A stretch of DNA of 64,000 nucleotides, from NCBI RefSeq assembly GCF_004116335.1, contig NZ_PDKN01000005.1, forward strand, positions 124,001-188,000, read 5' to 3'. How positions within the stretch are numbered: position 1 is the first letter of the stretch; each line of letters begins with the position of its first letter. This stretch comes from Candidatus Marinarcus aquaticus (lineage in GTDB: Bacteria > Campylobacterota > Campylobacteria > Campylobacterales > Arcobacteraceae). Positions 1-64,000 of the stretch are shown in pieces. The position numbers were made by a program, and so were the translations under genes. The notes beneath the pieces are model-generated. The model was not told the origin of the DNA, did no database searches, and saw only the letters and a list, made by a program, of their open reading frames with translations.

Positions 1-21
1 TTATATTTTTCTACAATTATT

Positions 22-35
22 CTGATGTACATCAA
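22..35. promoter_or_regulatory. Crp/Fnr-family binding site upstream of the first DUF4242 gene
   Basis: The sequence CTGAT-GTAC-ATCAA matches the Fnr-type consensus TTGAT-N4-ATCAA at nine of ten defined positions. It lies about 33 bases before the start of the DUF4242 gene. A Crp/Fnr regulator is encoded at 3168-3785, and a related palindrome lies at 2249-2264. That this regulator binds here is an inference. Confidence 0.45.
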
Positions 36-67
36 AAACTAATTAGAAAATCAAATAAAGGAAAAAA

Positions 68-364
68 ATGAGTAACCTAAAGTTTTTCATTGATACACAT
101 GACAAAAATAGTGAGACTTTTCCAGCCAGTATTACACCTGAACAAATGGAAGGTTTTTATCAAAAGTATGAAGCTGCTTGTGCCCAAGAAGGTGTAATCT
201 CTCTTCGAATACATGTAGGCTTTGAAGATGGAAAAGCATTCTGTTTTAATATGGCACCTAATGTAGAAGCTGTCAAAAGAGTCCACGATAAAGTTGGATT
301 ACCCTATGAGAGTATCACAGAAGTTAATACCATCACTCCAGGTGACTTAGCACTATTAAGTTAA
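68..364 (+). CDS. DUF4242 family protein, cytoplasmic copy
   Basis: A 98-residue soluble protein without a signal peptide. Its C-terminal half, with the segment FCFNMAP followed by VKRVHDKVGLP, matches my memory of the DUF4242 family, small ferredoxin-fold proteins; at least one Streptomyces member is described as nickel-binding. A ribosome binding site (AAAGGAAAAAA) precedes the ATG. The next gene (433-885) is a near-identical paralogue at protein level but carries a Tat signal. DNA of the two copies is almost the same from about position 80 on, at an offset of about 521 bases, so this is a recent tandem duplication. A Crp/Fnr-like site sits upstream. The biochemical function is unknown. Confidence 0.8.
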   Translation: MSNLKFFIDTHDKNSETFPASITPEQMEGFYQKYEAACAQEGVISLRIHVGFEDGKAFCFNMAPNVEAVKRVHDKVGLPYESITEVNTITPGDLALLS

Positions 365-376
365 TCCAATCATATT

Positions 377-406
377 TACTTGTAATGCCATTTGGCATTA
401 CAAGTA
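377..406. repeat. Perfect palindrome after first DUF4242 gene (copy 1)
   Basis: Arms of 13 bases (TACTTGTAATGCC and its reverse complement) surround a 4-base loop. There is no clear T-run after it, so it may be a weak terminator, an mRNA-stabilising hairpin or an operator. The same arms recur at 896-924 after the second DUF4242 gene. Confidence 0.75.
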
Positions 407-432
407 CTCCAAAAATTCATAAAGGAATCAAA

Positions 433-885
433 ATGAACCATGATAATTCAACCAATGAAATTATGGATGATGAATTAAATCGACGAGAGTTTATTAAAAA
501 AGCAGGCATAGTAGCTGGAATAGTGGCATTATCCTCTCCTCTTACACCACTGACACTCAATGCCAGTAAAATAAAGAAAAATCTAGTTGAAGGTAAGATG
601 AAGTTTTTTATTGATACCCATGATAAAAATACTCAAACTTTTCCAGCAGATATTACACCTAAACAAATGGAAAGTTTTTATCAAAAGTATGAAGCTGCTT
701 GTGCCCAAGAAGGTGTAATCTCTCTTCGAATACATGTAGGTTTTGAAGATGGAAAAGCATTCTGTTTTAATATGGCACCTAATGTAGAAGCTGTCAAAAG
801 AGTCCATGATAAAGTTGGATTACCATATGAGAGTATCACAGAAGTAAATACTATTACACCTGCTGATTTAGCTTTATTAAACTGA
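433..885 (+). CDS. DUF4242 family protein with Tat signal, exported copy
   Basis: A 150-residue protein starting at the ATG preceded by AAAGGAATCAAA; an in-frame upstream start at 385 would lie inside the palindrome and is unlikely. Residues 1-60 hold a twin-arginine signal: RREFIKKAG, then a hydrophobic stretch. The rest (from MKFFIDTHDK) is a DUF4242 domain nearly identical to the product of 68-364. The same domain is therefore made for both cytoplasm and periplasm. Tat export usually means folding, often with a cofactor or metal, before transport, which would fit a metal-binding role, but that is an inference. Neighbours are periplasmic haem proteins. Confidence 0.8.
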   Translation: MNHDNSTNEIMDDELNRREFIKKAGIVAGIVALSSPLTPLTLNASKIKKNLVEGKMKFFIDTHDKNTQTFPADITPKQMESFYQKYEAACAQEGVISLRIHVGFEDGKAFCFNMAPNVEAVKRVHDKVGLPYESITEVNTITPADLALLN

Positions 886-895
886 TTTTATTGAT

Positions 896-924
896 ACTTG
901 TAATGCCCACTTGGCATTACAAGT
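896..924. repeat. Perfect palindrome after second DUF4242 gene (copy 2)
   Basis: Arms ACTTGTAATGCC and the reverse complement (12 bases) flank a 5-base loop. They repeat the palindrome at 377-406. It lies between the convergent DUF4242 gene and peroxidase gene, where a bidirectional terminator would make sense, although no strong T-run follows. Confidence 0.75.
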
Positions 925-939
925 TAATTACTTTATTTA

Positions 940-2199
940 TTACTTAAGATATTCTACAATTTCACCATCTACTGATTTGAAAAATGCAACCAAATCATCA
1001 ATCTCTTTTGGCGTTAATTGATTTCTGGTTTGGTGAACACCCATAAGATTAATGGCATCTTGAAGTTTATTTACACTTCCATTATGAAAGTAGGGTTTTG
1101 TTTGTACAATATTTCTTAATAAAGGTACTCGAAAATATTTTTCCTTACTCTTTGAACCCAAAAAGTCTCCTTTATTTTCAAAAGGAAATGGTATTTTTGT
1201 GATGATACTTTTTTTAACTTCTGTTTGATTATTTACATGACAACTGTTACAGGCTGTTGATGTCATAACTTTTAACCTCTGATTATCAACAATTCGATGA
1301 AAAAAACCTTTATCCATCAATTTAAAATCTTCAAAGCCCATTGAATACTTTATATAATCAATTTTTTGTTCATTAGTATTAAAGTTTTTATTTTTTAACA
1401 TGCTTAATACAGTAAAGTAATTTCTTTTTATTTGAGCAATTCTTTGAGGTGTGGTTAGACTCCAAATATGATGATATGTTAAGGGAAACTTTCTAATTTC
1501 TTGTCCTCCAAGTCCTATGCCATTATGACAACCTACACAGCCTTTTGTAATAAATAGATTTAAGCCCTCTTTTTCATTCGAACTTAAAGCATTTTCATTA
1601 CCCGTTAAAAACTTATCATATCTTCCTTTTGTAACCAAAGTCTTTTCATAAACTGCTATAGCCTCTACAATTTTTTCAAAAGAAATTTTATCACTTCCAA
1701 AAGCATATTTAAAAAGTTCTTTATATGGTGTTTTTTCTTTTATTCTTTTTTCTGCTAGTTCAGGTGTTATTGCCATTTCAAATGGAGCTTGAAGAGGACC
1801 TTTCGCCTGTTCTTTTAAAGTATCAGTTTCCCCATTCCAAAACAGTTTTTTTGAAAAAGCAGTATTTAAAACAGTTGGTGTATTTAAATGGAAAGGATTT
1901 TTTAATCCTTTATGTCCTATTGCTGTTGGAATTCCATCGGCACCACCTTTTTTAAAATTATGACATGAAGCACAACTGATATCTCTGTTTTTGGATAACT
2001 CTTTTTCAAAAAATAACTTTTTACCCAATACTACTTTTTCTTTTGATACATTTTTATACTCTAGTTTTAACTCAAGTAATAATGATTCAAGATCACTTGG
2101 CACTGGTCGCAGCCCATTTTTATAAGCTTTTGTAATAAGTTCAAAATCCTCAGTTGCAAATAGACATATACTCATTAGTATTATTAATATGCATTTCAT
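940..2199 (-). CDS. Cytochrome c peroxidase / MauG-like protein with three haem c sites
   Basis: A 419-residue periplasmic protein. I chose the ATG at 2199 because it follows AAAGGAGAAAAT and opens a signal peptide (MKCILIILMSICLF). Haem sites are CASCH (residues 76-80), CVGCH (221-225) and a third, CNSCH (317-321). The first two and the C-terminal PYFHNGS region belong to the dihaem peroxidase family, which reduces hydrogen peroxide with electrons from small cytochromes c. The third site lies in an inserted segment of roughly 100 residues between haem 2 and PYFHNGS; usual family members are about 320-350 residues with two haems. GPLQAPFEM resembles the family's catalytic-Glu region. It is divergent from a dihaem cytochrome c gene at 2321, a plausible electron donor. 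Confidence 0.85.
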   Translation of the reverse strand: MKCILIILMSICLFATEDFELITKAYKNGLRPVPSDLESLLLELKLEYKNVSKEKVVLGKKLFFEKELSKNRDISCASCHNFKKGGADGIPTAIGHKGLKNPFHLNTPTVLNTAFSKKLFWNGETDTLKEQAKGPLQAPFEMAITPELAEKRIKEKTPYKELFKYAFGSDKISFEKIVEAIAVYEKTLVTKGRYDKFLTGNENALSSNEKEGLNLFITKGCVGCHNGIGLGGQEIRKFPLTYHHIWSLTTPQRIAQIKRNYFTVLSMLKNKNFNTNEQKIDYIKYSMGFEDFKLMDKGFFHRIVDNQRLKVMTSTACNSCHVNNQTEVKKSIITKIPFPFENKGDFLGSKSKEKYFRVPLLRNIVQTKPYFHNGSVNKLQDAINLMGVHQTRNQLTPKEIDDLVAFFKSVDGEIVEYLK

Positions 2200-2248
2200 A
2201 TTTTCTCCTTTAGTTGTTCTAATCTTAGTTAAAAAGTCTGTTTTGGTT

Positions 2249-2264
2249 TGTGATAGCAATCACA
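2249..2264. promoter_or_regulatory. Crp/Fnr-type palindrome between peroxidase and cytochrome c genes
   Basis: TGTGATAGCAATCACA is a perfect match to the Crp half-sites TGTGA-N6-TCACA and can also be read as GTGAT-N4-ATCAC. It lies in the 121-base divergent intergenic region and could control both genes. The regulator encoded at 3168-3785 is the obvious candidate; this is an inference. Confidence 0.55.
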
Positions 2265-2320
2265 TAAAAAAATAAAATTAGCAGATATAGTTTTATAAAT
2301 AGACAATAAGGAGAAGAAAA

Positions 2321-2950
2321 ATGAAATATATCATTATAGGCGGGATTACAATTATAGTTACATTATTAATATCAAAAGTATACACAGTAGTCAATTTAAT
2401 GTATTTTAATAAATATCCTGAACAAAAAATAAAAATTGTACAGCAAAAATCAATAGATACTCAAATAGTCAAAACAGGAGAAAATTTATATATGGTTTAT
2501 TGTACTTCCTGTCACGGGCAAGATGGTAAAGGAAATAAAGGTAAAGCGCATGATCATACAAAAAGAATATCTAAAAAATCAGTGATTCATGCTATAGAAA
2601 ATGGTGCAAAGAATTTTATTAGTCACTACTCGTCAGCTATGCCATCAGGGCTTATTGATAAACATGAGATAAATGAAATTGCTCAATATGTTGCAAAAGG
2701 ATTCAAAGGAACAAAACCAAAATTATGGGATAGATGTGCTTCATGTCATGGAGAGAATGCACAAGGCATTGCATATATAGCACCTAATATTAAAAACTAT
2801 ACTGATGATTTAATCATGACAATATTACATGATGGAAAAAAAGGAGCTATTGGTACCATGCCAAGTTTTAAAGGTAGATTAACTATGGCTCAAATGAAAT
2901 CTATTGCGATGTATATTAGAGAATTAGGGAAAAAGTATGACAAACTGTAA
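2321..2950 (+). CDS. Membrane-anchored dihaem cytochrome c
   Basis: A 209-residue protein with an N-terminal hydrophobic segment (residues 3-27) that probably stays as a membrane anchor, followed by two class I cytochrome c domains. Haem sites are CTSCH at 61-65 and CASCH at 139-143; likely axial methionines lie in AMPSG (about 107) and TMPSF (about 186). Such proteins carry electrons in the periplasm. A ribosome binding site (AAGGAGAAGAAAA) precedes the ATG. The gene is divergent from the three-haem peroxidase and overlaps the next small gene by 14 bases, so it may feed electrons to the peroxidase. The exact subfamily is not certain. Confidence 0.85.
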   Translation: MKYIIIGGITIIVTLLISKVYTVVNLMYFNKYPEQKIKIVQQKSIDTQIVKTGENLYMVYCTSCHGQDGKGNKGKAHDHTKRISKKSVIHAIENGAKNFISHYSSAMPSGLIDKHEINEIAQYVAKGFKGTKPKLWDRCASCHGENAQGIAYIAPNIKNYTDDLIMTILHDGKKGAIGTMPSFKGRLTMAQMKSIAMYIRELGKKYDKL

Positions 2951-3113
2951 TCTTACTTTTTTTGGAGTCATATTAAGACTGATTGTGGGTTTTTCTTTAA
3001 TTTATTATGGATATCTAAATAGTAACTATTTTATCTTAGTTATTGGATTTATTCCATTACTTAGATTGAGTTACTATTTTTTATTTGTAAAAAACAGAAA
3101 TGTTAGTAATTAA
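2937..3113 (+). CDS. Small membrane protein, DUF2892/YgaP-like
   Basis: A 58-residue protein whose ATG lies inside the end of the cytochrome c gene (14-base overlap), indicating translational coupling. It has two hydrophobic helices, with GVILRLIVGFSLIYYGY and LVIGFIPLLRLSYYF. The pattern (R-x-IVG, GY, a second helix starting with IGFIP) resembles the DUF2892 family found also at 23148-23360, but the usual Cys-Pro motif of that copy is missing. No function is known. Confidence 0.65.
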   Translation: MTNCNLTFFGVILRLIVGFSLIYYGYLNSNYFILVIGFIPLLRLSYYFLFVKNRNVSN

Positions 3114-3167
3114 TAATGCTATAAAAACCTTTTTGCCACAATAACAATATAAAACAAAAGGAAAGTT

Positions 3168-3785
3168 ATGGAACTTTTAGATTATCACTGTTTTAATGGT
3201 TTAAATGAACAAGAACAAAATAAAGTAATGCAAAATGCAAGAAGTGTGATTATTCCAAGTGAGCATATTCTATATTATACAGGAGATATTTGCAACGATG
3301 TACTATTTTTAAAAAGTGGAAGTGTAAAAGTATATATTCAACCTAATGAAATTGGGGTTGAAGAGATGACACTTTATGAATTAAATAGTGGTAGTCAATG
3401 TATAGTAAATCTTTTTAGTACCATCAGCTCTTCGGCTACATTAGCAACAGCACAAACCATTACTCCAATTGAAGGTTGGTTAATACCTAAAGAGACGGTA
3501 TTATGGCTTATCAATACTTCTCCTGCTTTTCGTGAGTTTAAAATGGATATTTTTGGTAAAAGGTTAAACTCTTTAATAGCTTTGATTTCAGATGTTAAAT
3601 TCACTACTATTGAACAACGGTTATTGAACTGGTTATATGTGCAAGGTCGAGATAGTATCAAAATCACCCATGACAAAATTGCTTCAATCATTGGAGTGAC
3701 TCGAGAAACAGTAAGTAGAAATCTTAAAAAACTTGAACAACAAGGATATATTAAATTGGGTCGAGGAGTAATAGCACTTACATAG
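3168..3785 (+). CDS. Crp/Fnr family transcriptional regulator
   Basis: A 205-residue protein with an N-terminal cyclic-nucleotide-binding-type beta-barrel (about 1-115) and a C-terminal winged helix. The recognition helix reads VTRETVSRNLKKLEQQGYI; the E-x-x-S-R pattern is like Fnr and predicts TTGAT-type half-sites. The N-terminal domain lacks the clustered cysteines of an iron-sulfur Fnr (only scattered Cys8, Cys42 and Cys78), so a direct oxygen-sensing cluster is unlikely; haem or nitrosative signals are possible. It follows the cytochrome genes after 54 bases and probably controls them through the palindromes at 22-35 and 2249-2264. Confidence 0.85.
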   Translation: MELLDYHCFNGLNEQEQNKVMQNARSVIIPSEHILYYTGDICNDVLFLKSGSVKVYIQPNEIGVEEMTLYELNSGSQCIVNLFSTISSSATLATAQTITPIEGWLIPKETVLWLINTSPAFREFKMDIFGKRLNSLIALISDVKFTTIEQRLLNWLYVQGRDSIKITHDKIASIIGVTRETVSRNLKKLEQQGYIKLGRGVIALT

Positions 3786-3849
3786 ACTCCTATTTTGTTC
3801 AAAGTACTTAACTCAAAGTTTTTTGAATAACTATAAAAATAGTATGTAG

Positions 3850-3878
3850 TTGACTGATTGTTCAACTCATGCTACAAT
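3850..3878 (+). promoter_or_regulatory. Sigma-70-type promoter of the tetR gene
   Basis: TTGACT, a 17-base spacer and TACAAT lie 23 bases before the tetR start. The -35 box begins the sequence TTGACT-GATT-GTTCAA, an imperfect version of the TTGACT-N4-AGTCAA operator seen twice at 4484-4536, which suggests autoregulation. Confidence 0.6.
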
Positions 3879-3900
3879 ATAAAAAAACAAAGGAGTCTTA

Positions 3901-4470
3901 TTGCCAACAAGTAAAGAACATTTATTACGAATTGCCTTTGAAGAGATTTATCACAATGGTTACGCAGCAACATCGGTGGATAAGATTTTAAAAAAAGCCA
4001 ATATGAACAAAGGAAGCATGTATCACTTCTTTAAATCAAAAAAAGAGTTGGTGCTGGCAGTGATTGATGAGCGAGTAAAAAACTATATTGAAGATAAATA
4101 CTCAGTACTTCTTAAAGTTGAGAATAATATCTGTGAAGCTTTGATGGATTTAATCAAAGAGAGAAACAGTTTTGATTTCTCTTGTGGTTGTAAACTTAAT
4201 AACTTAGTACAAGAGCTCTCACCTAAAGACAGCGATTTTAAAATTGCACTGGAGCGTGTGTATATCAAATTTGAAAGCATCATTGAAGAGGTTTTAAACA
4301 AAGCCGTTGCTAACAATGAAATCACCCACTCTGATACAAAAGCACTCTCTATGTATGTGGTTGCTTCCATTGAAGGGTGCTTAGGTACAGCTAAAAAATC
4401 ACAAGATGGAACGTATTTTCATACGTGTATCTCTCAACTTGAATATTTTCTAAATACCCTTAAAAAATAG
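3901..4470 (+). CDS. TetR/AcrR family transcriptional repressor
   Basis: A 189-residue regulator starting at a TTG preceded by AAAGGAG. Residues 1-50 form the TetR DNA-binding domain, with TSVDKILKKANMNKGSMYHF as helix-turn-helix and KSKKELVLAV after it. The C-terminal part is a ligand-binding domain with a Cys pair (CGCK) reminiscent of YxaF/LmrA-like TetR proteins. Palindromes of the form TTGACT-N4-AGTCAA lie immediately downstream in the promoter of the peptide and hydrolase genes, and a degenerate version overlaps its own promoter. It probably represses the hydrolase unit and itself; the inducer is unknown. Confidence 0.85.
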   Translation: MPTSKEHLLRIAFEEIYHNGYAATSVDKILKKANMNKGSMYHFFKSKKELVLAVIDERVKNYIEDKYSVLLKVENNICEALMDLIKERNSFDFSCGCKLNNLVQELSPKDSDFKIALERVYIKFESIIEEVLNKAVANNEITHSDTKALSMYVVASIEGCLGTAKKSQDGTYFHTCISQLEYFLNTLKK

Positions 4471-4483
4471 ATTATTTAAAAAA

Positions 4484-4536
4484 ACTTGACTAATCAGTCA
4501 AGTTTCTGCTATAGTGTTAATTGACTAAACAGTCAA
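4484..4536 (+). promoter_or_regulatory. Promoter with two TetR-type operators
   Basis: Operator 1 (4484-4503) has 8-base inverted arms ACTTGACT/AGTCAAGT around 4 bases. Operator 2 (4521-4536) is TTGACT-AAAC-AGTCAA. A sigma-70-type promoter is embedded: TTGACT at 4486-4491, an 18-base spacer and TATAGT at 4510-4515. One operator covers the -35 box and the other sits just downstream of the -10 box, so bound repressor would block transcription of the peptide and hydrolase genes. Confidence 0.7.
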
Positions 4537-4572
4537 GTATTTGATGGATGATATTTTTACAAGGAGTATCTC

Positions 4573-4653
4573 ATGTCACAAATAATTGGAACCCTTATAT
4601 TATGCACATCATTGATTTTACTCATTGTTATGACTCTCAGTGAAAAAGTCTAA
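4573..4653 (+). CDS. 26-residue single-span membrane peptide
   Basis: This short reading frame has a strong ribosome binding site (AAGGAG, 7 bases before ATG) and lies right behind the TetR-controlled promoter. The product is nearly all hydrophobic, a single membrane helix (about residues 4-21) ending in LSEKV. It resembles no family I know. Its position as first gene of the operon could mean a regulatory leader peptide or a small membrane protein. Confidence 0.5.
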   Translation: MSQIIGTLILCTSLILLIVMTLSEKV

Positions 4654-4691
4654 ACGATAGATGCATATGTAGGAATAAAAAAGGAAAAAAG

Positions 4692-5240
4692 ATGAATAAA
4701 GCATTGGTCATTATTGATATTCAAAATGATTATTTTAAAGAAGGAAAATGTGAATTGGTGTGTTCAAAAGAAGCGAGTTTAAATGCGCAAGCTCTTTTAA
4801 ATGCATTTCGAATAAAAAAATTGCCCATCATTCATATACAACATGTGAATATACGGAAAGGTGCAACATTTTTTATGCCCAATACGCAAGGAGTAGAGAT
4901 ACATAAAAATGTGGCTCCCAATAGCAATGAAACAGTGATAAAAAAACATTATCCTAACAGTTTTTTAGAGACCAATTTGGAAGATGTTTTAGAATCTTTG
5001 AAAGTAAAAGAGTTAGTCATATGTGGAATGATGAGTCATATGTGTGTCGATTCAACGGTTCGTGCAGCTTTTGATAAAGGGTATGTGTGTGAAGTGGCAC
5101 ACGATGCATGTGCAACAAAAGATTTAACGTTTAGTGATAAAGTTGTCTCAGCTAACGAGGTGCATCATGCTTTTATGGCAGGGTTAAATTACCTTTTTGC
5201 CAAAGTCAAAAGTACACACGAGTTGTTGCCATTGATTTAG
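4692..5240 (+). CDS. Isochorismatase-like cysteine hydrolase
   Basis: A 182-residue soluble hydrolase of the isochorismatase/nicotinamidase superfamily. The catalytic triad can be read: Asp9 in VIIDIQNDYF, Lys85 in KHYPNSF and Cys118 in GMMSHMCVDSTVRAA. The family cleaves amides or vinyl ethers; the substrate cannot be read from the sequence. It is the last gene of the TetR-controlled unit, which suggests a stress-inducible or catabolic role. Confidence 0.85.
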   Translation: MNKALVIIDIQNDYFKEGKCELVCSKEASLNAQALLNAFRIKKLPIIHIQHVNIRKGATFFMPNTQGVEIHKNVAPNSNETVIKKHYPNSFLETNLEDVLESLKVKELVICGMMSHMCVDSTVRAAFDKGYVCEVAHDACATKDLTFSDKVVSANEVHHAFMAGLNYLFAKVKSTHELLPLI

Positions 5241-5431
5241 AGTTTAAAAGGGATGGTTTTATCTTTTATTTCTGTTTAGCATAACCGCCATAGCAATGGC
5301 TGAAACTATGTGAATCTTTTTTAGTATTATAGTTATATGCATTGTTTATTCGAGATTTATTTTTACTCCTTGATGTGCTTTTATTTTTAAAAAGAGTATA
5401 ATAAAAATAGAGAAAAAATAAGGAGTATATC

Positions 5432-5785
5432 ATGAAAACGCAACTGAAAATAGGTGCACTTTTAGTGTCATTATTCTGTATTGTGCCATTTGGTTTGAGT
5501 GCTGAAAATATGCCTGTACGTGGACCCATGTCATTTGAGATGTATGACGTGGACAAAGATGGTTTTATCAGTGAAAAAGAGTTTTATGACGTTCGTGCAA
5601 AACGTATGGAGCAAAAAGCCAATATGGGAATGCCCATGAGAAATGCAGGCAATGCCCCTGATTTTAATGCTTTTGATAAAGATAAAGATGGTAAAATCAG
5701 TGAGCTTGAGCTTTTAAAAGGTCAAAACGAACGTATGCAAGAAAACAGAGCTAATAAGGGCTTCAAAGGAAATATGCAACAATAG
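5432..5785 (+). CDS. Periplasmic EF-hand protein
   Basis: A 117-residue protein with a signal peptide ending near GLSA and two EF-hand loops: DVDKDGFISEKEF (39-51) and DKDKDGKISELEL (82-94). Both have the Asp and Glu ligands for calcium. The C-terminal tail is rich in Arg, Asn and Gly. It follows AAGGAGTATATC. The stop codon lies inside a strong hairpin (5780-5810). It probably binds calcium in the periplasm; the partner is unknown. Confidence 0.8.
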   Translation: MKTQLKIGALLVSLFCIVPFGLSAENMPVRGPMSFEMYDVDKDGFISEKEFYDVRAKRMEQKANMGMPMRNAGNAPDFNAFDKDKDGKISELELLKGQNERMQENRANKGFKGNMQQ

Positions 5786-5810
5786 AGTATGAATTTTTCA
5801 TACTCTATTG
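5780..5810. terminator. Strong hairpin over the EF-hand gene stop codon
   Basis: A 14-base perfect stem (CAATAGAGTATGAA and its complement) closes on a 3-base loop. No T-run follows, so termination may be incomplete; the next gene starts 22 bases later with no obvious promoter of its own. Confidence 0.5.
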
Positions 5811-5832
5811 AGTATGATGACTTAGGAGTTGC

Positions 5833-6753
5833 ATGTTAAAAAAAAGTGTTACACTTTTCCCTCTTTGGGCTATTCTTTTTTCCCTTTTATCATATCTTCA
5901 ACCCAACTTAGTTGTTGGCTTTAAAAGTTGGATTATTCCACTGCTTATTACCATTATGTTTTGTATGGGAATTACCCTTAAAATTGAAGATTTCAAACGT
6001 GTATTAAAACGTCCTAAAATGATCGCTTTGGCTGTTTCATTGCAGTTTTTATTGATGCCATTGGCAGCATTTATTATCTCAAAATTGTTTGAATTATCGA
6101 ATGAACTGTTAGTGGGGATGGTGCTTGTAGGAGCGGTTTCAGGTGGTACGGCATCTAATGTGATTGCTTATTTAGCCAAAGCAGATGTGGCTCTTTCTAT
6201 TACCATGACAGTGGTTTCTACACTGCTTTCTATTATTGTGACTCCTTATTTGACACTTTTGTATGTGGGGCAAACCGTACCCGTACCGGCAACAAGTATG
6301 CTTTTAAGTATTTTAAAAATTGTCTTTATTCCCGTGGTTGTGGGTCTTATTTTAAATCATTATTTTCATCGTTTTATTGATAAAAGGCATGATTTCTTCG
6401 CATTTTTATCAATTATAGCAATTGTATTTATTATTGGTATTATCATTGGATTAAATCAACAAAAAATCGCCACCATTGCATTGTCATTGATGTTGGCTAT
6501 TATTTGCCATAATTTTGTGGGATTAGTGGGTGGTTTTTATATCACCAAATGGTTTGGCTTTGATTATAAAAGTTGTAAAACCGTCGCCATTGAAGTTGGG
6601 ATGCAAAACTCAGGATTGGCAGTGGTATTAGCCATGAAATATTTTACCGCTTTAGGCGCATTACCTGGCGCCATTTTTAGTATTTGGCATAATATCTCTG
6701 GTTCAATTATTGCAGGGTATTGGGTGAAAAAAAGTGAAAAGGAAAACAGATGA
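5833..6753 (+). CDS. Bile acid:sodium symporter (BASS) family transporter
   Basis: A 306-residue inner-membrane protein with about ten predicted helices. The segment GAVSGGTASNVIAYLAKADVA matches, from memory, the crossing region of BASS/ASBT-type transporters, which carry bile acids, pantoate, pyruvate or other organic anions with sodium. The end (EVGMQNSGLAVVLA) is the second crossing motif. It overlaps the following methyltransferase by four bases (ATGA). The substrate is unknown. Confidence 0.85.
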   Translation: MLKKSVTLFPLWAILFSLLSYLQPNLVVGFKSWIIPLLITIMFCMGITLKIEDFKRVLKRPKMIALAVSLQFLLMPLAAFIISKLFELSNELLVGMVLVGAVSGGTASNVIAYLAKADVALSITMTVVSTLLSIIVTPYLTLLYVGQTVPVPATSMLLSILKIVFIPVVVGLILNHYFHRFIDKRHDFFAFLSIIAIVFIIGIIIGLNQQKIATIALSLMLAIICHNFVGLVGGFYITKWFGFDYKSCKTVAIEVGMQNSGLAVVLAMKYFTALGALPGAIFSIWHNISGSIIAGYWVKKSEKENR

Positions 6754-7538
6754 ATTACCAAGATATTGATTTTAATGAGTTGTATAAGAAACAAAAACAA
6801 GCTTCAACATTTAAACTCAAAGATAGACAAGCATGGAATAAAAAAGCACCTTCTATGAATAAAAAGATTCATAAAAGCATTTATAACGACGAACTGCTTT
6901 CTCACATCAATTTTGATGAGTGTTCCTCTTTTCTTGATGTGGGGTGTGGAGTGGGAAATATCAGTATCAAAGCAGCCCAAAAAGTGAAACAAGTGTATGC
7001 TTTGGATTACTCTGATGTGATGTTGGAATTGTTGAATGAAAACATGCAAAAACAGAGTGTGCAAAATATCTCACCTATACAAGCTTCTTGGGAAGATGAT
7101 TGGAAGGATATTCCAGAAGCTGATATAGTTTTAGCTTCACGATCAATGGAAGTTGTGGACATGAAAGATGCCCTAACAAAAATCAATGCTAAAGCCAAAA
7201 AAAGAGTCTATATCACCTATAAAGTGGGTGGCAGTTTTGTAGATAAAAAAATCTTAAAAGTGCTAAATAAACAGATATTTGATAAACCCGATTATATCTA
7301 TGTATTAAATATTTTATATGGCATGGGTATTAATCCAACACTGACGTACTTAAAAAGTGAAGGGCGACGAGAGCAGTATGACTCCAAAGAAAATTTTATA
7401 AAGAGCGTGCAATGGAGTCTGGATACGTTAACTTCACAGGAGATTGAGAAGCTTGAAGACTATTATGATGGTTTAGATGATGAAGATGCTCAAGCGGAAC
7501 AGTATAACTACTGGGCACTGATTGCTTGGGAGAAGTAA
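6750..7538 (+). CDS. Class I SAM-dependent methyltransferase
   Basis: A 262-residue protein with motif I FLDVGCGVGNISIKA and an acidic motif II in VYALDYSDVMLE, binding S-adenosylmethionine. The N-terminal 50 residues (YKKQKQASTFKLKDRQAWNK) are typical of a proteobacterial group of unknown acceptor. It starts at the ATGA overlap with the BASS transporter, so the two are probably translated together. It converges with the exporter at 7539. Confidence 0.8.
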   Translation: MNYQDIDFNELYKKQKQASTFKLKDRQAWNKKAPSMNKKIHKSIYNDELLSHINFDECSSFLDVGCGVGNISIKAAQKVKQVYALDYSDVMLELLNENMQKQSVQNISPIQASWEDDWKDIPEADIVLASRSMEVVDMKDALTKINAKAKKRVYITYKVGGSFVDKKILKVLNKQIFDKPDYIYVLNILYGMGINPTLTYLKSEGRREQYDSKENFIKSVQWSLDTLTSQEIEKLEDYYDGLDDEDAQAEQYNYWALIAWEK

Positions 7539-8444
7539 TCAGCGTTTACGTTTTAGAAACAGTGAAAAATAAATTCCACTGAAAATAAATACCACTCCTA
7601 AGAGGTGGTAGAATTTTGGCATTTCATTTAAAAAAATAAAAGCCAGAATGGCACCAAAAATAGGCATAAGGTGTGTGAATTGTCCTGTTTTTTCGGCCCC
7701 GATTTCTAAAATTCCATGATTCCAAAAAAGAAACGATAAAATAGAGGGAAAGATAATAATAAAAGCAATAAAGTGCCAATGCAGTTTCACTTCAATCCAA
7801 TCATAGGCAAAGTTATCAGTATAGATAAAATAAAATGGACTCAGTACAATCAAGCCTATGGTGACCGTTGTTGTGAGAAACTGCAAGGGATTGAGCGTGA
7901 TTTTTTTATAACGCAACAGTACGGAGTACATGGCCCAAGACAAAGAAGCCAACATCACAAATAAATCACCTCTGTTGAGTTCAAACGTGCTGATTTTTTG
8001 AAAGTCCCCTTGTAATACAATAAAAACAACCCCAACCGTTGAAGATGCAATTCCTAAAAGTTGGTATCGACTGATTTTATCTTTTAAAATAATAAAAGCC
8101 AATACAAGCACTAAAATAGGGAAAACAGAGTTGATTAACAATGCATTCGTAGCCATGGTATCTTGTAAGCCAATATATAAAAACGTATTAAAGCAACTCA
8201 CAGAGAGTATGGAGAGTATGCTTAAATAGATGAAATCTTTTTTTAAAGCCTGCATGATGGGTTTAAACTCTTTAATTAAAAAAGGCAAAATACAAAAAAA
8301 TACACCCATCCATCGGTAAAAAGCCAAAGTTATGGGAGAGAGTGCATCGTGTAAGTATCGTCCTAAGATAAAGTTTGCCGACCAAAAAAGCACGCACAGT
8401 GCTAAAAGTGTATAGATTTTAATGTGTTCATAATTTGTTTGCAT
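7539..8444 (-). CDS. EamA/DMT family transporter
   Basis: A 301-residue membrane protein with ten predicted helices in two EamA repeats (about 10-140 and 155-295). SANFILGRYL and ALAFYRWMGVF in the first repeat and the FLFWNHGI segment in the second are family-typical. Members export amino acids and other metabolites, but the substrate is not predictable. Its stop codon directly follows that of the convergent methyltransferase gene. Confidence 0.85.
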   Translation of the reverse strand: MQTNYEHIKIYTLLALCVLFWSANFILGRYLHDALSPITLAFYRWMGVFFCILPFLIKEFKPIMQALKKDFIYLSILSILSVSCFNTFLYIGLQDTMATNALLINSVFPILVLVLAFIILKDKISRYQLLGIASSTVGVVFIVLQGDFQKISTFELNRGDLFVMLASLSWAMYSVLLRYKKITLNPLQFLTTTVTIGLIVLSPFYFIYTDNFAYDWIEVKLHWHFIAFIIIFPSILSFLFWNHGILEIGAEKTGQFTHLMPIFGAILAFIFLNEMPKFYHLLGVVFIFSGIYFSLFLKRKR

Positions 8445-8533
8445 GTGGCATTTTAATATATCTTGGATTGAAGTTATATAAAATTTTTATATAAGTTTCA
8501 AAAGAGCTTGTTATAATACCACAAAGGAAAATA

Positions 8534-9322
8534 ATGGAATATTTTACAGAATCGATTGGGTGTTTTGAAGTGGTATTTGACCCTTATAATGGCGTAACCG
8601 TTAAAAGTGAAAGCATCCCTAATAATAAAGAGCAATTTGAAAAAAATTTACAACAACTCATCCAACAACTTAAAGAGGGAAAACGTAATCTTTTATGGAT
8701 ATATTTGGATATTGAACACTCCTATTTAATTCCTTATTTGAGCATGCATGGTTTTACCTTTCATACCTGTCAAACCACGCGACTGTTAATGGTGAAAAAG
8801 ATTGCCAATAATCCTATCATTCCTACAGCATCCAATCATACCTTGGGTGTGGGTGTAGTGGTGCTTAATGATGCCAATGAAGTATTGGTCATACAAGAAC
8901 GTATCTCTAAAACAACGTATAAATTACCTGGTGGTCATATTGATGATGGTGAGATGATTTCAACAGCAGTTGCACGTGAGGTCAAAGAAGAGACAGGGGT
9001 GGATGTGGTGTTTGATTCCATCATCTCATTGGGTCATTTCTACCCACATCAATTTGATAAAAGCAATTTGTATATTATCTGTAAAGCCACGCCATTAAGT
9101 GCAGAGATTAATATCAGTGACACTGCCGAAATTGTCGATGCAAAATGGGTGGATGTGCAAGAGTATTTAAACGATGATGAGGTACTTGAATACAATAAAG
9201 AGCTCATCTCTTTGGCACTTAATACCAAAGGCTTAAAGCCTTTTGATTTGGAAAGTTTGAAGAAAATCCCCAAAACGTATGAACTGTTTAAATTAGATAA
9301 AATAACGCAAATGAGTTATTAA
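8534..9322 (+). CDS. Nudix hydrolase with N-terminal extension
   Basis: A 262-residue protein. The Nudix box is complete (Gly134 to Val156: GHIDDGE, then AREVKEETGV), giving metal-dependent hydrolysis of a nucleoside diphosphate linked to another group. Residues 1-95 form a pre-Nudix domain like that of plant and proteobacterial NUDT6-like proteins, with LWIYLDIEHSYLIPYLSMHG. The substrate is unknown. The start follows AAAGGAAAATA. Confidence 0.85.
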   Translation: MEYFTESIGCFEVVFDPYNGVTVKSESIPNNKEQFEKNLQQLIQQLKEGKRNLLWIYLDIEHSYLIPYLSMHGFTFHTCQTTRLLMVKKIANNPIIPTASNHTLGVGVVVLNDANEVLVIQERISKTTYKLPGGHIDDGEMISTAVAREVKEETGVDVVFDSIISLGHFYPHQFDKSNLYIICKATPLSAEINISDTAEIVDAKWVDVQEYLNDDEVLEYNKELISLALNTKGLKPFDLESLKKIPKTYELFKLDKITQMSY

Positions 9323-9385
9323 ACATTCCTTTTTTTAAATAAAGATATAGTATATATTAATTAGAAAAAAGTTCGGAGAAGAAGT

Positions 9386-9757
9386 ATGAAGTATGGTACA
9401 CAACGAATGGTCATGTATCCGCATTTAAATGCAGCAGGAATTCTATTTGGTGGTATGGCATTGGCATGGGTAGATGAAGACGCTATTATTTTTGCAGCAA
9501 ACTTACTGGATACTAATCGTATTGCTATGGTGAAGATGTCGGAAGTGGTTTTTAAAAGTTCAGCCAATATTGGAGATATTTTAGTTTCTGGGGTCGAAAT
9601 TGTACGTGTGGGGAAAACCTCCATTACAGTGAAGTGTGAATTACGTAATAAAACCACCAATCAAGTCATCATTCAAGTTGATGAGATTGTGATCGTTGCA
9701 TTGGACTACAATAAGCGCCCAACAGTCCATAAACTCGCAGATGGAGCAGATTTTTAA
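9386..9757 (+). CDS. Acyl-CoA thioesterase, YciA-like hotdog fold
   Basis: A 123-residue protein with VMYPHLNAAGILFGGMALAWVDEDA, the N-terminal hotdog helix region with catalytic Asp typical of YciA/BFIT-type thioesterases, which hydrolyse short and medium acyl-CoAs in the cytoplasm. It is a single-domain copy of normal length. The upstream sequence GGAGAAGAAGT serves as ribosome binding site. Confidence 0.85.
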   Translation: MKYGTQRMVMYPHLNAAGILFGGMALAWVDEDAIIFAANLLDTNRIAMVKMSEVVFKSSANIGDILVSGVEIVRVGKTSITVKCELRNKTTNQVIIQVDEIVIVALDYNKRPTVHKLADGADF

Positions 9758-9835
9758 AATAACATTTTTGTGATAAGTTTTCTTTTAATTATCTCTTCGT
9801 TACTATAGTGTTATCTAAAGATTTTTGAGGCTACA

Positions 9836-11686
9836 GTGACGAAAAAAAACAGAAAAAATCTCTACATCATTGGCGCATTTTTATTGTGCGAAATGGTGAT
9901 TGTATTCGTAATCAATCAAATCAGTGATTCTAAAAAAATCACACTTTTAAATGCAGCCAATAAAGTGGTAACCACCCAATTTAATACCGTATATAACTCT
10001 TTTGAAACTCTTGCAAATACCGTCTTTAAAGGGTACATCAATAAACCCGAAATCATTAATGCCTTTGCACACAAAGAACGAGAAAGGTTGTATAATCTTC
10101 TTAAAGAAGATTATATCTATCTTTCATCGATTAACTTTAAACAGATTCATTTTCATCTTCCCAATAATGACTCTTTTTTGCGTATGCATAAACCTGAACG
10201 TTTTGGGGATGACCTTACAAATATTCGCTACAGTGTAGAGTCTGTCAACAAATATCACAAACCCATTATGGGCTTAGAAATGGGGCGTGTGGTTCCTGGA
10301 TTTCGTTATGTGTATCCTTTATTTAATACAAAAAAAGAGTATTTAGGAAGTGTAGAGACCTCCTTTAGTGTTAAAGCTTTTGCTCATAAAGTCGAAGAGG
10401 TGTTTGATGTACATACTCATTTTTTAATTAATAAAGAGGTGTATGATCGTAAGATTTTTGAAGAGTATAAAGATTACTACTCTAAAAGCATTGAGAGCGA
10501 AGCCTATATTTTATTGGTGCGAGAAGCCATTCGTAAAATCAAACAAGAAGAGCAACAAATTTATAAAGTTTTTCAAAATGATTTAAAACAGACCATCAAT
10601 GAAAAAATGCGTATGAACAAAGAGTTCAGTTTAGAAATTGAGTTGGGAAAAACAAGTGAAGGGCACAAACATAAAATTGCGACTTTCTTACCTCTGTTTA
10701 ATATTCAAAATCAAAAGATGGCATATTTTGTCGTTTATCAAGACAGCGATGAATTGGCTCACTTGCAAGAAGAGAGTTATTACAGTTATGGTCTTTTTAC
10801 ATTGATCAATATTTTGATTTTTATTTTGATTTATAAAGAGGTGAATTTCAGAGAGAATTTGCTTATAAGAATTAAAGAGAGTACACAAAAACTCAGACAA
10901 AAAAGAGCAGAGCTCGAAGAATTAAATAACTCCTTAGAGGTGCGAATTAAAAAAGAGGTTCAAAAAAGTCGAGAGCATGAGTTACAACTTTTTGAAGTAG
11001 AAAAGATGGCTCAAATGGGAGAAATGATAGGGAACATCGCACATCAATGGCGACAACCTTTGAGTGCTATTGCTTCATCCTCTTCTGCAATTAAATTGCA
11101 TTATGAACTGGAAGTTTTAAACAAAGAGGGGCTGTATAATTATTTGGATGGGATTACAAGAAGTACGCAATATCTCTCTGAAACCATTGATACGTTTAGG
11201 AATTTTGTCAAAGATGATCGAAGTATTCAAGAAGCAAGTGTACAAGAGGTTTTAGAACAAGGTTTGAGTATTGTCAATGATTCATTAAAATCCAATAATA
11301 TTAAATTACATAAAAATTACACGGTGGAACCAATACGGATTAAAACCATTCCAAAAGAGCTCATACAAGTCTTTATCAATGTTATTAACAATGCACGGGA
11401 TATTATTTTAGAGCGAAAAATAAAAAATCCTCAGATCGTTTTAAATGTTGAAAATATCCATGAAACGGTTGTTATTTCCATTGAAGATAATGCAGGAGGA
11501 ATTCCTCAAGAGATTTTACCAAAAGTGTTTGATTTGTACTTTACCACCAAACATCAAAGCAGAGGTACAGGAATAGGACTTCATATGAGTCGCAAAATTG
11601 TTCATGACCATTTAAAAGGAAAGATGTATGTACACAACAGCTCTTTAGGAGCTCGTTTTGTCATGGAGCTTCCTTTAGAGATTTAG
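9836..11686 (+). CDS. Orphan sensor histidine kinase with periplasmic Cache-like domain
   Basis: A 616-residue membrane kinase starting at a GTG. A helix at about 10-30 and another at about 322-343 (GLFTLINILIFILIYKEV) enclose a periplasmic domain containing FLRMHKPERFGDDL, which looks like a double Cache. A coiled coil (350-395) leads to the HisKA domain with His403 in GNIAHQWRQPLSAI, then the ATPase domain with NNARDI (N box), DNAGGIP (G1), YFTTKH (F) and GTGIGLHMSR (G2). No response regulator is encoded nearby. It ends four bases into the convergent PhyH gene. Confidence 0.85.
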   Translation: MTKKNRKNLYIIGAFLLCEMVIVFVINQISDSKKITLLNAANKVVTTQFNTVYNSFETLANTVFKGYINKPEIINAFAHKERERLYNLLKEDYIYLSSINFKQIHFHLPNNDSFLRMHKPERFGDDLTNIRYSVESVNKYHKPIMGLEMGRVVPGFRYVYPLFNTKKEYLGSVETSFSVKAFAHKVEEVFDVHTHFLINKEVYDRKIFEEYKDYYSKSIESEAYILLVREAIRKIKQEEQQIYKVFQNDLKQTINEKMRMNKEFSLEIELGKTSEGHKHKIATFLPLFNIQNQKMAYFVVYQDSDELAHLQEESYYSYGLFTLINILIFILIYKEVNFRENLLIRIKESTQKLRQKRAELEELNNSLEVRIKKEVQKSREHELQLFEVEKMAQMGEMIGNIAHQWRQPLSAIASSSSAIKLHYELEVLNKEGLYNYLDGITRSTQYLSETIDTFRNFVKDDRSIQEASVQEVLEQGLSIVNDSLKSNNIKLHKNYTVEPIRIKTIPKELIQVFINVINNARDIILERKIKNPQIVLNVENIHETVVISIEDNAGGIPQEILPKVFDLYFTTKHQSRGTGIGLHMSRKIVHDHLKGKMYVHNSSLGARFVMELPLEI

Positions 11687-12417
11687 TCTAAAACAACCTC
11701 TTCAAAGTCACTTCGTGTGTCTTTAAGAGCTTTGTTATGGGCTGCCTTAACCGTATATACAAAAGAGATTTTAGCTTGATCCGTGATATTCTTTCCTGCA
11801 TGGTGCAAGGTTTTACAATGAAAAAGAACCACATCTCCTTGATGTAAATTGGTGTGCACTTTTTGTTCAATGAGGGCTTTGTTTTTTTGGTGATCATCTA
11901 AAAAATTACTCATCTCATCAAACTGCTCTTTTTCAAGTTGAAGTGTGTGTGAGCCAGGAATAAACTCCAATAAACCATTTTCTAAATACTCATCATCCAA
12001 TGCCAACCATACTGAGACCAAATCAGAGGTTTCAAAGTTCCAGTATCGTACATCTTGGTGCCAAAAGGTGCGAGAACTGATTTGAGGCATTTTGGTCATA
12101 ATAGAGTTGTGGTGTGCGAGTGTCAGTACAGGGGTATCTTTTAAAACCTGTTTTAAAATAGGGCGAATTTCATCATATGTCATCCACTCTTGGAAAACAG
12201 CTTCTCTTTTATAAACTTGTCGCAGTCGTCGTACTGTAACTGAAGAGTCCTCTTGTTGGAGATACTCTTGTTCACTCTCTATGGGAAGCTGTTTGGCTTC
12301 TAAATGTTGTTTTGCTTTGTGCAATATTGCTTCGCACAACGTTTGTGGTGCAAAGTTGCGTAAAACTAAAAAACCATTTTTATTGAATTCATTCAGTTGT
12401 TCTTGATTTAATTGCAT
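11683..12417 (-). CDS. Phytanoyl-CoA dioxygenase (PhyH) family oxygenase
   Basis: A 244-residue Fe(II)/2-oxoglutarate oxygenase. The metal triad can be read: His120 and Asp122 in FWHQDVRYW and His206 in LHHAGKN; the segment NGLLEFIPGSH between them is family-typical. It hydroxylates a small molecule that the sequence does not reveal. It ends overlapping the convergent histidine kinase by four bases. A second, unrelated 2OG oxygenase lies at 12803-13519. Confidence 0.85.
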   Translation of the reverse strand: MQLNQEQLNEFNKNGFLVLRNFAPQTLCEAILHKAKQHLEAKQLPIESEQEYLQQEDSSVTVRRLRQVYKREAVFQEWMTYDEIRPILKQVLKDTPVLTLAHHNSIMTKMPQISSRTFWHQDVRYWNFETSDLVSVWLALDDEYLENGLLEFIPGSHTLQLEKEQFDEMSNFLDDHQKNKALIEQKVHTNLHQGDVVLFHCKTLHHAGKNITDQAKISFVYTVKAAHNKALKDTRSDFEEVVLD

Positions 12418-12488
12418 ACTATCTCTTTGGTTGTATTAAAGCGTAATTGTACAATCTTAAAACTGATGAAAAAATTGAAAAGTAAGTT

Positions 12489-12716
12489 TTACTCTTCAAA
12501 ATCTCGGTATGAACTTTTGTGCATTGATTCAAAGTCATCAATATCGTCATCATAGTAATCATCATAATCGACTGTAAAAATTTTGTCATAACCTAATTTT
12601 TGCAGTTCAGCATCCAGATTCTCTTCAGATAATCTGTTTTTGATTTTTGACATGATGAGCTCAATGTGTTCCTCTGTAACATTGTTTGCTCTAAGCTCAT
12701 AAATAATCGAATCCAT
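12489..12716 (-). CDS. Small acidic protein of unknown function
   Basis: A 75-residue protein with a helical N-terminal half (ANNVTEEHIELIMSKIKNRL) and a very acidic C-terminal half (YDDYYDDDIDDFES). Ribosome binding site GAGGATTGAGTA. It lies between the two oxygenase genes on the same strand, 86 bases after the 2OG oxygenase. NNVTEEHIE has a faint likeness to NNITLEEIV in the small proteins at 15052 and 15899, too short to call homology. Confidence 0.6.
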   Translation of the reverse strand: MDSIIYELRANNVTEEHIELIMSKIKNRLSEENLDAELQKLGYDKIFTVDYDDYYDDDIDDFESMHKSSYRDFEE

Positions 12717-12802
12717 TACTCAATCCTCTTATATTTCTATACAATAATTTTAGCGTATTTTTTTAACGCTTTTATGATTTTATTTTAAATTTTTTCAGAC
12801 AT

Positions 12803-13519
12803 TTATTGCACAATTGCATCATGCCACTGTACCAATGTCAGCCTATATCCCTCTTTTACAGGTAGAACCTCATGTGTAAAAAATGGATTACTTAAAAACA
12901 ATACCATGTCCCCTTTTTGTGGAGAGAGTTTTACATTTTGCTGTGTTTCATCATACAAATAGTTAAAAACAAGCTCTCCTCCACTGAATGAGTATGGCGT
13001 AGTCAGTGTTTCATCGTGCTCTGTTAAAAACAGAACGGAAGTCACTTTTCTTTGTGGTGCCACGGGTAAAAAACCCACAATCTCACTCTCTTTGAGCAAT
13101 ACATTGGAGTCATCACTGTGTGCTTTATAGAATGACCCTTTCGTATACTCAAGCATTTGAATTTGCGTTGAAGTGGTTAATACCACAGAAAAAAATGCTT
13201 CAATCTCCTCTTTATGCTCTAAAAAAACACTCTTATATACGTTGGTATACAAGGTTTCCAAGTCATAAATCTTTGTCTTTCGAATATCGGTTTTAAGTGC
13301 TTCATCCAAGACCAAATCAGAACTTTTGCGTATTTTAGCATCGCATGCATTGTTGCTTTCTTGAATGGCATCACAAATATGCTCACAGTTTTCAGATGAT
13401 AAAAAGTTTTTAATCACTAAAAATGGCAAGTCATGGTATGGATTGGGCAACAGTTTTGTTGGCATATCCACATGGAGCAAAAAGTCATCGCAATAGATTT
13501 TATTGCTGATTTGTGTCAT
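12803..13519 (-). CDS. 2OG-Fe(II) oxygenase, prolyl-4-hydroxylase (PKHD) type
   Basis: A 238-residue oxygenase. I chose the ATG at 13519, which overlaps the stop of the SnoaL-like gene as ATGA and follows GGAGAAAAAAAC. Iron ligands His134 and Asp136 (YKAHSDDS) and His216 (FTHEVLPV), with Arg226 for 2-oxoglutarate. SFSGGELVF is typical of the Piu3/YbiX-like P4H group. The substrate is unknown; neighbours include an aminopeptidase and a SnoaL-like protein in one operon. Confidence 0.85.
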   Translation of the reverse strand: MTQISNKIYCDDFLLHVDMPTKLLPNPYHDLPFLVIKNFLSSENCEHICDAIQESNNACDAKIRKSSDLVLDEALKTDIRKTKIYDLETLYTNVYKSVFLEHKEEIEAFFSVVLTTSTQIQMLEYTKGSFYKAHSDDSNVLLKESEIVGFLPVAPQRKVTSVLFLTEHDETLTTPYSFSGGELVFNYLYDETQQNVKLSPQKGDMVLFLSNPFFTHEVLPVKEGYRLTLVQWHDAIVQ

Positions 13520-13929
13520 GTTTTTTTCTCCAATTGACTGTAGAGGTTGGTTAAATCTCCCAATACCCAAATATCTACAATTTTCCCTTCTTGAAATCTG
13601 AAAAATGAAGCACCGTTATATTTGATTCTATTTCCGCTTGCTTCAAAGTTAAAAAGCTTACCTTTGTGTGTTCCATTATAAATGGCTCGAACGGCAATTG
13701 CATCACCTTCACAAATCATGGTTTCAATACCGTGGAAAAGATTTGGAATACCTGTTAAGATATTGTCCATGTACTTTTCAAACTCTTTTTTCCCCACAGC
13801 ATTGATGTTCAATGAACCGTGGAACGTGATATTATCATCAAATAAGATGTCAATGTAGTCTTTGTTGTTTTTATTCCAAAGCTCTTCATAGTAGAGTTTG
13901 ACTAACTCTTTATTTGATTTTATTTTCAT
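13516..13929 (-). CDS. SnoaL-like / NTF2-fold protein
   Basis: A 137-residue protein of the SnoaL/ketosteroid isomerase-like fold: helix-rich NKELVKLYYEELWNKNN, then FHGIETMICEGDAIAVRAIYNGTHKG and a final FRFQEGKIVDIWVLGDLTNLY. Such proteins bind or isomerise small hydrophobic substrates, and polyketide cyclases are in the same family, but many are uncharacterised. It starts 7 bases after the M42 gene and overlaps the oxygenase by four bases, so the genes are co-translated. Confidence 0.8.
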   Translation of the reverse strand: MKIKSNKELVKLYYEELWNKNNKDYIDILFDDNITFHGSLNINAVGKKEFEKYMDNILTGIPNLFHGIETMICEGDAIAVRAIYNGTHKGKLFNFEASGNRIKYNGASFFRFQEGKIVDIWVLGDLTNLYSQLEKKT

Positions 13930-13936
13930 AATGGCG

Positions 13937-15055
13937 TTATTTCCCTTTTTCTTGTTTTTGTTTAATATAGAGTTGCGTTAATATATACAGTACCGTTTTA
14001 ACCGATAACACTGAAGCACTCTCTTCAACAGTATGATAACCTGTTGTTGGTATTTGCAGTGTGGTTCCTTGAATGGCACCTCGCGACTCTTTTGTAATTC
14101 TTCCCATCTCTGTACTACCTAATGACAGAAGAGGTTGGTGTTTCTCTTTTCTTAGTTTATTCAACTCTTGAATGTACATATCTTTGCATGAAAACGCTAT
14201 GTTGTTGTGATGACAAAATGTTTTAAGTGTCTTTAGCAATGGTGACTTGAATCGTGCATTGGCATCTTTGTTTCGTAAAACAATCTGTTGCGCATCGGCT
14301 TGTTCTCTTGTATCATATGGACTGGTGTCTAAAACCAACAATTCATTGGTAAAGAGTCTCTTTTTTTGAAACCACTCATGCACATAACGCCACGATTTTC
14401 CTGCTTCTTCTTGTGCAGTGAAAAATGCAGTACCTTGATACCCATTTTGATACAAATAGATGATAATCGCTGCACTGATAACGTTGTCCAGTTGTGCACT
14501 TAAAATACCACTTTTGTTCTCCAGTTTATCGTTAAAGGCTATGGGCGTTCCTGGTTGCAAATGTTCCAAGCCATTGATTTCAAATACCAAGTTATTAATC
14601 TCTGGACACATATAACTTTTGGTGATTTCACCCATACCTAAATAGCTTCCACTCCAAGGTTCATACGCTTGTACTTTTTGATTTAAATAGCGTGATGTGA
14701 TTTGTTGAAAGGTCTGTTCTGATACAGAGTTTCCTTTTAAATCAGAGCGGTTTTTAGCTAAAAACGCAGCATATTGAAACTCGTTGGGACCCGTACAAAC
14801 TAATCCATGACGGTCAATATGAGCACTGAGCATTCCATGATTTGGATGGCTTCCTTGTGCTACTAATAATCCATCATAATAGTATGTTTGAATTCCAATC
14901 TCTTCTAACTCTCTTTTTAAATAAAGAAAGAAAGAGTGTTCCGAACCGATTACTGATGGGGTTCGAATGAGTTGTTTCAACATGTCTAAAAATGCAACAA
15001 AGTTCTTAATGCCTTCAATTGCTTGTAGTGATTCTTCTTTACTCTTTTTTTTCAT
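13937..15055 (-). CDS. M42 family metallo-aminopeptidase
   Basis: A 372-residue protein. Ligands for two metals can be read in the order expected of M42 peptidases: His79 and Asp81 (SAHIDRHG), Asp190 (QLDNVISA), Glu216/Glu217 (AQEEAGKSW), Asp243 (LDTSPYD) and His341 (YHTVEES). M42 enzymes form large hollow dodecamers that trim peptides in the cytoplasm. Start overlaps the preceding small gene as ATGA. Its place in an operon with a SnoaL protein and an oxygenase is unusual; it could act on a peptide or another amide. Confidence 0.85.
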   Translation of the reverse strand: MKKKSKEESLQAIEGIKNFVAFLDMLKQLIRTPSVIGSEHSFFLYLKRELEEIGIQTYYYDGLLVAQGSHPNHGMLSAHIDRHGLVCTGPNEFQYAAFLAKNRSDLKGNSVSEQTFQQITSRYLNQKVQAYEPWSGSYLGMGEITKSYMCPEINNLVFEINGLEHLQPGTPIAFNDKLENKSGILSAQLDNVISAAIIIYLYQNGYQGTAFFTAQEEAGKSWRYVHEWFQKKRLFTNELLVLDTSPYDTREQADAQQIVLRNKDANARFKSPLLKTLKTFCHHNNIAFSCKDMYIQELNKLRKEKHQPLLSLGSTEMGRITKESRGAIQGTTLQIPTTGYHTVEESASVLSVKTVLYILTQLYIKQKQEKGK

Positions 15056-15291
15056 TGTTTTAAACTGATTACTCTGTCTGCAAGTACAGCTAAATTGTTA
15101 ATATTTAATTTAACGGTACTGTTAACGATATCCTCAAATGTAATATTGTTATTAATTATGATTGAAGAGGCTGAATCCAAACGTCGATTGTTTTTATATT
15201 CGTGTACCACTTCACAGATTAACTGTCTTAACAGATCTCTTTTTTTCTTCTCTTCTCGTTTTTGTTCATCTGTTAAAAGAAATTCGCTCAT
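15052..15291 (-). CDS. Small unknown protein, paralogue of 15899-16123
   Basis: A 79-residue protein. The ATG at 15291 follows GGGAG; an in-frame TTG at 15309 is less likely. The C-terminal 40 residues match the other small protein: NNITFEDIVN here and NNITLEEIVN there, then T-x-KL-x-I and LAD followed by LK at the end. The N-terminal part is charged and helical. It overlaps the M42 aminopeptidase start (ATGA), so it begins that operon. Family and function are unknown. Confidence 0.7.
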   Translation of the reverse strand: MSEFLLTDEQKREEKKKRDLLRQLICEVVHEYKNNRRLDSASSIIINNNITFEDIVNSTVKLNINNLAVLADRVISLKQ

Positions 15292-15333
15292 TTTATTCTC
15301 CCGAGACAATCTGTAGAATAAGGAGAATAAGGG

Positions 15334-15567
15334 TTACTGTTGTTGAATTTGTTGTTCTTGTTTAATCACACACTCTTCGTAAATGTTTTCACACTTAGAA
15401 TAACATGCAACATTTTCAGTCTCTTTTTCATCGCATTTTTCAATACATTGGTCATAGAGTGTATCACACACATCATTGACTTGTAAATCCTCTTGGCTTG
15501 ATGGCATCTCATTGGCATACAAGAACAAGTTGAACACCAATAATGGCACCAACAAAAACTTTAACAT
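15334..15567 (-). CDS. Periplasmic six-cysteine helical-hairpin protein
   Basis: A 77-residue protein with a signal peptide (MLKFLLVPLLVFNLFLYA). The mature part carries six cysteines in a symmetrical order: Cys34-x6-Cys41-x3-Cys45-x9-Cys55-x3-Cys59-x6-Cys66. This pattern fits two antiparallel helices joined by three disulfides, like the twin CX3C proteins of mitochondria. It ends in a Gln-rich tail. A good ribosome binding site (AGGAG) precedes ATG, and a long structured leader lies upstream. No function known. Confidence 0.75.
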   Translation of the reverse strand: MLKFLLVPLLVFNLFLYANEMPSSQEDLQVNDVCDTLYDQCIEKCDEKETENVACYSKCENIYEECVIKQEQQIQQQ

Positions 15568-15898
15568 CGGCTTTCTCCTGTTTAACTTACGAGTAAGTTT
15601 AATTTGTTACTATGAGTGCACTCTTATAGCAGAGTACACATCAACAATTCTCAAAAACTTTTCTATGCATTTGGCGGTGCGGGAAGTTTTTGAGACCTCT
15701 GAACGAGCGTTTCCTTATTCTACTTATCGAATTATAAACTAAAAGTTGAAAAAAAATTTCAAAATGAATTTAAAAAAAATGATTTTTTTTAAGAGGTGGC
15801 TTTTTTAGGCTTTTATAGCAATGAAATTTTTTAAAAAAATGGACTTTTTTTTAAAGCAAAAAAGCAAAAAAGTGAGATTTTTTAAAAAAATTGAAGCT
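15568..15898. other. 331-base gene-free stretch upstream of the six-cysteine gene
   Basis: The part next to the gene (15590-15700) has ordinary composition and contains the stem-loop at 15649-15695 and the palindrome GAGTGCACTC at 15614. The outer part (about 15745-15895) is a block of long A and T runs, with ATTTTTTAAAAAAAT occurring twice. It may hold promoters, terminators or curved DNA. No reading frame is supported. Confidence 0.6.
15649..15695 (-). ncRNA. Stem-loop in the leader of the six-cysteine gene
   Basis: A perfect 12-base inverted repeat (TCTCAAAAACTT and its complement) encloses a 23-base loop containing GGCGGTGCGGG on the plus strand. It sits 82-128 bases before the ATG at 15567. 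It matches none of the riboswitch or RNA families I can recognise. It could be part of the mRNA leader or of a separate small RNA. Confidence 0.4.
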
Positions 15899-16123
15899 TT
15901 ACTTGAGTTTGTTGATATGATCTGCCAGTTTTGCAATATCAAAAATACCAAGTTTCATGGTTTTATTGACAATTTCTTCGAGTGTAATGTTATTCTCTAA
16001 TGCAATTTTTGCTGCACCATCGAAGTCTTGTTTTGCCCGAATAAGTGTAGAAATCTCCGCTACTTTGTCATAAATGGGATCATACGCACGGTACGTACTT
16101 TTAACAGAGTTTGAATCATCCAC
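15899..16123 (-). CDS. Small unknown protein, paralogue of 15052-15291
   Basis: A 74-residue protein that probably starts at GTG (16123), since no ATG is in frame before a stop. Its second half (AKIALENNITLEEIVNKTMK, then LGIFDIAKLAD) is homologous to the protein at 15052. The N-terminal half is helical. It stands alone, upstream of the six-cysteine gene on the same strand. Function unknown. Confidence 0.6.
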   Translation of the reverse strand: MDDSNSVKSTYRAYDPIYDKVAEISTLIRAKQDFDGAAKIALENNITLEEIVNKTMKLGIFDIAKLADHINKLK

Positions 16124-16195
16124 GTCATTAACCTATTTGATTTGAAGTTGGGGTTATCCCTTGGCTATTATAATACAAATTTAAACAAGAGTCTA

Positions 16196-17119
16196 TTAAA
16201 TTTTATCCACAACGAGCAGATATTGACCGGAATAACTCTTATTCTTATAATCTTCAGGAGCTTTTGAGAGATTCATCCAACGACCATTTTTTAAATTATT
16301 GGCATGCAAGATTAACTCTTCATCTAAAAAAAGGTTGAGTTCATGTGTGATTCGAATGCATCCATGTGAGTGGGGTTGCCCCATTTTTTTAGTTGATTCA
16401 TGTGAATGCATGGCAAACTCTAAATCATCTTTAATCAGTTTGTAATCCAAAGGATTAGAGATTTTATTATTATTTTTGTCAAAAGTGTTGTATCGAACGG
16501 AGGGTTGTCGTCCAAAGTAGAAAACAAATCGACCTTTTTGACCATATCCTAAAGTTTTTTTAACGGGATTAAACTCCCCATCTGAACGCCATCCTTTGAG
16601 GTTTTTAAAAATGCCACTGGGTGTTTTTAAATAGTGGTCTTCTCCTTTTTTGACCTCTTTTTCTTTTTCCATGTTGCCTGTTGAAATCAGGTCCGTTCCA
16701 ATGATGTATACCTCTTTGTTTGACGCATCATAAAAAGTAATACTCAAACGTTGCAGTTGCAAATTGATAAAAGTGATGTACTGTGATGTTGTGATATTTT
16801 TGGTTTGAACCAATTTAAGAATTTGGTTTTTTATTTTTTGAACTTGCAAAGGCGTTAATAAAATTTCTTGTGAACGTTCATTAAGACGGTATTGTAAATA
16901 TCGATTATCTTGTGTGGATTCCCACGTTTTTAGACGCTGTATGGTTTTGTCAATACAGAATTCATCGGTAATAGTGCACTCTTTTTGCAAAAAAGATTGA
17001 AAATGGTGTTTATAGATGTTCTTCTCAATTACATCAGTGTAAAACTTACTTTGCAGTGTTTCTAGTGAGAAGCCAAAGAGCCATGTGCTCAGGCATAACA
17101 GAGTCATTACTTTTTTCAT
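16196..17119 (-). CDS. L,D-transpeptidase (YkuD family)
   Basis: A 307-residue exported enzyme with a signal peptide (MKKVMTLLCLSTWLFG). The catalytic motif is present: His in MHSHEST, then SHGCIRI with the nucleophile Cys. TPSGIF is also typical of the domain. Such enzymes make 3-3 peptidoglycan crosslinks or trim the stem peptide; in related helical bacteria they influence cell shape. The N-terminal 120 residues have no domain I recognise. The gene stands alone before the aldehyde dehydrogenase terminator. Confidence 0.85.
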   Translation of the reverse strand: MKKVMTLLCLSTWLFGFSLETLQSKFYTDVIEKNIYKHHFQSFLQKECTITDEFCIDKTIQRLKTWESTQDNRYLQYRLNERSQEILLTPLQVQKIKNQILKLVQTKNITTSQYITFINLQLQRLSITFYDASNKEVYIIGTDLISTGNMEKEKEVKKGEDHYLKTPSGIFKNLKGWRSDGEFNPVKKTLGYGQKGRFVFYFGRQPSVRYNTFDKNNNKISNPLDYKLIKDDLEFAMHSHESTKKMGQPHSHGCIRITHELNLFLDEELILHANNLKNGRWMNLSKAPEDYKNKSYSGQYLLVVDKI

Positions 17120-17145
17120 GAAATTATTGTATCAAAATTGTGTAT

Positions 17146-17177
17146 AAAAAAAAGGAAAGCCCGAAGGCCTCCCTTTT
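17146..17177 (-). terminator. Rho-independent terminator of the aldehyde dehydrogenase gene
   Basis: On the minus strand a 12-base stem with two G-U pairs closes on a TTCG tetraloop and is followed by a run of seven or more T. It lies 24 bases after the stop at 17201. Confidence 0.85.
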
Positions 17178-17200
17178 AAAAGAAAGAAAATGGTGTGTGA

Positions 17201-18592
17201 TTACAGCACAGGTGATTTGATAACCATCATTTTTTCGTTGGTCATCTCTTCCATAGAGTGATGAATACCACCTAATCCAAGTCCTGATGCTTTTGCACCA
17301 CCAAATGGCATCCAGTCAACTCTGAATGCAGTATGGTCATTGACCATAATGGCCGTACCATTAAGTCGTTTTACTGCTCTTAATGCATTGTCGATGTTTT
17401 TAGTAAATACGGCTGCTTGGAAAGAGACTTCTAATTGGTTTGCTCTGTCAATTGCCTCTTCCATATCGTTGTAAGAGTAAACACAAACAACTGGTCCAAA
17501 TACCTCTTTAGTTGACACAAGTGCATCATCTGCAGGGTTTAAAATAACCGTTGGTTCATAACACGATGCAGAGATTCTCTTACCACCAGTTAAGATTTTT
17601 CCACCTTTAGTTATAGCTTCATTGACCCACTCTTCAACTCTGTCAACTTCATTGTTGTTGATTAATGGACCTACTTCCGTTTTAGGGTCTAACTGATCTC
17701 CTACAACTAAGTTAGAAGCGTAATTGGCTAATTTAGTTGCTACTTCTTCACAAATTGATTCGTGTACAAATACTCTTTGAACCGATACACACACTTGACC
17801 TGCATGGTAGAAACCACCTTTACCAATTGACGGAATTAAATCAGCAATATCAGCATCTGGCTCAACGATAACAGGTGCGACTCCACCGTGCTCTAACGCT
17901 ACTCTTGTACCGTTTGCAACTTTAGAGTTTAAGTACCATCCAACTGCACCAGAACCAATAAATGTTAAGAAATTTACTTTTGGAGATGTTGCTAAAAGTT
18001 CTCCACCGTTTCTATCACAAACAACTGCTTGTGCCCAACCTTTTGGAAGACCTGCTTCTTCTAAGATTTCAACCAATCGAATTGCAGACATTGGAGTTTG
18101 AGTTGCAGGTTTAATTACAACTGGACACCCCACTGCAATCGCTGGAATGACTTGGTGAACGGCTAAGTTAAATGGGTGGTTGAATGCAGAAATTGCTGCA
18201 ACCACTCCAATAGGTTCTTTAAATGTATATGCCATTCTGTTTGCAGATGAAGCAGTGTGACCCATTGCAATCTCTTTCCCCTCTTGTGCACTTAATGCTT
18301 CAATAGCAAGTTTAACACCATTGATGGCTCTGTAAACTTCAACTTGTGAATCCATCCAAGGTTTACCACCTTCGCTCGCACACAGTTTTGTTAACTCATC
18401 AACTTGAGAAGACATGATCTCAGCAACTTTTTCTAAGATCTCTACTCTTTTGTATTTAGGTAAAGCATTTTTGTGGTCTAAGAAAGTTGCATGTGCTAAA
18501 TCAATCGCTGCTTCTACTTCTTCAACTGTTTTAAATGGTACTTCTCCTACTACTTTTCCGTCAAATGGTGATGTTACTTCTATTGTACTCAT
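17201..18592 (-). CDS. NAD(P)-dependent aldehyde dehydrogenase
   Basis: A 463-residue enzyme oxidising an aldehyde to the acid. Active residues: Asn138 (AFNHPFN), Lys161 (VIKPATQTP), Glu234 (LEHGGVAP) and nucleophile Cys268 (GQVCVSVQRVFVHE). The sequence resembles lactaldehyde or non-phosphorylating glyceraldehyde-3-phosphate dehydrogenases. It lies 33 bases downstream of the acetolactate synthase-like gene and probably shares its transcript. A product of a ThDP enzyme (an aldehyde from a 2-oxo acid) would be a natural substrate; that link is an inference. Confidence 0.85.
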   Translation of the reverse strand: MSTIEVTSPFDGKVVGEVPFKTVEEVEAAIDLAHATFLDHKNALPKYKRVEILEKVAEIMSSQVDELTKLCASEGGKPWMDSQVEVYRAINGVKLAIEALSAQEGKEIAMGHTASSANRMAYTFKEPIGVVAAISAFNHPFNLAVHQVIPAIAVGCPVVIKPATQTPMSAIRLVEILEEAGLPKGWAQAVVCDRNGGELLATSPKVNFLTFIGSGAVGWYLNSKVANGTRVALEHGGVAPVIVEPDADIADLIPSIGKGGFYHAGQVCVSVQRVFVHESICEEVATKLANYASNLVVGDQLDPKTEVGPLINNNEVDRVEEWVNEAITKGGKILTGGKRISASCYEPTVILNPADDALVSTKEVFGPVVCVYSYNDMEEAIDRANQLEVSFQAAVFTKNIDNALRAVKRLNGTAIMVNDHTAFRVDWMPFGGAKASGLGLGGIHHSMEEMTNEKMMVIKSPVL

Positions 18593-18625
18593 TGCATTCC
18601 TTTTATTATTGATAAATTTTGTTTA

Positions 18626-20272
18626 TTATAGCATACACTCTTTTTTAGCTAACAGTTCATTTAAAATGGCGTGATTGAGTGAATAATCTACTGCTAAATC
18701 AATTAAATGAACACCTTTTCCATTTACACACTCAGAAAGTGTTTTTTCAAACTCTTCACAAGATGTTGGTCGGTGACCTGTTGCTCCATATGACTCTGCA
18801 TATTTAACAAAATCAGGGTTTCCTAAGTCAAGACCGAAGTTATCAAATCCCATACCTGCTTGTTTCCATTTGATCATACCGTATGCATTGTCATTTAGAA
18901 TAATAACAGTTAAGTCTAAACCTAATCTTACAGCCGTTTCAAGCTCTTGTGAGTTCATCATGAATCCACCATCACCACACACAGAAACAACTTTTCTTTC
19001 AGGATGTACCATTTTAGCTCCCATTCCAGATGGAAGACCTGCACCCATTGTTGCAAGAGCATTATCTAAAAGAAGTGTATTTGGTTGTGCACATCGGTAG
19101 TTTCTTGCAAACCAAATTTTATATACTCCGTTGTCAAGAGTAACGATATCTTCATCATTGAGTGTTTGTCGGATGGTTCTTACAGCTTTTTGAGGTAAGA
19201 TTGGGAATCGTGTATCACCAAAGTATTTGTTCAATCGTGTTCGAATCTCATCGGCTAATCGTACATAATAATCAAAATCCCAGTGCTCTTGTTTTGAAAT
19301 GGCGTTGGTGATTTGGTTCATGTTTGAAGCGATGTCCCCAATAAGGTCCATTTGTGGGAAATAAGTATCGTCTACTTCAGATGGGAAGAAATTGATGTGT
19401 AAAACTTTGGTTGCATCTGGCGTATTTTCCATGAAAAATGGTGGTTTTTCAATAACATCGTGACCAACGTTGATGATTAAGTCCGCTCTGTCAATGGCAC
19501 AGTGAATAAAGTCATCTTTAGAGAGTGCCGCAGTTGATAAACAAAGTTTGTGGTTCTCATCAATAACCCCTTTACCCATTTGAGTAGAGAAGAATGGAAT
19601 ACCTGTGTCGTTAACGAAATCTGTTAATGCATTGCCGATTCGTGTTCGGTTTGCCCCACCACCAATACAAAGCAATGGTCGTTTTGCTTTTTCAATCATT
19701 TTAACCGCATCTAAAATGGCTGTTTTATCTGCATATGGGTATTTGAATGTTTGCACTGGATAGATGTTGTCATCCACTTCTTCCGCAGCAATATCTTCAG
19801 GAAGTTCAATATGAACGGCACCTGGACGCTCTAAAGTTGCAATTTTGAATGCTTCTCTTACCATTGAAGGGATGTTATTACCATTTACAACTTGTTTTGC
19901 ATATTTTGTCATGGGTTTCATCATACCAACAATATCAACAATTTGGAATCGCCCTTGTTTCGATTTTTTAATTGGTTTTTGTCCTGTAATCATCAACATT
20001 GGCATACCACCAAGTTGTGCATACGCTGCAGCTGTTGCAAAGTTGGTTGCTCCAGGCCCAAGTGTTGCTAAACATACACCCACTTTACCTGTTAATCGAC
20101 CATAGGTCGCTGCCATAAAACCTGCACCTTGCTCATGTCTTGTTAAAATAAGTTTGATTTTAGATTCTCGTAATGATTCAAGAAGGTCCAAGTTCTCTTC
20201 ACCTGGGATACCAAAAATATATTCAACACCTTCGTTTTCCAAAGCTTTTACAAATAGATCTGAAGCTTTCAT
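18626..20272 (-). CDS. Thiamine diphosphate enzyme, acetolactate synthase-like large subunit
   Basis: A 548-residue member of the acetohydroxyacid synthase family. Glu47 in RHEQGAGFMA activates thiamine diphosphate; GDGG with ND-N (VVSVCGDGGFMMNSQE and NDNAYGMIKWKQ) is the diphosphate-binding motif. No small regulatory subunit (ilvN) is nearby, and IFGIPGEENLDLLESL is the type found in stand-alone catabolic-like members. Assignment to biosynthesis is therefore not secure: a 2-oxo acid decarboxylase or ligase is possible. The aldehyde dehydrogenase gene follows. Confidence 0.75.
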   Translation of the reverse strand: MKASDLFVKALENEGVEYIFGIPGEENLDLLESLRESKIKLILTRHEQGAGFMAATYGRLTGKVGVCLATLGPGATNFATAAAYAQLGGMPMLMITGQKPIKKSKQGRFQIVDIVGMMKPMTKYAKQVVNGNNIPSMVREAFKIATLERPGAVHIELPEDIAAEEVDDNIYPVQTFKYPYADKTAILDAVKMIEKAKRPLLCIGGGANRTRIGNALTDFVNDTGIPFFSTQMGKGVIDENHKLCLSTAALSKDDFIHCAIDRADLIINVGHDVIEKPPFFMENTPDATKVLHINFFPSEVDDTYFPQMDLIGDIASNMNQITNAISKQEHWDFDYYVRLADEIRTRLNKYFGDTRFPILPQKAVRTIRQTLNDEDIVTLDNGVYKIWFARNYRCAQPNTLLLDNALATMGAGLPSGMGAKMVHPERKVVSVCGDGGFMMNSQELETAVRLGLDLTVIILNDNAYGMIKWKQAGMGFDNFGLDLGNPDFVKYAESYGATGHRPTSCEEFEKTLSECVNGKGVHLIDLAVDYSLNHAILNELLAKKECML

Positions 20273-20602
20273 ATTTTCTCCAATTGTTTTAATTTTTGTT
20301 AGTTTCTCAAAATAAATGTTAAATGAAAATTAAACTTAAACTGTAGATTATACACATAATGCTACTTGAAACGACTAAAGTGTGTAAAAAAGGAAAAAAA
20401 GAGGCATATCACCTTCTTTTATAGGTCATTATATATACAAAAAATAGCGATGCAAGTGGATAAAAACTTAAGAAAGCCTATTTTAAGGCTTTTTTAAAGA
20501 AATAAGGGTTTTTTTAGGGAATTTTTGGAGCTGTGTTACGTTATTACCCGAAAAAATTGAGACATTTTGTTTACACCCTTATGTCATTAAGATGTAAAAA
20601 AA
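20273..20602. other. 330-base gene-free stretch upstream of the acetolactate synthase-like gene
   Basis: AT-rich sequence that must hold the promoter of the minus-strand gene. A hairpin AAAGCCT/AGGCTTT (20473-20492) followed by T residues on the plus strand looks like a terminator in the opposite direction to the flanking genes. No reading frame or known RNA is recognised. Confidence 0.5.
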
Positions 20603-21118
20603 TCAGGTAAAAGGATTTTTATCATGCTCAATGTGGGTTAAAAAGAGTCTAAAATCGAACTCAATTTGTGCATAGTTTTCTTGAACATGTTGACATAAGT
20701 TGTAAAACGCTTTGTTGTGCTCTTTGATTTTCAAATGAGCAAGTTCATGCACCACAATCATCTCTAAAAAAGAAAAAGGTGCTTTTTTAAACACCGTAGC
20801 AATATTGATATTGTTTTTGGTTTTGAGTTTATTGCCTTGAATACGTGTGACGAAAATGTTGTTTCCTAAAGAGTTGTTACATTGCAATTTGGAGTCATAG
20901 GCAACTTTTGAAAGCTGATACTTTTTAAAGTGTTCATTTTTATACTCCATGACAAATTCATACAACCGTTTGTCATTGTTGACATCATGCATTTGGGGAT
21001 ATTTTTGAAGCAAATAATCTTTTAATCTGTTCTGTTGAATCAGATGAGTGACTTGTTGTTGCAACTCTTTTGGATAGTGTTGAATATATTTTAAGTTATA
21101 CATGCCAAATTGTAACAT
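20603..21118 (-). CDS. YgjP-like zinc metalloprotease (DUF45)
   Basis: The protein (171 residues from the ATG at 21118; an ATG at 21103 is also possible and neither has a clear ribosome binding site) holds HELAHLKIKEHNKAF, the zinc-binding HExxH plus third His of the YgjP/WLM-type metalloprotease family. It is slightly shorter than the usual 230 residues, lacking much of the N-terminal domain. It lies divergent from the histidine kinase at 21180. Role unknown. Confidence 0.7.
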   Translation of the reverse strand: MLQFGMYNLKYIQHYPKELQQQVTHLIQQNRLKDYLLQKYPQMHDVNNDKRLYEFVMEYKNEHFKKYQLSKVAYDSKLQCNNSLGNNIFVTRIQGNKLKTKNNINIATVFKKAPFSFLEMIVVHELAHLKIKEHNKAFYNLCQHVQENYAQIEFDFRLFLTHIEHDKNPFT

Positions 21119-21179
21119 AAATAATATTGTTGATTTGTTAAATAAAATTTGATAGAATTTGCATTTCAAGGGCTAAATA

Positions 21180-23099
21180 ATGTATAAAAGTGAACAACGT
21201 ATATTAAAAATAATTAAATATTCTCCTGCAATATTTATTCTTTTTTTGGCAGTAGTTTTAACATTTTTTTTATATACAGAGAATAAAATCTCGTATGAAA
21301 TAGAAAAAAAAGAGTTGGAACAAAACTTTATGCTTTCCAGCAAAAAAGAGATAAAAAATGATGTTGAAAAGATACACACCTATATTCAAAAAGAGCAAGC
21401 CTCTACAGAAAAAAAACTGCGTGAATCTTTGAAACACAGAGTCTATGAAGCACATGCCATTGCGACAGAAATCTACAATGAACACCAACATAAAGGGAAA
21501 AATGCTGTTACAAAACTCATCAAAGATGCGTTAAGAGCAATTCGTTTTAATGATGGAAGAGGCTACTTTTTTATCTACTCTTTTGATTATAAATGTATTT
21601 TATTGCCCATTAATAAATCTCTTGAAGGCAGCAGCTTTTATAACTTTAAAGAGGGCTCAGGACGTTATTTAACACGTGAAATTATTGAACAACTTAAAAA
21701 AGAGAATGAAGGGTTCCTCTCTTGGTCGTATCATAAACCCAATGACTTTGAACACAGTTATAAAAAAATCGGATTTAATAAAAAGTTTAAACCGTATGGT
21801 TGGTATATTGGTACGGGAGAGTATGTCGATGAGTTTGAACAAGCACAACAAAAACATATTTTGCAAACCATTGAACGGCTCACATCGTCTAATAATAATT
21901 ACATGTTTATTCTCAATTATGAGGGTGATTTTCTTTTACATCCCAATAAAAAACTACAAGACAAAAACCTTTTTTTAGCACAAGATTTGCCTCAATTACA
22001 AAAAAATCTCTCCAATGAAATCTCTTTTTCACACATAAAAAGCAGAGCTGAAAATGCAGGAGGATATATAGAGTATGAACACCATAAGAATGATTCTGAA
22101 TTTGTTGAAAAAACCAGTTATGTAATAGGATTTAAGCCGTGGAATTGGATTATTGGGAAAGGTTTTTATGAAGATGATATGAAACGTCTTTTAACATCCA
22201 TGAAAAAAGATATTGACAGAGAGTTTGATGAGCACGTGCTTAAGATTATTTTGGCAACAGCAAGTTTAACTTTGATTCTTTTACTTATTTCAACCTATGT
22301 CTCTAAAATGCTTCAAAATAAGTTTAATGAGTATAAGAGAACCATTAATGAGCATGCCAAACACGATGCTATTCAGCAAAATATTTTGGCGCAACAATCA
22401 AAAATGGCCGCCATGGGAGAGATGATAGGCAACATTGCACATCAATGGAGGCAGCCACTTTCCGCAATCACTTCAAGTGCTACGGGATTGAGTTTGAAAT
22501 ATGAAATGAAGAGTCTCAATCAAAAAGAGTTTGATTCATTTTTAGATGTAATTACTACTTCAGCTCAATATTTGGCACAAACCATTGATGATTTTAGAAA
22601 TTTTTTTATTCCACAAAAAACAAAAAAGCATTTTATGATTGAAGATGCATTTGAAAAAACTTTTAAACTCATTCAAGCACAGTTTCAAAACAGAGGTATT
22701 GTTTTTGTGAAAAATATCCAAGAAGTACAACTCTACTCTTTGGACAATGAACTCATACAGGTCTTAATCAATATTTTTAATAATGCCAAAGATCAATTAA
22801 GCACATTAAAGGGTCAAAAACTTATTTTTATTGATGTGTATGAACAGAACAATAAGGTGATCATTAAAATTAAAGACAGTGGTTTTGGGATACCTGAAAA
22901 GATTGTTGAAAAGATTTTTGATCCTTATTTTACCACCAAACAGAGTAAACATGGTACGGGTATTGGACTTTATATGTGTAAAGAGATTGTAACCAAACAT
23001 CTTAAAGGGAAGATCAGTGCACAAAATATTGAATTTGAGTATGACAATGAGCACCATAAAGGGGCAATGATTACCATTGAATTACCGAAAGAAATCTGA
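21180..23099 (+). CDS. Orphan sensor histidine kinase with twin Cache domains
   Basis: A 639-residue membrane kinase. After a helix at about 16-33 there are two sCache_2-type units: GYFFIYSFDYKC to WYIGTGEYVDEF, and NYMFILNYEGDF to WNWIIGKGFYEDD. Such domains often bind carboxylates or amino acids. A second helix at about 355-375 is followed by HisKA with His421 (GNIAHQWRQPLSAI), and the ATPase domain with NNAKDQL, DSGFGIP, YFTTKQ and GTGIGLYMC. No response regulator is close by. Its kinase core is similar to the product of 9836-11686. Confidence 0.85.
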   Translation: MYKSEQRILKIIKYSPAIFILFLAVVLTFFLYTENKISYEIEKKELEQNFMLSSKKEIKNDVEKIHTYIQKEQASTEKKLRESLKHRVYEAHAIATEIYNEHQHKGKNAVTKLIKDALRAIRFNDGRGYFFIYSFDYKCILLPINKSLEGSSFYNFKEGSGRYLTREIIEQLKKENEGFLSWSYHKPNDFEHSYKKIGFNKKFKPYGWYIGTGEYVDEFEQAQQKHILQTIERLTSSNNNYMFILNYEGDFLLHPNKKLQDKNLFLAQDLPQLQKNLSNEISFSHIKSRAENAGGYIEYEHHKNDSEFVEKTSYVIGFKPWNWIIGKGFYEDDMKRLLTSMKKDIDREFDEHVLKIILATASLTLILLLISTYVSKMLQNKFNEYKRTINEHAKHDAIQQNILAQQSKMAAMGEMIGNIAHQWRQPLSAITSSATGLSLKYEMKSLNQKEFDSFLDVITTSAQYLAQTIDDFRNFFIPQKTKKHFMIEDAFEKTFKLIQAQFQNRGIVFVKNIQEVQLYSLDNELIQVLINIFNNAKDQLSTLKGQKLIFIDVYEQNNKVIIKIKDSGFGIPEKIVEKIFDPYFTTKQSKHGTGIGLYMCKEIVTKHLKGKISAQNIEFEYDNEHHKGAMITIELPKEI

Positions 23100-23147
23100 A
23101 TGTGACAACTTTTTTGTATAATTTATTATTATATTATAAAAGGATGT

Positions 23148-23360
23148 ATGATGCAAAAAAATGTAGGTGGAATTGATAAAACACTTCGAATTATTGTAGG
23201 TATTGCGATTATTGCTTATGGGGTTGTGGCTCAAAGTTGGTTGGGAGTTATTGGAATTATTCCTTTAGCAACGGGTTTAATCGGATGGTGCCCTTTGTAT
23301 TGTCCTTTAAAAATTAATACGTCATGCAAAAAAGAGTCGTGCGAAAAAAAAGAGGAGTAA
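23148..23360 (+). CDS. DUF2892 membrane protein
   Basis: A 70-residue protein with two short helices and the DUF2892 (YgaP-like) pattern: NVGGIDKTLRIIVGI near the start, then GLIGWCPLYCPLKI. Four cysteines lie in the C-terminal part, with a charged Cys-rich tail. Such proteins often occur beside rhodanese or thiosulfate genes. It has a nearby second start codon (ATGATG). A terminator overlaps its stop codon. The function is not established. Confidence 0.8.
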   Translation: MMQKNVGGIDKTLRIIVGIAIIAYGVVAQSWLGVIGIIPLATGLIGWCPLYCPLKINTSCKKESCEKKEE

Positions 23361-23370
23361 ACTCCTCTTT
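23349..23370 (+). terminator. Hairpin terminator over the DUF2892 gene stop codon
   Basis: Stem AAAGAGGAG/CTCCTCTTT with a TAAA loop that contains the stop codon, followed by a short T run. It separates the gene from the small peptide gene at 23394. Confidence 0.65.
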
Positions 23371-23393
23371 AAAATTATAAAGGAGTTTTAACC

Positions 23394-23480
23394 ATGCCTG
23401 TTCCAGAGCATCCGTATCTCTATCTTGCAGTTTTTCTTATTTTAGGTCTTTACTTTGCCTATAAAATCAACAAAAGTTAA
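23394..23480 (+). CDS. 28-residue single-span membrane peptide
   Basis: This short frame has a strong ribosome binding site (AAAGGAG, 8 bases before ATG). The product has a hydrophilic start (MPVPEHPYLY), one membrane helix and a basic end (KINKS). Small single-helix proteins of this kind accompany respiratory complexes, but nothing identifies this one. It lies between the DUF2892 and nhaA genes. Confidence 0.5.
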   Translation: MPVPEHPYLYLAVFLILGLYFAYKINKS

Positions 23481-23563
23481 TTCCCAATCCCTATTTAAGG
23501 GAAATATTTAATATAAGCATAAGAATCCCTTGATAAAATAAAAAAAATTTTACAGGATTTTGT

Positions 23564-24853
23564 ATGATAAGTCAGTTGAAAAGTTTTCAAAGATATGTTT
23601 CAAAAGAGTCGCTCAGTGGTATTATTCTTTTTATCGCGACCTTTTTAGCTGTTGTGGTAGCCAACTCTTCGTGGGGAGATGAATACTACCAATTATGGCA
23701 CATGCCTTTAGGGGTGACTTTAGGTGATTCCACCATCTCTATGGACTTAACACATTGGATTGATGATGGTTTAATGTCGCTGTTTTTTTTAATGGTGGGT
23801 TTAGAAATCAAACGAGAACTCGCTTGTGGTGAACTTTCAAGTGTGCAAAAAGCCTCTTTTCCTGTTGTGGCAGCTTTAGGTGGTATGGTTGTACCTGCAC
23901 TTATTTATGTGGGATTAAACTTAGATAACCCACTTGGATTTGGTATTCCAATGGCCACAGATATTGCTTTTGCCTTGGGTATCTTGATGCTCTTAGGAAA
24001 ACGTGTTAATCCTGCTATTAAACTTTTTTTAGTGGCACTTGCAGTGGTGGATGATTTGGGTGCTGTTTTAGTCGTTGCCACTGTATATACAGCAGAAATT
24101 CAATCTCAATACTTTTTACCAGCCATTGTCATTTATGCCATGATGTGGTTGATGAATTTTAAAGGTATCACTAAACTTTGGCCTTATTTGATTTTAGGAG
24201 TATTGTTATGGATTTTTATTCATAAAATTGGAATACATGCAACCATTGCAGGAGTACTTTTAGCTTTTGCTGTTCCTATTCGTTCAAAAATCAATGAGAT
24301 ACATTTTATAGAAAGCACACAGTATGCCATTAAAGAGTTTGAGGAACACTCTAATTCGATTAATCTTTTAAGTCATAAGCAGATGGATGCATTAGAAAAC
24401 ATTGCATATGCTTATGATAATGTGCAAAATCCTTTAGTGAAACTCGAACATGGTTTACACAACTTCTCAGCTTTTTTTATTATGCCTCTGTTCGCGTTTT
24501 CCAATGCGGGCGTGGTGATTAATCCTTCTACCGTATCGACGCATTTTATGATTGTTTTAGGGGTGGTATTAGGGCTTGTTGTTGGAAAACCTATTGGTAT
24601 CTTTGGATTTACTTATTTGGCGACTAAAATGAAGCTGATTCAAAAACCCGATGAGATGAACTGGAGTGATATCATGGCGGTTGGTTTCTTAGGAGGGATT
24701 GGGTTTACCATGTCAATTTTCATCACGCATTTGGCATTTTTAGATGAAAGTCTGATTGATGCTGTGAAATTGGGTGTATTTTTTGCTTCGTTTATCGCTG
24801 CGGTTATTGGCGTTTTATTAATTATGAAAAATGCCAAAGCAAGAGAGTATTAA
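23564..24853 (+). CDS. nhaA: Na+/H+ antiporter NhaA
   Basis: A 429-residue membrane protein exchanging sodium for protons, about twelve helices. The conserved Asp pair is in VVDDLGAVLVVA and the crossing helix in ATDIAFALGIL. TGxGFTMSIFI-like GIGFTMSIFITHLAF occurs near the end. It is longer than the E. coli protein (388), with an extra soluble part around 230-290. It converges with the dynamin-like genes, with a shared terminator at 24838-24864. Confidence 0.95.
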   Translation: MISQLKSFQRYVSKESLSGIILFIATFLAVVVANSSWGDEYYQLWHMPLGVTLGDSTISMDLTHWIDDGLMSLFFLMVGLEIKRELACGELSSVQKASFPVVAALGGMVVPALIYVGLNLDNPLGFGIPMATDIAFALGILMLLGKRVNPAIKLFLVALAVVDDLGAVLVVATVYTAEIQSQYFLPAIVIYAMMWLMNFKGITKLWPYLILGVLLWIFIHKIGIHATIAGVLLAFAVPIRSKINEIHFIESTQYAIKEFEEHSNSINLLSHKQMDALENIAYAYDNVQNPLVKLEHGLHNFSAFFIMPLFAFSNAGVVINPSTVSTHFMIVLGVVLGLVVGKPIGIFGFTYLATKMKLIQKPDEMNWSDIMAVGFLGGIGFTMSIFITHLAFLDESLIDAVKLGVFFASFIAAVIGVLLIMKNAKAREY

Positions 24854-24864
24854 CGTCTCTTGCT
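24838..24864. terminator. Bidirectional terminator between nhaA and the dynamin-like genes
   Basis: Stem AGCAAGAGA/TCTCTTGCT of nine bases around a nine-base loop containing the nhaA stop codon. T residues follow on the plus strand. Confidence 0.6.
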
Positions 24865-26879
24865 TAAATGCTTTTTTTAATCGCTTTTAAATCATTGATT
24901 TTATCTAAATAAAGACTTTTTTTAGACTCAACAAATTCGATTCGCTCTTGATTGATTTCCAAATATTGCTCTTTTGAGTATTTGATAATTTTAAACAAGT
25001 AGTTTCGTTTTGAGGTTAAAAAATCCTCTATTTTTTCAAATCCAAAATTGGCTTTGAGTTTGGTCAGGATTTCATCTTCTCTTGGATGATGAATGGTAAA
25101 TTTCGTCGGTTCTTTTTCATACAGTGCCACAGATTCAGCAATTTGTTGTTCAAAGTGCGCAATGGTTGCTTGTGTGGTTTGAATGTAGCTGTAACTCAAT
25201 GCACCATTAAAATAAGCAAACTTTTTACGAAGTGCTGAGATGTTTTCTAAAATGGCTCGATGGTAGTTTCTTAAAATATTCTCATACGCTTTGGCTGCAA
25301 AGTGTCGTGTAATAGAAAACTCAGAATCAGAAGCAATTTCACGATGCTTTCTGATAAGTTCATAAGGCTCTTGCCAACGTTGGACGTTGTGCTTAAGGGT
25401 TCGATAGACATTTCTAAAATCTTCTGCACTTGAAAGCTCAATTTGTTTAAGCTCTTTAATCGCTCGCTTAAAGAGTTTATCCACTGTTTGGTCATCGTAA
25501 AAGAGATTTTTATAGACATTGTCTGAATCAATCCAGTATGTCTCATACTCAATTTTTTCATACTTATCTTTACTTAAAAGTGAGTTCTTCTGTTCATATC
25601 TGTGCGCTTTTTGTTTTTTGATATTTTTAAAAGTCTCATTGGCCATCTTTTCCATGATGGCTTCAAGTGCATTGTAGATGCTAAAGAGTTCTTTTGAATA
25701 GGTTTGTTGCACACGGTCAAACTTCTCTAAAATATCACTCTCACTTGTTTTAAGTACATCTGCCAATGAATCAAATACCGCAATGATGGTTTCATACTCT
25801 TTGATTAAAATATCGCAAAAACTTCGTAAATCTTTTTTAATCGCAAACTCTTTTGCTTCAGCGGCTTGGGGTCGGATTTTTTCTTCAATAAAGTCAAGCA
25901 CTTCTTGAATATTGGATTCTTTGATGAATTGTTGATTGATACTGCTGTCTTTATTCTGAATGGCTTTGACTGCCTCTTTATAAGCTTTGAATTTTTCATC
26001 AAAAAAGTGCAGATCTTCTACATCATTCTCTTTTAAATCTTTTTTAAATTCGTCAATGACTTTGTTGTATTCGGCTTGTATTAAGACATCTTCTTCTAAA
26101 GCTCGAGCTTCCAATGCCATTTTTGCTGAAATAGGTGTGACTTGTGCAAAATATTTCGCAAATTTTTCACTCACATATTTGGTGGTGGTCTCCACTTGTT
26201 CAGGGGTGAATTTGTCTTTTTGGTTAAGAACACACAATGATTTGTTTTTGAAGTGCTCCATGTACTCTTCCAGAACTTCTGCCTCACTCATTTTCCCTGC
26301 ATTATCAATAAGTGTTAACCAGATAATTCCACCCACGTCTCTTAATACTTTTCGTGTAGTATCGGTATCACTTTGAGATTGCGAATTCAAACCAGGGGTA
26401 TCGACAAATGAGATATCTTTTAAGATATCCATAGGGGCATAGAGTGTCAGATATTTAATATCGTCCATGTCTTTTTGACGTTGGTCTGTAAACTCTGCAA
26501 TGGCATCAATGGGTGCGTACTCTTCTGCTCCAGATTTATAAGTGATTTTGAGTTTGTACTCTTCTCCATAGTTAATAAAGTTTACTTTAGAGGTAACAGG
26601 CGTAATTCCTGTTGGTAAAATATTGCGTGAAAGTAGGGCATTTAAAAAGGTTGATTTTCCTGAAGAAAATTGTCCCGTAATTGCAACTTCCATTGGGTAA
26701 CGGGCACGGCGTATTTGTTTATCTAAAATATTTTTGAGTTTACTTGAAGGCAAAAATTTTGAATCCAAAAGTGCGGCTCGCACACGTTTGATGTCACCGA
26801 CTAATCCTTGCTCAAAAACTTCTTCTTTTTGTTCAAAGTTGGCTTTATACTCTTTAACAAAACTGCTTAAGATACTCAT
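24864..26879 (-). CDS. Dynamin-like GTPase, second of a pair
   Basis: A 671-residue GTPase of the bacterial dynamin family. P-loop GQFSSGKS at 69-76, DTPGLN as G3, and NQKD as G4. The remainder is helical (neck and trunk). It overlaps the preceding dynamin gene by four bases (ATGA), and the two are downstream of frdCAB in the same order as the Campylobacter jejuni DLP1/DLP2 genes (Cj0411/Cj0412). In that species the two proteins form a membrane-tethering hetero-oligomer. Membrane remodelling is the expected role. Confidence 0.9.
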   Translation of the reverse strand: MSILSSFVKEYKANFEQKEEVFEQGLVGDIKRVRAALLDSKFLPSSKLKNILDKQIRRARYPMEVAITGQFSSGKSTFLNALLSRNILPTGITPVTSKVNFINYGEEYKLKITYKSGAEEYAPIDAIAEFTDQRQKDMDDIKYLTLYAPMDILKDISFVDTPGLNSQSQSDTDTTRKVLRDVGGIIWLTLIDNAGKMSEAEVLEEYMEHFKNKSLCVLNQKDKFTPEQVETTTKYVSEKFAKYFAQVTPISAKMALEARALEEDVLIQAEYNKVIDEFKKDLKENDVEDLHFFDEKFKAYKEAVKAIQNKDSSINQQFIKESNIQEVLDFIEEKIRPQAAEAKEFAIKKDLRSFCDILIKEYETIIAVFDSLADVLKTSESDILEKFDRVQQTYSKELFSIYNALEAIMEKMANETFKNIKKQKAHRYEQKNSLLSKDKYEKIEYETYWIDSDNVYKNLFYDDQTVDKLFKRAIKELKQIELSSAEDFRNVYRTLKHNVQRWQEPYELIRKHREIASDSEFSITRHFAAKAYENILRNYHRAILENISALRKKFAYFNGALSYSYIQTTQATIAHFEQQIAESVALYEKEPTKFTIHHPREDEILTKLKANFGFEKIEDFLTSKRNYLFKIIKYSKEQYLEINQERIEFVESKKSLYLDKINDLKAIKKSI

Positions 26880-29221
26880 GATTTAAGTCCTTTGTTAATG
26901 TTTTCAAGTTGCTTGATTTTTTGATGAAGTTCAAGAGTTAAACTCTCTTTGTTTTTTTCATTTTCTTCAAACTGTGCAATTTGATTTTGAAGTGTTTTTT
27001 CATCTTTAATCAGCTTGGCTTCAAAAACATCCAATGGCTCTTGCAGTGCTTTAAAGAAGCTCTCAATAAGTTGAGTAGAAACTTCATTGGCTTTGCTTTT
27101 GATGTTTCTTTCAATGGGTTCAAACTCCTCTTTGATAAACTTCTCAATATTTCTGTCCATTTCAGGCAGTTTATTGGCTTTACTTTTTGCTACTTCATTA
27201 ATAATTCGAGTGACCAATACCTCATTGGAACTGGTTAAAAACCCTGATTTAAAGTCATCTTGAAAGAAACCTCGAGCATCAAAGTTGTCATTTTTATGGC
27301 TTAGAACAAATCCGAAATCGTGATATTTTTGTTCACACACTTCTCCAATGTCTTGAGATTTTTTAATAAACTTATATCTATAGTCTCGAACCACATCAAT
27401 GATACCATCTTTAATGGCCGTTTCAATGATGGTTTTAATTCGTGAGGAAGCAGGACGTTTTTTTGTCTTTTCAAATGAGTATCGCACGTCATTAAAGATG
27501 CGTTGTTTGATTACTACTTGCAAATCTAAAAGCTCATTTTCTAAAAATGTCTCCAAGGTTTCCATGTAGTTTTTTGCATCATTTTTATAGACATGAATGT
27601 CCTCTCTCATGGCTTGAAAAATCTTCTCATTGGTGCTTTTTTTAGTGTTAAACTCTTGTAAATCAGCTTCGAGTTCTTCTTTAGATTTTGATAAAAGAAG
27701 GATTTCATAATTGAGGGATTTGACCTCTTTTTCAATGGTTTTTTGAAGTTGTGTTTTGGTCGATTTGACAATCAAATCTGTTTTGCTTGAATCTTTTCCA
27801 AATAGGGTCTCTTTGAGATAATTCTCTATTTCTAAAATCCCTGTATCCTCTAAAGTGTAACCTGCATCAATGGCCTCTTGTGCTCGTCCTGTTCGATGTA
27901 ACAGTGCCATACGCCCCGAAATAGGAATAAACTTAATGGTATTTAAAATATAGTCCAGTTTACTGTCTTTGTTTTGGGCTTTGAGTTGTTGTTCAATCGA
28001 ACTTTTGGTGTAGTTAATCACCTCTTCAAGCTCTTTAGGAGTGACCATATCTGCTCGAGTTATCACAATTAAAAGTTTGGAGATATTTTGATACAACAAG
28101 GCATCAATAATAAACGCAACATCTTTGAGTGTGGCACTCTGGCTTACATTCATTAAGTGTATCATCAAATCACATTGACTTAAGTACTCTTTAGTGATTT
28201 CTTCTCTTTGAATAACAGGGTCATCCAATCCTGGAGTATCCACAATTTCAATGCCATCAGCTAAAAACTCTAAATCCGATTTGAGTTCAACATATTTTAC
28301 TAAATTGCATTTTTTTCCGCTGGCTTCAGCAGAGGTATAAAGTGCTAAGTTATTAATATCGACCTCTTCACAACGTGATTGAGGGAGAATATACTCTTCT
28401 AACTCATCCCCAAAAGTATCTTTGGTCTCTTGTAAAAATTGAGCAATCGATTCAATCTCTGTGGCACTTCTGTGAATGTTCTCCCACTCATGTTTGTTCC
28501 AAAAAAAGACATTGGCACTGGGGTTTTCATTGTACTTTACAATGGTTAAATTGGCCGTCTCTGGAACAACGGCACTACCTAAAATCTCTTTTCCCATAAG
28601 CGCATTAAGCATGGTTGATTTACCCGCATTCATAACCCCAGTAATACCAATAGAGAACTTTTGTGTGTTCATGTACGTTTGTGTGCTATCCAGTTCCTCT
28701 TTGAACTCTGCAGAGTTAAATAGCGTTTTAAGTTCAGCAATCAATGTTTCAAGTTGCTCTTTGTGTTCATGGAAGCTTTTTTTCTCTTCATCGTTATGGT
28801 GTGTTGGTAGTGTTTCTTTCTCATCATTTCTAGAGGAGAGTTCACTTGGGTCAAAAAGTGAGAGCAGTTTATTGTAGTTGGCCTCTTCTAATACTCCTTC
28901 CTCTTTTAAATAGGTAAAGGCTTTATTGAGTTTTTCTAAATCCTCATTTTGTGTATCAATTGTAATGGCATCAATCAAACAGTGTTGAAGTTGCAATAAG
29001 TCATTGAGATTGTGAGGTGCTCTGTCTGAGATTTGTTCAGCGAGTTCTTTAAATGAATTCAGACCAATAAAGTTTTGTGCATTTTTGCGTGTGGGAGATA
29101 GAACCAACGCGGCAATATCAAAAAAGTCTGCTTTATTTTTATATTGATTGGTATTAAATGTTGTCTCTTTCTCAATTTGTGTACCGTGATAGAGTAAAAA
29201 GTAGTTATTGGCCAAATTCAT
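26876..29221 (-). CDS. Dynamin-like GTPase, first of a pair
   Basis: A 781-residue GTPase. A helical N-terminal extension of about 185 residues precedes the P-loop GVMNAGKS (195-202); DTPGLDDP is G3 and TRAD is G4. The long C-terminal part is coiled-coil and trunk helices. It begins its own unit after two hairpins behind frdB, with 186 bases in between, and overlaps the second GTPase by four bases. The pair probably works as a hetero-oligomer on the inner membrane. Confidence 0.9.
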   Translation of the reverse strand: MNLANNYFLLYHGTQIEKETTFNTNQYKNKADFFDIAALVLSPTRKNAQNFIGLNSFKELAEQISDRAPHNLNDLLQLQHCLIDAITIDTQNEDLEKLNKAFTYLKEEGVLEEANYNKLLSLFDPSELSSRNDEKETLPTHHNDEEKKSFHEHKEQLETLIAELKTLFNSAEFKEELDSTQTYMNTQKFSIGITGVMNAGKSTMLNALMGKEILGSAVVPETANLTIVKYNENPSANVFFWNKHEWENIHRSATEIESIAQFLQETKDTFGDELEEYILPQSRCEEVDINNLALYTSAEASGKKCNLVKYVELKSDLEFLADGIEIVDTPGLDDPVIQREEITKEYLSQCDLMIHLMNVSQSATLKDVAFIIDALLYQNISKLLIVITRADMVTPKELEEVINYTKSSIEQQLKAQNKDSKLDYILNTIKFIPISGRMALLHRTGRAQEAIDAGYTLEDTGILEIENYLKETLFGKDSSKTDLIVKSTKTQLQKTIEKEVKSLNYEILLLSKSKEELEADLQEFNTKKSTNEKIFQAMREDIHVYKNDAKNYMETLETFLENELLDLQVVIKQRIFNDVRYSFEKTKKRPASSRIKTIIETAIKDGIIDVVRDYRYKFIKKSQDIGEVCEQKYHDFGFVLSHKNDNFDARGFFQDDFKSGFLTSSNEVLVTRIINEVAKSKANKLPEMDRNIEKFIKEEFEPIERNIKSKANEVSTQLIESFFKALQEPLDVFEAKLIKDEKTLQNQIAQFEENEKNKESLTLELHQKIKQLENINKGLKS

Positions 29222-29315
29222 GTTACCCCTTTTTATTGATGCTCTCGTGTTTCAATGCGTTTTACTAACTAAAATTTTTTTTAAATTTATGAACTAATTT
29301 AAATAGCCCTAAAAT

Positions 29316-29360
29316 AGAAAAAGTTAATCAGCCATTGTATCAAGCTGATTAACTTTTTCT
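29316..29360 (-). terminator. Long hairpin downstream of frdB (distal)
   Basis: A 17-base perfect stem (AGAAAAAGTTAATCAGC and its complement) around an 11-base loop. It is the second of two hairpins after frdB. Together they separate the frd operon from the dynamin-like genes. Confidence 0.7.
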
Positions 29361-29375
29361 GTTTTTTTGAAGAAT

Positions 29376-29400
29376 AAAGATGGGAATATCCCCCATCTTT
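29376..29400 (-). terminator. Hairpin just downstream of frdB (proximal)
   Basis: Stem AAAGATGGG/CCCATCTTT with a seven-base loop, 7 bases after the frdB stop on the minus strand, followed by a short T-containing run. A probable partial or full terminator. Confidence 0.6.
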
Positions 29401-29407
29401 AAAGTGC

Positions 29408-30139
29408 TTATCGAAGTGCTACAAGCTTTCTTCTTAAGTAAGCGATTTTGTTTTGTAATGGTAAGTGTTTAGGACAGTGGTCTTCACAAGCCATTAATGA
29501 CATACATCCAAAGATACCGTCATCATCACCGATTAATTCATAGTAGTCTTCTGCAGTTCGTGCATCATGTGGATCGATTTCAAAACGTGCAACCCTGTTT
29601 AACCCAACAGGTCCTACAAAATCAGGTCTCATAAGCATAGTACCACAAGAAGCAACACAAATACCGCACTCAATACATCGGTCTAATTCGAATGTATCGT
29701 TTGCCACATCTGGGTCAATTCTGTCTTCAAGTTTGGAAATATCGACTTCATGATCTGAGTGAATCCAAGATTCCACTCTTTTAGACATACCATCCATCCA
29801 TTTACCAGTATTTACTGATAAGTCTTTGATGAGTTCAAATGCTGGCATTGGCATTAATGTTAATTTTCCTTCAGGGTAACTTGCAACAAGTGTTCTACAA
29901 GCAAGGGCTGGTTTACCATTAACCACCATACCACACGAACCACAAATACCTGCTCGACATACGAAGTCAAAAGATAAGTCTGGGTCAATCTCTTCTCTGA
30001 TTTTTGTTAAAGCAATGAAAAGAGTCATTCCTGGAGTCTCTTCTAGTTTATAATCCACAAAGTGTGGTTTAGAAACCGCACTTCTTGGATTGAATTTAAG
30101 TACTGAAATTGTAATTTCTCTACCTTTTTGTGTGCTCAT
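29408..30139 (-). CDS. frdB: Fumarate reductase iron-sulfur subunit FrdB
   Basis: A 243-residue subunit carrying three clusters: the 2Fe-2S region CRAGICGSC with CRTL, the 4Fe-4[12 protein letters not shown] and the 3Fe-4S region [11 protein letters not shown]. It passes electrons from quinol to FrdA at the inner membrane. Start overlaps the frdA stop (TAATG). Two hairpins follow it. Confidence 0.95.
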
Positions 30140-32124
30140 TACTTATCTCCTGCTCTTTCATTTTTCTCTTTATAGTTCATAGGTAATTCAAACGGCATCA
30201 ATGCATCTTGAATCTCATGCCTATCTTTACCTTCTGCTTGCATTTTTTCAGTGATTTCATCCACTTCAGCTTGTCGTTTTGCAGAAAGCTCATGCTCAAT
30301 AATCATACCCTTAGCACCATACCCTCTAAATGCTGGAGGCATCTCCATTTTCATGATGTCCAATGGCTCATAAGTGATTTCTGGCTCTAAAGCATCGGCA
30401 TTTGGCCAAGAAGTCAATGTTCTGTTTAACCAGTTTGCATCATCTCGTTTTAGGTAATCTTCTCTGTAGTGAGCTCCTCTTGATTCTGTTCTGTCTCGTG
30501 CACCTTTAGCTACACATAACGCAACTTTTAACATTTTTGGTACTCTGTACGCATCTTCAAGTTCAGGGTTTCCTGCTCTCTCTTTAGAAGCAACAGTGAT
30601 TTGTTTTGTTTTTTGTAATAACTCTTTTAACTCTTCAACAGCTTCAGCTAAGTGTGGACCATCTCTAAAAATACCTACTTTTTCATCCATAAGTTCTTTC
30701 ATTCTGTTTTTGATTTTATAGATGTTTTCATTTCCATTGTAAGCTAAAATCTCATCTAAGTAAGCATCTTGCTCATCTAAGAATTTTTGAACCGTTGTTG
30801 TTGGAATTGTTACATCATTTTCTAAACAGTAATCTGCAAAGTAGTTACCAATAATCATACCAGCAACAACTGTTTCAGATACTGAGTTTCCTCCAAGTCG
30901 GTTAAACCCATGCATATCCCAACAAGCAGCTTCTCCACAAGCAAACAGTCCATTTAAGTTTTGAGACTCACCTGTTGGTTTTGTTCTGATACCACCCATA
31001 GAGTAGTGTTGCATTGGTAATACTGGCGCCCACCCTTTTGGACCTTCATCTGCTGGATCAATACCATTAAAGATTTGACAAATCTCTTGTACGTCTCTTA
31101 AGTTTTTCTCGATGTGCTCTCGACCAAGAATAGAGATATCTAACCATACGTGGTAACCATAAGGTGAAGGAACCCCTTTACCGTTTCTGATGTGCTCGAT
31201 CATTCTTCTTGAAACAACGTCTCTTGAAGCAAGCTCTTTTTTCTCTGGCTCATAATCTGGCATGAATCGGTGACCATCAACGTCTCTCAAAATTCCACCA
31301 TCACCTCGACAACCTTCAGTTAATAAAATACCTGATGGCACGATTGGTGTTGGGTGAAATTGTACTGCTTCCATATTCCCCAATGTTGCAATACCAGTCT
31401 CAATTGCGATTGCTTGACCTGTACCTTCACAAATTACAGCATTTGTAGTTTGTTTAAATACTCTTCCATATCCACCTGTAGCAATACAAGTTCCTTTAGC
31501 AACGTATGCTTCTAATTCACCCGTGATTAAATCTCTTACAACTGCACCATAACATCGTCCATCTTCGTGGATTAAGCTTAATGCTTCTTTTCTGTCTCGA
31601 ATATCAACGTCATGTTTTAAAGCTTCGTTAGCAACACCAAACAGCATAGTGTGTCCTGTTGCATCGGCAGTATAACATGTTCGCCATTTTTTAGTTCCAC
31701 CAAAATCTCTTGATGTGATAAGTCCATGTCGGTCTTCGTCTTCTGTAATCGTTGTTTTTTTAGCATTGATAACGGCTTCACGTGTTCCAGCTTTAACTCT
31801 TGACCAAGGAACCCCCCAAGATGCTAACTCTCGAATTGCTTTTGGTGCAGTGTGCACGAACATTCTTGCTACATCTTGGTCACATCCCCAGTCACTTCCT
31901 TTAACCGTATCTGCAAAGTGTAAATCTTCGTTATCACCATCTGACATTTTAGAGTTACCTAAAGATGCTTGCATCCCACCTTGAGCTGCAGCTGAGTGTG
32001 ATCTTTTTACAGGAACTAAAGATAAAACTGTTGTACTTAAACCCTTTTTTTGTGCAGCAACTGCAGCTCTTAAACCTGCAAGCCCTCCACCAATAACCAA
32101 TGCGTCACAGTAATTAATTTTCAT
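30139..32124 (-). CDS. frdA: Fumarate reductase flavoprotein FrdA
   Basis: A 661-residue subunit with covalently bound [16 protein letters not shown] for dinucleotide binding and [13 protein letters not shown] with the flavin-linked His. Active-site regions [11 protein letters not shown] and [10 protein letters not shown] are conserved. It reduces fumarate to succinate in anaerobic respiration; the reverse reaction is possible. It overlaps frdC and frdB stops and starts by one base each. Confidence 0.95.
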
Positions 32125-32906
32125 TATTTAATTCCCTCCATAATCGTTGATTCAACTTGTGCAAGTGTTGGATTGTATCTTTCACCCGCTCTGTCTGCAT
32201 GCTCCATACCAATTTTCATGTATGCTGCAAGTGTTGCAAATCCAAGTACTAAGAAAAATACTGTAAGGATTTTTTTGATTTTTTTAAGTCGTGCTCGTGA
32301 AGCTTTAGGATCGTTTCCATCAAACCATCCCCACTTAACACAGAGTCGATATAAACCAATTGTACCGTGTAATTCAACCGCTAATAATAAAAGAATATAA
32401 AGTGGCCACATCCACTCAGACCAAACTCTGTCTGCACTTGCATATGGACCAATTGCATCTGAATTTGTCATAATGATGTATAAGTGAATAGAACCTAAGA
32501 AGAACATTGCAAAACCTGTGAATGCTTGAGTGAACCAAAGTTTAGTGTCTTCATGACCCATGTTGTTTGCATGAGCCTTCATTACTTGATACTGTTTAAA
32601 GTTACCTGGAAGTTTTCGCATACCCATAGCGGCGTGTGTAATGAAAATGATAAAAATGACCAAAGCCAAAATAGAAACCAATAAAGGATTTCCTCCATCA
32701 AAAATAAAGCTGGCTTCAAAAAATTTAGTCACAGCGTACATAAAATCTTTACTGACTAAAATTGAGGCAACCATAAACATATGTCCCCACATAAAAAGTC
32801 CAAGAATTAAACCTGTCGCACTTTGAATGTAATCAAGTTTAGCAGGTACTCGACTTTTCTTTCTCTCAACTGTTGTACCTATATAACCCTCTATTAGGTC
32901 ACTCAT
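32124..32906 (-). CDS. frdC: Fumarate reductase dihaem cytochrome b subunit FrdC
   Basis: The ATG at 32906 follows AAAGGATTAACT and is preferred to the upstream ATG at 32921. The 260-residue membrane protein has five helices. The four haem-ligating histidines of Wolinella-type FrdC can be read: His42, His91, His141 and His180. Glu178 next to His180 (VELHGTIG) matches the Glu of the proton E-pathway known in Wolinella succinogenes. This is therefore the dihaem menaquinol-oxidising type. It heads the frdCAB operon. Confidence 0.95.
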
Positions 32907-33094
32907 AGTTAATCCTTTCATTGGTTGAATTTATCTTTAATACATGTATAATAATAAAAACTTATGTAATATAAATGTAAGTTATTAGTATTATAGTTGT
33001 AGTTAAATTTTGTAGCAAAAGAATAGCAAAAAATTGCTTCAAAATCCATAAAAATTTTGTACAGAAATTGTTTTTGAATGAATATTCAATATGT

Positions 33095-33119
33095 AAAAAA
33101 GCCCCAATTAAGGGGCTTT
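33095..33119 (-). terminator. Terminator at the end of the nuo operon
   Basis: On the minus strand, stem AAAGCCCC/GGGGCTTT around TTAATT is followed by a T run. It lies 76 bases after the nuoN stop. The stretch 32907-33194 otherwise holds only the frd promoter region. Confidence 0.85.
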
Positions 33120-33194
33120 AGTGGAAAACTTAAGCACTCTTAAGCTTTATGATAATTGTATGAAATGAGTGTTACATATTAACACATTACCATA

Positions 33195-34694
33195 CTATAG
33201 AAAAAGTGATTTCACAGATATTTGTACTAACTCAAATATTCCGTCAATACTTGGAATTGGCATGAAGAATAACAGTGCTGATCCTACACCACCCCAAATG
33301 ATTAAAATTGCAATCAAAGCAATGGCGTATGTCGAGATTCTTGAATCATCAAAAGTCTCTTCTTCAAGCTCTTTATTGCTTGGATAGAAGTACATCATCG
33401 CAATCAATTTGAAGTAATAGTACACCGAGACACACGTTGCTAAAATGGCATAGATGGCTAAATAGATGTAACCTGCATTAATCGCTTCCGTAAATACATA
33501 GAGTTTTGCGATAAACCCAATGGTTGATGGAATCCCTGCAAGAGAGAACATAAATATCGTCATCATTGCTGCAAGGAATGGTCGCTCTTGTGCCAAACCT
33601 TTAAAATCATCATACGTAACTCTCACTTTTGTTTGGGCAATAATATGCGATACCAAACCAAATGAACCAATGGCAGTTAAAAGGTATGCAATAAGGTAAA
33701 AAATGATTGAGTAGGCACTCTCTATGTTTTCACCCACAGCAATAAATGCTAAGAGTAAGTACCCTGTGTGCACGATTGAAGAAGCTGCTAACATTCTTTT
33801 AACAATTTTTTGTGTGATGGCCAACCATGTACCTAACGTCAATGTGAACACAATCAATACTGTTAAGATTGGATCCCAGAAATCCTGAAGTGTTGGGAAA
33901 CTTTGTAAAAAGGCTCTTAAGAAGAAAGAGAAAATGGCAATTTTAAATACCGACGCCATATACGCAGTAACTAAAATAGGTGCACCTCGATACACATCAA
34001 GTACCCATGATTGGAATGGGAACGCTGCAATTTTAAAGAAAAATGTAAATATAATCAGTGTTAAACCAATGTACACCAGTGTTAACTCACCATTTGAGTG
34101 AGAAAGAATGTATTGTGTTAACTCTGTTAATTGAGTGGTCCCCGTTGCGCCAAAAATCAGAACCACCCCCAATAAGTAAAATGCACCAATAAATGATCCC
34201 AGTACTAAGTATTTAAATACCGCTTCAACTCGAATGGGATTTTGTGTGTTAAATCCTACCATTACGTATACAGCGAATGAAGCAATTTCAAGTGCAATGT
34301 AGGCCGTAATAAGTTCATTGGCATTGGCCAATAAAATCATACCAAAAAGTGAGAACATTAAAATAGATAAGAATTCCCCTTTAAAGAATGAGTGTGCTTG
34401 TAAATAGTGTTCACCAATTAAAATAACCAGCAACGCTCCCACAATCAATGCAATGGTAAAAAAGTTTGAATATGTATCAAAAATCAATAGGTCATTGAAA
34501 TAATCACTGAAAGGTTGAATGGCATAAATCTCTCCTGCTGGATAAACAGCAAAAGCCAGTGCCAATACTAAGAAAAGTACAGAAACCCCAATATGATACT
34601 TCATTGAGAATTTATCGTACATACTTAAGAACATCGATACCAAGGCACCAGTTAATACAATAAGAACTGGCAATATGTTCATTACTTCCATCAT
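33195..34694 (-). CDS. nuoN: NADH-quinone oxidoreductase subunit N
   Basis: A 499-residue antiporter-like membrane subunit of complex I with about fourteen helices. The family motif containing [21 protein letters not shown] is present. It is the last gene of the operon and overlaps nuoM by four bases (ATGA). It moves protons in the distal arm. Confidence 0.95.
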
Positions 34695-36172
34695 TTTGCA
34701 GCTCCTAATTTTAAGATATCAGTTAAATAGTGAATCACTGATGGTTCGAATTTATCGATAAATGGATCTGGGTAAACCCCCATAAGGATAACTAAGATGA
34801 CCCATGGAGCCAAACCAAGAATCTCTTTGATTTTTAAATCTCTCATTTTAAGAGCTGGTCCTTCTCTTTTTTGTAAAATTGCTCGTTGGAACATCCATAA
34901 CATGAATGAAGCAGCAACTAAAACCGTAACCGCTGCAACATAACCCATGATGGGATTAAATTGGTAAATACCAAAGATAATTAAAAGCTCTGCAACGAAT
35001 CCGTTTGTTCCAGGTAGACCCACGTTTGCAAACAGCATAATCGCAAAGATAAATGTAAAAATAGGTGCTTGTTTTGCAATGCCCCCTAAATCTTTAATGG
35101 TTTTATATCCAGTTTGATGGTATAAAATTCCTATAAGTAAGAACAATGCCCCCGTTGCAATGGCGTGAGCAATTACTAAGTACAGTGCCCCACTTACCCC
35201 ATAATCATTCAGTGAAAAGATACCCGCAGCAATAAATGAAAGGTGTGAAGCCGATGAGTAAGCGAACATTCGTTTGATGTCATCTTGCATCAATGCGGCA
35301 ATACCAAAGTAAATCAGACCAAACAATCCAATAAATACAAACCAAGATGAGAATTGGATATATATTTCTGGAAAGAGTGGAATCATAAACCGTACTACTG
35401 CGTAGATACCCAATTTTGCCATAATAGATGAGAGCAAGAACACGGCACCTGTTGGTGCATTTTTATACGTATCCATGATCCATGTATGAAATGGAAAGAG
35501 GGGAATCTTAATGGCAAATGCGGTTAAGAATGCCAAAAAGAGCCAGAACTCTTCAGCGTAAGTCAAGTTTGTGATTTGAGTTAAATCAGAGTATTGGAAA
35601 CTCCATAGACCAAACTCATTAAAGTAAGCAACTCCTAAATAGATAATGGCAACGAACATCAACAATGAACCAAACATGGTATAAACTGTTACTTTAATGG
35701 TTGTAAATATTTTATCTCCCGTACCAAAGTTACCAATCATTAAGAATACTGGCAGTAACATCATTTCCCAAAAGAAGTAGAATAGAATGATATCCAATGA
35801 TAAAAGGGCTCCGGTTACCCCTGTTTGAACAAGAAGCATGTTAATCCAGTACCCTTTAGTTCGTCCATCCCAAAGAAGTAAATATGCTGAAGGAATTAAA
35901 ATAGCAATCATCATTAAAACGGTTAATGAGAACCCATCTACACCCACATAATAGTTGATCCCATATTTTAAAATCCAAGGTACATTGATAACAAACTGCA
36001 TTCCACTCTCTGGGTCATAGTTCAAGTAAAGTTTTAAAACAAGAACAAGCGTGATTATTGTCGTAATAAATGCAATATTTCTAACATCTTCAACCTTCGT
36101 TGTTGTCACCATTAAAATGAAAGCAACAAACGCCGGTAGAAAAATAATAAATGATAATAAATCCGTACCCAT
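34691..36172 (-). CDS. nuoM: NADH-quinone oxidoreductase subunit M
   Basis: A 493-residue antiporter-like membrane subunit with [23 protein letters not shown] and [19 protein letters not shown], the conserved Lys and helix-break regions of proton channels. It lies between nuoL (one base apart) and nuoN. Confidence 0.95.
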
Positions 36173-36173
36173 T

Positions 36174-38063
36174 CTACTGTCCTATTAGTGTGTTGTAAAG
36201 ATATAAGAATGTACAACTCATACCTATAAGCATATACAATGCATAAAATCTTACGTTTGCATTTTGTAAAAACGCAAGTTTTTTACCGAATTCGATAAAC
36301 TCTCGGCTGACCATCATAATAAAACCATCCACAATTTTGTCATCCACAACTTTGTCGAAGAATTGACTCACTTTTTGTAAAGATTTTACAAACAGAATGT
36401 CATATAACTCATCAATGTAGAATTTGTTTCCAATGATGCCATCCTCTTTCTCTTCTACAGATACATCATATTTACCATATTTTAAGTACGCCACTAAAAT
36501 ACCAAGTGACGCAACCACGATACTTGATAACATCAAGATATACTCTGTAGCGTGCGACATGTGTAACTCAATCGAGTTGGTTTGTGCCAACCATGTATCG
36601 ACCATATGACTTCCACCAAAAATGGCTGGAAAGTTTAAGAACCCTGCAAACACTGCCCCAATAGCTAAGACTAAAAGAGGGAAGGTGATGGTTTTATCAG
36701 TTGATGCATAGTGTACGTCATGACCATTTGGCGCAACGAATACAACAAAATACAATCGGAACATATAAAATGCTGTTAAGAATGCCGTGAAAATACCAAT
36801 TCCATAGAGAACAAACTCACCCTCTTGGTATGCTGCAGCTAAAATTGCATCTTTTGAGAAGAATCCAGAAAATGGAGGAATACCTGAAATCGCAATGACC
36901 CCAATTAAAAAAGTTGCTTTTACAATGGGTTGGTACACTCTGTGTTGAGCCATTTTGAAGATGTTTTGTTCGTGGTGTAGAGCTAAAATAGCTGCACCTG
37001 CTCCCATGAACAGCATCGCTTTAAAAAAGGCGTGTGTGAATACATGGAAAAGCCCTGAACTGTAAAAACCAAGACCCACAGCAATAAACATATAGCCCAA
37101 CTGACTCATTGTAGAGTAAGCAAGAATCTTTTTAATATCCGTTTGTCGTGTTGCAATCACGGCTGCAAGCAGTGCTGAAATGGCGCCAATGTATGAAATG
37201 AACAATCCAATGTCTTCCACTCCTGTATATAAGAAGTGGAAACGTGCCACCATATATACCCCTGCAGTAACCATGGTTGCTGCGTGAATCAGTGCTGAAA
37301 TTGGTGTTGGACCTGCCATCGCATCTGGAAGCCATACATATAAAGGGACTTGTGCTGATTTACCCATTGCACCCACAAAGAGTAAGAAACCTGCAACAGC
37401 TAACATGCTTCCTGAAGCCAAATCAATGTTTGCTTCCATGTCTGAGAAGCTTAATCCTGTTTTGTTCAATGCGAAGAAGAGTGTAACAACCCCAAGGATA
37501 AACCCAAGATCACCCACACGGTTTGCAATAAACGCTTTATTACCTGCAATAACATTTTGCGCATCGGTGTAATAAAATGAGATAAGCAAGTATGAACAAA
37601 CACCAACGCCTTCCCATCCGATGAAAAGAATAATTGGGTTATCTGCAAGCACAAGGATCAACATTGATGCTAAGAACAAGTTGAAGTAAGCGAAGAATTT
37701 ACCAAACCCTTCATCTCCCTTCATATATCCAACAGCATAGATGTGAATCAACCATCCAACAAACGTAACAAACATTGACATGAAAATTGCAAGGTTATCC
37801 CCTAAGAATTTCATCTCAATGGTTAAACCACCAATGTCCATCCAAGTAAATACAGACTGCTCAAATGTGACCCCAGTCTGGTACATTTGAGTAAATAAGC
37901 ACAGTGTAAAAAGAAAAGCAAGAAACGGAGTTACTGTTCCAATCCAAGCAAACAGTGACTCTGGAAGAGGCTTTCTTTTAATGTGATAGATGTAAAAAGC
38001 TGCATTTAAAATAGAACCAATCAGTGGTGCTAAAATAATCCAAACTAAAAAAGAAGTATGCAT
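36174..38063 (-). CDS. nuoL: NADH-quinone oxidoreductase subunit L
   Basis: A 629-residue subunit: fourteen core helices, then a longer C-terminal part including the lateral helix that runs along the membrane arm. WEGVGVCSYLLISFYYT and PVPLYVWLPDAMAGPTPISA-like sequence (AQVPLYVWLPDAMAGPTPIS) are diagnostic. Start overlaps the nuoK stop by one base. Confidence 0.95.
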   Translation of the reverse strand: MHTSFLVWIILAPLIGSILNAAFYIYHIKRKPLPESLFAWIGTVTPFLAFLFTLCLFTQMYQTGVTFEQSVFTWMDIGGLTIEMKFLGDNLAIFMSMFVTFVGWLIHIYAVGYMKGDEGFGKFFAYFNLFLASMLILVLADNPIILFIGWEGVGVCSYLLISFYYTDAQNVIAGNKAFIANRVGDLGFILGVVTLFFALNKTGLSFSDMEANIDLASGSMLAVAGFLLFVGAMGKSAQVPLYVWLPDAMAGPTPISALIHAATMVTAGVYMVARFHFLYTGVEDIGLFISYIGAISALLAAVIATRQTDIKKILAYSTMSQLGYMFIAVGLGFYSSGLFHVFTHAFFKAMLFMGAGAAILALHHEQNIFKMAQHRVYQPIVKATFLIGVIAISGIPPFSGFFSKDAILAAAYQEGEFVLYGIGIFTAFLTAFYMFRLYFVVFVAPNGHDVHYASTDKTITFPLLVLAIGAVFAGFLNFPAIFGGSHMVDTWLAQTNSIELHMSHATEYILMLSSIVVASLGILVAYLKYGKYDVSVEEKEDGIIGNKFYIDELYDILFVKSLQKVSQFFDKVVDDKIVDGFIMMVSREFIEFGKKLAFLQNANVRFYALYMLIGMSCTFLYLYNTLIGQ

Positions 38064-38374
38064 TATTCTACCTCCTGTTTTAATTCAGTAAAGATATCTG
38101 TATCAAGTTTACCTTTACTTCTAAACAGTAAGATAATCACAGATAAGAAAATAGCTGCTTCTGCTGCAGCAATTGCTACGACCATAATAGAGATGATTTG
38201 TGCATCCATGTTGAAATGGTATCGTGCAAATGTAACCAAGAAGAGGTTGATTGCATTTAACATCAACTCAATGGACATATAAATAATAAAGATGTTTCTT
38301 CGTGCAATGACTCCAATGACTCCAATAGAAAAGAGGATCATAGAGATGGTTGCGTAACCTAATAAACTAGTCAA
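38063..38374 (-). CDS. nuoK: NADH-quinone oxidoreductase subunit K
   Basis: A 103-residue three-helix membrane subunit. The conserved glutamates are in MSIELMLNAINL and AAAEAAIFL. The start is TTG, overlapping the nuoJ stop (TTGA) with AAAGGAG upstream. Confidence 0.95.
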   Translation of the reverse strand: MTSLLGYATISMILFSIGVIGVIARRNIFIIYMSIELMLNAINLFLVTFARYHFNMDAQIISIMVVAIAAAEAAIFLSVIILLFRSKGKLDTDIFTELKQEVE

Positions 38375-38883
38375 TTTAACTCCTTTCTATCTTTTTTCTT
38401 GGCTAATACAATGGCACCCACAAGCGCCACTAAAAGCAAGATTGAAATCAACTCAAATGGTACCAACCACTCTGTAAAGAGTTTTAAACCAAGCTCTTTA
38501 ATTCCACCAAAACCTTCTGCAACAACGGACATGTCTGCTGCAGGCAGTTTTGAAACCGCATCTAAAATCAGTGCATTAATAGGTACCATAATGGCAATAC
38601 CCAAACCAATTAAAAAGTTTCGATTTGGCTCCTTTGGCAGATCCTCTTCATTGATATTTAAGTACATTAAGATGAACAACAACAGCGTTAAGATTGCACC
38701 TGCATACACAATGAGTTGCACCATAAACATAAATGAAGCGCTTAATAATGCAAACAATCCTCCAATTGACAATACTGAGATTAAAAGTCCTAAAGCGGCA
38801 TAAATAGGGCTTTTATATAAAAGCATTGCAATTGCACCGGTAATAGCAAAGAAACCCAGTGCAACAAACATAAAATCAATCAT
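38371..38883 (-). CDS. nuoJ: NADH-quinone oxidoreductase subunit J
   Basis: A 170-residue five-helix membrane subunit. The ATG at 38883 follows GAGGAG inside the end of nuoI and is preferred to the upstream start at 38913. FMVQLIVYAGAILTLLLFILMY is the pi-bulge helix region that is typical of the family. Confidence 0.9.
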   Translation of the reverse strand: MIDFMFVALGFFAITGAIAMLLYKSPIYAALGLLISVLSIGGLFALLSASFMFMVQLIVYAGAILTLLLFILMYLNINEEDLPKEPNRNFLIGLGIAIMVPINALILDAVSKLPAADMSVVAEGFGGIKELGLKLFTEWLVPFELISILLLVALVGAIVLAKKKDRKELN

Positions 38884-39388
38884 TATCAGACTCCTCTTTT
38901 GTGTACGCTTCATGAGACATTAAACGTTTTTTATCGACCACAAAATCTTCTCTTTTATCCCCTGTAAAACTGAAAATTCCTGTGTCCATTCGAATCGCGT
39001 CACACGGACAAGCATCCACACAATAACCACAAAATACACACTCTAAAAGATCAATTTTAAACTCTTTAGGACGTTTTTCAGATACCCCATCGGTTCTCTC
39101 TTCGGCATCAATAAAGATACATTGAGCAGGACAAGCTGTTGCACACATATAACATGCAACACACTTCTCACTTCCATCATCCCATTTAGTCAAACGATGA
39201 ACCCCTCGGTATCGTTCTGTAATATCTGTAGGTTGAACCTCTGGATATTGCAGTGTCTCTAAGTTTGATGTGTCTTTTAAGTTGGTTACGAACTTTTTAA
39301 ATGTCGTCTTCATACCACCTGCAATAGCAGGGATATAGAGTCTGTCTTTTAACGAGCTTCCGTGTCGTTCAATTACTTTTACACCCAT
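38876..39388 (-). CDS. nuoI: NADH-quinone oxidoreductase subunit I
   Basis: A 170-residue iron-sulfur subunit that carries clusters N6a and N6b: CVACYMCATACP and CVFCGYCVDACP. The ATG at 39388 follows AGGAAG and is one base after the nuoH stop. Confidence 0.95.
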   Translation of the reverse strand: MGVKVIERHGSSLKDRLYIPAIAGGMKTTFKKFVTNLKDTSNLETLQYPEVQPTDITERYRGVHRLTKWDDGSEKCVACYMCATACPAQCIFIDAEERTDGVSEKRPKEFKIDLLECVFCGYCVDACPCDAIRMDTGIFSFTGDKREDFVVDKKRLMSHEAYTKEESDND

Positions 39389-39389
39389 A

Positions 39390-40673
39390 TTAACTTCCTG
39401 CGAATACAACAACTAATGCTGTAATAAAAATATTTAATAATGCCAATGGCAACAATACTTTCCAACCAAGCATTTGCAGTTGGTCATATCGAAATCTCAG
39501 TAGCGTCCATCTCACCCAAATAAATACAAAACATACAAAAAAGAATTTCAACATGAATGTACTGATTTGAATCACGGCTGTTGCAATGTTGACACCGTTT
39601 TCACTTAAGCCACTTAAAAAAACATACGCCAAAGAAACCGTAACAACTCCACCAAGACCTAAGAATACTTTGGTCAGAATAGCAGTCTCTTTTGCTCGTG
39701 GGTCATTTGGATTATCCCAAGTGTTGTTTTTTTGCATCCAACCAATGAAAAGAAGTGTTAATACTGGAATTAAAAGAATCAATACCATTAACACGTTGTC
39801 AATGTTGGCTTTAAGTGTTGCTGTGTCCATCCAAGGGATGTGATAACCACCAAGGAACAAAGTGGTAATAAATGCAGCTGATGCACCCATGGCAGCAAAT
39901 TCACCTACTTGGAAAAGACCAAATCTCATTGCAGAGTACTCTGTGTGATACCCAGCAACAATTTCTGACTCACCTTCGGCAATATCAAACGGTGTTCGGT
40001 TGGCTTCAGCAAACGCACACACGATGAAAATAAGAGCAGCTAATGGCTGAATGATAATTCCCCATGATGGTAAGAAACCAAAGAGTAATTCACCTTGTGC
40101 TGTAACCATATCATTTAAGTGAATTGAACCATACGATAAAATCACTGAGATGATTGCTAATGCCATTGAAGCTTCATAAGAGATAACTTGTGCGGTTGTA
40201 CGAATCGAACTTAAAAGACCATACTTACTGTTTGAAGAGTAACCCCCTAGAATGATTCCATAGGTTGCAAGTCCTGCATATGCTAAAAACCACATGATTC
40301 CTAAATGCATTGGAATGGCTTGCATCATATGTGCTTGACCATCAATAAAGAGGGTATCAGCAAATGGAATAACAGCGAATGTTAATAAAGAACAAAAGAA
40401 TACAATTGCAGGCGCAATTGTAAAGAAGAACTTATACTTGATATGTCCTGGAGTAAAGTCCTCTTTAAATACTAGTTTTAACATATCTGCAATACTTTGA
40501 ATCAAACCACCCAGCCTGATACCCGCAATATTACATCGGTTAGGTCCGGTTCGTCCTTGGATGAAACCAGCAACCCGTCTCTCCCACCATACTAAGATGG
40601 GTGTCGTACCAACTGCAAGTTTCACAGCCAGTAGAATGTTAACAATTATGATAATAACTGATACGAAATCCAT
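39390..40673 (-). CDS. nuoH: NADH-quinone oxidoreductase subunit H, enlarged
   Basis: A 427-residue membrane subunit at the quinone site. WERRVAGFIQGRTGPNR and FAEANRTPFDIAEGESEIVAGYHTEYSAMRF (spread over 218-250) are canonical. It is about 100 residues longer than E. coli NuoH (325): the extra sequence lies between FLGGYHIPW and FIWVRWTLLRFRYDQ and seems to hold two more hydrophobic segments. Confidence 0.9.
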   Translation of the reverse strand: MDFVSVIIIIVNILLAVKLAVGTTPILVWWERRVAGFIQGRTGPNRCNIAGIRLGGLIQSIADMLKLVFKEDFTPGHIKYKFFFTIAPAIVFFCSLLTFAVIPFADTLFIDGQAHMMQAIPMHLGIMWFLAYAGLATYGIILGGYSSNSKYGLLSSIRTTAQVISYEASMALAIISVILSYGSIHLNDMVTAQGELLFGFLPSWGIIIQPLAALIFIVCAFAEANRTPFDIAEGESEIVAGYHTEYSAMRFGLFQVGEFAAMGASAAFITTLFLGGYHIPWMDTATLKANIDNVLMVLILLIPVLTLLFIGWMQKNNTWDNPNDPRAKETAILTKVFLGLGGVVTVSLAYVFLSGLSENGVNIATAVIQISTFMLKFFFVCFVFIWVRWTLLRFRYDQLQMLGWKVLLPLALLNIFITALVVVFAGS

Positions 40674-40684
40674 TTTGTTCCTTT

Positions 40685-42103
40685 TTAAAGCATTCTGTTG
40701 ATGGTATCTAAGAACTCTTTCACATCCACACTAGGATTCTCTTTTTTCATTTGTGAAATGACTTCTTGTTTAATGCCATCAACATTGATGTACGTTCCCG
40801 ATTTTTCTAAGAATGATTTGGTTGCAACGGCGATATTTGCAACTTCATTCACAGCTGAGTTATGTGAAGTGAAGTTCACCACAGTTTTCCCCTTGAGTAA
40901 CTCTGTTTTATCTTCAAAATAACTGTTTTCTAGAATGATGATTAAGGTTGAGCTTTGTAAAGCATTATTAAACACCTTTTCATCTTCATTGATGTTGATC
41001 TCTTCAAATGCTTTTCTGTTGCAAGATCGGTCATTGGTATGAAGCAACTCATCTTTAAACGCTTCATCAATGTATTGTGGAGAGTATCCATTAATCGTTG
41101 CTTTTGTTTTTACAGCCAACTCTTGAGCTGCTTTTAACTCTTCGCATGAAAGTGTAGGAGAAACAACAAACAAGATGTTTTGGTTGTCGTTAAGAGCTTT
41201 TACAAATGAAGCTTTGATGTTATTGATGTTCTCTTCACTTTTGTTTAATAAAGAGCTGACAAATCGCTCTTCATTTTCTTGGTGATATGAAAGACGTCCT
41301 GTATCACAAATGAAGTGTCCATTCACTGCCTCATTGACTCGTGGTCGGAATCTGAAAATGGCGTCATCTTCATATTTCCCTTTTCTATGATCCACATGAA
41401 TATTACACCCTTTTGAACACCCATTACAAATCGCTTCAAATGATTCCATGAACCACACTCTTTGTTGGAATCGAAAATCTTTACTTGTTAAAGCTCCCAC
41501 GGGGCATAAATCAACAACGTTCATTGAGTATTCACTTTGAAGTTCCATTCCTGGAAACGTTCCAATCACAGAGTGGTCAGCTCTTGAATGAACACCGAGT
41601 TCATTGGTTTTGGTGACGTTTTTAAAGAATCGAACACAACGTGTACATAAAACACATCGCTCTTGGTCTAACATAACGTTTCGACCTAAGTCAACGCTTT
41701 TGAGTGCATGGTTCTTTTGAACATTCACTCGGTTGACATAAAAACCACTGTCCATATAGTAGTCTTGTAGTTTACATTCACCTGCTTGGTCACATGTTGG
41801 GCAATCAAGAGGGTGGTTTACAAGTTGAAGCTCTAAGATATCTCTTCTTACACCTTCAATTTTTTCACCTTTGGTACGAACAATCATACCCTCTTTAACT
41901 GGTGTATCACATGCAATTTGTGGACGTTTTTGCCCTTCGATTTCCACCATACACATACGACAGTTTCCATCTTTACCAAGGGCTTGGTGATAACAAAAGT
42001 GGGGAATATGAATATTCTCCTTTATCAAAGCATCAATAAGTAAACTCCCTTTTGCTGCTTCTAACTCTTGATCATTTACTGATATCTTAACCATTTCACC
42101 CAT
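40685..42103 (-). CDS. nuoG: NADH-quinone oxidoreductase subunit G, short form
   Basis: A 472-residue subunit. It has the 2Fe-2S domain (Cys37, 48, 51, 65), the His97-Cys101-Cys104-Cys110 cluster, the 4Fe-4S motif CVLCTRC with CPVGAL, and the N7-type motif CNGCSKGC with FICDTGR. After residue 280 only about 190 residues follow, so most of the molybdopterin-like domain is missing (E. coli NuoG is about 908 residues). It lies downstream of gltA. Confidence 0.9.
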   Translation of the reverse strand: MGEMVKISVNDQELEAAKGSLLIDALIKENIHIPHFCYHQALGKDGNCRMCMVEIEGQKRPQIACDTPVKEGMIVRTKGEKIEGVRRDILELQLVNHPLDCPTCDQAGECKLQDYYMDSGFYVNRVNVQKNHALKSVDLGRNVMLDQERCVLCTRCVRFFKNVTKTNELGVHSRADHSVIGTFPGMELQSEYSMNVVDLCPVGALTSKDFRFQQRVWFMESFEAICNGCSKGCNIHVDHRKGKYEDDAIFRFRPRVNEAVNGHFICDTGRLSYHQENEERFVSSLLNKSEENINNIKASFVKALNDNQNILFVVSPTLSCEELKAAQELAVKTKATINGYSPQYIDEAFKDELLHTNDRSCNRKAFEEININEDEKVFNNALQSSTLIIILENSYFEDKTELLKGKTVVNFTSHNSAVNEVANIAVATKSFLEKSGTYINVDGIKQEVISQMKKENPSVDVKEFLDTINRML

Positions 42104-42141
42104 ATTTTGTTATCTCCTTTTGACCGTTTAAAAAAAATTTA

Positions 42142-43428
42142 TTATTTACCTGTATATAATTGTCTTGGTCTTGCAATTCTGTGTGCTGGATCTTGTTTTA
42201 ATTCTGACCATTGTGTAATCCATCCTACGGTTCTACCAATAACGAAGATTGGTGTAAACATCTCTACTGGAATTCGAAGTGCTGTTAAAATAACACCTGA
42301 ATAGAAGTCGATGTTTGGATACAATCCTCTGTCTTTGAAGTAGTCATCTTTAAGTGCTGCTTCTTCAACTGCTGCTGCGACGTCTAACAGTTGAGAGTCA
42401 AGATTTAACTCTTCTCTTAATTTGTCTTGTAACCCTTTTAAAGTCTCTGCTCTTGGGTCCCTGTTTTTATAAACTCGGTGACCAAATCCCATCAATCTGA
42501 ATGGATCATTTTTGTCTTTTGCTTTTGCAATGTATGAAGGCACGTTTTTAACATCCCCAATCATTCGTAATTGATCCATCACTTTTTCATTGGCACCACC
42601 GTGAGCAGATCCCCATAATGCAGCAATACCCGAAGCAATAGCCACATATGGGTGCGCTTCAGTTGAAGCAACGTTTCTAACAGTTGTTGTAGAGGCATTT
42701 TGCTCATGATCCGCATGCAGTGTAAAAATAGCATCTAATGCATCCACTTCAACTTGTTTGATTTCATCTTTTAAGCCGTTCCCTAGGTTTTTCATTTTTC
42801 CACCAGGGTAAGCTCTTAACATGTATAAGAAGTTTTCAGTGAAGTATCGGTCTACATCTGGATAAATCATTGGAACCCCAATAGAGTTTCTATAAGCCAT
42901 CGCAGCAATTGTAGGCATTTTTGCTACAATTCTTCTTCTCATCTCTTTAAACTCAGCTTCATCTTCTAAGTTTAAGTGCTCTTTATAAAATGTTGATAAA
43001 GCCATCACTGCTGCACCAAGTGTCGCCATTGGGTGTGCACCATCTGGGAATGCGTCAAAAATTCGTACTAAACCTTCGTTGATGAAAGATCGGTGTCGGA
43101 TCTCTAAATCGAAACCTTTTGACTCTTCAGGAGAAGGTAATCTTCCTCTCATTAATAAGTAACAAACATCTAAATACGAGTGTTTACCAGCAAGCTCTTG
43201 GATTGGGTAACCTCTGTATCTTAACTCTGAATTTTCACCATCAATGAAAGTAATTTTAGATTCACAACTTGCAGTTGACGTATAACCTGGGTCATAAGTG
43301 AACATACCAGAATCTTTATAGAATGTAGAGATATTAACTACGTCTGGTCCTCTTGTACCACTTACAATATCATACTCGTATGATTTACCATTTCTGTTGT
43401 CTGTCAACGTCATTGTATTCTTCGCCAT
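42142..43428 (-). CDS. gltA: Citrate synthase
   Basis: A 428-residue type II enzyme condensing acetyl-CoA with oxaloacetate. The catalytic His lies in LWGSAHGGANEKV, the second in GFGHRVYKNRDPR. It is set between nuoF and nuoG in the same direction, with 38 and 32 bases on either side, so it is part of the complex I operon and would be co-expressed with it. CAGGAGAAAAAC is a good ribosome binding site. Confidence 0.95.
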   Translation of the reverse strand: MAKNTMTLTDNRNGKSYEYDIVSGTRGPDVVNISTFYKDSGMFTYDPGYTSTASCESKITFIDGENSELRYRGYPIQELAGKHSYLDVCYLLMRGRLPSPEESKGFDLEIRHRSFINEGLVRIFDAFPDGAHPMATLGAAVMALSTFYKEHLNLEDEAEFKEMRRRIVAKMPTIAAMAYRNSIGVPMIYPDVDRYFTENFLYMLRAYPGGKMKNLGNGLKDEIKQVEVDALDAIFTLHADHEQNASTTTVRNVASTEAHPYVAIASGIAALWGSAHGGANEKVMDQLRMIGDVKNVPSYIAKAKDKNDPFRLMGFGHRVYKNRDPRAETLKGLQDKLREELNLDSQLLDVAAAVEEAALKDDYFKDRGLYPNIDFYSGVILTALRIPVEMFTPIFVIGRTVGWITQWSELKQDPAHRIARPRQLYTGK

Positions 43429-43460
43429 GTTTTTCTCCTGTTTATAATTTAATTTTTAAT

Positions 43461-44723
43461 TTATTTAATTTCAGCAATAAATTCATCTCTGAATTTTTGA
43501 ACGATACTTTTAATGATATCTTTAACCGCAGGTGCAAATACACATACTGTTTTACCATTCATGGTTTCACACACATCAAGAATTGTATCTAAGTCCTCTT
43601 CTTTACCGACTCCTTCGATAATTCCTTTAAGAATTTTATCAATCCATCCTGTCCCCTCTCGACAAGGTGTACATTGACCACACGATTCGTGGTGATAAAA
43701 CTCAATCAAGTTCTTCGCAACATCTACCATCGAAGTTCCTTCAGGAATGATCATCATTCCCCCTGTTCCTAACGTTGAACCAATGTCCCACATTGATTCA
43801 TAGTCTAAGTAGGCTTTTTCAACTTCTTCGGCGGTTAAAATAGGGCATGAAGCTCCACCTGGAATAACAGCTTTTAATGTAAGTCCATCTCTCATTCCTC
43901 CACCAATTTCATTGATGACATCCGTCATTTTACAACCATATTGAAGTTCATAAACGCCTGGGTTTTTAACAGGACCACTCATTGCAAACAGCATGGTTCC
44001 TGGCGCTTTTTCTGTCCCATATTTGGTGTATGACTCATAGCCATTTAAAACAATGTTTGGAACAGATGAAATCGTCTCAACGTTATTGACAGTTGCTGGC
44101 ATATCATAGAACCACTCACACTCTTTCCCGTGTGGTTTAAGTCGTGGGTGTCCTCTTTTACCTTCAACGGATTCAATCAGTGCAGACTTTTCCCCACAAA
44201 TATAAGCTCCACCACCTCTATGAACAGTGATGTCCATTCTGAAGTCATATTTGTTCATCACTTTTTCACCAATGATTCCAGCAGTATATGCTTCCTCAAT
44301 GGCTTCATTGAGCCTGTCAATGAACCATTTGTATTCACCTCGAATATAGATAAAAGCATCATGCGCGCCAATGGCGTATGATGAACAGATGATTCCCTCA
44401 ATCAATAAATGCGGGTCATATTGGAAGATTTGTCGGTCTTTAAATGTACCTGGTTCAGACTCATCTCCATTGACGATTAAATATCGTGGTCGCTCATCTA
44501 CTGGTGGCATCAGTTTCCATTTGGGTCCACAGTGTGCACCACCTCCACCTTTTCCTCGTAAACCACTTTTGCAAACCTCTTCGGTTACTTCATCTGGAGC
44601 CATTGTGAAGAGTTTATCGATTGATTCATATCGTCCATGTTTTAATGCCACTTCCAATTTATGTGAATCAGGGATGTCAAAGTTTTTACTTACAATTTTT
44701 ACAATCATCTCATTTGCACCCAT
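43461..44723 (-). CDS. nuoF: NADH-quinone oxidoreductase subunit F with altered NADH pocket
   Basis: A 420-residue flavoprotein. Cluster N3 (SCGQCTPCREG) and the FMN-binding NGDESEPGT region are conserved. The glycine-rich loop reads GKGGGGAHCGPKWKLMPP rather than the usual GRGGAGFPTG-LKWSF, so positions of two Phe that stack on NADH adenine are Ala63 and Leu71. The third aromatic, in KPPFPA of normal NuoF, is Gly199 here (KPHGKE). The EE of CGEETA is EK (178-179). FMN can probably bind, but the normal NADH site is damaged. It overlaps nuoE by one base. Confidence 0.9.
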   Translation of the reverse strand: MGANEMIVKIVSKNFDIPDSHKLEVALKHGRYESIDKLFTMAPDEVTEEVCKSGLRGKGGGGAHCGPKWKLMPPVDERPRYLIVNGDESEPGTFKDRQIFQYDPHLLIEGIICSSYAIGAHDAFIYIRGEYKWFIDRLNEAIEEAYTAGIIGEKVMNKYDFRMDITVHRGGGAYICGEKSALIESVEGKRGHPRLKPHGKECEWFYDMPATVNNVETISSVPNIVLNGYESYTKYGTEKAPGTMLFAMSGPVKNPGVYELQYGCKMTDVINEIGGGMRDGLTLKAVIPGGASCPILTAEEVEKAYLDYESMWDIGSTLGTGGMMIIPEGTSMVDVAKNLIEFYHHESCGQCTPCREGTGWIDKILKGIIEGVGKEEDLDTILDVCETMNGKTVCVFAPAVKDIIKSIVQKFRDEFIAEIK

Positions 44724-45199
44724 TATTTACACTCCTCAATGATAGTTTTTAACTTATCAACGGTTAAGTTCTCATGATATTGGTGGTTCAATGCAATCAT
44801 TGGTGCTCCACCGCATGCGCCTTGGCACTCCACTTCGCTGAGAGTAAATTTCCCATCGGCGGTTGTTTCGCCTGGTCCAATTCCTAAAGTATCTTTGATG
44901 AATTTTTTCAATTCAGGTGCACCCATGATCATACATGAGAGTGTTTTACACAACTCAATGTGGTATGTACCAATTGGTTTGAGGTTAAACATCGTATAAA
45001 ATGTTGCAAATTCATAGACTTCAATAGGAGATTTTCCCAGTTTGTCTGCAATAAAAATCATGGCATCAGGACTCACCCAACCCTCTTGCTCTTGAACCAA
45101 CCAAAGTCCAGGAAGCATCATTGAATCAATCTTTGGATACTTTTTTGCAATGGTTTGGAATTTTTCTTCGTTCTCTTGCGTAAATGTAAATTTTCCCAT
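44723..45199 (-). CDS. nuoE: NADH-quinone oxidoreductase subunit E
   Basis: A 158-residue thioredoxin-fold subunit with the N1a 2Fe-2S ligands Cys84, Cys89, Cys125 and Cys129 (LCKTLSC and ECQGACGGAPM). It is a partner of NuoF in electron input. It overlaps both neighbours by one base. Confidence 0.95.
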   Translation of the reverse strand: MGKFTFTQENEEKFQTIAKKYPKIDSMMLPGLWLVQEQEGWVSPDAMIFIADKLGKSPIEVYEFATFYTMFNLKPIGTYHIELCKTLSCMIMGAPELKKFIKDTLGIGPGETTADGKFTLSEVECQGACGGAPMIALNHQYHENLTVDKLKTIIEECK

Positions 45200-46833
45200 T
45201 ATCTGTCAAACTCCCCAGCAATAAAGTTCATAGAAGCCATAGTAACAACTGCATCAGCAATCATTCCACCCTCTACAATTTTTGAATATGCACCTAAGGC
45301 ATAGAAACACGGTGGTCTACATTTAACCTTATACGGTGTCCCTGAACCATCACTTACAACGTAGAAACCTAATTCACCGTTTCCAGCTTCCGTTGCACTG
45401 TAGTATTCACCTTGTGGCACTTTAATCCCTTCAAATGTTAATTTGAATTGGTTCATTAACCCTTCAATGTTTCCGTAAACATCTTTCTTAGCTGGCAGAA
45501 GTACATCTGGTGCATAGACATTGACTTCACCATCGGGTAAGTTTTTCATTGCTTGTCGGATGATTCGAATACTTTGTCTCATCTCTTCAAATTTACACAT
45601 GATTCGGTCATAGACATCTCCATGACTTCCAAGAACCACGTCAAAGTCAAATGAGTCATAGTGATAATAAGGATTTGTTTTTCGAATATCATAATTCACA
45701 CCTGCAGCTCTTAAATTCACTCCCGTAATACCCGCACTGATTGCAAACTCTTTTGTAATCACACCCACATCTTGCGTTCTGTCGTGGAAGATTCGGTTGT
45801 GTTCAACTAAGCTCAGCGCATCAACAGTTCCTTGTTCAACGGCTTTTAAAACATCTTCTAAATCTTGAGCAAAACCATCATACAAGTCATACTCTAAACC
45901 ACCCACTCTTGTGTAAGAGTTCGTCAGTCTTGCTCCTGTTAGTTTTGAAAGAAGGTCATACGCTTTATCCCGTGCAGAGAAAATAAACCAGAAGTTTGTA
46001 AGTCCACCTAGGTCAACCATGTTGGCAGCATTACAAACAATGTGGTCAATGATTCGTGATAACTCACCAATAATCACTCTGATAAATTGAGCTCGGTCTG
46101 TGATTTGGATGTCTAACATCTCTTCAATGGTTTTACAATAACCAATGTTGTTTAAAATGGCACTACAGTAGTTCAATCGGTCAGTATAAGGAATAATTTG
46201 TGAATACGTATGCGTTTCACAACTCTTTTCAAAACCTCGATGTAAGTATCCAATTTCTGTAACACACGCTTTAATTGTTTCACCCTCTAATGCTAAGAAG
46301 TTTCGGATGGTACCGTGTGAAGCCGGGTGAGATGGACCGATATTTAAGTACATCATGTCATCTTGCTCTTGTTGTGTGTACCCTTTTGAAGTAAGAAGTT
46401 TTGGCATTTCATCCATTAAGCCTTCTGTTTCAGTACAGATTTGTCGGTCTGTGATGTTATAATCTTTTCTTAATGGGTGACCTTCAAATTGGTGGTGGTT
46501 TAACACTCTTTTTAAATTTGGGTGACCTTCAAATTTGATTCCATATTGGTCAAACGTCTCTCTTTCTGCCCAATCAGCAGCAAAATAGATGTCTGTAAGT
46601 GATGGCACGCTTAATGTGGCATCATCGACATATGTTTTAATGGTGACACTTTTTTTAAATGAGGCATCTCTTAAGATATATACCAATGCAAAACGTGTGG
46701 GCTGTTTGACTGGGAATTTTAAGTAGTCAATCGCAGTAATATCTAAAAGAAGGGTGAAACTCTCTTTATCTTTTAAATTTTTAATGGTCGATTTAAGTTC
46801 ACTAGGGTTTACAATCATATCTGGCTTAAGCAT
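45199..46833 (-). CDS. nuoCD: NADH-quinone oxidoreductase fused subunits C and D
   Basis: A 544-residue fusion: residues 1-135 are NuoC ([27 protein letters not shown]), the rest NuoD ([14 protein letters not shown], the quinone site with GYLHRGFEK). A NuoC-NuoD fusion also occurs in E. coli. It overlaps nuoB by eight bases. Confidence 0.95.
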
Positions 46834-47341
46834 CTAAATACCCCTTGAAATTTTTTGCTCTCTCTTTGATGATCGATTCATCTTCAGATTTTTTTTGAAT
46901 TCTCATGATGGCATCTAAAACAGCTTCTGGTCGTGGAGGGCAACCTGCAATGTATTCATCAACTGGAATGATTTCATCAATTCCTTGAACGGTGGTATAG
47001 TTGTCATAAAAACCACCTGAACAAGCACAGGCTCCCATTGAGATAACCCATTTTGGCTCGCACATTTGGTCGTAGATTTTCTTTAATACAGGTGCTTGTT
47101 TAAAAGAGATGGTTCCTGCAACAATCATCAGGTCCGCTTGTCTTGGAGAGAAACGAACAACCTCTGCTCCAAATCTTGATAAATCATATTTTGCTGCTGC
47201 AACGGACATGAACTCAATACCACAACATGCTGTACCAAATACCATTGGCCACATTGAGTATGAACGTGCCCAGTTAACAGCGGTGTCTAGTTTCGTTGTG
47301 ACGACAGAATCGCCAAATACAGATTCTACTCCTAATCCCAT
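46826..47341 (-). CDS. nuoB: NADH-quinone oxidoreductase subunit B
   Basis: A 171-residue subunit carrying cluster N2, the last before quinone. Tandem Cys39-Cys40 (GTACCGIEF), Cys in [13 protein letters not shown] and GCPPRPEA complete the ligands. It overlaps nuoA by ten bases. Confidence 0.95.
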
Positions 47342-47694
47342 GAAAGAGCCTTTTTCTTATAAATATAAATTAAACCACCAAACAGTAAAGCCATAAACAT
47401 AAACATTTCGGTCAGACCTAATATTCCTAACTCTTTAACGTTTACAGCCCATGGAAACATAAAAATGATCTCTACATCAAACAGTACGAAAAGAATGGCA
47501 ACTAAATAGAATTTAACTGCAAATCGTAGCTTTGTTCCACCAATTGGGTGAGATACCCCTGATTCGTATACCGTGTTTTTTTCAACATCATCTTTGTTTT
47601 GTGGTCCGAGGAATCGTGACAGTAAAAATACTGATACTAAAACAACTCCAACTAAGACAAAAATGACTGATGATAAAAGAAGTTCATTTGACAT
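47332..47694 (-). CDS. nuoA: NADH-quinone oxidoreductase subunit A
   Basis: A 120-residue three-helix membrane subunit, first gene of the operon. [10 protein letters not shown] and [12 protein letters not shown] are the typical loop and second helix motifs. Confidence 0.95.
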
Positions 47695-47726
47695 AGTTTT
47701 ATTCCCATATGATTAATTATGAAATG

Positions 47727-47755
47727 ATTGTACAATATTTATAAATACAAGTAAA
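47727..47755 (-). promoter_or_regulatory. Candidate promoter of the nuo-gltA operon
   Basis: On the minus strand TTTACT, a 17-base spacer and TACAAT lie 33 bases before nuoA. The -10 box is one base off consensus, the -35 box is weaker. No operator was recognised. Confidence 0.4.
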
Positions 47756-47834
47756 TTATTAGATAAGTAAAAAAAATAAAATTTCTAAAATGAGAAGAAA
47801 TGTAATACTTTTTTCTTATCTTTTTTGGGTCTAA

Positions 47835-48995
47835 CTAAAATGTTTTAGCAATAATATTTAAGTATTTTTTAAGTCTTGTGACAGGCAATGCAACGTTGAG
47901 TCTGAAGTGCTTAGAGCCGTTTTTCCCGAATGTTAATCCATCATTTAAAGCTATTTTTGCCTCTTTTAAAAGTCGCTCTTTGATTTGCAAGTGTGTCAAA
48001 TCGTAACATGAAAAATCGAGCCAAAGTAAGTATGTGGCTTCAGGTTGAGAGAGTTTGATATTTGTATTTTTCAGTAACTCTTTTGTAACCAAAATATTTT
48101 GTAATAAGTACTCTTTGAGTTCCTTGACCCATTCTTGACCATACGTATAGGCTGCTTCCATGGCAATGGTTCCAAAAACATTAATTGAGCCAATTTCTCT
48201 TGCTTTAACCACTTCATCTAATTTGGTTTTGAGAGCTTCATTGCAGGTAATAGCATACGCAGCATTAAGCCCTGCAATATTAAAAGTTTTCCCTGCTGCA
48301 TTGAGAGTAACGGTGATATTGGCAATCTCTTTAGAGATACTTGCAAGGGGTGTGAAGGGTTTAAAAGTAATATCCGCATGAATTTCATCACTGATAATGG
48401 TGATGTTGTGTTCTAAACAGATTTTGGCAAGGGCTTCAAGCTCTTCTTTACTCCAAATACGTCCTACGGGGTTGTGCGGAGAACAGAGTGTGAATATTTT
48501 GGTTTTAGGGGTGATTTTAGATTTGAGATCTTCTAAATCCATGGTGTAGTAGCCATTTTGTTCTTTTAAAGGGTTATAGACAACTTTTCGTTTGTTGTGT
48601 TTGATACTTTGAAAGAGTGGAAAATAAACAGGCGTTTGTACGATGATTTCATCATTGACTTCACTGAAAGCTTCTAAAGCAGCACTGTAAGCAGGAACGA
48701 CTCCATTTAAAAAAGTCAGCCACTTCTTTTGAATTTTCCAACCATGCTGTGTTTGCATCCAGTTTACAACACTTTGTTGCAGACTCTCTGTAACAATCCC
48801 ATAACCATATACCGCATGATGTGCTCTTTTAATAATGGCATCATTGATAAATGCAGGGGTTTCAAAATCCATGTCTGCTACCCACATAGGAAAAGCATCA
48901 TTGACACCAAAATACTTCTCTAAACCATCATATTTGGCACATTGGGTATGGTTTCTGTTGACTTCTTTATCAAAACTGTACACTATTTGCTCCAT
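47835..48995 (-). CDS. ovoB: PLP-dependent beta-lyase, probable ovothiol sulfoxide lyase OvoB
   Basis: A 386-residue fold-type I PLP enzyme of the PatB/MalY group. The PLP lysine is Lys236 in NAAGKTFNIAGL; DMDFETP and SPHNPVGRIW are family motifs. By sequence alone it could be a cystathionine beta-lyase. It overlaps ovoA by 13 bases on the same strand, so the two are translationally coupled, which argues for OvoB, the lyase that cleaves the histidyl-cysteine sulfoxide into thiohistidine. Confidence 0.75.
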   Translation of the reverse strand: MEQIVYSFDKEVNRNHTQCAKYDGLEKYFGVNDAFPMWVADMDFETPAFINDAIIKRAHHAVYGYGIVTESLQQSVVNWMQTQHGWKIQKKWLTFLNGVVPAYSAALEAFSEVNDEIIVQTPVYFPLFQSIKHNKRKVVYNPLKEQNGYYTMDLEDLKSKITPKTKIFTLCSPHNPVGRIWSKEELEALAKICLEHNITIISDEIHADITFKPFTPLASISKEIANITVTLNAAGKTFNIAGLNAAYAITCNEALKTKLDEVVKAREIGSINVFGTIAMEAAYTYGQEWVKELKEYLLQNILVTKELLKNTNIKLSQPEATYLLWLDFSCYDLTHLQIKERLLKEAKIALNDGLTFGKNGSKHFRLNVALPVTRLKKYLNIIAKTF

Positions 48996-50842
48996 ACATT
49001 GTTTTCTATTTTGTGAAGTGTCAAAGATAATCTCTCTTCAATGAGTTTATCATCTTCGATATTTCGTCCTTGGATAACTAACAATCCACCACTGTTCAGA
49101 CGTGTTGGAATGTCACTTAAAAAGGCTTCAAGATTATAAAGCTCGTCAAAATCCGTGGTGATTAAAATAAGGTCATAGCCTTTAAAATGAGGTTTTAAAT
49201 TGCACCCATCCCCTTGCCAAAATTGGCAGTTGTGCACTACTTCTTGCTCTTTTTTAGCTTGCGCATTGAGGATGTTTCTGGCTGTAAAATCAATTCCTAC
49301 AATGTTTTTATACTCTTTTGCTAACTCAAATGCCGCCGTTCCATAATAACATCCCAAGTTCAAAGCTGAGTTTTTCTTAAAGGTTTTATTATAGTGTTGC
49401 ACTGTTTTAACAGCGAGTTTAAAGAAGTTGGCGTACTCATCCTCTTCAATGTTTGGTTTCACATCTGGTTTTTGATTGTATGAAGCTGGCACTTCCACAT
49501 ATCTGAATCCTGCATGTTGAGGGAAGTGTCGTCTGAAGGCATAACGAGAATCCTTCAGTGCTTCATTTCCGCATGAGATGTAAGAGCCCCCTTTAAAGAT
49601 GTTGTGTCGATTATCAAATGTGGGCACGGAGAAATCATCATACAAGGGGTGTACTTCAAACCCTTCAAAACCATCAATAGCGGTAGTAGTCCATTGCCAT
49701 ACATTTCCTATGACATCGTAAAAACCATTGAATTCAAACATATCCACAGGACACGATGACGTGAAATGCTCTAAGTTGATGTTTGCAGGTGCTTTTTTAC
49801 CCCATTGTGGTTCATCGGGTGTTTGTGTGTGTTCATGTAAGGCATGCCATAATGCTTCACTGGGTAGTGTGATGTTTTTATGCTCTTTTTTGCTCTTCCA
49901 GTTACAAAAAGCTTCTGCTTCTAAATAATTAACATCCACAGGCCAATTCAGTGGTAAATCAATGATATTGGTCATGGTTCGGTATTTAAAAGTTTCACCC
50001 TCTTTAATCCAAAAGGTTGGGTATTGCGCTTTTTGGTACTCTTTCCAACCTTTTCCCTCTTCACTCCAAAAGGCATCATTGCAGTATCCACCATCTTGAA
50101 TAAACTCTAAAAACTCACCGTTGCTCACCAGATATTTAGAGGCTTTAAAAGCAGGTGTGCTCTCTTGATACTCTCCATACTCATTGTCCCATCCATAATA
50201 AGCATTGCTTTTATCTTTTCCTAACGTGATATTCATACTTGGAACTTCTAATAGTTCGTTACTTAGATTTTTCCCATAGCTTGTACATTCAAGCCCAAAA
50301 GAGTTGGGCTTGACATACTTTATATCAAGTTGCCGGTGTAGCACGGATGAGGTCTCAATATGAATTTTTTCATGTTCAATTCCCATCATTACAACCCACA
50401 TGGGGTTATCCCAATCAATAGGAAGCGTGAAGGTGCAAGTTTGTATGTAGTTGCTGACAACCTCTTTAGCTTTTGTTCGGTAATCTCTGACTTCTTGAAC
50501 ACTTGGCCAAGCGTAGTTCTCTTTGTTTAAATCATCCCATGACATCTCATCCACCCCAATGGCAAACATGGATTCATATTTGGGATTAATACGTTCGGTG
50601 ATATACCCCCCTAAAATCATCTTATTGATATAAAAAGTTGCTGTGTGTCCATAATAAAAAATAAGTTGGTGTCGTAAAGGTTCGGGCTGTAAATAGAAAA
50701 CATCGTCATTGACAAACACATCATCAAAGAGTTTTTCAAAAGTTTCATAGGTTTTTAAAAAATAGTTTAAAATCTCTTTTCGTTTGCTTTCAACAGTGCC
50801 AGTAGATAAGTTAATATTACGCGTTATCAGTTCTTTATTCAT
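48983..50842 (-). CDS. ovoA: Ovothiol synthase OvoA (sulfoxide synthase plus methyltransferase)
   Basis: A 619-residue protein; the ATG at 50842 follows GAAGG. The N-terminal DinB-type domain supplies iron ligands His66, His157 and His161 (MGIEHEKIHIE), the spacing seen in EgtB-type enzymes. A central FGE-sulfatase domain contains NVWQWT, FKGGSYISC and RYAFRRHFPQHAGFRYV. The C-terminal domain (about 480-619) is a SAM methyltransferase (ALNLGCYYGTAAFELA). This three-part order is that of OvoA, which joins cysteine to histidine and later N-methylates the thiohistidine. Ovothiol is an antioxidant. EgtB would lack the C-terminal methyltransferase. Confidence 0.9.
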   Translation of the reverse strand: MNKELITRNINLSTGTVESKRKEILNYFLKTYETFEKLFDDVFVNDDVFYLQPEPLRHQLIFYYGHTATFYINKMILGGYITERINPKYESMFAIGVDEMSWDDLNKENYAWPSVQEVRDYRTKAKEVVSNYIQTCTFTLPIDWDNPMWVVMMGIEHEKIHIETSSVLHRQLDIKYVKPNSFGLECTSYGKNLSNELLEVPSMNITLGKDKSNAYYGWDNEYGEYQESTPAFKASKYLVSNGEFLEFIQDGGYCNDAFWSEEGKGWKEYQKAQYPTFWIKEGETFKYRTMTNIIDLPLNWPVDVNYLEAEAFCNWKSKKEHKNITLPSEALWHALHEHTQTPDEPQWGKKAPANINLEHFTSSCPVDMFEFNGFYDVIGNVWQWTTTAIDGFEGFEVHPLYDDFSVPTFDNRHNIFKGGSYISCGNEALKDSRYAFRRHFPQHAGFRYVEVPASYNQKPDVKPNIEEDEYANFFKLAVKTVQHYNKTFKKNSALNLGCYYGTAAFELAKEYKNIVGIDFTARNILNAQAKKEQEVVHNCQFWQGDGCNLKPHFKGYDLILITTDFDELYNLEAFLSDIPTRLNSGGLLVIQGRNIEDDKLIEERLSLTLHKIENNVWSK

Positions 50843-50975
50843 CACTTAGTACCTTCTTTTTTTCTCTTTATAATAATAGTTAAAAGAAACTTTTACTTAA
50901 GTAATAAAGCATATTAATTTGAAAATAAGCAACACTACGATACATAATAAGAAAACTTTTAACGAAAGGTATTTT

Positions 50976-52262
50976 ATGACCAATAACGAACTTATGCAAG
51001 AAGATTTAAAACATATTTTTCACCCTTGTTCACAAATGAAAGACTACGAAACATTGCCACTTATTCCGATAAAAAAAGGGAAGGGTGCTTTTATTGAAGA
51101 TTTTGAAAATAATGTCTATTTAGACTGTATCAGCAGTTGGTGGGTCAATATTTTTGGGCACTCAAATGAGTACATCAACGCTAAAATCAATGAACAACTC
51201 CAAGATTTAGAACACGTTATTTTTGCAGGGTTTACTCATAAGCCTGCCATTGATTTAGCAAAACGTTTGGTCTCCCTAACACCTGAACCGTTGCAAAAAA
51301 TATTTTTTGCGGACAATGGTTCAAGTGCCATTGAAATCAGCCTGAAAATGTCATTTCAATACTTTAAAAACAAAGGAGAGAGCCGGCCTTTGTTTGTCTC
51401 ACTTGAAAACTCTTATCATGGTGAAACCATGGGAGCTTTGGCAGTCAGTGATACGGGGTTATATAAAGAGGTGTATGAAGAGATTCTCATTAAATCTGTA
51501 CATGCAAAAAGCCCAAGTTTGGTTCCTGAAGATGAAGCCATTGCAGATATGAGACGGGTGCTTGAAGAGAATAAAGGCAAAGTAAACTCTGTGGTGATTG
51601 AACCACTTATTCAGTGTGCGGGGTCTATGAAAATGTATGATGCTTCATATATTACAAAGCTAAGAGCACTGTGTGATGAGTTTGGGGTCTTTTTAATTGC
51701 TGATGAGATTGCTGTAGGATTTGGACGAACGGGCACACTTTTTGCAATTGAACAAGCCAATGTAACGCCTGACTTTTTATGTCTGTCTAAAGGAATTACA
51801 GGTGGGTATATGCCTCTTTCTGTGGTGCTGTTTACCAATGATATTTATGATGCTTTTTATTGTGATTACAGTGAAGGGAAATCTTTTTTAGATTCTCACT
51901 CTTATACGGGAAACACCTTAGCGTGTGCGGTTGCCAATGCGGTATTGGATATCTTTGAAAATGAGAACGTGATTGAAAACAATCAAGCCAAAATAGAGTT
52001 CATAAAAGAGCAAACGAAGCGTTTTAAAGATTTACCCAATGTTCAAGAGATACGTCAAAGAGGAATGGTGTGTGCCATTGAACTAAAAGGGTATGCCCCA
52101 AGTGAACGTATTGGGTTGACTATTTTTCAAGAGGCATTAAAACAAGGTGTGTATATACGACCATTGGGGCATGTGATTTATTTTATGCCACCATACATTT
52201 TTACTCAAGAACAGTTAAAAAAGATGATTGACACGACATATGACATCGTAACAAAAATATAA
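50976..52262 (+). CDS. bioA: Adenosylmethionine-8-amino-7-oxononanoate aminotransferase
   Basis: A 428-residue class III PLP aminotransferase of biotin synthesis, using SAM as amino donor. The PLP lysine is in CLSKGITGGYMPLSV; SSWWVNIFGHSN and LIADEIAVGFGRTGTLFA are diagnostic of BioA. The ATG at 50976 follows GAAAGG, preferred to the upstream frame start at 50919. Other biotin genes are not in the window. Confidence 0.9.
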   Translation: MTNNELMQEDLKHIFHPCSQMKDYETLPLIPIKKGKGAFIEDFENNVYLDCISSWWVNIFGHSNEYINAKINEQLQDLEHVIFAGFTHKPAIDLAKRLVSLTPEPLQKIFFADNGSSAIEISLKMSFQYFKNKGESRPLFVSLENSYHGETMGALAVSDTGLYKEVYEEILIKSVHAKSPSLVPEDEAIADMRRVLEENKGKVNSVVIEPLIQCAGSMKMYDASYITKLRALCDEFGVFLIADEIAVGFGRTGTLFAIEQANVTPDFLCLSKGITGGYMPLSVVLFTNDIYDAFYCDYSEGKSFLDSHSYTGNTLACAVANAVLDIFENENVIENNQAKIEFIKEQTKRFKDLPNVQEIRQRGMVCAIELKGYAPSERIGLTIFQEALKQGVYIRPLGHVIYFMPPYIFTQEQLKKMIDTTYDIVTKI

Positions 52263-52329
52263 AAAAGCAAGAATTGGCTACAATATTAAAAAATTATAGG
52301 AACAACTCGTTTGTTCTCTTTAGAGTTTG

Positions 52330-52389
52330 CTACTTTAACAATTTTTTATAAATTGTGTTAAAAGTAGATATTTATAAATGGGGTTCCCC
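52330..52389 (+). promoter_or_regulatory. Structured leader before the UbiD-family gene
   Basis: An imperfect hairpin (52330-52367, arms CTACTTT and AAAGTAG with more pairing inside) is followed by the short palindrome GGGGTTCCCC (52380-52389) and T-rich runs. It may terminate bioA or form a leader for the next gene; it matches no riboswitch I recognise. Confidence 0.4.
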
Positions 52390-52460
52390 TTACTAGGCTC
52401 CCTTAAAAAATTTATTTTTTAGGCACCTTTTTTTGGAACAAATTTAAAGGATAAAATAAT

Positions 52461-54278
52461 ATGAAAGAAGCAATTGAACTTTTAAAAAAACATCATTTGT
52501 TAAAAATCATTGATGAAGAGTTGGATATCTATTTAGAGGTACCTCATGTGGCATATGTTGAGGTGAAACGACCTGATTCAAAAGCAATTTTATTTACCAA
52601 TGTGGTGGACAGAAAAAACAATAAAAAGTTTGATATTCCTGTATTAATGAACGTTTTTTGTAACGAAGAAGCAGTAAAACTCTTTATTGGTGATGGAGAC
52701 AAAATTGGTGCAGAAATTGAGAGCTTACTTAAGATGAAGCCACCATCAACTTTTTCTGAAAAACTCTCAACTTTTGGGAAACTCTTTGCGCTCAAAAATA
52801 CCATTCCTAAAAAACTCAAAGGAAAAGGGGCATGTCAACAAGTCATTAAACTTGGAAGTGATGCTAAACTATCTGATTTACCTATTTTAACGACATGGGA
52901 GCAAGACGGTGGTCCCTTTATTACCATGGGACAAGTCTATACGACTTCACTCAATGGAGAACTTAAAAATTTAGGAATGTATCGACTGCAAGTCTATGAT
53001 GACCAAACATTAGGAATGCACTGGCAAATTCATAAAGACTCAAATCACTTTTTCCATGAGTATAAAAAAGCGGGTAAAAAGATGCCAGTATCAATTGGTA
53101 TTGGTGGGGATCCGATGTATATATGGTGTGGACAAGCACCGTTGCCTATTGGAATTTTTGAGTTGATGTTGTATGGGTTTGTTAAAAACAAAAATGCACA
53201 ACTCGTTAAATCCATCACCAATGATATCTATGTACCAAAAGATAATGACTTTATCATTGAAGGGTTTGTGGATCCAAGTAAGATGAGAATTGAAGGGCCT
53301 TTTGGTGACCATACAGGGTATTACACCCTTGAAGAAGAGTATCCATTTATGGAAGTTACGGCCATTACGCATAAAAAAGAGCCTACTTATTTAGCCACAG
53401 TTGTGGGAAAACCACCATTGGAAGATAAATATATGGGACATGCAACAGAGCGTATTTTTTTGCCGCTTCTTAAAACCACAGCACCCGATTTGATTGATTA
53501 TTATATGCCAGAAAATGGGGTGTTTCATAACCTTATTTTAGCCAAAATCAAAACGCTTTACCCAGGACACGCAAGCCAGATGATGCATGCTTTTTGGGGA
53601 GTAGGGCAAATGAGTTTTGTCAAACATGCCATTTTTGTGGGAGAAGATGCACCCGATTTAACTGAGCACGATGCTATAATAGAGCACATTTTAAATCGAA
53701 TTGACCTAGAAGAGATGTTGGTCTCACGAGGAGTAGTCGATGCCCTTGACCACTCAAGTCCAAAATTTGCTGTGGGTGGAAAACTGGGATTAGATTGTAC
53801 GGGTGAAGAGATTGAAGAAGTGGGTATCACACTCTTAAGCGATGAAGAGTTGTTATCTAAAATGCAAACCATAACTTCTGAAATTAAAGCGCTTAAACAG
53901 TATGGCGTTCATACCAAAAACCCTGTGTGTGTGATTACAGTGGATAAAACACGCAATCAAAAATATCTTTTTGAAGAGCTGAAATCACTCTTTGATCATA
54001 TCAAAATCTTAATCATTGTGGATGACAAAAAGAACAGTGTGGATAACCCATACATGCTTGTATGGAGAGTGACCAATAACATTGATTCAAACAGAGACCT
54101 CTTTATAGATGGGCACACGTTGGGTGTGGATGCAACCAATAAAAACAGTTTTGATAACTTCAAACGACGATGGCCAGATGATGTGGACTGTACCAAATCA
54201 GTGATTGATTCACTGGTTGAAAGAGGGATTATAGAAGTGGATGAGGTATTGGAGAAACAGTTCAGATTATGTAACTAA
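52461..54278 (+). CDS. UbiD family decarboxylase
   Basis: A 605-residue member of the prenylated-FMN-dependent decarboxylases. IEGPFGDHTGYYTLEEEYP and GMHWQIHKDSNHFFHEY are family regions (prFMN and metal binding). It removes a carboxyl group from an aromatic acid. Campylobacterota make menaquinone through futalosine, and a UbiD-like enzyme (MqnL) has a late step there, so this is a possible role; UbiD for ubiquinone would not be expected. No ubiX gene lies nearby. Confidence 0.8.
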   Translation: MKEAIELLKKHHLLKIIDEELDIYLEVPHVAYVEVKRPDSKAILFTNVVDRKNNKKFDIPVLMNVFCNEEAVKLFIGDGDKIGAEIESLLKMKPPSTFSEKLSTFGKLFALKNTIPKKLKGKGACQQVIKLGSDAKLSDLPILTTWEQDGGPFITMGQVYTTSLNGELKNLGMYRLQVYDDQTLGMHWQIHKDSNHFFHEYKKAGKKMPVSIGIGGDPMYIWCGQAPLPIGIFELMLYGFVKNKNAQLVKSITNDIYVPKDNDFIIEGFVDPSKMRIEGPFGDHTGYYTLEEEYPFMEVTAITHKKEPTYLATVVGKPPLEDKYMGHATERIFLPLLKTTAPDLIDYYMPENGVFHNLILAKIKTLYPGHASQMMHAFWGVGQMSFVKHAIFVGEDAPDLTEHDAIIEHILNRIDLEEMLVSRGVVDALDHSSPKFAVGGKLGLDCTGEEIEEVGITLLSDEELLSKMQTITSEIKALKQYGVHTKNPVCVITVDKTRNQKYLFEELKSLFDHIKILIIVDDKKNSVDNPYMLVWRVTNNIDSNRDLFIDGHTLGVDATNKNSFDNFKRRWPDDVDCTKSVIDSLVERGIIEVDEVLEKQFRLCN

Positions 54279-54303
54279 ACCCCTTTTTTGCACGTAAAAT
54301 TTG

Positions 54304-54324
54304 CCTTGTACCTTTAGTACAAGG
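54304..54324. terminator. Hairpin between convergent ubiD-like and GGDEF genes
   Basis: Stem CCTTGTAC/GTACAAGG with a five-base loop and T-rich sequence after it on the plus strand. It lies between two convergent stops. Confidence 0.55.
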
Positions 54325-54378
54325 TTGCTTTTGCTTCTCCTTACAAAAAATATGGATTTTATGTTTTAGTAATAAATA

Positions 54379-56646
54379 CTATTCTGCTTTAACACTATTC
54401 TTCCCATGTCGTTTAACATAATACATCAATTCATCGACACGTTTTAACATGCTCTCTTGCGTATCATTGTCTTTAAAGTCAGTTACTCCAAAACTGCACG
54501 TCACTTGTTGACCAATTTTAAATTGATAGTTTTCAGTTAACTTTTTGAGGTGATTGGCCATGGTTTTTGCCTCTTCAAGATTGGTTTCTGGCAGTAAAAT
54601 CAGAAACTCTTCTCCTCCCCATCGTCCTAAATAATCGGTTGAACGAATATTGGTCTTGATGAGTTGACTTAAGTCTTGTAACACCGTGTCTGCAAGTGAG
54701 TGACCATGCACATCATTGATTTTTTTAAAGTCATCAATGTCGTAAAAAATGATGGAAAATGGTCGATCATATCGACTTGATAACTCGATCTTCTCTTTGA
54801 ATTTAGAGTCAATTTTTCGTCGATTGAATGTTTCAGTGAGTTTATCAATGGTAGCTGCATTATAGAGTTTTTGCTCCATGATTTTTCTTTTTTGTATCTC
54901 TTTTCTCAAACGCACATTATAAAACACCACCACACATAAAAAGAGTGTTAAAGGCAGACCAATTTTATACACCATGGTATAGTCCGTCGAGGTTTCATAA
55001 CGTACTTGAAAATATTTCTCTTCAATGGTTTTAATTTCATCTTTTGAAATTTTAGTAATGGCTTTGTCAATAATTGTCTTTAATGTGTGGTTATCGGGAT
55101 GGATCATATACCGTAATTCTTGACTGAACTCGGTTGTTCCAGAGATTTTAATGTTCGAAAACTGTTCCTCTTTGATATGGTAGATTAACACAGGCAAAAG
55201 TTCAATAGCACCATATGCATCTCCATTGGCAACGAGTTGTAGACCTGTTTTCATGCTGTTCACTTCAATAAAGTTAATATTGGGGTATTGAAGTTTAATG
55301 AGATTGTTGATGGATGCATTTTTTCGTATGACAATGGATTTGCCGCTGAGAATGTTGGTATTAAAAATAAATCCTTCATCGTTTCTTGTGGCAATGGCAT
55401 ATTTATAGCTTTGAATGGGTTCTGAAAAGAGCACATTTTTTTCATGAATATCATTTTGTGTTAAAGTCAATTTAACACTGTTGAGCTCTTTTTTGATTGT
55501 TTCTCGGCCATTTTTGTTGTTACGTATAGTTTTTGAATGAGCGTTTAAGAGCGTTTTATTCTGAATCAATGCCCAAAAATCTGCGGCAATACCATGATGA
55601 CCAAGATAGAATGGTTCAAACTCTTGTTTATAATAAATAAACTCATTGTGGGCAATATAATCGTTCTCTTTTTGAGTAAATATCACTAAGTTGGCATCAT
55701 AAATAAAGTTATCTAAATTAAAGCGGGTTTCATTTTTTGTAAAACCTAATAAAGAGTAGATTTTACCAATCTCTTCAATTTTGCTTTGAGAGAGATTCCC
55801 TAAATTTCCTTGTTCATATTCTGCTAAATCTTTGAGGGTATAGGCTTCGTAAATGAGCGCATCTAAACTTTTATTTTGCGTGTTGTATTTATGGTAGATG
55901 ATATTGATGGTTTCACCAATGTTTTCAAAAGCATATGTCCATCCTTTTAACACTGCTTCATGAAAGTTGTGCACATCTATGGGGTTGAGCATCAACTCTT
56001 TTTTAGAAGTAAAAAGAATGCCATCATAAAAATCAAAACCATAATCTTGTGGGTTTAATATGTTGTATGGAATATTTTTTGAATTTAAAATATAGGGTTC
56101 ATTAGAGAGGTAAGAACCCATGGCATCGGTTTTATCATTGAGTAAGTCAACCAGTTTGTATGTATGTGGTTGGAACGTGATATCTTTAAGTGATAAGCCT
56201 TTGCTTGCGGTCATAGCGTGAATAGCAACGGTGTTTTTAGCATCGGTTGTAAGCATCACTCGTTTGTTTTTTAAATCTTCTACATTTTTGATATGTTTTT
56301 CTTGTAAAGTCAGAAGTACCAATGGAGAGTGTTGAAAGATTGCACTGAGTGCAACAATCTCTTCGCCGTTGAGTCTGTCTATTATAATCGAAGAACGTCC
56401 TACTGCATAAGTTGACTTTTGAGTGAGCACATCTTGTACTAAATCAACGCTGTTGTTCATCTCTTTAAAGTGTACGTCTAAACCGTACTCTTTAAAATAC
56501 CCTTTCTCTTTGGCAATATAATAACCTGCAAACTGAAATTGATGCAACCATGAAAGTTGCACTGAGATTTTTCTCAAAGGTTCATGTGCTTGCAGTTGAG
56601 TGAGGAACAATAAAAAAATGATTTGTATAAAAAATAATTGTCTCAT
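54379..56646 (-). CDS. Diguanylate cyclase with two periplasmic solute-binding modules
   Basis: A 755-residue membrane protein. After a signal segment come an NMT1/THI5-like solute-binding domain (about 25-290; LSWLHQFQFAGYYIAKEKGYF) and a second SBP_bac_3-like domain (about 335-555). A helix (about 563-583) leads to a GGDEF domain with GGEEF (677-681) and an I-site RSTD five residues before it, so it should make cyclic di-GMP with feedback inhibition. It lies 37 bases downstream of fbpC on the same strand and could be co-transcribed with the iron transporter. The ligand is unknown. Confidence 0.85.
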   Translation of the reverse strand: MRQLFFIQIIFLLFLTQLQAHEPLRKISVQLSWLHQFQFAGYYIAKEKGYFKEYGLDVHFKEMNNSVDLVQDVLTQKSTYAVGRSSIIIDRLNGEEIVALSAIFQHSPLVLLTLQEKHIKNVEDLKNKRVMLTTDAKNTVAIHAMTASKGLSLKDITFQPHTYKLVDLLNDKTDAMGSYLSNEPYILNSKNIPYNILNPQDYGFDFYDGILFTSKKELMLNPIDVHNFHEAVLKGWTYAFENIGETINIIYHKYNTQNKSLDALIYEAYTLKDLAEYEQGNLGNLSQSKIEEIGKIYSLLGFTKNETRFNLDNFIYDANLVIFTQKENDYIAHNEFIYYKQEFEPFYLGHHGIAADFWALIQNKTLLNAHSKTIRNNKNGRETIKKELNSVKLTLTQNDIHEKNVLFSEPIQSYKYAIATRNDEGFIFNTNILSGKSIVIRKNASINNLIKLQYPNINFIEVNSMKTGLQLVANGDAYGAIELLPVLIYHIKEEQFSNIKISGTTEFSQELRYMIHPDNHTLKTIIDKAITKISKDEIKTIEEKYFQVRYETSTDYTMVYKIGLPLTLFLCVVVFYNVRLRKEIQKRKIMEQKLYNAATIDKLTETFNRRKIDSKFKEKIELSSRYDRPFSIIFYDIDDFKKINDVHGHSLADTVLQDLSQLIKTNIRSTDYLGRWGGEEFLILLPETNLEEAKTMANHLKKLTENYQFKIGQQVTCSFGVTDFKDNDTQESMLKRVDELMYYVKRHGKNSVKAE

Positions 56647-56683
56647 CTAACAATTATAATCTATTTTTTATGGAATTGCCAAA

Positions 56684-57682
56684 CTATTGCGTATTAACTT
56701 TTAGAATGTTTCCTTTTTGTAAGTTTATGTAAACAGTACTGTTTATTTCATGCTCTTGTGCACAATGCACCGTTATAGAGTGTCCAGAGTATTTTGTAAA
56801 TTGTAATACAAGTTCAAAATAATCACCACAATAAGAGCTTTGTTTAACAAGAAGTTCTTGGTTTGTATCTAAGGGGGTTGAAGTTAAATGGCATTGATTA
56901 ATTCGAATTATGGGTGTTTGATGTTCGGGGATATCTATACGTAAATCTTGCATCAATGCTTTGGGTAAAATATTGATTTCACCCAAGAAATTTGCAATAT
57001 ATAAATTGGCTGGTTTGAAAAAAAGCTCTTGAGGTGTTCCAAATTGTACGAGTGTTTTGTTTTGTAGAATTCCAATTTTATCCGAGATGCTTAACGCCTC
57101 TTTTTTATCGTGAGTAACTAAAATAGCACTTAATCCAAGATTTTTAATGATGTTTTTTAACCAGAGTTTGGTTTTATGTCGTAAAATAGAATCAAGGTTT
57201 GAAAAAGGCTCATCTAAAAGCAGGATTTTTGGATTATATGCAATGGTTCTTGCAATTGAAACACGTTGTTGTTGACCACCAGAGAGCTCGTGAATTTGTT
57301 TGTTTCGATGTTCAACCAAATCAAACTGTTTTAAAAGTTCATCCACTCTTCTTTGTTTTTCAATTTTTGGAAGGTTGTACAAGGCAAAACCAATGTTTTC
57401 TTTGACATCCAAGTGCGGAAACAGCGCATAATCTTGAAAAATGTAGCCAATGTCTTTATTACATTTTTGGTTTCCTGAAATTAAACAGGTTTGATTTAAA
57501 AGGATCTCTCCTTCAAATGAGTCTTGCAAAGAAGCGATGCTTCTTAAAATGGTACTTTTCCCACTTCCACTGGGACCTAAAATAGTTACAATTTCTCCCT
57601 CTTTTACATCAAAAGAGACGTTTTTTAGAATTTCCATATTTCCAAATGAAATTCCAAAATCTTTGAGTTTGATTCCAAACAT
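56684..57682 (-). CDS. fbpC: Ferric iron ABC transporter ATPase
   Basis: A 332-residue ATPase with Walker A GPSGSGKST, signature LSGGQQQRVSIARTI and Walker B LLLDEPFSNLD, and a C-terminal regulatory extension. IFQDYALFPHLDVKENI is typical of the FbpC/PotA group. It is one base from fbpB. Confidence 0.9.
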   Translation of the reverse strand: MFGIKLKDFGISFGNMEILKNVSFDVKEGEIVTILGPSGSGKSTILRSIASLQDSFEGEILLNQTCLISGNQKCNKDIGYIFQDYALFPHLDVKENIGFALYNLPKIEKQRRVDELLKQFDLVEHRNKQIHELSGGQQQRVSIARTIAYNPKILLLDEPFSNLDSILRHKTKLWLKNIIKNLGLSAILVTHDKKEALSISDKIGILQNKTLVQFGTPQELFFKPANLYIANFLGEINILPKALMQDLRIDIPEHQTPIIRINQCHLTSTPLDTNQELLVKQSSYCGDYFELVLQFTKYSGHSITVHCAQEHEINSTVYINLQKGNILKVNTQ

Positions 57683-57683
57683 A

Positions 57684-59285
57684 TTAATCCTTAATCATTT
57701 TACGTGCCAATATGAGCACCGATATTATTCCCAATCCCACAATGAACATTGAAGGTACACTTGATTCAACTATTTGAGACTGCATTACTAATTCATGGGT
57801 TAATACAGCTAAGGTATCATAGTTAAAGGGGCGCAATATCATTGTCAGTGGTAACTCTTTGATGATTTCAATAAAGACAATAATAAATGCGGCCAAGCCA
57901 GAGTTTTTAATCAAAGGTAAAATCACATACCATAAAACACGTTTTTGCTTGATGTTCATGGTTTTACATGCATCATCATAGGTAAAAGGTATTTTCGAAA
58001 AACCTGATTCATAGTTGTTAATGGCAATGGCTAAAAAACGTACACAATATCCAAAGATGACTGCGGCAATGGTTCCACTGATTAAAAAGTTTGCATCAAA
58101 AGCAGCCAAGATGTTTTTATCAAGGAGTGTAAAGAAACTTAAAATTCCTACTGCAATTACTGCACCTGGAATGGAGTATCCCAATTTTGAAATTTGTGTG
58201 AGCATATCTGAAAAATGGCTTTTGCTCAGACGGACATTATAAACAAAAACAAAGGCCATGAGAGTGATTAAAAGCGCACTGAAAGTTGCAATAACAAGTG
58301 TTTGAGTAAGAACGGTAAAGAAATCCTCATCAATCACATACTCATATGAGAGATAAAACCAGTAACTCATTTGAAAAAATGGGAGTAAAAACCCAAAGAA
58401 AAATGGGAAAAAACATGCTAAAAATGCCAAGATGTTTTTGCTTCCATGCAGTTGGATTTTACTGATGGGTTTAAAATCTTTTCCACTGCTTTTATACTGC
58501 TTGTTTTTACGTTGGTATTTTTCAAAGAATATAAGCAAGAAAATAAAAAGCATCAACATCCCTGCTAAACGTGAGGCATCCTCTACACTTCCCATACCAA
58601 ACCAAGTTCTAAAAATACCTGTTACAAAAGTAGAAACCCCAAAATAGTCCATTACTCCAAAATCTGCCACTGCTTCCATAACAGCTAAAATTACCCCTGC
58701 AACAATGGCTGGACGAGAGATGGGAATAATGACTTTATAAAAAATTTGCCACTGTGAAAGACCTAAGGTTTTAGAGGCATCAATAATAGAAGCAGACTCC
58801 GCTCGCAAATAGGTTTTTGAAACCAAATAGACATAAGGATAAAGAACCAACGACATCACAATGATGGCTCCTTCGATGGACATGATGTCAAAAAAGTAGA
58901 CTTCAGAAATCTTCATGTTTAAAAGGTTTAGAATAAACGTCGTAACACTTCCTGTAATATCAAACATTCCTCCATAAATATAGGCCACAATATAGGTTGG
59001 AATAGCAAAAGGAAGAATCAAAGCATAGTGAAAAAAGTCAGAGAAACTGAACTTGAACATGGTCGTGATATAAGCAGTTGAGAAACCAATGATGGAAGTC
59101 AGTACTGCAACACCCAACATAATATAGAGTGAATTAAAGACATACTCATATAAAACCGTGTCCACCAGATGTTGCCAGTTGTTGCTTTCACCAAAAAAGA
59201 TATGAATAAAAATAAGTACAGCAGGGATGCATATCAGCAATGTTAAAATAACACTGCTGATACTGAGCGAATTAATCTGTTTCAA
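57684..59285 (-). CDS. fbpB: Ferric iron ABC transporter permease
   Basis: A 533-residue permease with two fused membrane domains (about twelve helices), as in FbpB/SfuB. The ABC coupling loops are ASKTLGLSQWQIFYKVIIPIS and a second one, DACKTMNIKQKRVLWYVILP. Start at TTG, 10 bases behind the fbpA stop. Confidence 0.9.
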   Translation of the reverse strand: MKQINSLSISSVILTLLICIPAVLIFIHIFFGESNNWQHLVDTVLYEYVFNSLYIMLGVAVLTSIIGFSTAYITTMFKFSFSDFFHYALILPFAIPTYIVAYIYGGMFDITGSVTTFILNLLNMKISEVYFFDIMSIEGAIIVMSLVLYPYVYLVSKTYLRAESASIIDASKTLGLSQWQIFYKVIIPISRPAIVAGVILAVMEAVADFGVMDYFGVSTFVTGIFRTWFGMGSVEDASRLAGMLMLFIFLLIFFEKYQRKNKQYKSSGKDFKPISKIQLHGSKNILAFLACFFPFFFGFLLPFFQMSYWFYLSYEYVIDEDFFTVLTQTLVIATFSALLITLMAFVFVYNVRLSKSHFSDMLTQISKLGYSIPGAVIAVGILSFFTLLDKNILAAFDANFLISGTIAAVIFGYCVRFLAIAINNYESGFSKIPFTYDDACKTMNIKQKRVLWYVILPLIKNSGLAAFIIVFIEIIKELPLTMILRPFNYDTLAVLTHELVMQSQIVESSVPSMFIVGLGIISVLILARKMIKD

Positions 59286-59294
59286 CTTGTTTGT

Positions 59295-60302
59295 TTATCT
59301 CCAGTTTGCTTGGTCGAAGATTTTAACAGCTGTCTTATTGTTTTCACCTAAAAGATTCATTGAGATGTTGTCTTCTTCAAATGTTCCCCAAGATTTCAAA
59401 ATATCATTTTTTTCTACTTCAGCTAAAATAGGGTACTCGAAGTTTCCATTTGCAAAAAGATCTTGCGCATCTTTTGACGCTAGGAATTCAATAAATTTAA
59501 TCGCATTCTCTTTATTGGGTGCATATTTCGCAACTCCTGCACCACTCACATTCACATGTGTTCCACCATTTTCAAATACGGGAAAAAGAATTTTCACTTT
59601 CTTAACGGCTTCTGCTTGTGAAATATCTCGGTTGTCAACCATTTTACCAATATAGTATGTGTTGGCAACCGCAATGCTTCCAATATCATTGGCCACAGCT
59701 TTTACTTGGTATCGGTCATTTCCTTTAGGATCATGTGCCATATTTGCAACCACTCCTTTTGCCCAATTAAGTGCATACTCTTCTCCATGGTGTGCAATGA
59801 CTGCAGCGAGTAAAGATTGATTGTAAACGTTGTTTGATGAACGTACCATTACTTGACCTTTAAATTTAGGATCTGCTAAATCTTCATAAGTTTTAAGTTC
59901 ATTTGGAATATCTGAACCTACTTTATAAACAAATACTCGTGCTCTTTTTGTAAGGGCAAACCATTGGTTGTCTTTATCTCTGAACTTTTCAGGAATATGT
60001 GAAGTTAGGTAATTTGATTGAATAGATTGCAGAAGACCTTGGTCTTTCGCTTGAAAAAGTCCAGCGGCATCAACAGTGATTAAAACGTCCGCAGGTGAGT
60101 TTTTCCCTTCACTTTGAATTCTTTTTATTAAAGCACTTGCATCGGCTTTAACAACATTGACTTTAATGCCGGTTTTTTCTTCAAACATTTTAAAGAGTTG
60201 TTTGTCTGTATCGTAATGTCTGTGAGAATATATATTGACTTCTGAAGCTGCAAAAATTGAGTTTGCTAACAGAAGGCTACTTAAAAGCATTTTTTTAAAC
60301 AT
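59295..60302 (-). CDS. fbpA: Ferric iron-binding periplasmic protein
   Basis: A 335-residue exported protein with a signal peptide ending at IFAAS. The tandem tyrosines in VANTYYIGKM are the iron ligands of FbpA/FutA proteins. NIYSHRHYDTD is the N-terminal ligand region. Expected to deliver Fe(III) to FbpBC. A Fur-box-like sequence lies upstream. Confidence 0.9.
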   Translation of the reverse strand: MFKKMLLSSLLLANSIFAASEVNIYSHRHYDTDKQLFKMFEEKTGIKVNVVKADASALIKRIQSEGKNSPADVLITVDAAGLFQAKDQGLLQSIQSNYLTSHIPEKFRDKDNQWFALTKRARVFVYKVGSDIPNELKTYEDLADPKFKGQVMVRSSNNVYNQSLLAAVIAHHGEEYALNWAKGVVANMAHDPKGNDRYQVKAVANDIGSIAVANTYYIGKMVDNRDISQAEAVKKVKILFPVFENGGTHVNVSGAGVAKYAPNKENAIKFIEFLASKDAQDLFANGNFEYPILAEVEKNDILKSWGTFEEDNISMNLLGENNKTAVKIFDQANWR

Positions 60303-60375
60303 TGGTCTGTCCTTTTTATTATTGATAATTGTTATTGAATTCTAATGTAACAAAACTTTAAGTATGCTTAATATT

Positions 60376-60394
60376 AAGAATGATTATCAGTTGC
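60376..60394. promoter_or_regulatory. Fur-box-like site upstream of fbpA
   Basis: AAGAATGATTATCAGTTGC matches 13 of 19 positions of the Fur consensus by my alignment. A weaker one (11 of 19, GATAATTGTTATTGAATTC) begins at 60324. Both lie between fbpA and the chemoreceptor gene, as expected for an iron-repressed transporter. Confidence 0.5.
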
Positions 60395-60491
60395 AATTGT
60401 TGTCATTAAAAAGTTATTTTTGTAATTTTTTGTGATATAATCACTGGATTGTTATTTACAAAAAGAATGCTTTGCTTAAGAGGGAGACCGT

Positions 60492-62852
60492 ATGAAATCG
60501 TTATCGATAAAATCAAAACTGCTGTTAATCGTGGTGTGTACCATTATTTTAGTGGCAACGCTTATTGCTGTTAAAGCCATTCACTCATTGAATACTTTGA
60601 CACAAGAGAATATCCAAGAATATGAAAAAAATGCATATGCTGCACAAGAAAAAGAGCTGAAGTCATATGTGCAGTTTGCTGTAAATGTGGTTGAAGAGTA
60701 TCACAAAAAATCAGACATCAATAAAATCAAACAGGATATAAAAAATGATCTGGAAGGGCAAATGAACTTTCTGTTTTTTATGTTGGAAGATTTATATAAA
60801 AAATTTAAAGGCAAAGTCTCTGAAGCAGAGTTAAAAAAAGTTTTATTGGATGCGATTGGTTCCGCACGTTATGGTACAAACAATGGTTACTTTTTTGTGT
60901 ATAACAAAGATGCTATTGTTTTAAAACATCCGATTAATCCAACCAAAGAAGGAAAACGATATCCCAAACCTCACATTCTAAATTTTATAGATTTGGCATT
61001 AAAAAATAAACAAGGATTGGTCTCTTATGAACAAGTTGTTCCCAATAAACCACCTCGTGAAAAAGTCTCTTATGTAAAACTGTTTGAACCTTTTAACTGG
61101 GTGATTGGAACAGGAGCATATTTAGATAATATTACCAATGAGTTAAAGCGACAAGCCTTGCATGAGCTTGAACTGATGCGTTATGGTAAAAATGGTTATT
61201 TTTATGTTTATGATTATGATGGTGTAAATTTAGTGCTTCCTATTAAACCTGAATTAGTGGGTAAAAATTTGATGCATCTTAAGAGTAAAAAAGGTGTCTA
61301 TTTTATTAAAGAACTCATTGATGTGGCTAAAAAAGGTAGTGGATCTGTTAAATATGATTTTTTCAAACCCAATGATGATAAACCCTATGAAAAAATTGGT
61401 TATGTAATGGGATTTGATGATTGGCAATGGATGATTGGAACAGGTGCATATACAGATGAAATTGCAGAGCACATTGAAAAAATGCAAGAACAATCCGATG
61501 AAAAGATTTCCTCTATTGTTTGGGGTATTGTGTTGATTGCTCTTGTTATTTCTTTGCTTGTGATGGCTGTTGTCATCTTTTTTATTACGCAACAAGTGAA
61601 TAAACCATTGAGTTCATTTGAAAAAGGGTTATTGGACTTTTTCAGTTATTTAAACAAAGAGAAAACCACCGTGGATAAATTAGAAATTCACAATGACGAT
61701 GAAATTGGTTCCATGTCTAAAATTGTCAATGAAAATATTGAACAGACTAAAAAACTTATTGAACAAGATGAAAAAGTCATCAATGATGTAAAAAGTGTTG
61801 TTCAACAGGTCAACCAAGGAAATTTAACTCAAAGGGTAACTCATACAACGGGCAATAGAGGGTTAGAAGAACTTAAAAATATTTTTAATAACATGCTTGA
61901 TCTGATTTCAAATAAGATCAATAATAATCTCAATGTGATTGATGAAGCCTTGAATGAGTTTAAAAAACTCAACTTTACACATCGCCTTCAAAAAGCAGAT
62001 GGGCGTGTGGCACAAGCCTTGAACTCTTTGGCAGATACTATCAATGAAATGTTGATGAATAATATGAACAATGGAATGAGTTTAGAACACAACGCACAAA
62101 AACTTTTACAAACAGTGACGACATTAAATACAGCTTCAAATGAATCTGCAGCAAGTTTAGAGCAAACAGCCGCCGCATTAGAAGAAATCACGTCCAATAT
62201 TGCAAGCAGCAGTCAAAACATCTTGCAAATGGTTGATGTGGCCAATAAAGTCTCGGCTTCTGCGCAAGAGGGTGAAGATATGGCAAATAAAACAACGAGT
62301 TCGATGGACAGTATCAATGATGAAGTCATTGCCATTAATGAAGCCATTACGGTCATTGATCAAATTGCATTTCAAACGAATATTTTATCACTCAATGCTG
62401 CAGTAGAAGCAGCCACAGCTGGAGAAGCAGGAAAAGGGTTTGCTGTGGTTGCACAAGAGGTTCGAAATCTAGCAGCAAGAAGTGCGGAAGCAGCCAAAGA
62501 GATTAAAAGTATTGTAGAGGCTGCGACCATTAAAGCCAATGAAGGAAAAGTGATCTCTACACAGATGATTGAAGGGTACACTGCTTTAAAAAGTAATATT
62601 CAAGAGAATTTAGGATTAATTAAAAGCGTGGAGTCTTCAAGTCAAGAGCAACGAACAGGAATAGAGCAAATCAATGATGCGATTGCAGCGTTGGATCGAC
62701 AAACCCAACAAAATGCAAGTGTGGCAAATTTGAGTCATGAGATTGCAGAAGAGACTCAACATATCGCAAGACAGATTTTGCAAGAAGTTGAGAAAAAAGA
62801 GTTTATAGGTAAGAAAAAGATGAATGCGAATGAGGAGAGTGATGAGGTTTGA
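60492..62852 (+). CDS. Methyl-accepting chemotaxis protein with twin Cache domains
   Basis: A 786-residue receptor: helix at about 8-28, two sCache_2-type periplasmic domains (NGYFFVYNKDA to WVIGTGAYLDN; NGYFYVYDYDG to WMIGTGAYTDE), a second helix (about 342-367), HAMP, then a signalling domain with IDQIAFQTNILSLNAAVEAA and GKGFAVVAQEVRNLAARS. The periplasmic part is built as in the kinase at 21180. It is divergent from fbpA. The ligand is unknown. No CheR-binding pentapeptide is visible at the end. Confidence 0.9.
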   Translation: MKSLSIKSKLLLIVVCTIILVATLIAVKAIHSLNTLTQENIQEYEKNAYAAQEKELKSYVQFAVNVVEEYHKKSDINKIKQDIKNDLEGQMNFLFFMLEDLYKKFKGKVSEAELKKVLLDAIGSARYGTNNGYFFVYNKDAIVLKHPINPTKEGKRYPKPHILNFIDLALKNKQGLVSYEQVVPNKPPREKVSYVKLFEPFNWVIGTGAYLDNITNELKRQALHELELMRYGKNGYFYVYDYDGVNLVLPIKPELVGKNLMHLKSKKGVYFIKELIDVAKKGSGSVKYDFFKPNDDKPYEKIGYVMGFDDWQWMIGTGAYTDEIAEHIEKMQEQSDEKISSIVWGIVLIALVISLLVMAVVIFFITQQVNKPLSSFEKGLLDFFSYLNKEKTTVDKLEIHNDDEIGSMSKIVNENIEQTKKLIEQDEKVINDVKSVVQQVNQGNLTQRVTHTTGNRGLEELKNIFNNMLDLISNKINNNLNVIDEALNEFKKLNFTHRLQKADGRVAQALNSLADTINEMLMNNMNNGMSLEHNAQKLLQTVTTLNTASNESAASLEQTAAALEEITSNIASSSQNILQMVDVANKVSASAQEGEDMANKTTSSMDSINDEVIAINEAITVIDQIAFQTNILSLNAAVEAATAGEAGKGFAVVAQEVRNLAARSAEAAKEIKSIVEAATIKANEGKVISTQMIEGYTALKSNIQENLGLIKSVESSSQEQRTGIEQINDAIAALDRQTQQNASVANLSHEIAEETQHIARQILQEVEKKEFIGKKKMNANEESDEV

Positions 62853-62972
62853 TTTAGTCAATAACTTAATGTAAAAACAATATTGTACTGGTTATAATGG
62901 TTCTTTTATAAATATTTAGAATTATAAAGTTCAAAGAGTTTGAAACTTTTAAAATTGAAGGTAACTATTACA

Positions 62973-63542
62973 ATGATATTAATGATTGATAACTATGACA
63001 GTTTTACGTATAACATCGTTCAATACTGTTTAGAGTTGGGTGCGGACTTAAAGGTTATTCGTAACGATGAGATGAGTGTCCAAGAGATTGAAGCATTGAA
63101 TCCTGAAAAAATCATTCTCTCTCCTGGACCTGCAACACCGAATGAAGCAGGTGTTTGTCTGGAAGTCATTGAACATTTTGCTAACACCAAACCAATTTTT
63201 GGTATTTGTTTGGGGCATCAAAGTATTGCACAAGTATTTGGTGGTGAAGTGGTACGTGCAAGTAATATGATGCATGGAAAAATTTCAAAAATCAAAATAA
63301 TCAAAGAGAGTCCTATTTTTAAGGGTTTACCAAAAGAGTTTACTCAAACACGATACCACTCTTTGATTGTGAAAAAAGATACATTACCCAGTCAAATTAT
63401 TCCTACTGCTATGAGTTGTGATGACAATGAAATCATGGCTTTAGAGATTAAAGATAAACAAGTTTATGGAGTACAATTTCATCCCGAATCGATTATGAGT
63501 GAATATGGGTATGAAATGATTGATAATTTTTTAAAACTATGA
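62973..63542 (+). CDS. Anthranilate/aminodeoxychorismate synthase glutamine amidotransferase
   Basis: A 189-residue class I amidotransferase. Start at the ATG at 62973; an upstream start at 62940 would add 11 residues. Catalytic Cys in GICLGHQSI and His-Glu in QFHPESI. NYDSFTYNIVQYC and LSPGPATPNEAG are typical of TrpG/PabA. Without its partner subunit nearby I cannot decide between folate and tryptophan synthesis. It overlaps the next gene (ATGA). Confidence 0.9.
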   Translation: MILMIDNYDSFTYNIVQYCLELGADLKVIRNDEMSVQEIEALNPEKIILSPGPATPNEAGVCLEVIEHFANTKPIFGICLGHQSIAQVFGGEVVRASNMMHGKISKIKIIKESPIFKGLPKEFTQTRYHSLIVKKDTLPSQIIPTAMSCDDNEIMALEIKDKQVYGVQFHPESIMSEYGYEMIDNFLKL

Positions 63543-64000
63543 GACACTTAACTCAAAACTGGCATGTAAATATATTGGGGTTTGTGCTCTTTTTGTTTAC
63601 GGCCGTTTTACTTTTAATTGCAGACAATTTAAGTATCAGTTACAAAGAAGCACTCACTTTTTATGATGAGAAGAACTTACTGCACTATTTGAGTAATCTC
63701 TCTGTCTATTTTTTAGGTCAAAGTAACATAGCTCTTCGATTTCCTTTTATCCTTTTTTATGTTTTAAGTGTTATTTTGATGTATAAAATGACAGCAGATT
63801 ATTTTAAATATGAATCTGACCGATTGATTTCCGTGCTCATATTTATGTTTTTACCGGGAATTATTGGAGCTTCACTGCTTGTCAATAACTCCATCATCGT
63901 TATTTTTTGTACCATTTTATATCTTTATTATTACAGAACGTATAATCGACACAACTATGTATTGCTTTTTATTTTTGTTTTTTTAGACAACTCGTTTGCC
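63539..64000 (+). CDS. Membrane protein, GT39/ArnT-like glycosyltransferase, N-terminal part
   Basis: Open at the window end; 154 residues are visible. It starts four bases before the trpG/pabA stop (ATGA). It has several membrane helices. YKEALTFYDEKNLLHYLSNL with GQSNIALRFPFILFYVL looks like the first periplasmic loop of GT39-type glycosyltransferases that use lipid-linked sugars, where an acidic residue (YDE) is catalytic. Role in envelope glycosylation is inferred. Confidence 0.6.
   Translation, partial: MRHLTQNWHVNILGFVLFLFTAVLLLIADNLSISYKEALTFYDEKNLLHYLSNLSVYFLGQSNIALRFPFILFYVLSVILMYKMTADYFKYESDRLISVLIFMFLPGIIGASLLVNNSIIVIFCTILYLYYYRTYNRHNYVLLFIFVFLDNSFA

What the first reader, a model, noticed from the sequence alone, without database searches (positions are those of the whole stretch)
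15334..15567. Periplasmic twin CX3C hairpin protein
Six cysteines in the mirror-like order x6, x3, x9, x3, x6 would lock two helices by three disulfides. The layout recalls small mitochondrial Tim and CHCH proteins, though the sequence does not show common origin. In a bacterium with a signal peptide it could be a chaperone or a metal or redox protein.
Basis: partly seen in the sequence, partly recalled or inferred. Interest (0 to 1): 0.55.

Follow-up and report, generated by a model that had tools for sequence, protein, structure and literature searches.

The report
Bacterial exported six-cysteine helical hairpin protein
This is a real, conserved but uncharacterised small exported bacterial protein whose six mirrored cysteines probably staple two helices into a rigid hairpin; the shape resembles some mitochondrial and toxin hairpins without evidence of common origin, and what it does in the cell is not known.

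Summary
ORF 15334-15567 (-) encodes 77 aa with C-x6-C-x3-C-x9-C-x3-C-x6-C after a Sec-type signal. It is not chance: all 33 profile matches in 104 family genomes keep the six cysteines in register, close pairs show purifying selection, and in 25 of 26 genomes with both genes it lies 35-2105 bp from a SnoaL-like gene. AlphaFold2 gives a helix-loop-helix in the window protein and in a distant relative. Ideal helices allow three rungs (C1-C6, C2-C5, C3-C4), with conserved hydrophobics mainly on one face. DsbA and DsbB homologues exist. Pfam and NCBIfam have no family for it; Tim10 or CHCH membership is not supported. The weak resemblances to alpha-hairpinins and worm neurotoxin B-IV look convergent. 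Metal or redox roles are disfavoured. Best explanation: an oxidised, acidic, non-catalytic periplasmic hairpin that docks through one face, encoded at the head of a conserved gene cluster. Partner and process are unknown. A new family of a known structural kind; moderate interest.

The parts
15334..15567 (-). CDS of the six-cysteine hairpin protein, 77 aa
   Evidence: relatives
15514..15567 (-). Sec-type signal peptide (residues 1-18, cleavage inferred before N19; no twin arginine)
   Evidence: sequence; the N-terminal consensus MLKxI...LxAN in alignment A1; hydropathy; no signal-peptide predictor was run
15370..15468 (-). hairpin core CX6CX3C-x9-CX3CX6C (C34 to C66)
   Evidence: AlphaFold2 helices 28-43 and 52-76
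15574..15579 (-). Shine-Dalgarno-like AGGAGA
   Evidence: sequence
15650..15694 (.). 11-bp perfect inverted repeat in the leader between the putative -10 block and the hairpin gene; meaning unknown
   Evidence: 1 match, 0 in 100 shuffles; RNA fold z -2.54; not perfect in the same-genus relative
15731..15736 (-). putative -10 TATAAT within a block conserved in the same-genus relative
   Evidence: alignment; the consensus scan does not list it
15052..15291 (-). small orphan protein 'sm0' (79 aa)
15899..16123 (-). second 'sm0' paralogue (74 aa, GTG start)
13937..15055 (-). M42-like peptidase (372 aa)
   Evidence: PF05343, E 2.6e-7, partial
13516..13929 (-). SnoaL-like protein (137 aa), the most constant neighbour
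   Evidence: PF07366, E 1.2e-27
12803..13519 (-). 2OG-Fe(II) oxygenase (238 aa)
   Evidence: PF13640, E 5.2e-15
12489..12716 (-). small orphan protein 'acid6' with acidic tail (75 aa)
11683..12417 (-). PhyH-family dioxygenase (244 aa)
   Evidence: PF05721, E 7.7e-35

Best explanation
The gene makes a small protein that is exported unfolded by Sec, loses its signal peptide and is oxidised by the Dsb system to an antiparallel two-helix hairpin with three disulfide rungs (C1-C6, C2-C5, C3-C4). It is not an enzyme. It works as a rigid acidic module that docks on a partner, or on a second copy, through one hydrophobic face next to the disulfide ladder (aromatic at C1+4 and aliphatic at C2+1 of helix 1; aromatic or aliphatic at C4+1 and C5+4 of helix 2). 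Shown here by computation: gene, conservation, spacing, predicted hairpin, Dsb homologues, gene linkage. Inferred: export, oxidation, connectivity, docking face. Unknown: the partner and the process. It stands at the head of a same-strand run with sm0, M42-like peptidase, SnoaL-like, 2OG oxygenase, acid6 and PhyH genes; co-transcription was not tested.
For: Six cysteines in register in 33 of 33 family matches, while the loop is 5-12 residues long in 43 distinct cores. AlphaFold2: helices 28-43 and 52-76, pLDDT block means 80-91 for residues 31-70; L027: helices 73-85 and 89-106, block means 72-88 for residues 71-108. Ideal helices bring all three rungs together; two other pairings leave a pair 13.6 and 16.6 A apart. 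Conserved hydrophobics (0.91, 0.65, 0.74, 0.81 of 43 cores) lie on one face, with acids at 0.86 and 0.95 beside them. Mature cysteine number even in 42 of 44; the two exceptions count a lipobox cysteine. A double hairpin with 12 cysteines in G453. DsbA-family matches at 3 places and one DsbB match. Purifying selection. Linkage to SnoaL in 25 of 26 genomes, and in L067 of another family.
Against: No disulfide, location or partner was measured. Both models rest on two-row alignments, mean pLDDT 70.4 and 61.9, and gave no coordinates. The 43-core and 44-protein sets were chosen by the pattern, so their cysteine invariance and, in part, parity are by construction. Two G036 paralogues, left out of those sets, have seven cysteines. 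Helix 1 also has a partly hydrophobic position on the other face (C1+3, 0.42). In 15 fetched SnoaL stretches of genomes without a profile match there is no hairpin, and 10 of them keep M42, so these genes do not need it; L073, L075 and L076 have a hairpin with none of the five partners. The neighbours look cytoplasmic, a different compartment. Shared ancestry inflates the co-occurrence tests.
Confidence: 0.45

Rival explanations
1. A small periplasmic chaperone that works like the mitochondrial Tim9/Tim10 proteins: oxidised hairpins assemble and shield hydrophobic segments of membrane or outer-membrane proteins.
For: Same hairpin principle and inner CX3C pairs; Tim9.10 (3dxr) and TIM22 entries (7cgp, 6lo8) appear in the structural second look at Z 3.5-3.6; one conserved hydrophobic face.
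Against: Unrelated proteins rank above them (Z 4.6-5.0), and the tool's note says that Z of this size may mean only a common arrangement. Mature proteins are very polar (GRAVY -0.29 to -1.6 in 44). Found in only 31 of 104 family genomes, unusual for a general chaperone. No Tim10 model match at the locus.
Confidence: 0.15
2. A metal (for example Cu(I) or Zn) binding or storage protein that uses reduced cysteines, comparable in principle to Csp copper storage proteins.
For: Six cysteines in about 60 mature residues, with CX3C pairs; apo-Csp1 (5fjd) is in the structural list at Z 2.5.
Against: No CC and no CXXC in 44 of 44, His 0-2 and Trp 0 per protein. No twin arginine in the signal, while Csp1 is Tat-exported (recalled). 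Dsb homologues present. No metal transport or storage family among the 10 window neighbours scanned.
Confidence: 0.12
3. A secreted peptide acting on other cells (antimicrobial or bacteriocin-like), analogous to plant alpha-hairpinins or worm hairpin toxins.
For: Best Foldseek row is neurotoxin B-IV (E 2.3, prob 0.54); Pfam Toxin_13 matches 13 of 43 cores, best E 0.0015; Antimicrobial21 matches 3 of 43, best E 0.096; vicilin-buried hairpinins are the best PDB sequence rows (E 0.013).
Against: All these scores are weak and mostly align cysteines; the window core itself does not match Toxin_13. The protein is acidic (pI 4.05). dN/dS 0.08-0.44 gives no sign of arms-race change. No exporter or immunity family among the 10 window neighbours scanned. 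A lipobox form exists.
Confidence: 0.1
4. A thiol-disulfide redox carrier.
For: Cysteine-rich, with an export signal; a glutathione synthetase gene lies close to it, after two sm0 genes, in L107.
Against: No CXXC in 44 of 44 and no CXC from the core onward; mirrored spacing fits structural rungs.
Confidence: 0.03

Closest known systems
Plant alpha-hairpinins, including vicilin-buried peptides
   Same: Two antiparallel helices, CXXXC on each, pairing Cys1-Cys4 and Cys2-Cys3 (passages of PMC7191063); the inner four cysteines here fit; best PDB sequence rows, E 0.013.
   Different: Two rungs, not three; plant defence or seed peptides; here acidic, bacterial, with a further CX6C rung.
Neurotoxin B-IV of a nemertean worm (Toxin_13)
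   Same: Helical hairpin cross-linked by disulfides (passages and reference title in PMC6410017); top Foldseek row; Toxin_13 weakly matches 13 of 43.
   Different: Four disulfides, not three; no significant fold score; no sign of a toxin role here.
Small Tim proteins (Tim9/Tim10, zf-Tim10_DDP)
   Same: Oxidised helical hairpin with twin CX3C (family features recalled).
   Different: Two rungs; eukaryotic; no match to PF02953 at this locus.
CHCH / twin CX9C proteins (Cox17, CHCHD)
   Same: Disulfide-linked antiparallel helices (recalled).
   Different: CX9C spacing; no CX9C here and no CHCH model match.

Membership tests
Small Tim (zf-Tim10_DDP, PF02953) | sequence match to the family model | tested here: not met
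   PF02953 over the own genome at E <= 10 gave one match, on another contig and below cut-off, none at this locus; none of 43 cores matched in hmmscan (filters drop most matches above about E 0.1)
Small Tim (zf-Tim10_DDP, PF02953) | twin CX3C on two helices | tested here: met
   C41/C45 and C55/C59; in the model C45 lies two residues past the end of helix 1
Small Tim (zf-Tim10_DDP, PF02953) | hexameric chaperone ring | not testable with these tools
   no complex prediction or assay
CHCH / twin CX9C | CX9C on each helix | tested here: not met
   spacing read from the sequence: x6 and x3, x10 from outer to inner cysteine
CHCH / twin CX9C | sequence match to CHCH-type models | tested here: not met
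   no such family or 85 (HMMER filters drop most matches above about E 0.1)
alpha-hairpinin | CXXXC-Xn-CXXXC on an antiparallel helical hairpin | tested here: met
   sequence; models; definition from passages of PMC7191063
alpha-hairpinin | four cysteines, two rungs | tested here: not met
   six cysteines
alpha-hairpinin | sequence match to a plant antimicrobial family model (Antimicrobial21, PF14861; that it stands for hairpinins is recalled) | tested here: inconclusive
   3 of 43 cores, best E 0.096
Neurotoxin B-IV (Toxin_13) | sequence match to PF07822 | tested here: inconclusive
   13 of 43 cores, best E 0.0015 before correction for 43 scans; the window core does not match
Neurotoxin B-IV (Toxin_13) | four disulfides | tested here: not met
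   only six cysteines; four disulfides stated in a passage of PMC6410017
Csp copper storage | four-helix bundle fold | tested here: inconclusive
   5fjd at Z 2.5; the model has two helices besides the signal

The most novel reading that the evidence does not exclude
These bacteria carry a dedicated class of Dsb-oxidised three-rung hairpin proteins, used singly, in tandem or lipid-anchored, that shield or hold client segments through one hydrophobic face: a bacterial periplasmic counterpart, arisen independently, of the hairpin chaperones of the mitochondrial intermembrane space.
Probability: 0.13. Interest if true: 0.68.

Novelty: new variant of a known kind. Interest (0 to 1): 0.42.

Why it matters
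Disulfide-laddered helical hairpins are well studied in mitochondria, plant seeds and venoms. A conserved, gene-cluster-linked bacterial family with an extra rung and no family model would let one test whether such hairpins arose repeatedly and what they do in a compartment that also oxidises proteins. It would also give a handle on an uncharacterised conserved gene cluster with two further orphan small proteins.

Tried and rejected
Rejected: chance or non-coding ORF. Tim10/CHCH homology. Plasmid or phage origin: tblastn at E <= 0.1 found no match in the two collections; in viral contigs 12 stretches matched a pattern and none was confirmed. Defence function: in 8 proteins PADLOC hit only the 2OG oxygenase, with models named 2OG. 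RNA family around the gene: only one match, mir-186 at E 0.89, below its gathering score. Led nowhere: phmmer of the single protein against the PDB (0 rows). Eight literature searches listed no paper on this bacterial family that I recognised; the papers were seen only as listings, except passages of PMC8267372, PMC6410017 and PMC7191063.

Profile matches that did not hold up: 33 of 397 genomes matched at E <= 0.01; 26 hold the pattern, four loci (L053-L056, E 8.6e-5 to 6.1e-4) lack it, and three genomes (E about 0.005-0.006) were not examined. In one search a weaker match, L012 (E 0.025), lacks it too; the other matches above E 0.0064 were scanned, where only L022 (and L023, E 1.3e-4) showed it. 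(28 six-frame matches against a mean of 0.029, largest 2, for 4095 other spacings) is biased, because 40 of its 41 sources were picked for this neighbourhood; I do not rest on it. Absence from the lists excludes no fold.

Full report
Observation. The minus-strand ORF 15334-15567 encodes 77 residues. After an 18-residue Sec-like signal (no twin arginine) the mature part has six cysteines spaced x6, x3, x9, x3, x6. The DNA pattern occurs once in the window and in none of 100 shuffles. Pfam and NCBIfam gave no family at E <= 10.

It is a real family. A single-sequence search of 60 genomes (own included) gave 12 matches at E <= 0.0064, all with the six cysteines in register. A profile (A1, 11 rows) found 31 of 104 genomes of the own family at E <= 0.001; all 33 matches there keep the register, one with an extra loop cysteine. 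In the phylum sample 33 of 397 genomes matched at E <= 0.01, of which 26 are verified by the pattern, 4 lack it and 3 were not examined. One scan of genome contigs confirmed one locus, L027 in a Leptospiraceae MAG; a search centred on its genome gave 3 of 247, itself included, each with the hairpin and two further cysteines in the exported part. Loop length in 43 distinct cores is 5 to 12, mostly 9 or 10; these 43 were selected by the pattern. Twelve close pairs give dN/dS 0.08-0.44: purifying selection. The window protein is 47% identical to its same-genus relative, the SnoaL neighbour 81%, so the hairpin changes faster outside the cysteines.

Variants. G453 has two hairpins in one 119-residue protein. 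A lipobox form (L049-L052, L010) has the hairpin plus a CX3C...CX3C unit, with pI 8.65-9.03. G019 has two paralogues about 11 kb apart. G036 has two adjacent paralogues with seven cysteines each, which does not fit closed intramolecular pairing and might mean an intermolecular bond.

Structure. AlphaFold2 on the window protein with one further row (L027) gives helices 28-43 and 52-76, apart from the signal helix; on L027 with the window protein as second row it gives helices 73-85 and 89-106. Mean pLDDT is 70.4 and 61.9; block means are 80-91 for residues 31-70 and 72-88 for residues 71-108. On the same geometry the four most hydrophobic positions between the cysteines (0.91 and 0.65 in helix 1; 0.74 and 0.81 in helix 2, of 43 cores) lie on one face together with conserved acids after C1 and C5; C1+3, at 0.42, lies on the other. 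Foldseek against the PDB gives nothing at E <= 0.001; the best row is neurotoxin B-IV, E 2.3. The second look puts unrelated proteins first (Z up to 5.0), with Tim entries at 3.5-3.6 and Csp1 at 2.5, all within what the tool calls a common arrangement. The profile's best PDB sequence rows are vicilin-buried hairpinins, E 0.013.

Chemistry. In 44 pattern-selected proteins there is no CC and no CXXC, His is 0-2, Trp 0, and no CXC from the core onward. Cysteine number after residue 18 is even in 42, and the other two count a lipobox cysteine. The genome has DsbA-family matches at three places, one of them (a partial model match) 338 bases from a DsbB match. So structural disulfides are more likely than metal or redox thiols. 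This is inference.

Neighbourhood. In the window the hairpin gene leads a minus-strand run: sm0, M42-like peptidase, SnoaL-like, 2OG oxygenase, acid6, PhyH; a second sm0 lies upstream. A TATAAT block shared with the same-genus relative and a leader stem lie before the gene. Across 104 family genomes: hairpin 31, SnoaL 52, sm0 27, acid6 59. Hairpin and SnoaL co-occur in 26; in 25 of these they are 35-2105 bp apart, and in the 26th on two contigs (in G019 the nearer paralogue was taken). Hairpin and sm0 co-occur in 22; 9 hairpin genomes lack sm0 and 5 genomes have sm0 alone, one of the five (G025) a doubtful match in a 718-residue frame. Fisher tests (4.8e-11 for sm0, 1.0e-5 for SnoaL, 0.083 for acid6) ignore shared ancestry. 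The order hairpin-SnoaL-acid6 also occurs in another family of the order (L067); in further families L068 has M42 503 bp downstream, and L074 a 197-residue member of the SnoaL BLAST cluster 340 bp away on the other strand.

Against a tight functional tie: 15 fetched SnoaL stretches from genomes without a profile match (L092-L106) hold no hairpin, and 10 of them (seven of genus g10, three of g14) keep M42. L073, L075 and L076 carry a hairpin with none of the five partners.

Explanation and limits. The structural part (exported, oxidised three-rung hairpin) I hold at about 0.85; the whole statement, with the docking role through one face, at about 0.45; no process is assigned. Rivals are a Tim-like chaperone, a metal protein, a secreted peptide and a redox carrier, in that order. 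It works like the known disulfide-stapled helical hairpins; it is not shown to be a member of any of their families, and the resemblance is most simply convergent.

Literature. Eight searches of the held open-access library listed no paper that I recognised as treating a bacterial CX6CX3C/CX3CX6C family; subscription journals are mostly missing there, so this is no proof.

Noticed in passing
15650-15694: Perfect 11-bp inverted repeat in the leader of the hairpin gene, fold z -2.54; imperfect in the same-genus relative. Possible attenuator or regulator site.
   Followed up: partly
15052-15291 and 15899-16123: Two paralogous small orphan proteins (sm0), often in pairs near the hairpin gene in relatives; no Pfam or NCBIfam family over cut-off.
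   Followed up: partly
12489-12716: Small orphan protein (acid6) with a strongly conserved core and an acidic Tyr/Asp tail; in 59 of 104 family genomes, in several just before or overlapping the SnoaL gene.
   Followed up: partly
L107:8127-8486: Tandem double hairpin with 12 cysteines, followed by two sm0 genes and a glutathione synthetase gene.
   Followed up: partly
L022:1468-1886: Two adjacent hairpin paralogues, each with a seventh cysteine in the loop; could pair with each other.
   Followed up: no
L104:2429-4814: RimK-like ligase (by BLAST cluster) next to an AstE/AspA-type deacylase and a putative ATP-dependent zinc protease beside the SnoaL gene: a possible glutamate-ligation cluster.
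   Followed up: no
L049, L050, L051, L052, L010: Basic lipobox form: CX6CX3C hairpin followed by a second CX3C...CX3C unit.
   Followed up: partly

Follow-up and report, generated by a model that had tools for sequence, protein, structure and literature searches.

A two-gene ovothiol-pathway operon whose OvoA carries a reduced and probably non-methylating methyltransferase domain

The annotation of a gene as OvoA is easily taken to mean a capacity for making ovothiol A, and the question raised by the present locus is whether its two genes could complete that pathway on their own. The locus lies in a window of 64,000 nucleotides (the whole stretch of DNA analysed), for which an earlier note had described a two-gene operon, ovoA and ovoB, overlapping by 13 bases. 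Both minus-strand open reading frames were found exactly where the note had placed them. The ovoA gene (48983..50842; ATG at 50842, GTG at 50845 as an alternative start) encodes a short form of 619 amino acids, and ovoB (47835..48995) encodes a PatB-family PLP-dependent C-S lyase of 386 amino acids, assigned from TIGR04350, the structure 6qp3, and a lyase tree. The last 13 bases of ovoA, ATGGAGCAAATAG (48983..48995, minus strand), are also the first 13 of ovoB, and the overlap is the same or similar in relatives. The pair is located between nuoA, which is downstream on the same strand, and a divergent bioA. The gene order around ovoAB is the same in a genome of the same genus (G203), and in G441 the pair is flanked by nuo genes and a UbiD-family gene, bioA not lying between. 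Judged by sequence, the two genes form a real operon, dedicated to the synthesis of 5-thiohistidine, from which the antioxidant ovothiol is derived.

A search for both genes in related genomes, which had been proposed as a check, found OvoA above the cut-off in 119 of the 397 genomes sampled from the phylum, and ovoB directly adjoined ovoA in 97 fetched loci from several phyla, mostly overlapping it by 4–22 bases, so that an overlap of this kind is ordinary. The statement that ovothiol is not widely reported in the phylum thus agrees with the literature but not with the genes, which are common. In a literature search that most subscription journals lay outside, nothing was found on ovothiol and Arcobacter, and ovothiol in this phylum was nearly absent (for Campylobacter, a review only).

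Along OvoA, the Pfam domains are arranged in the order DinB_2, FGE-sulfatase, and methyltransferase. The first two folds constitute the sulfoxide-synthase part (residues 9–449; 49496..50818, minus strand), which passed the TIGR04344 model with 663.4 bits against a cut-off of 400. The best solved relative was the bifunctional OvoA_Th2 (8khq; TIGR04344 and TIGR04345) with 685 bits, as compared with 342 bits for EgtB-IV. The three iron-binding histidines that had been proposed were borne out by the alignment: H66 (50645..50647, minus strand), together with H157 and H161 of the H157-x3-H161 motif (50360..50374, minus strand), were invariant in 44 sequences and aligned with 8khq, and they form the predicted iron site. 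The AlphaFold2 model of OvoA had a mean pLDDT of 91 and a pTM of 0.83, and its comparison with 8khq gave a whole-model Z of 57 and an rmsd of 14.3 over both domains; since the latter value is large, either the relative placement of the two domains differs or it is uncertain. The EgtB-IV sulfoxide synthase (8vig, 8vih) shares the fold and the iron site with 42% identity, but the window protein scored approximately twice as high on the OvoA model and 8khq. An EgtB identity was rejected (TIGR03440, 153 bits, far below the cut-off of 360), and the SenA score was likewise far below its cut-off. The model and the family scores support the assignment of this half as a canonical 5-histidylcysteine sulfoxide synthase. 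A separate observation concerns the genome G234, which contains a full OvoA and also a second sulfoxide-synthase gene (L120:3241-4614, 457 amino acids). Against the OvoA model its product scored 355 bits, short of the cut-off of 400; its best matches were EgtB-IV structures, and it may therefore be an EgtB-IV-like enzyme.

The second gene had been described as a PLP beta-lyase, and OvoB indeed passed the PatB C-S lyase model TIGR04350 with 466 bits (cut-off 340). It matched the family and 6qp3 along its full length and kept the KTFNIAGL context of the PLP lysine, presumed from its family and from alignment with PatB structures to be K236 (within GKTFNIAGL; 48288..48290, minus strand). The PatB family is broad, and OvoB is tied to ovothiol by its operon and by co-occurrence. 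OvoB could in principle have a housekeeping function, for instance that of a cystathionine beta-lyase, and be a mere neighbour of ovoA; it is the sole PatB of the window genome, and exactly one PatB was present in each of the 22 genomes tested, seven of which have no ovoA. Against this, the overlapping adjacency of ovoA and ovoB recurs over many loci, and in the lyase tree the enzymes of ovoA-bearing Arcobacteraceae, whether linked to ovoA or not, fell into the clade of the window enzyme (starred branch, 99), whereas the seven ovoA-less relatives carry a different lyase (starred, 100), a split seen even within genus g2. An O-acetylhomoserine sulfhydrylase-type gene is also present and would permit methionine synthesis without cystathionine. 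We regard a purely housekeeping OvoB as very improbable. The separation of the two kinds of lyase in the tree supports a pathway role and, with the recurrent adjacency, lends indirect support to the predicted action on 5-histidylcysteine sulfoxide, and OvoB, being the only PatB of the genome, may do both jobs.

The METHYLTRANSFERASE half of OvoA, unlike the synthase half, departs from the family norm. The earlier note had credited OvoA with the full domain order; the order was confirmed but the completeness was not, as the fused methyltransferase failed TIGR04345 (108.5 bits; cut-off 170) and its match was split into two stretches. The remark that the protein is shorter than the 700–770 residues of other members was the right clue to this reduction, and OvoA_Th2, similar in the synthase part and the three histidines, has 728 residues, whereas the window OvoA ends in a shortened core. 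That core (residues 471–619; 48986..49432, minus strand) is a cap-less remnant as judged by TIGR04345, the model, 9bxl, and the invariant positions. Of 33 methyltransferase columns conserved to at least 95% in 178 full-length sequences, the ten-species clade of the window protein has kept 15 and lost 18, whole loops being among the losses. The retained residues (G497, C498, G501, F541, Q543, D545, N548, and others) belong mostly to the nucleotide-binding half, whereas the E-G loop, the serine and tryptophan of S-P-[FY]-T-W, W-x-GG, and the arginine of GCxxGR were gone. In the AlphaFold2 model the seven-strand Rossmann sheet was still complete, and the model, the comparison with 9bxl, and the alignment all showed a Rossmann core with its SAM motifs retained. 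Superposition on the OvoM structure 9bxl aligned 157 of 244 residues at 1.7 Å (Z 20.6), so approximately 87 OvoM residues have no counterpart in the remnant, and these likely formed the substrate pocket. The fused domain could thus hardly bind 5-thiohistidine, its core would probably still bind SAM, and the methylation step has very probably gone from the fused enzyme.

The short form is not an artefact, since it is common to ten Arcobacteraceae-like species, and an assembly error or a frameshift was ruled out on that ground. A dying pseudogene was likewise ruled out by purifying selection on the remnant, for which dN/dS was 0.17–0.24 in a codon comparison of within-clade pairs with unsaturated dS. 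The dN of the remnant was 1.4–2.6 times that of the synthase part, as compared with 0.7–1.4 times in full-length pairs, and 31 residues of the domain, including DFTARN and FWQGD-CNLK, were invariant in the clade. The remnant is therefore under constraint, although a weaker one than the full-length domain. The possibility exists that it is an active minimal 5-thiohistidine N-methyltransferase, so that ovoA and ovoB alone would give ovothiol A. The retained SAM-side motifs and complete core, the purifying selection, and the lack of another OvoM in most sister species would all fit such an enzyme, and a residual or altered methyltransferase activity is possible given the kept motifs and the conservation of the domain. 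We nevertheless find a minimal methyltransferase improbable, because the missing elements are conserved to at least 95% in the full-length sequences, the domain evolves faster relative to the synthase part, and an intact OvoM is encoded elsewhere in the window genome. The simplest reading of the constrained remnant is a structural or SAM-related role.

The claim of the earlier note that ovoA and ovoB together would make ovothiol A was consequently not upheld; with 18 of the 33 conserved positions lost, N-methylation would need the product of another gene. The window genome (G000, 20 contigs) contains one further TIGR04345 gene above the cut-off (294.8 bits), a stand-alone OvoM of 246 amino acids on contig C4 (164942-165655; ORF L153:8983-9723). 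It kept 29 of the 33 family invariants, and its best PDB match was the stand-alone OvoM 9bxl, with 241 bits over the whole length. In G203, OvoM was absent at the corresponding locus, where the flanking genes are approximately 115 bases apart; the gene has been either lost from G203 or acquired by G000. Stand-alone OvoM genes were also found in G441 and G417, each in a different neighbourhood, and the OvoA of G417 is devoid of any methyltransferase. Within family f1, which we infer to be Arcobacteraceae, a stand-alone OvoM accompanied a short or missing fused domain in 3 of 11 genomes and a full one in none of 68 (p 0.002, uncorrected for relatedness among the genomes, several of which are drafts). 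The thrE genes beside OvoM were considered as a dedicated ovothiol exporter, but this idea gained no specific support, since thrE also occurs in G203, which has no OvoM, and in G008, which has no ovoA. G453 was dismissed as a further stand-alone OvoM; its ovoA and methyltransferase each abut the end of a contig and resemble two pieces of a single interrupted gene.

We consider it probable that OvoA and OvoB yield 5-thiohistidine, that ovothiol A arises from this by the action of OvoM in trans, and that most short-form relatives stop at 5-thiohistidine. The iron site of OvoA would couple histidine and cysteine with O2 to give 5-histidylcysteine sulfoxide, which OvoB would split to 5-thiohistidine. 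The fused methyltransferase, reduced to a probably SAM-binding Rossmann core, would hardly take part in the next step; selection keeps it, and it may serve OvoA structurally or in regulation. In the window genome, 5-thiohistidine would then probably be N-methylated by the separate OvoM. Most sister species combine the short form with the lack of an OvoM, and for these 5-thiohistidine should be the last product: of the 11 f1 genomes whose fused domain is short or missing, 8 yielded no OvoM (several of them drafts), and ovothiol A can therefore not be regarded as the clade's general product. A variant of this scheme is possible but on the unlikely side, namely that the fused module binds SAM without methylating 5-thiohistidine and instead controls or scaffolds the synthase or methylates another substrate, 5-thiohistidine being the end product in most species and some regaining ovothiol through OvoM in trans.

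It is also conceivable that the end product in the window genome itself is 5-thiohistidine or another derivative, and that OvoM is unrelated or unused. The C4 gene lies on another contig without a link to ovoA and could hence serve another purpose, and most genomes whose fused domain is short or missing yielded no OvoM. N-acetyl-5-thiohistidine is a known product, as in Proteiniphilum, and in Bacteroidota a truncated OvoA occurs with a 5-thiohistidine N-acetyltransferase (PMC12631010). The Bacteroidota enzyme lacks the methyltransferase and so resembles the window OvoA, which is predicted to have no working one, but the latter keeps a constrained remnant, and no acetyltransferase gene was found next to ovoAB in the neighbourhood of the operon, the region searched. 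As the window genome has a full OvoM, we judge an unmethylated or acetylated end product unlikely, and methylation by OvoM in trans remains the preferred reading.

In the synthase-part tree, the window protein grouped with L032 and L249 (starred, 99), inside a set of 18 (starred, 98) that also contains full-length enzymes of family f10, by inference Sulfurospirillum-like. The starred branches of this tree force at least six changes for the label 'short' and at least two for 'none', indicating that domain reduction happened more than once. In the OvoM tree, which like the synthase-part tree came from a quick search, the stand-alone OvoM proteins of G000 and G441 were sisters (starred, 96) and lay near the fused domains of family f1 with moderate support (84–89). 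Because the trees place them apart, the synthase and OvoM activities of the window genome seem to be of different origins. An OvoM as a separate protein is already known in the phylum from the solved enzyme of Sulfuricurvum sp. STB_99 (PDB 9bxl, 9bxm, 9bxn), and OvoA without a methyltransferase is known as well. The C4 protein matches the Sulfuricurvum OvoM along its entire length but is placed away from the Sulfuricurvum type (starred, 99), and it therefore looks like a second, separate origin.

In the present case, a seemingly bifunctional enzyme probably cannot methylate, and the methylation step is encoded on another contig in the window genome, whereas most short-form relatives yielded no gene for it. 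It is thus likely that several lineages naturally stop at unmethylated 5-thiohistidine, which would constitute a natural experiment on the purpose of the ovothiol N-methyl group.

Other degrees and arrangements of the methyltransferase were seen in the sample. The OvoA proteins at L049 (G345) and L053 (G297) have 670 amino acids, and their methyltransferase matches the model only to approximately position 185 of 242 and still passes the cut-off, representing another degree of C-terminal loss. In eight genomes of genus g48, family f7 (L063-L070), OvoA has approximately 470–490 amino acids and the methyltransferase domain is absent; a stand-alone OvoM was present in only two of these eight. The stand-alone OvoM gene of G389 (L155:7890-9738) adjoins an ADP-ribosylglycohydrolase-family gene, and in G176 (L154:7891-9732) OvoM forms the end of a longer, 613-amino-acid ORF that also includes an ADP-ribosylglycohydrolase-family part. 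Elsewhere in the window, positions 54379-56646 (minus strand) encode a protein of 755 amino acids whose N-terminal part is substrate-binding-like and whose C-terminus carries a GGDEF diguanylate cyclase domain.
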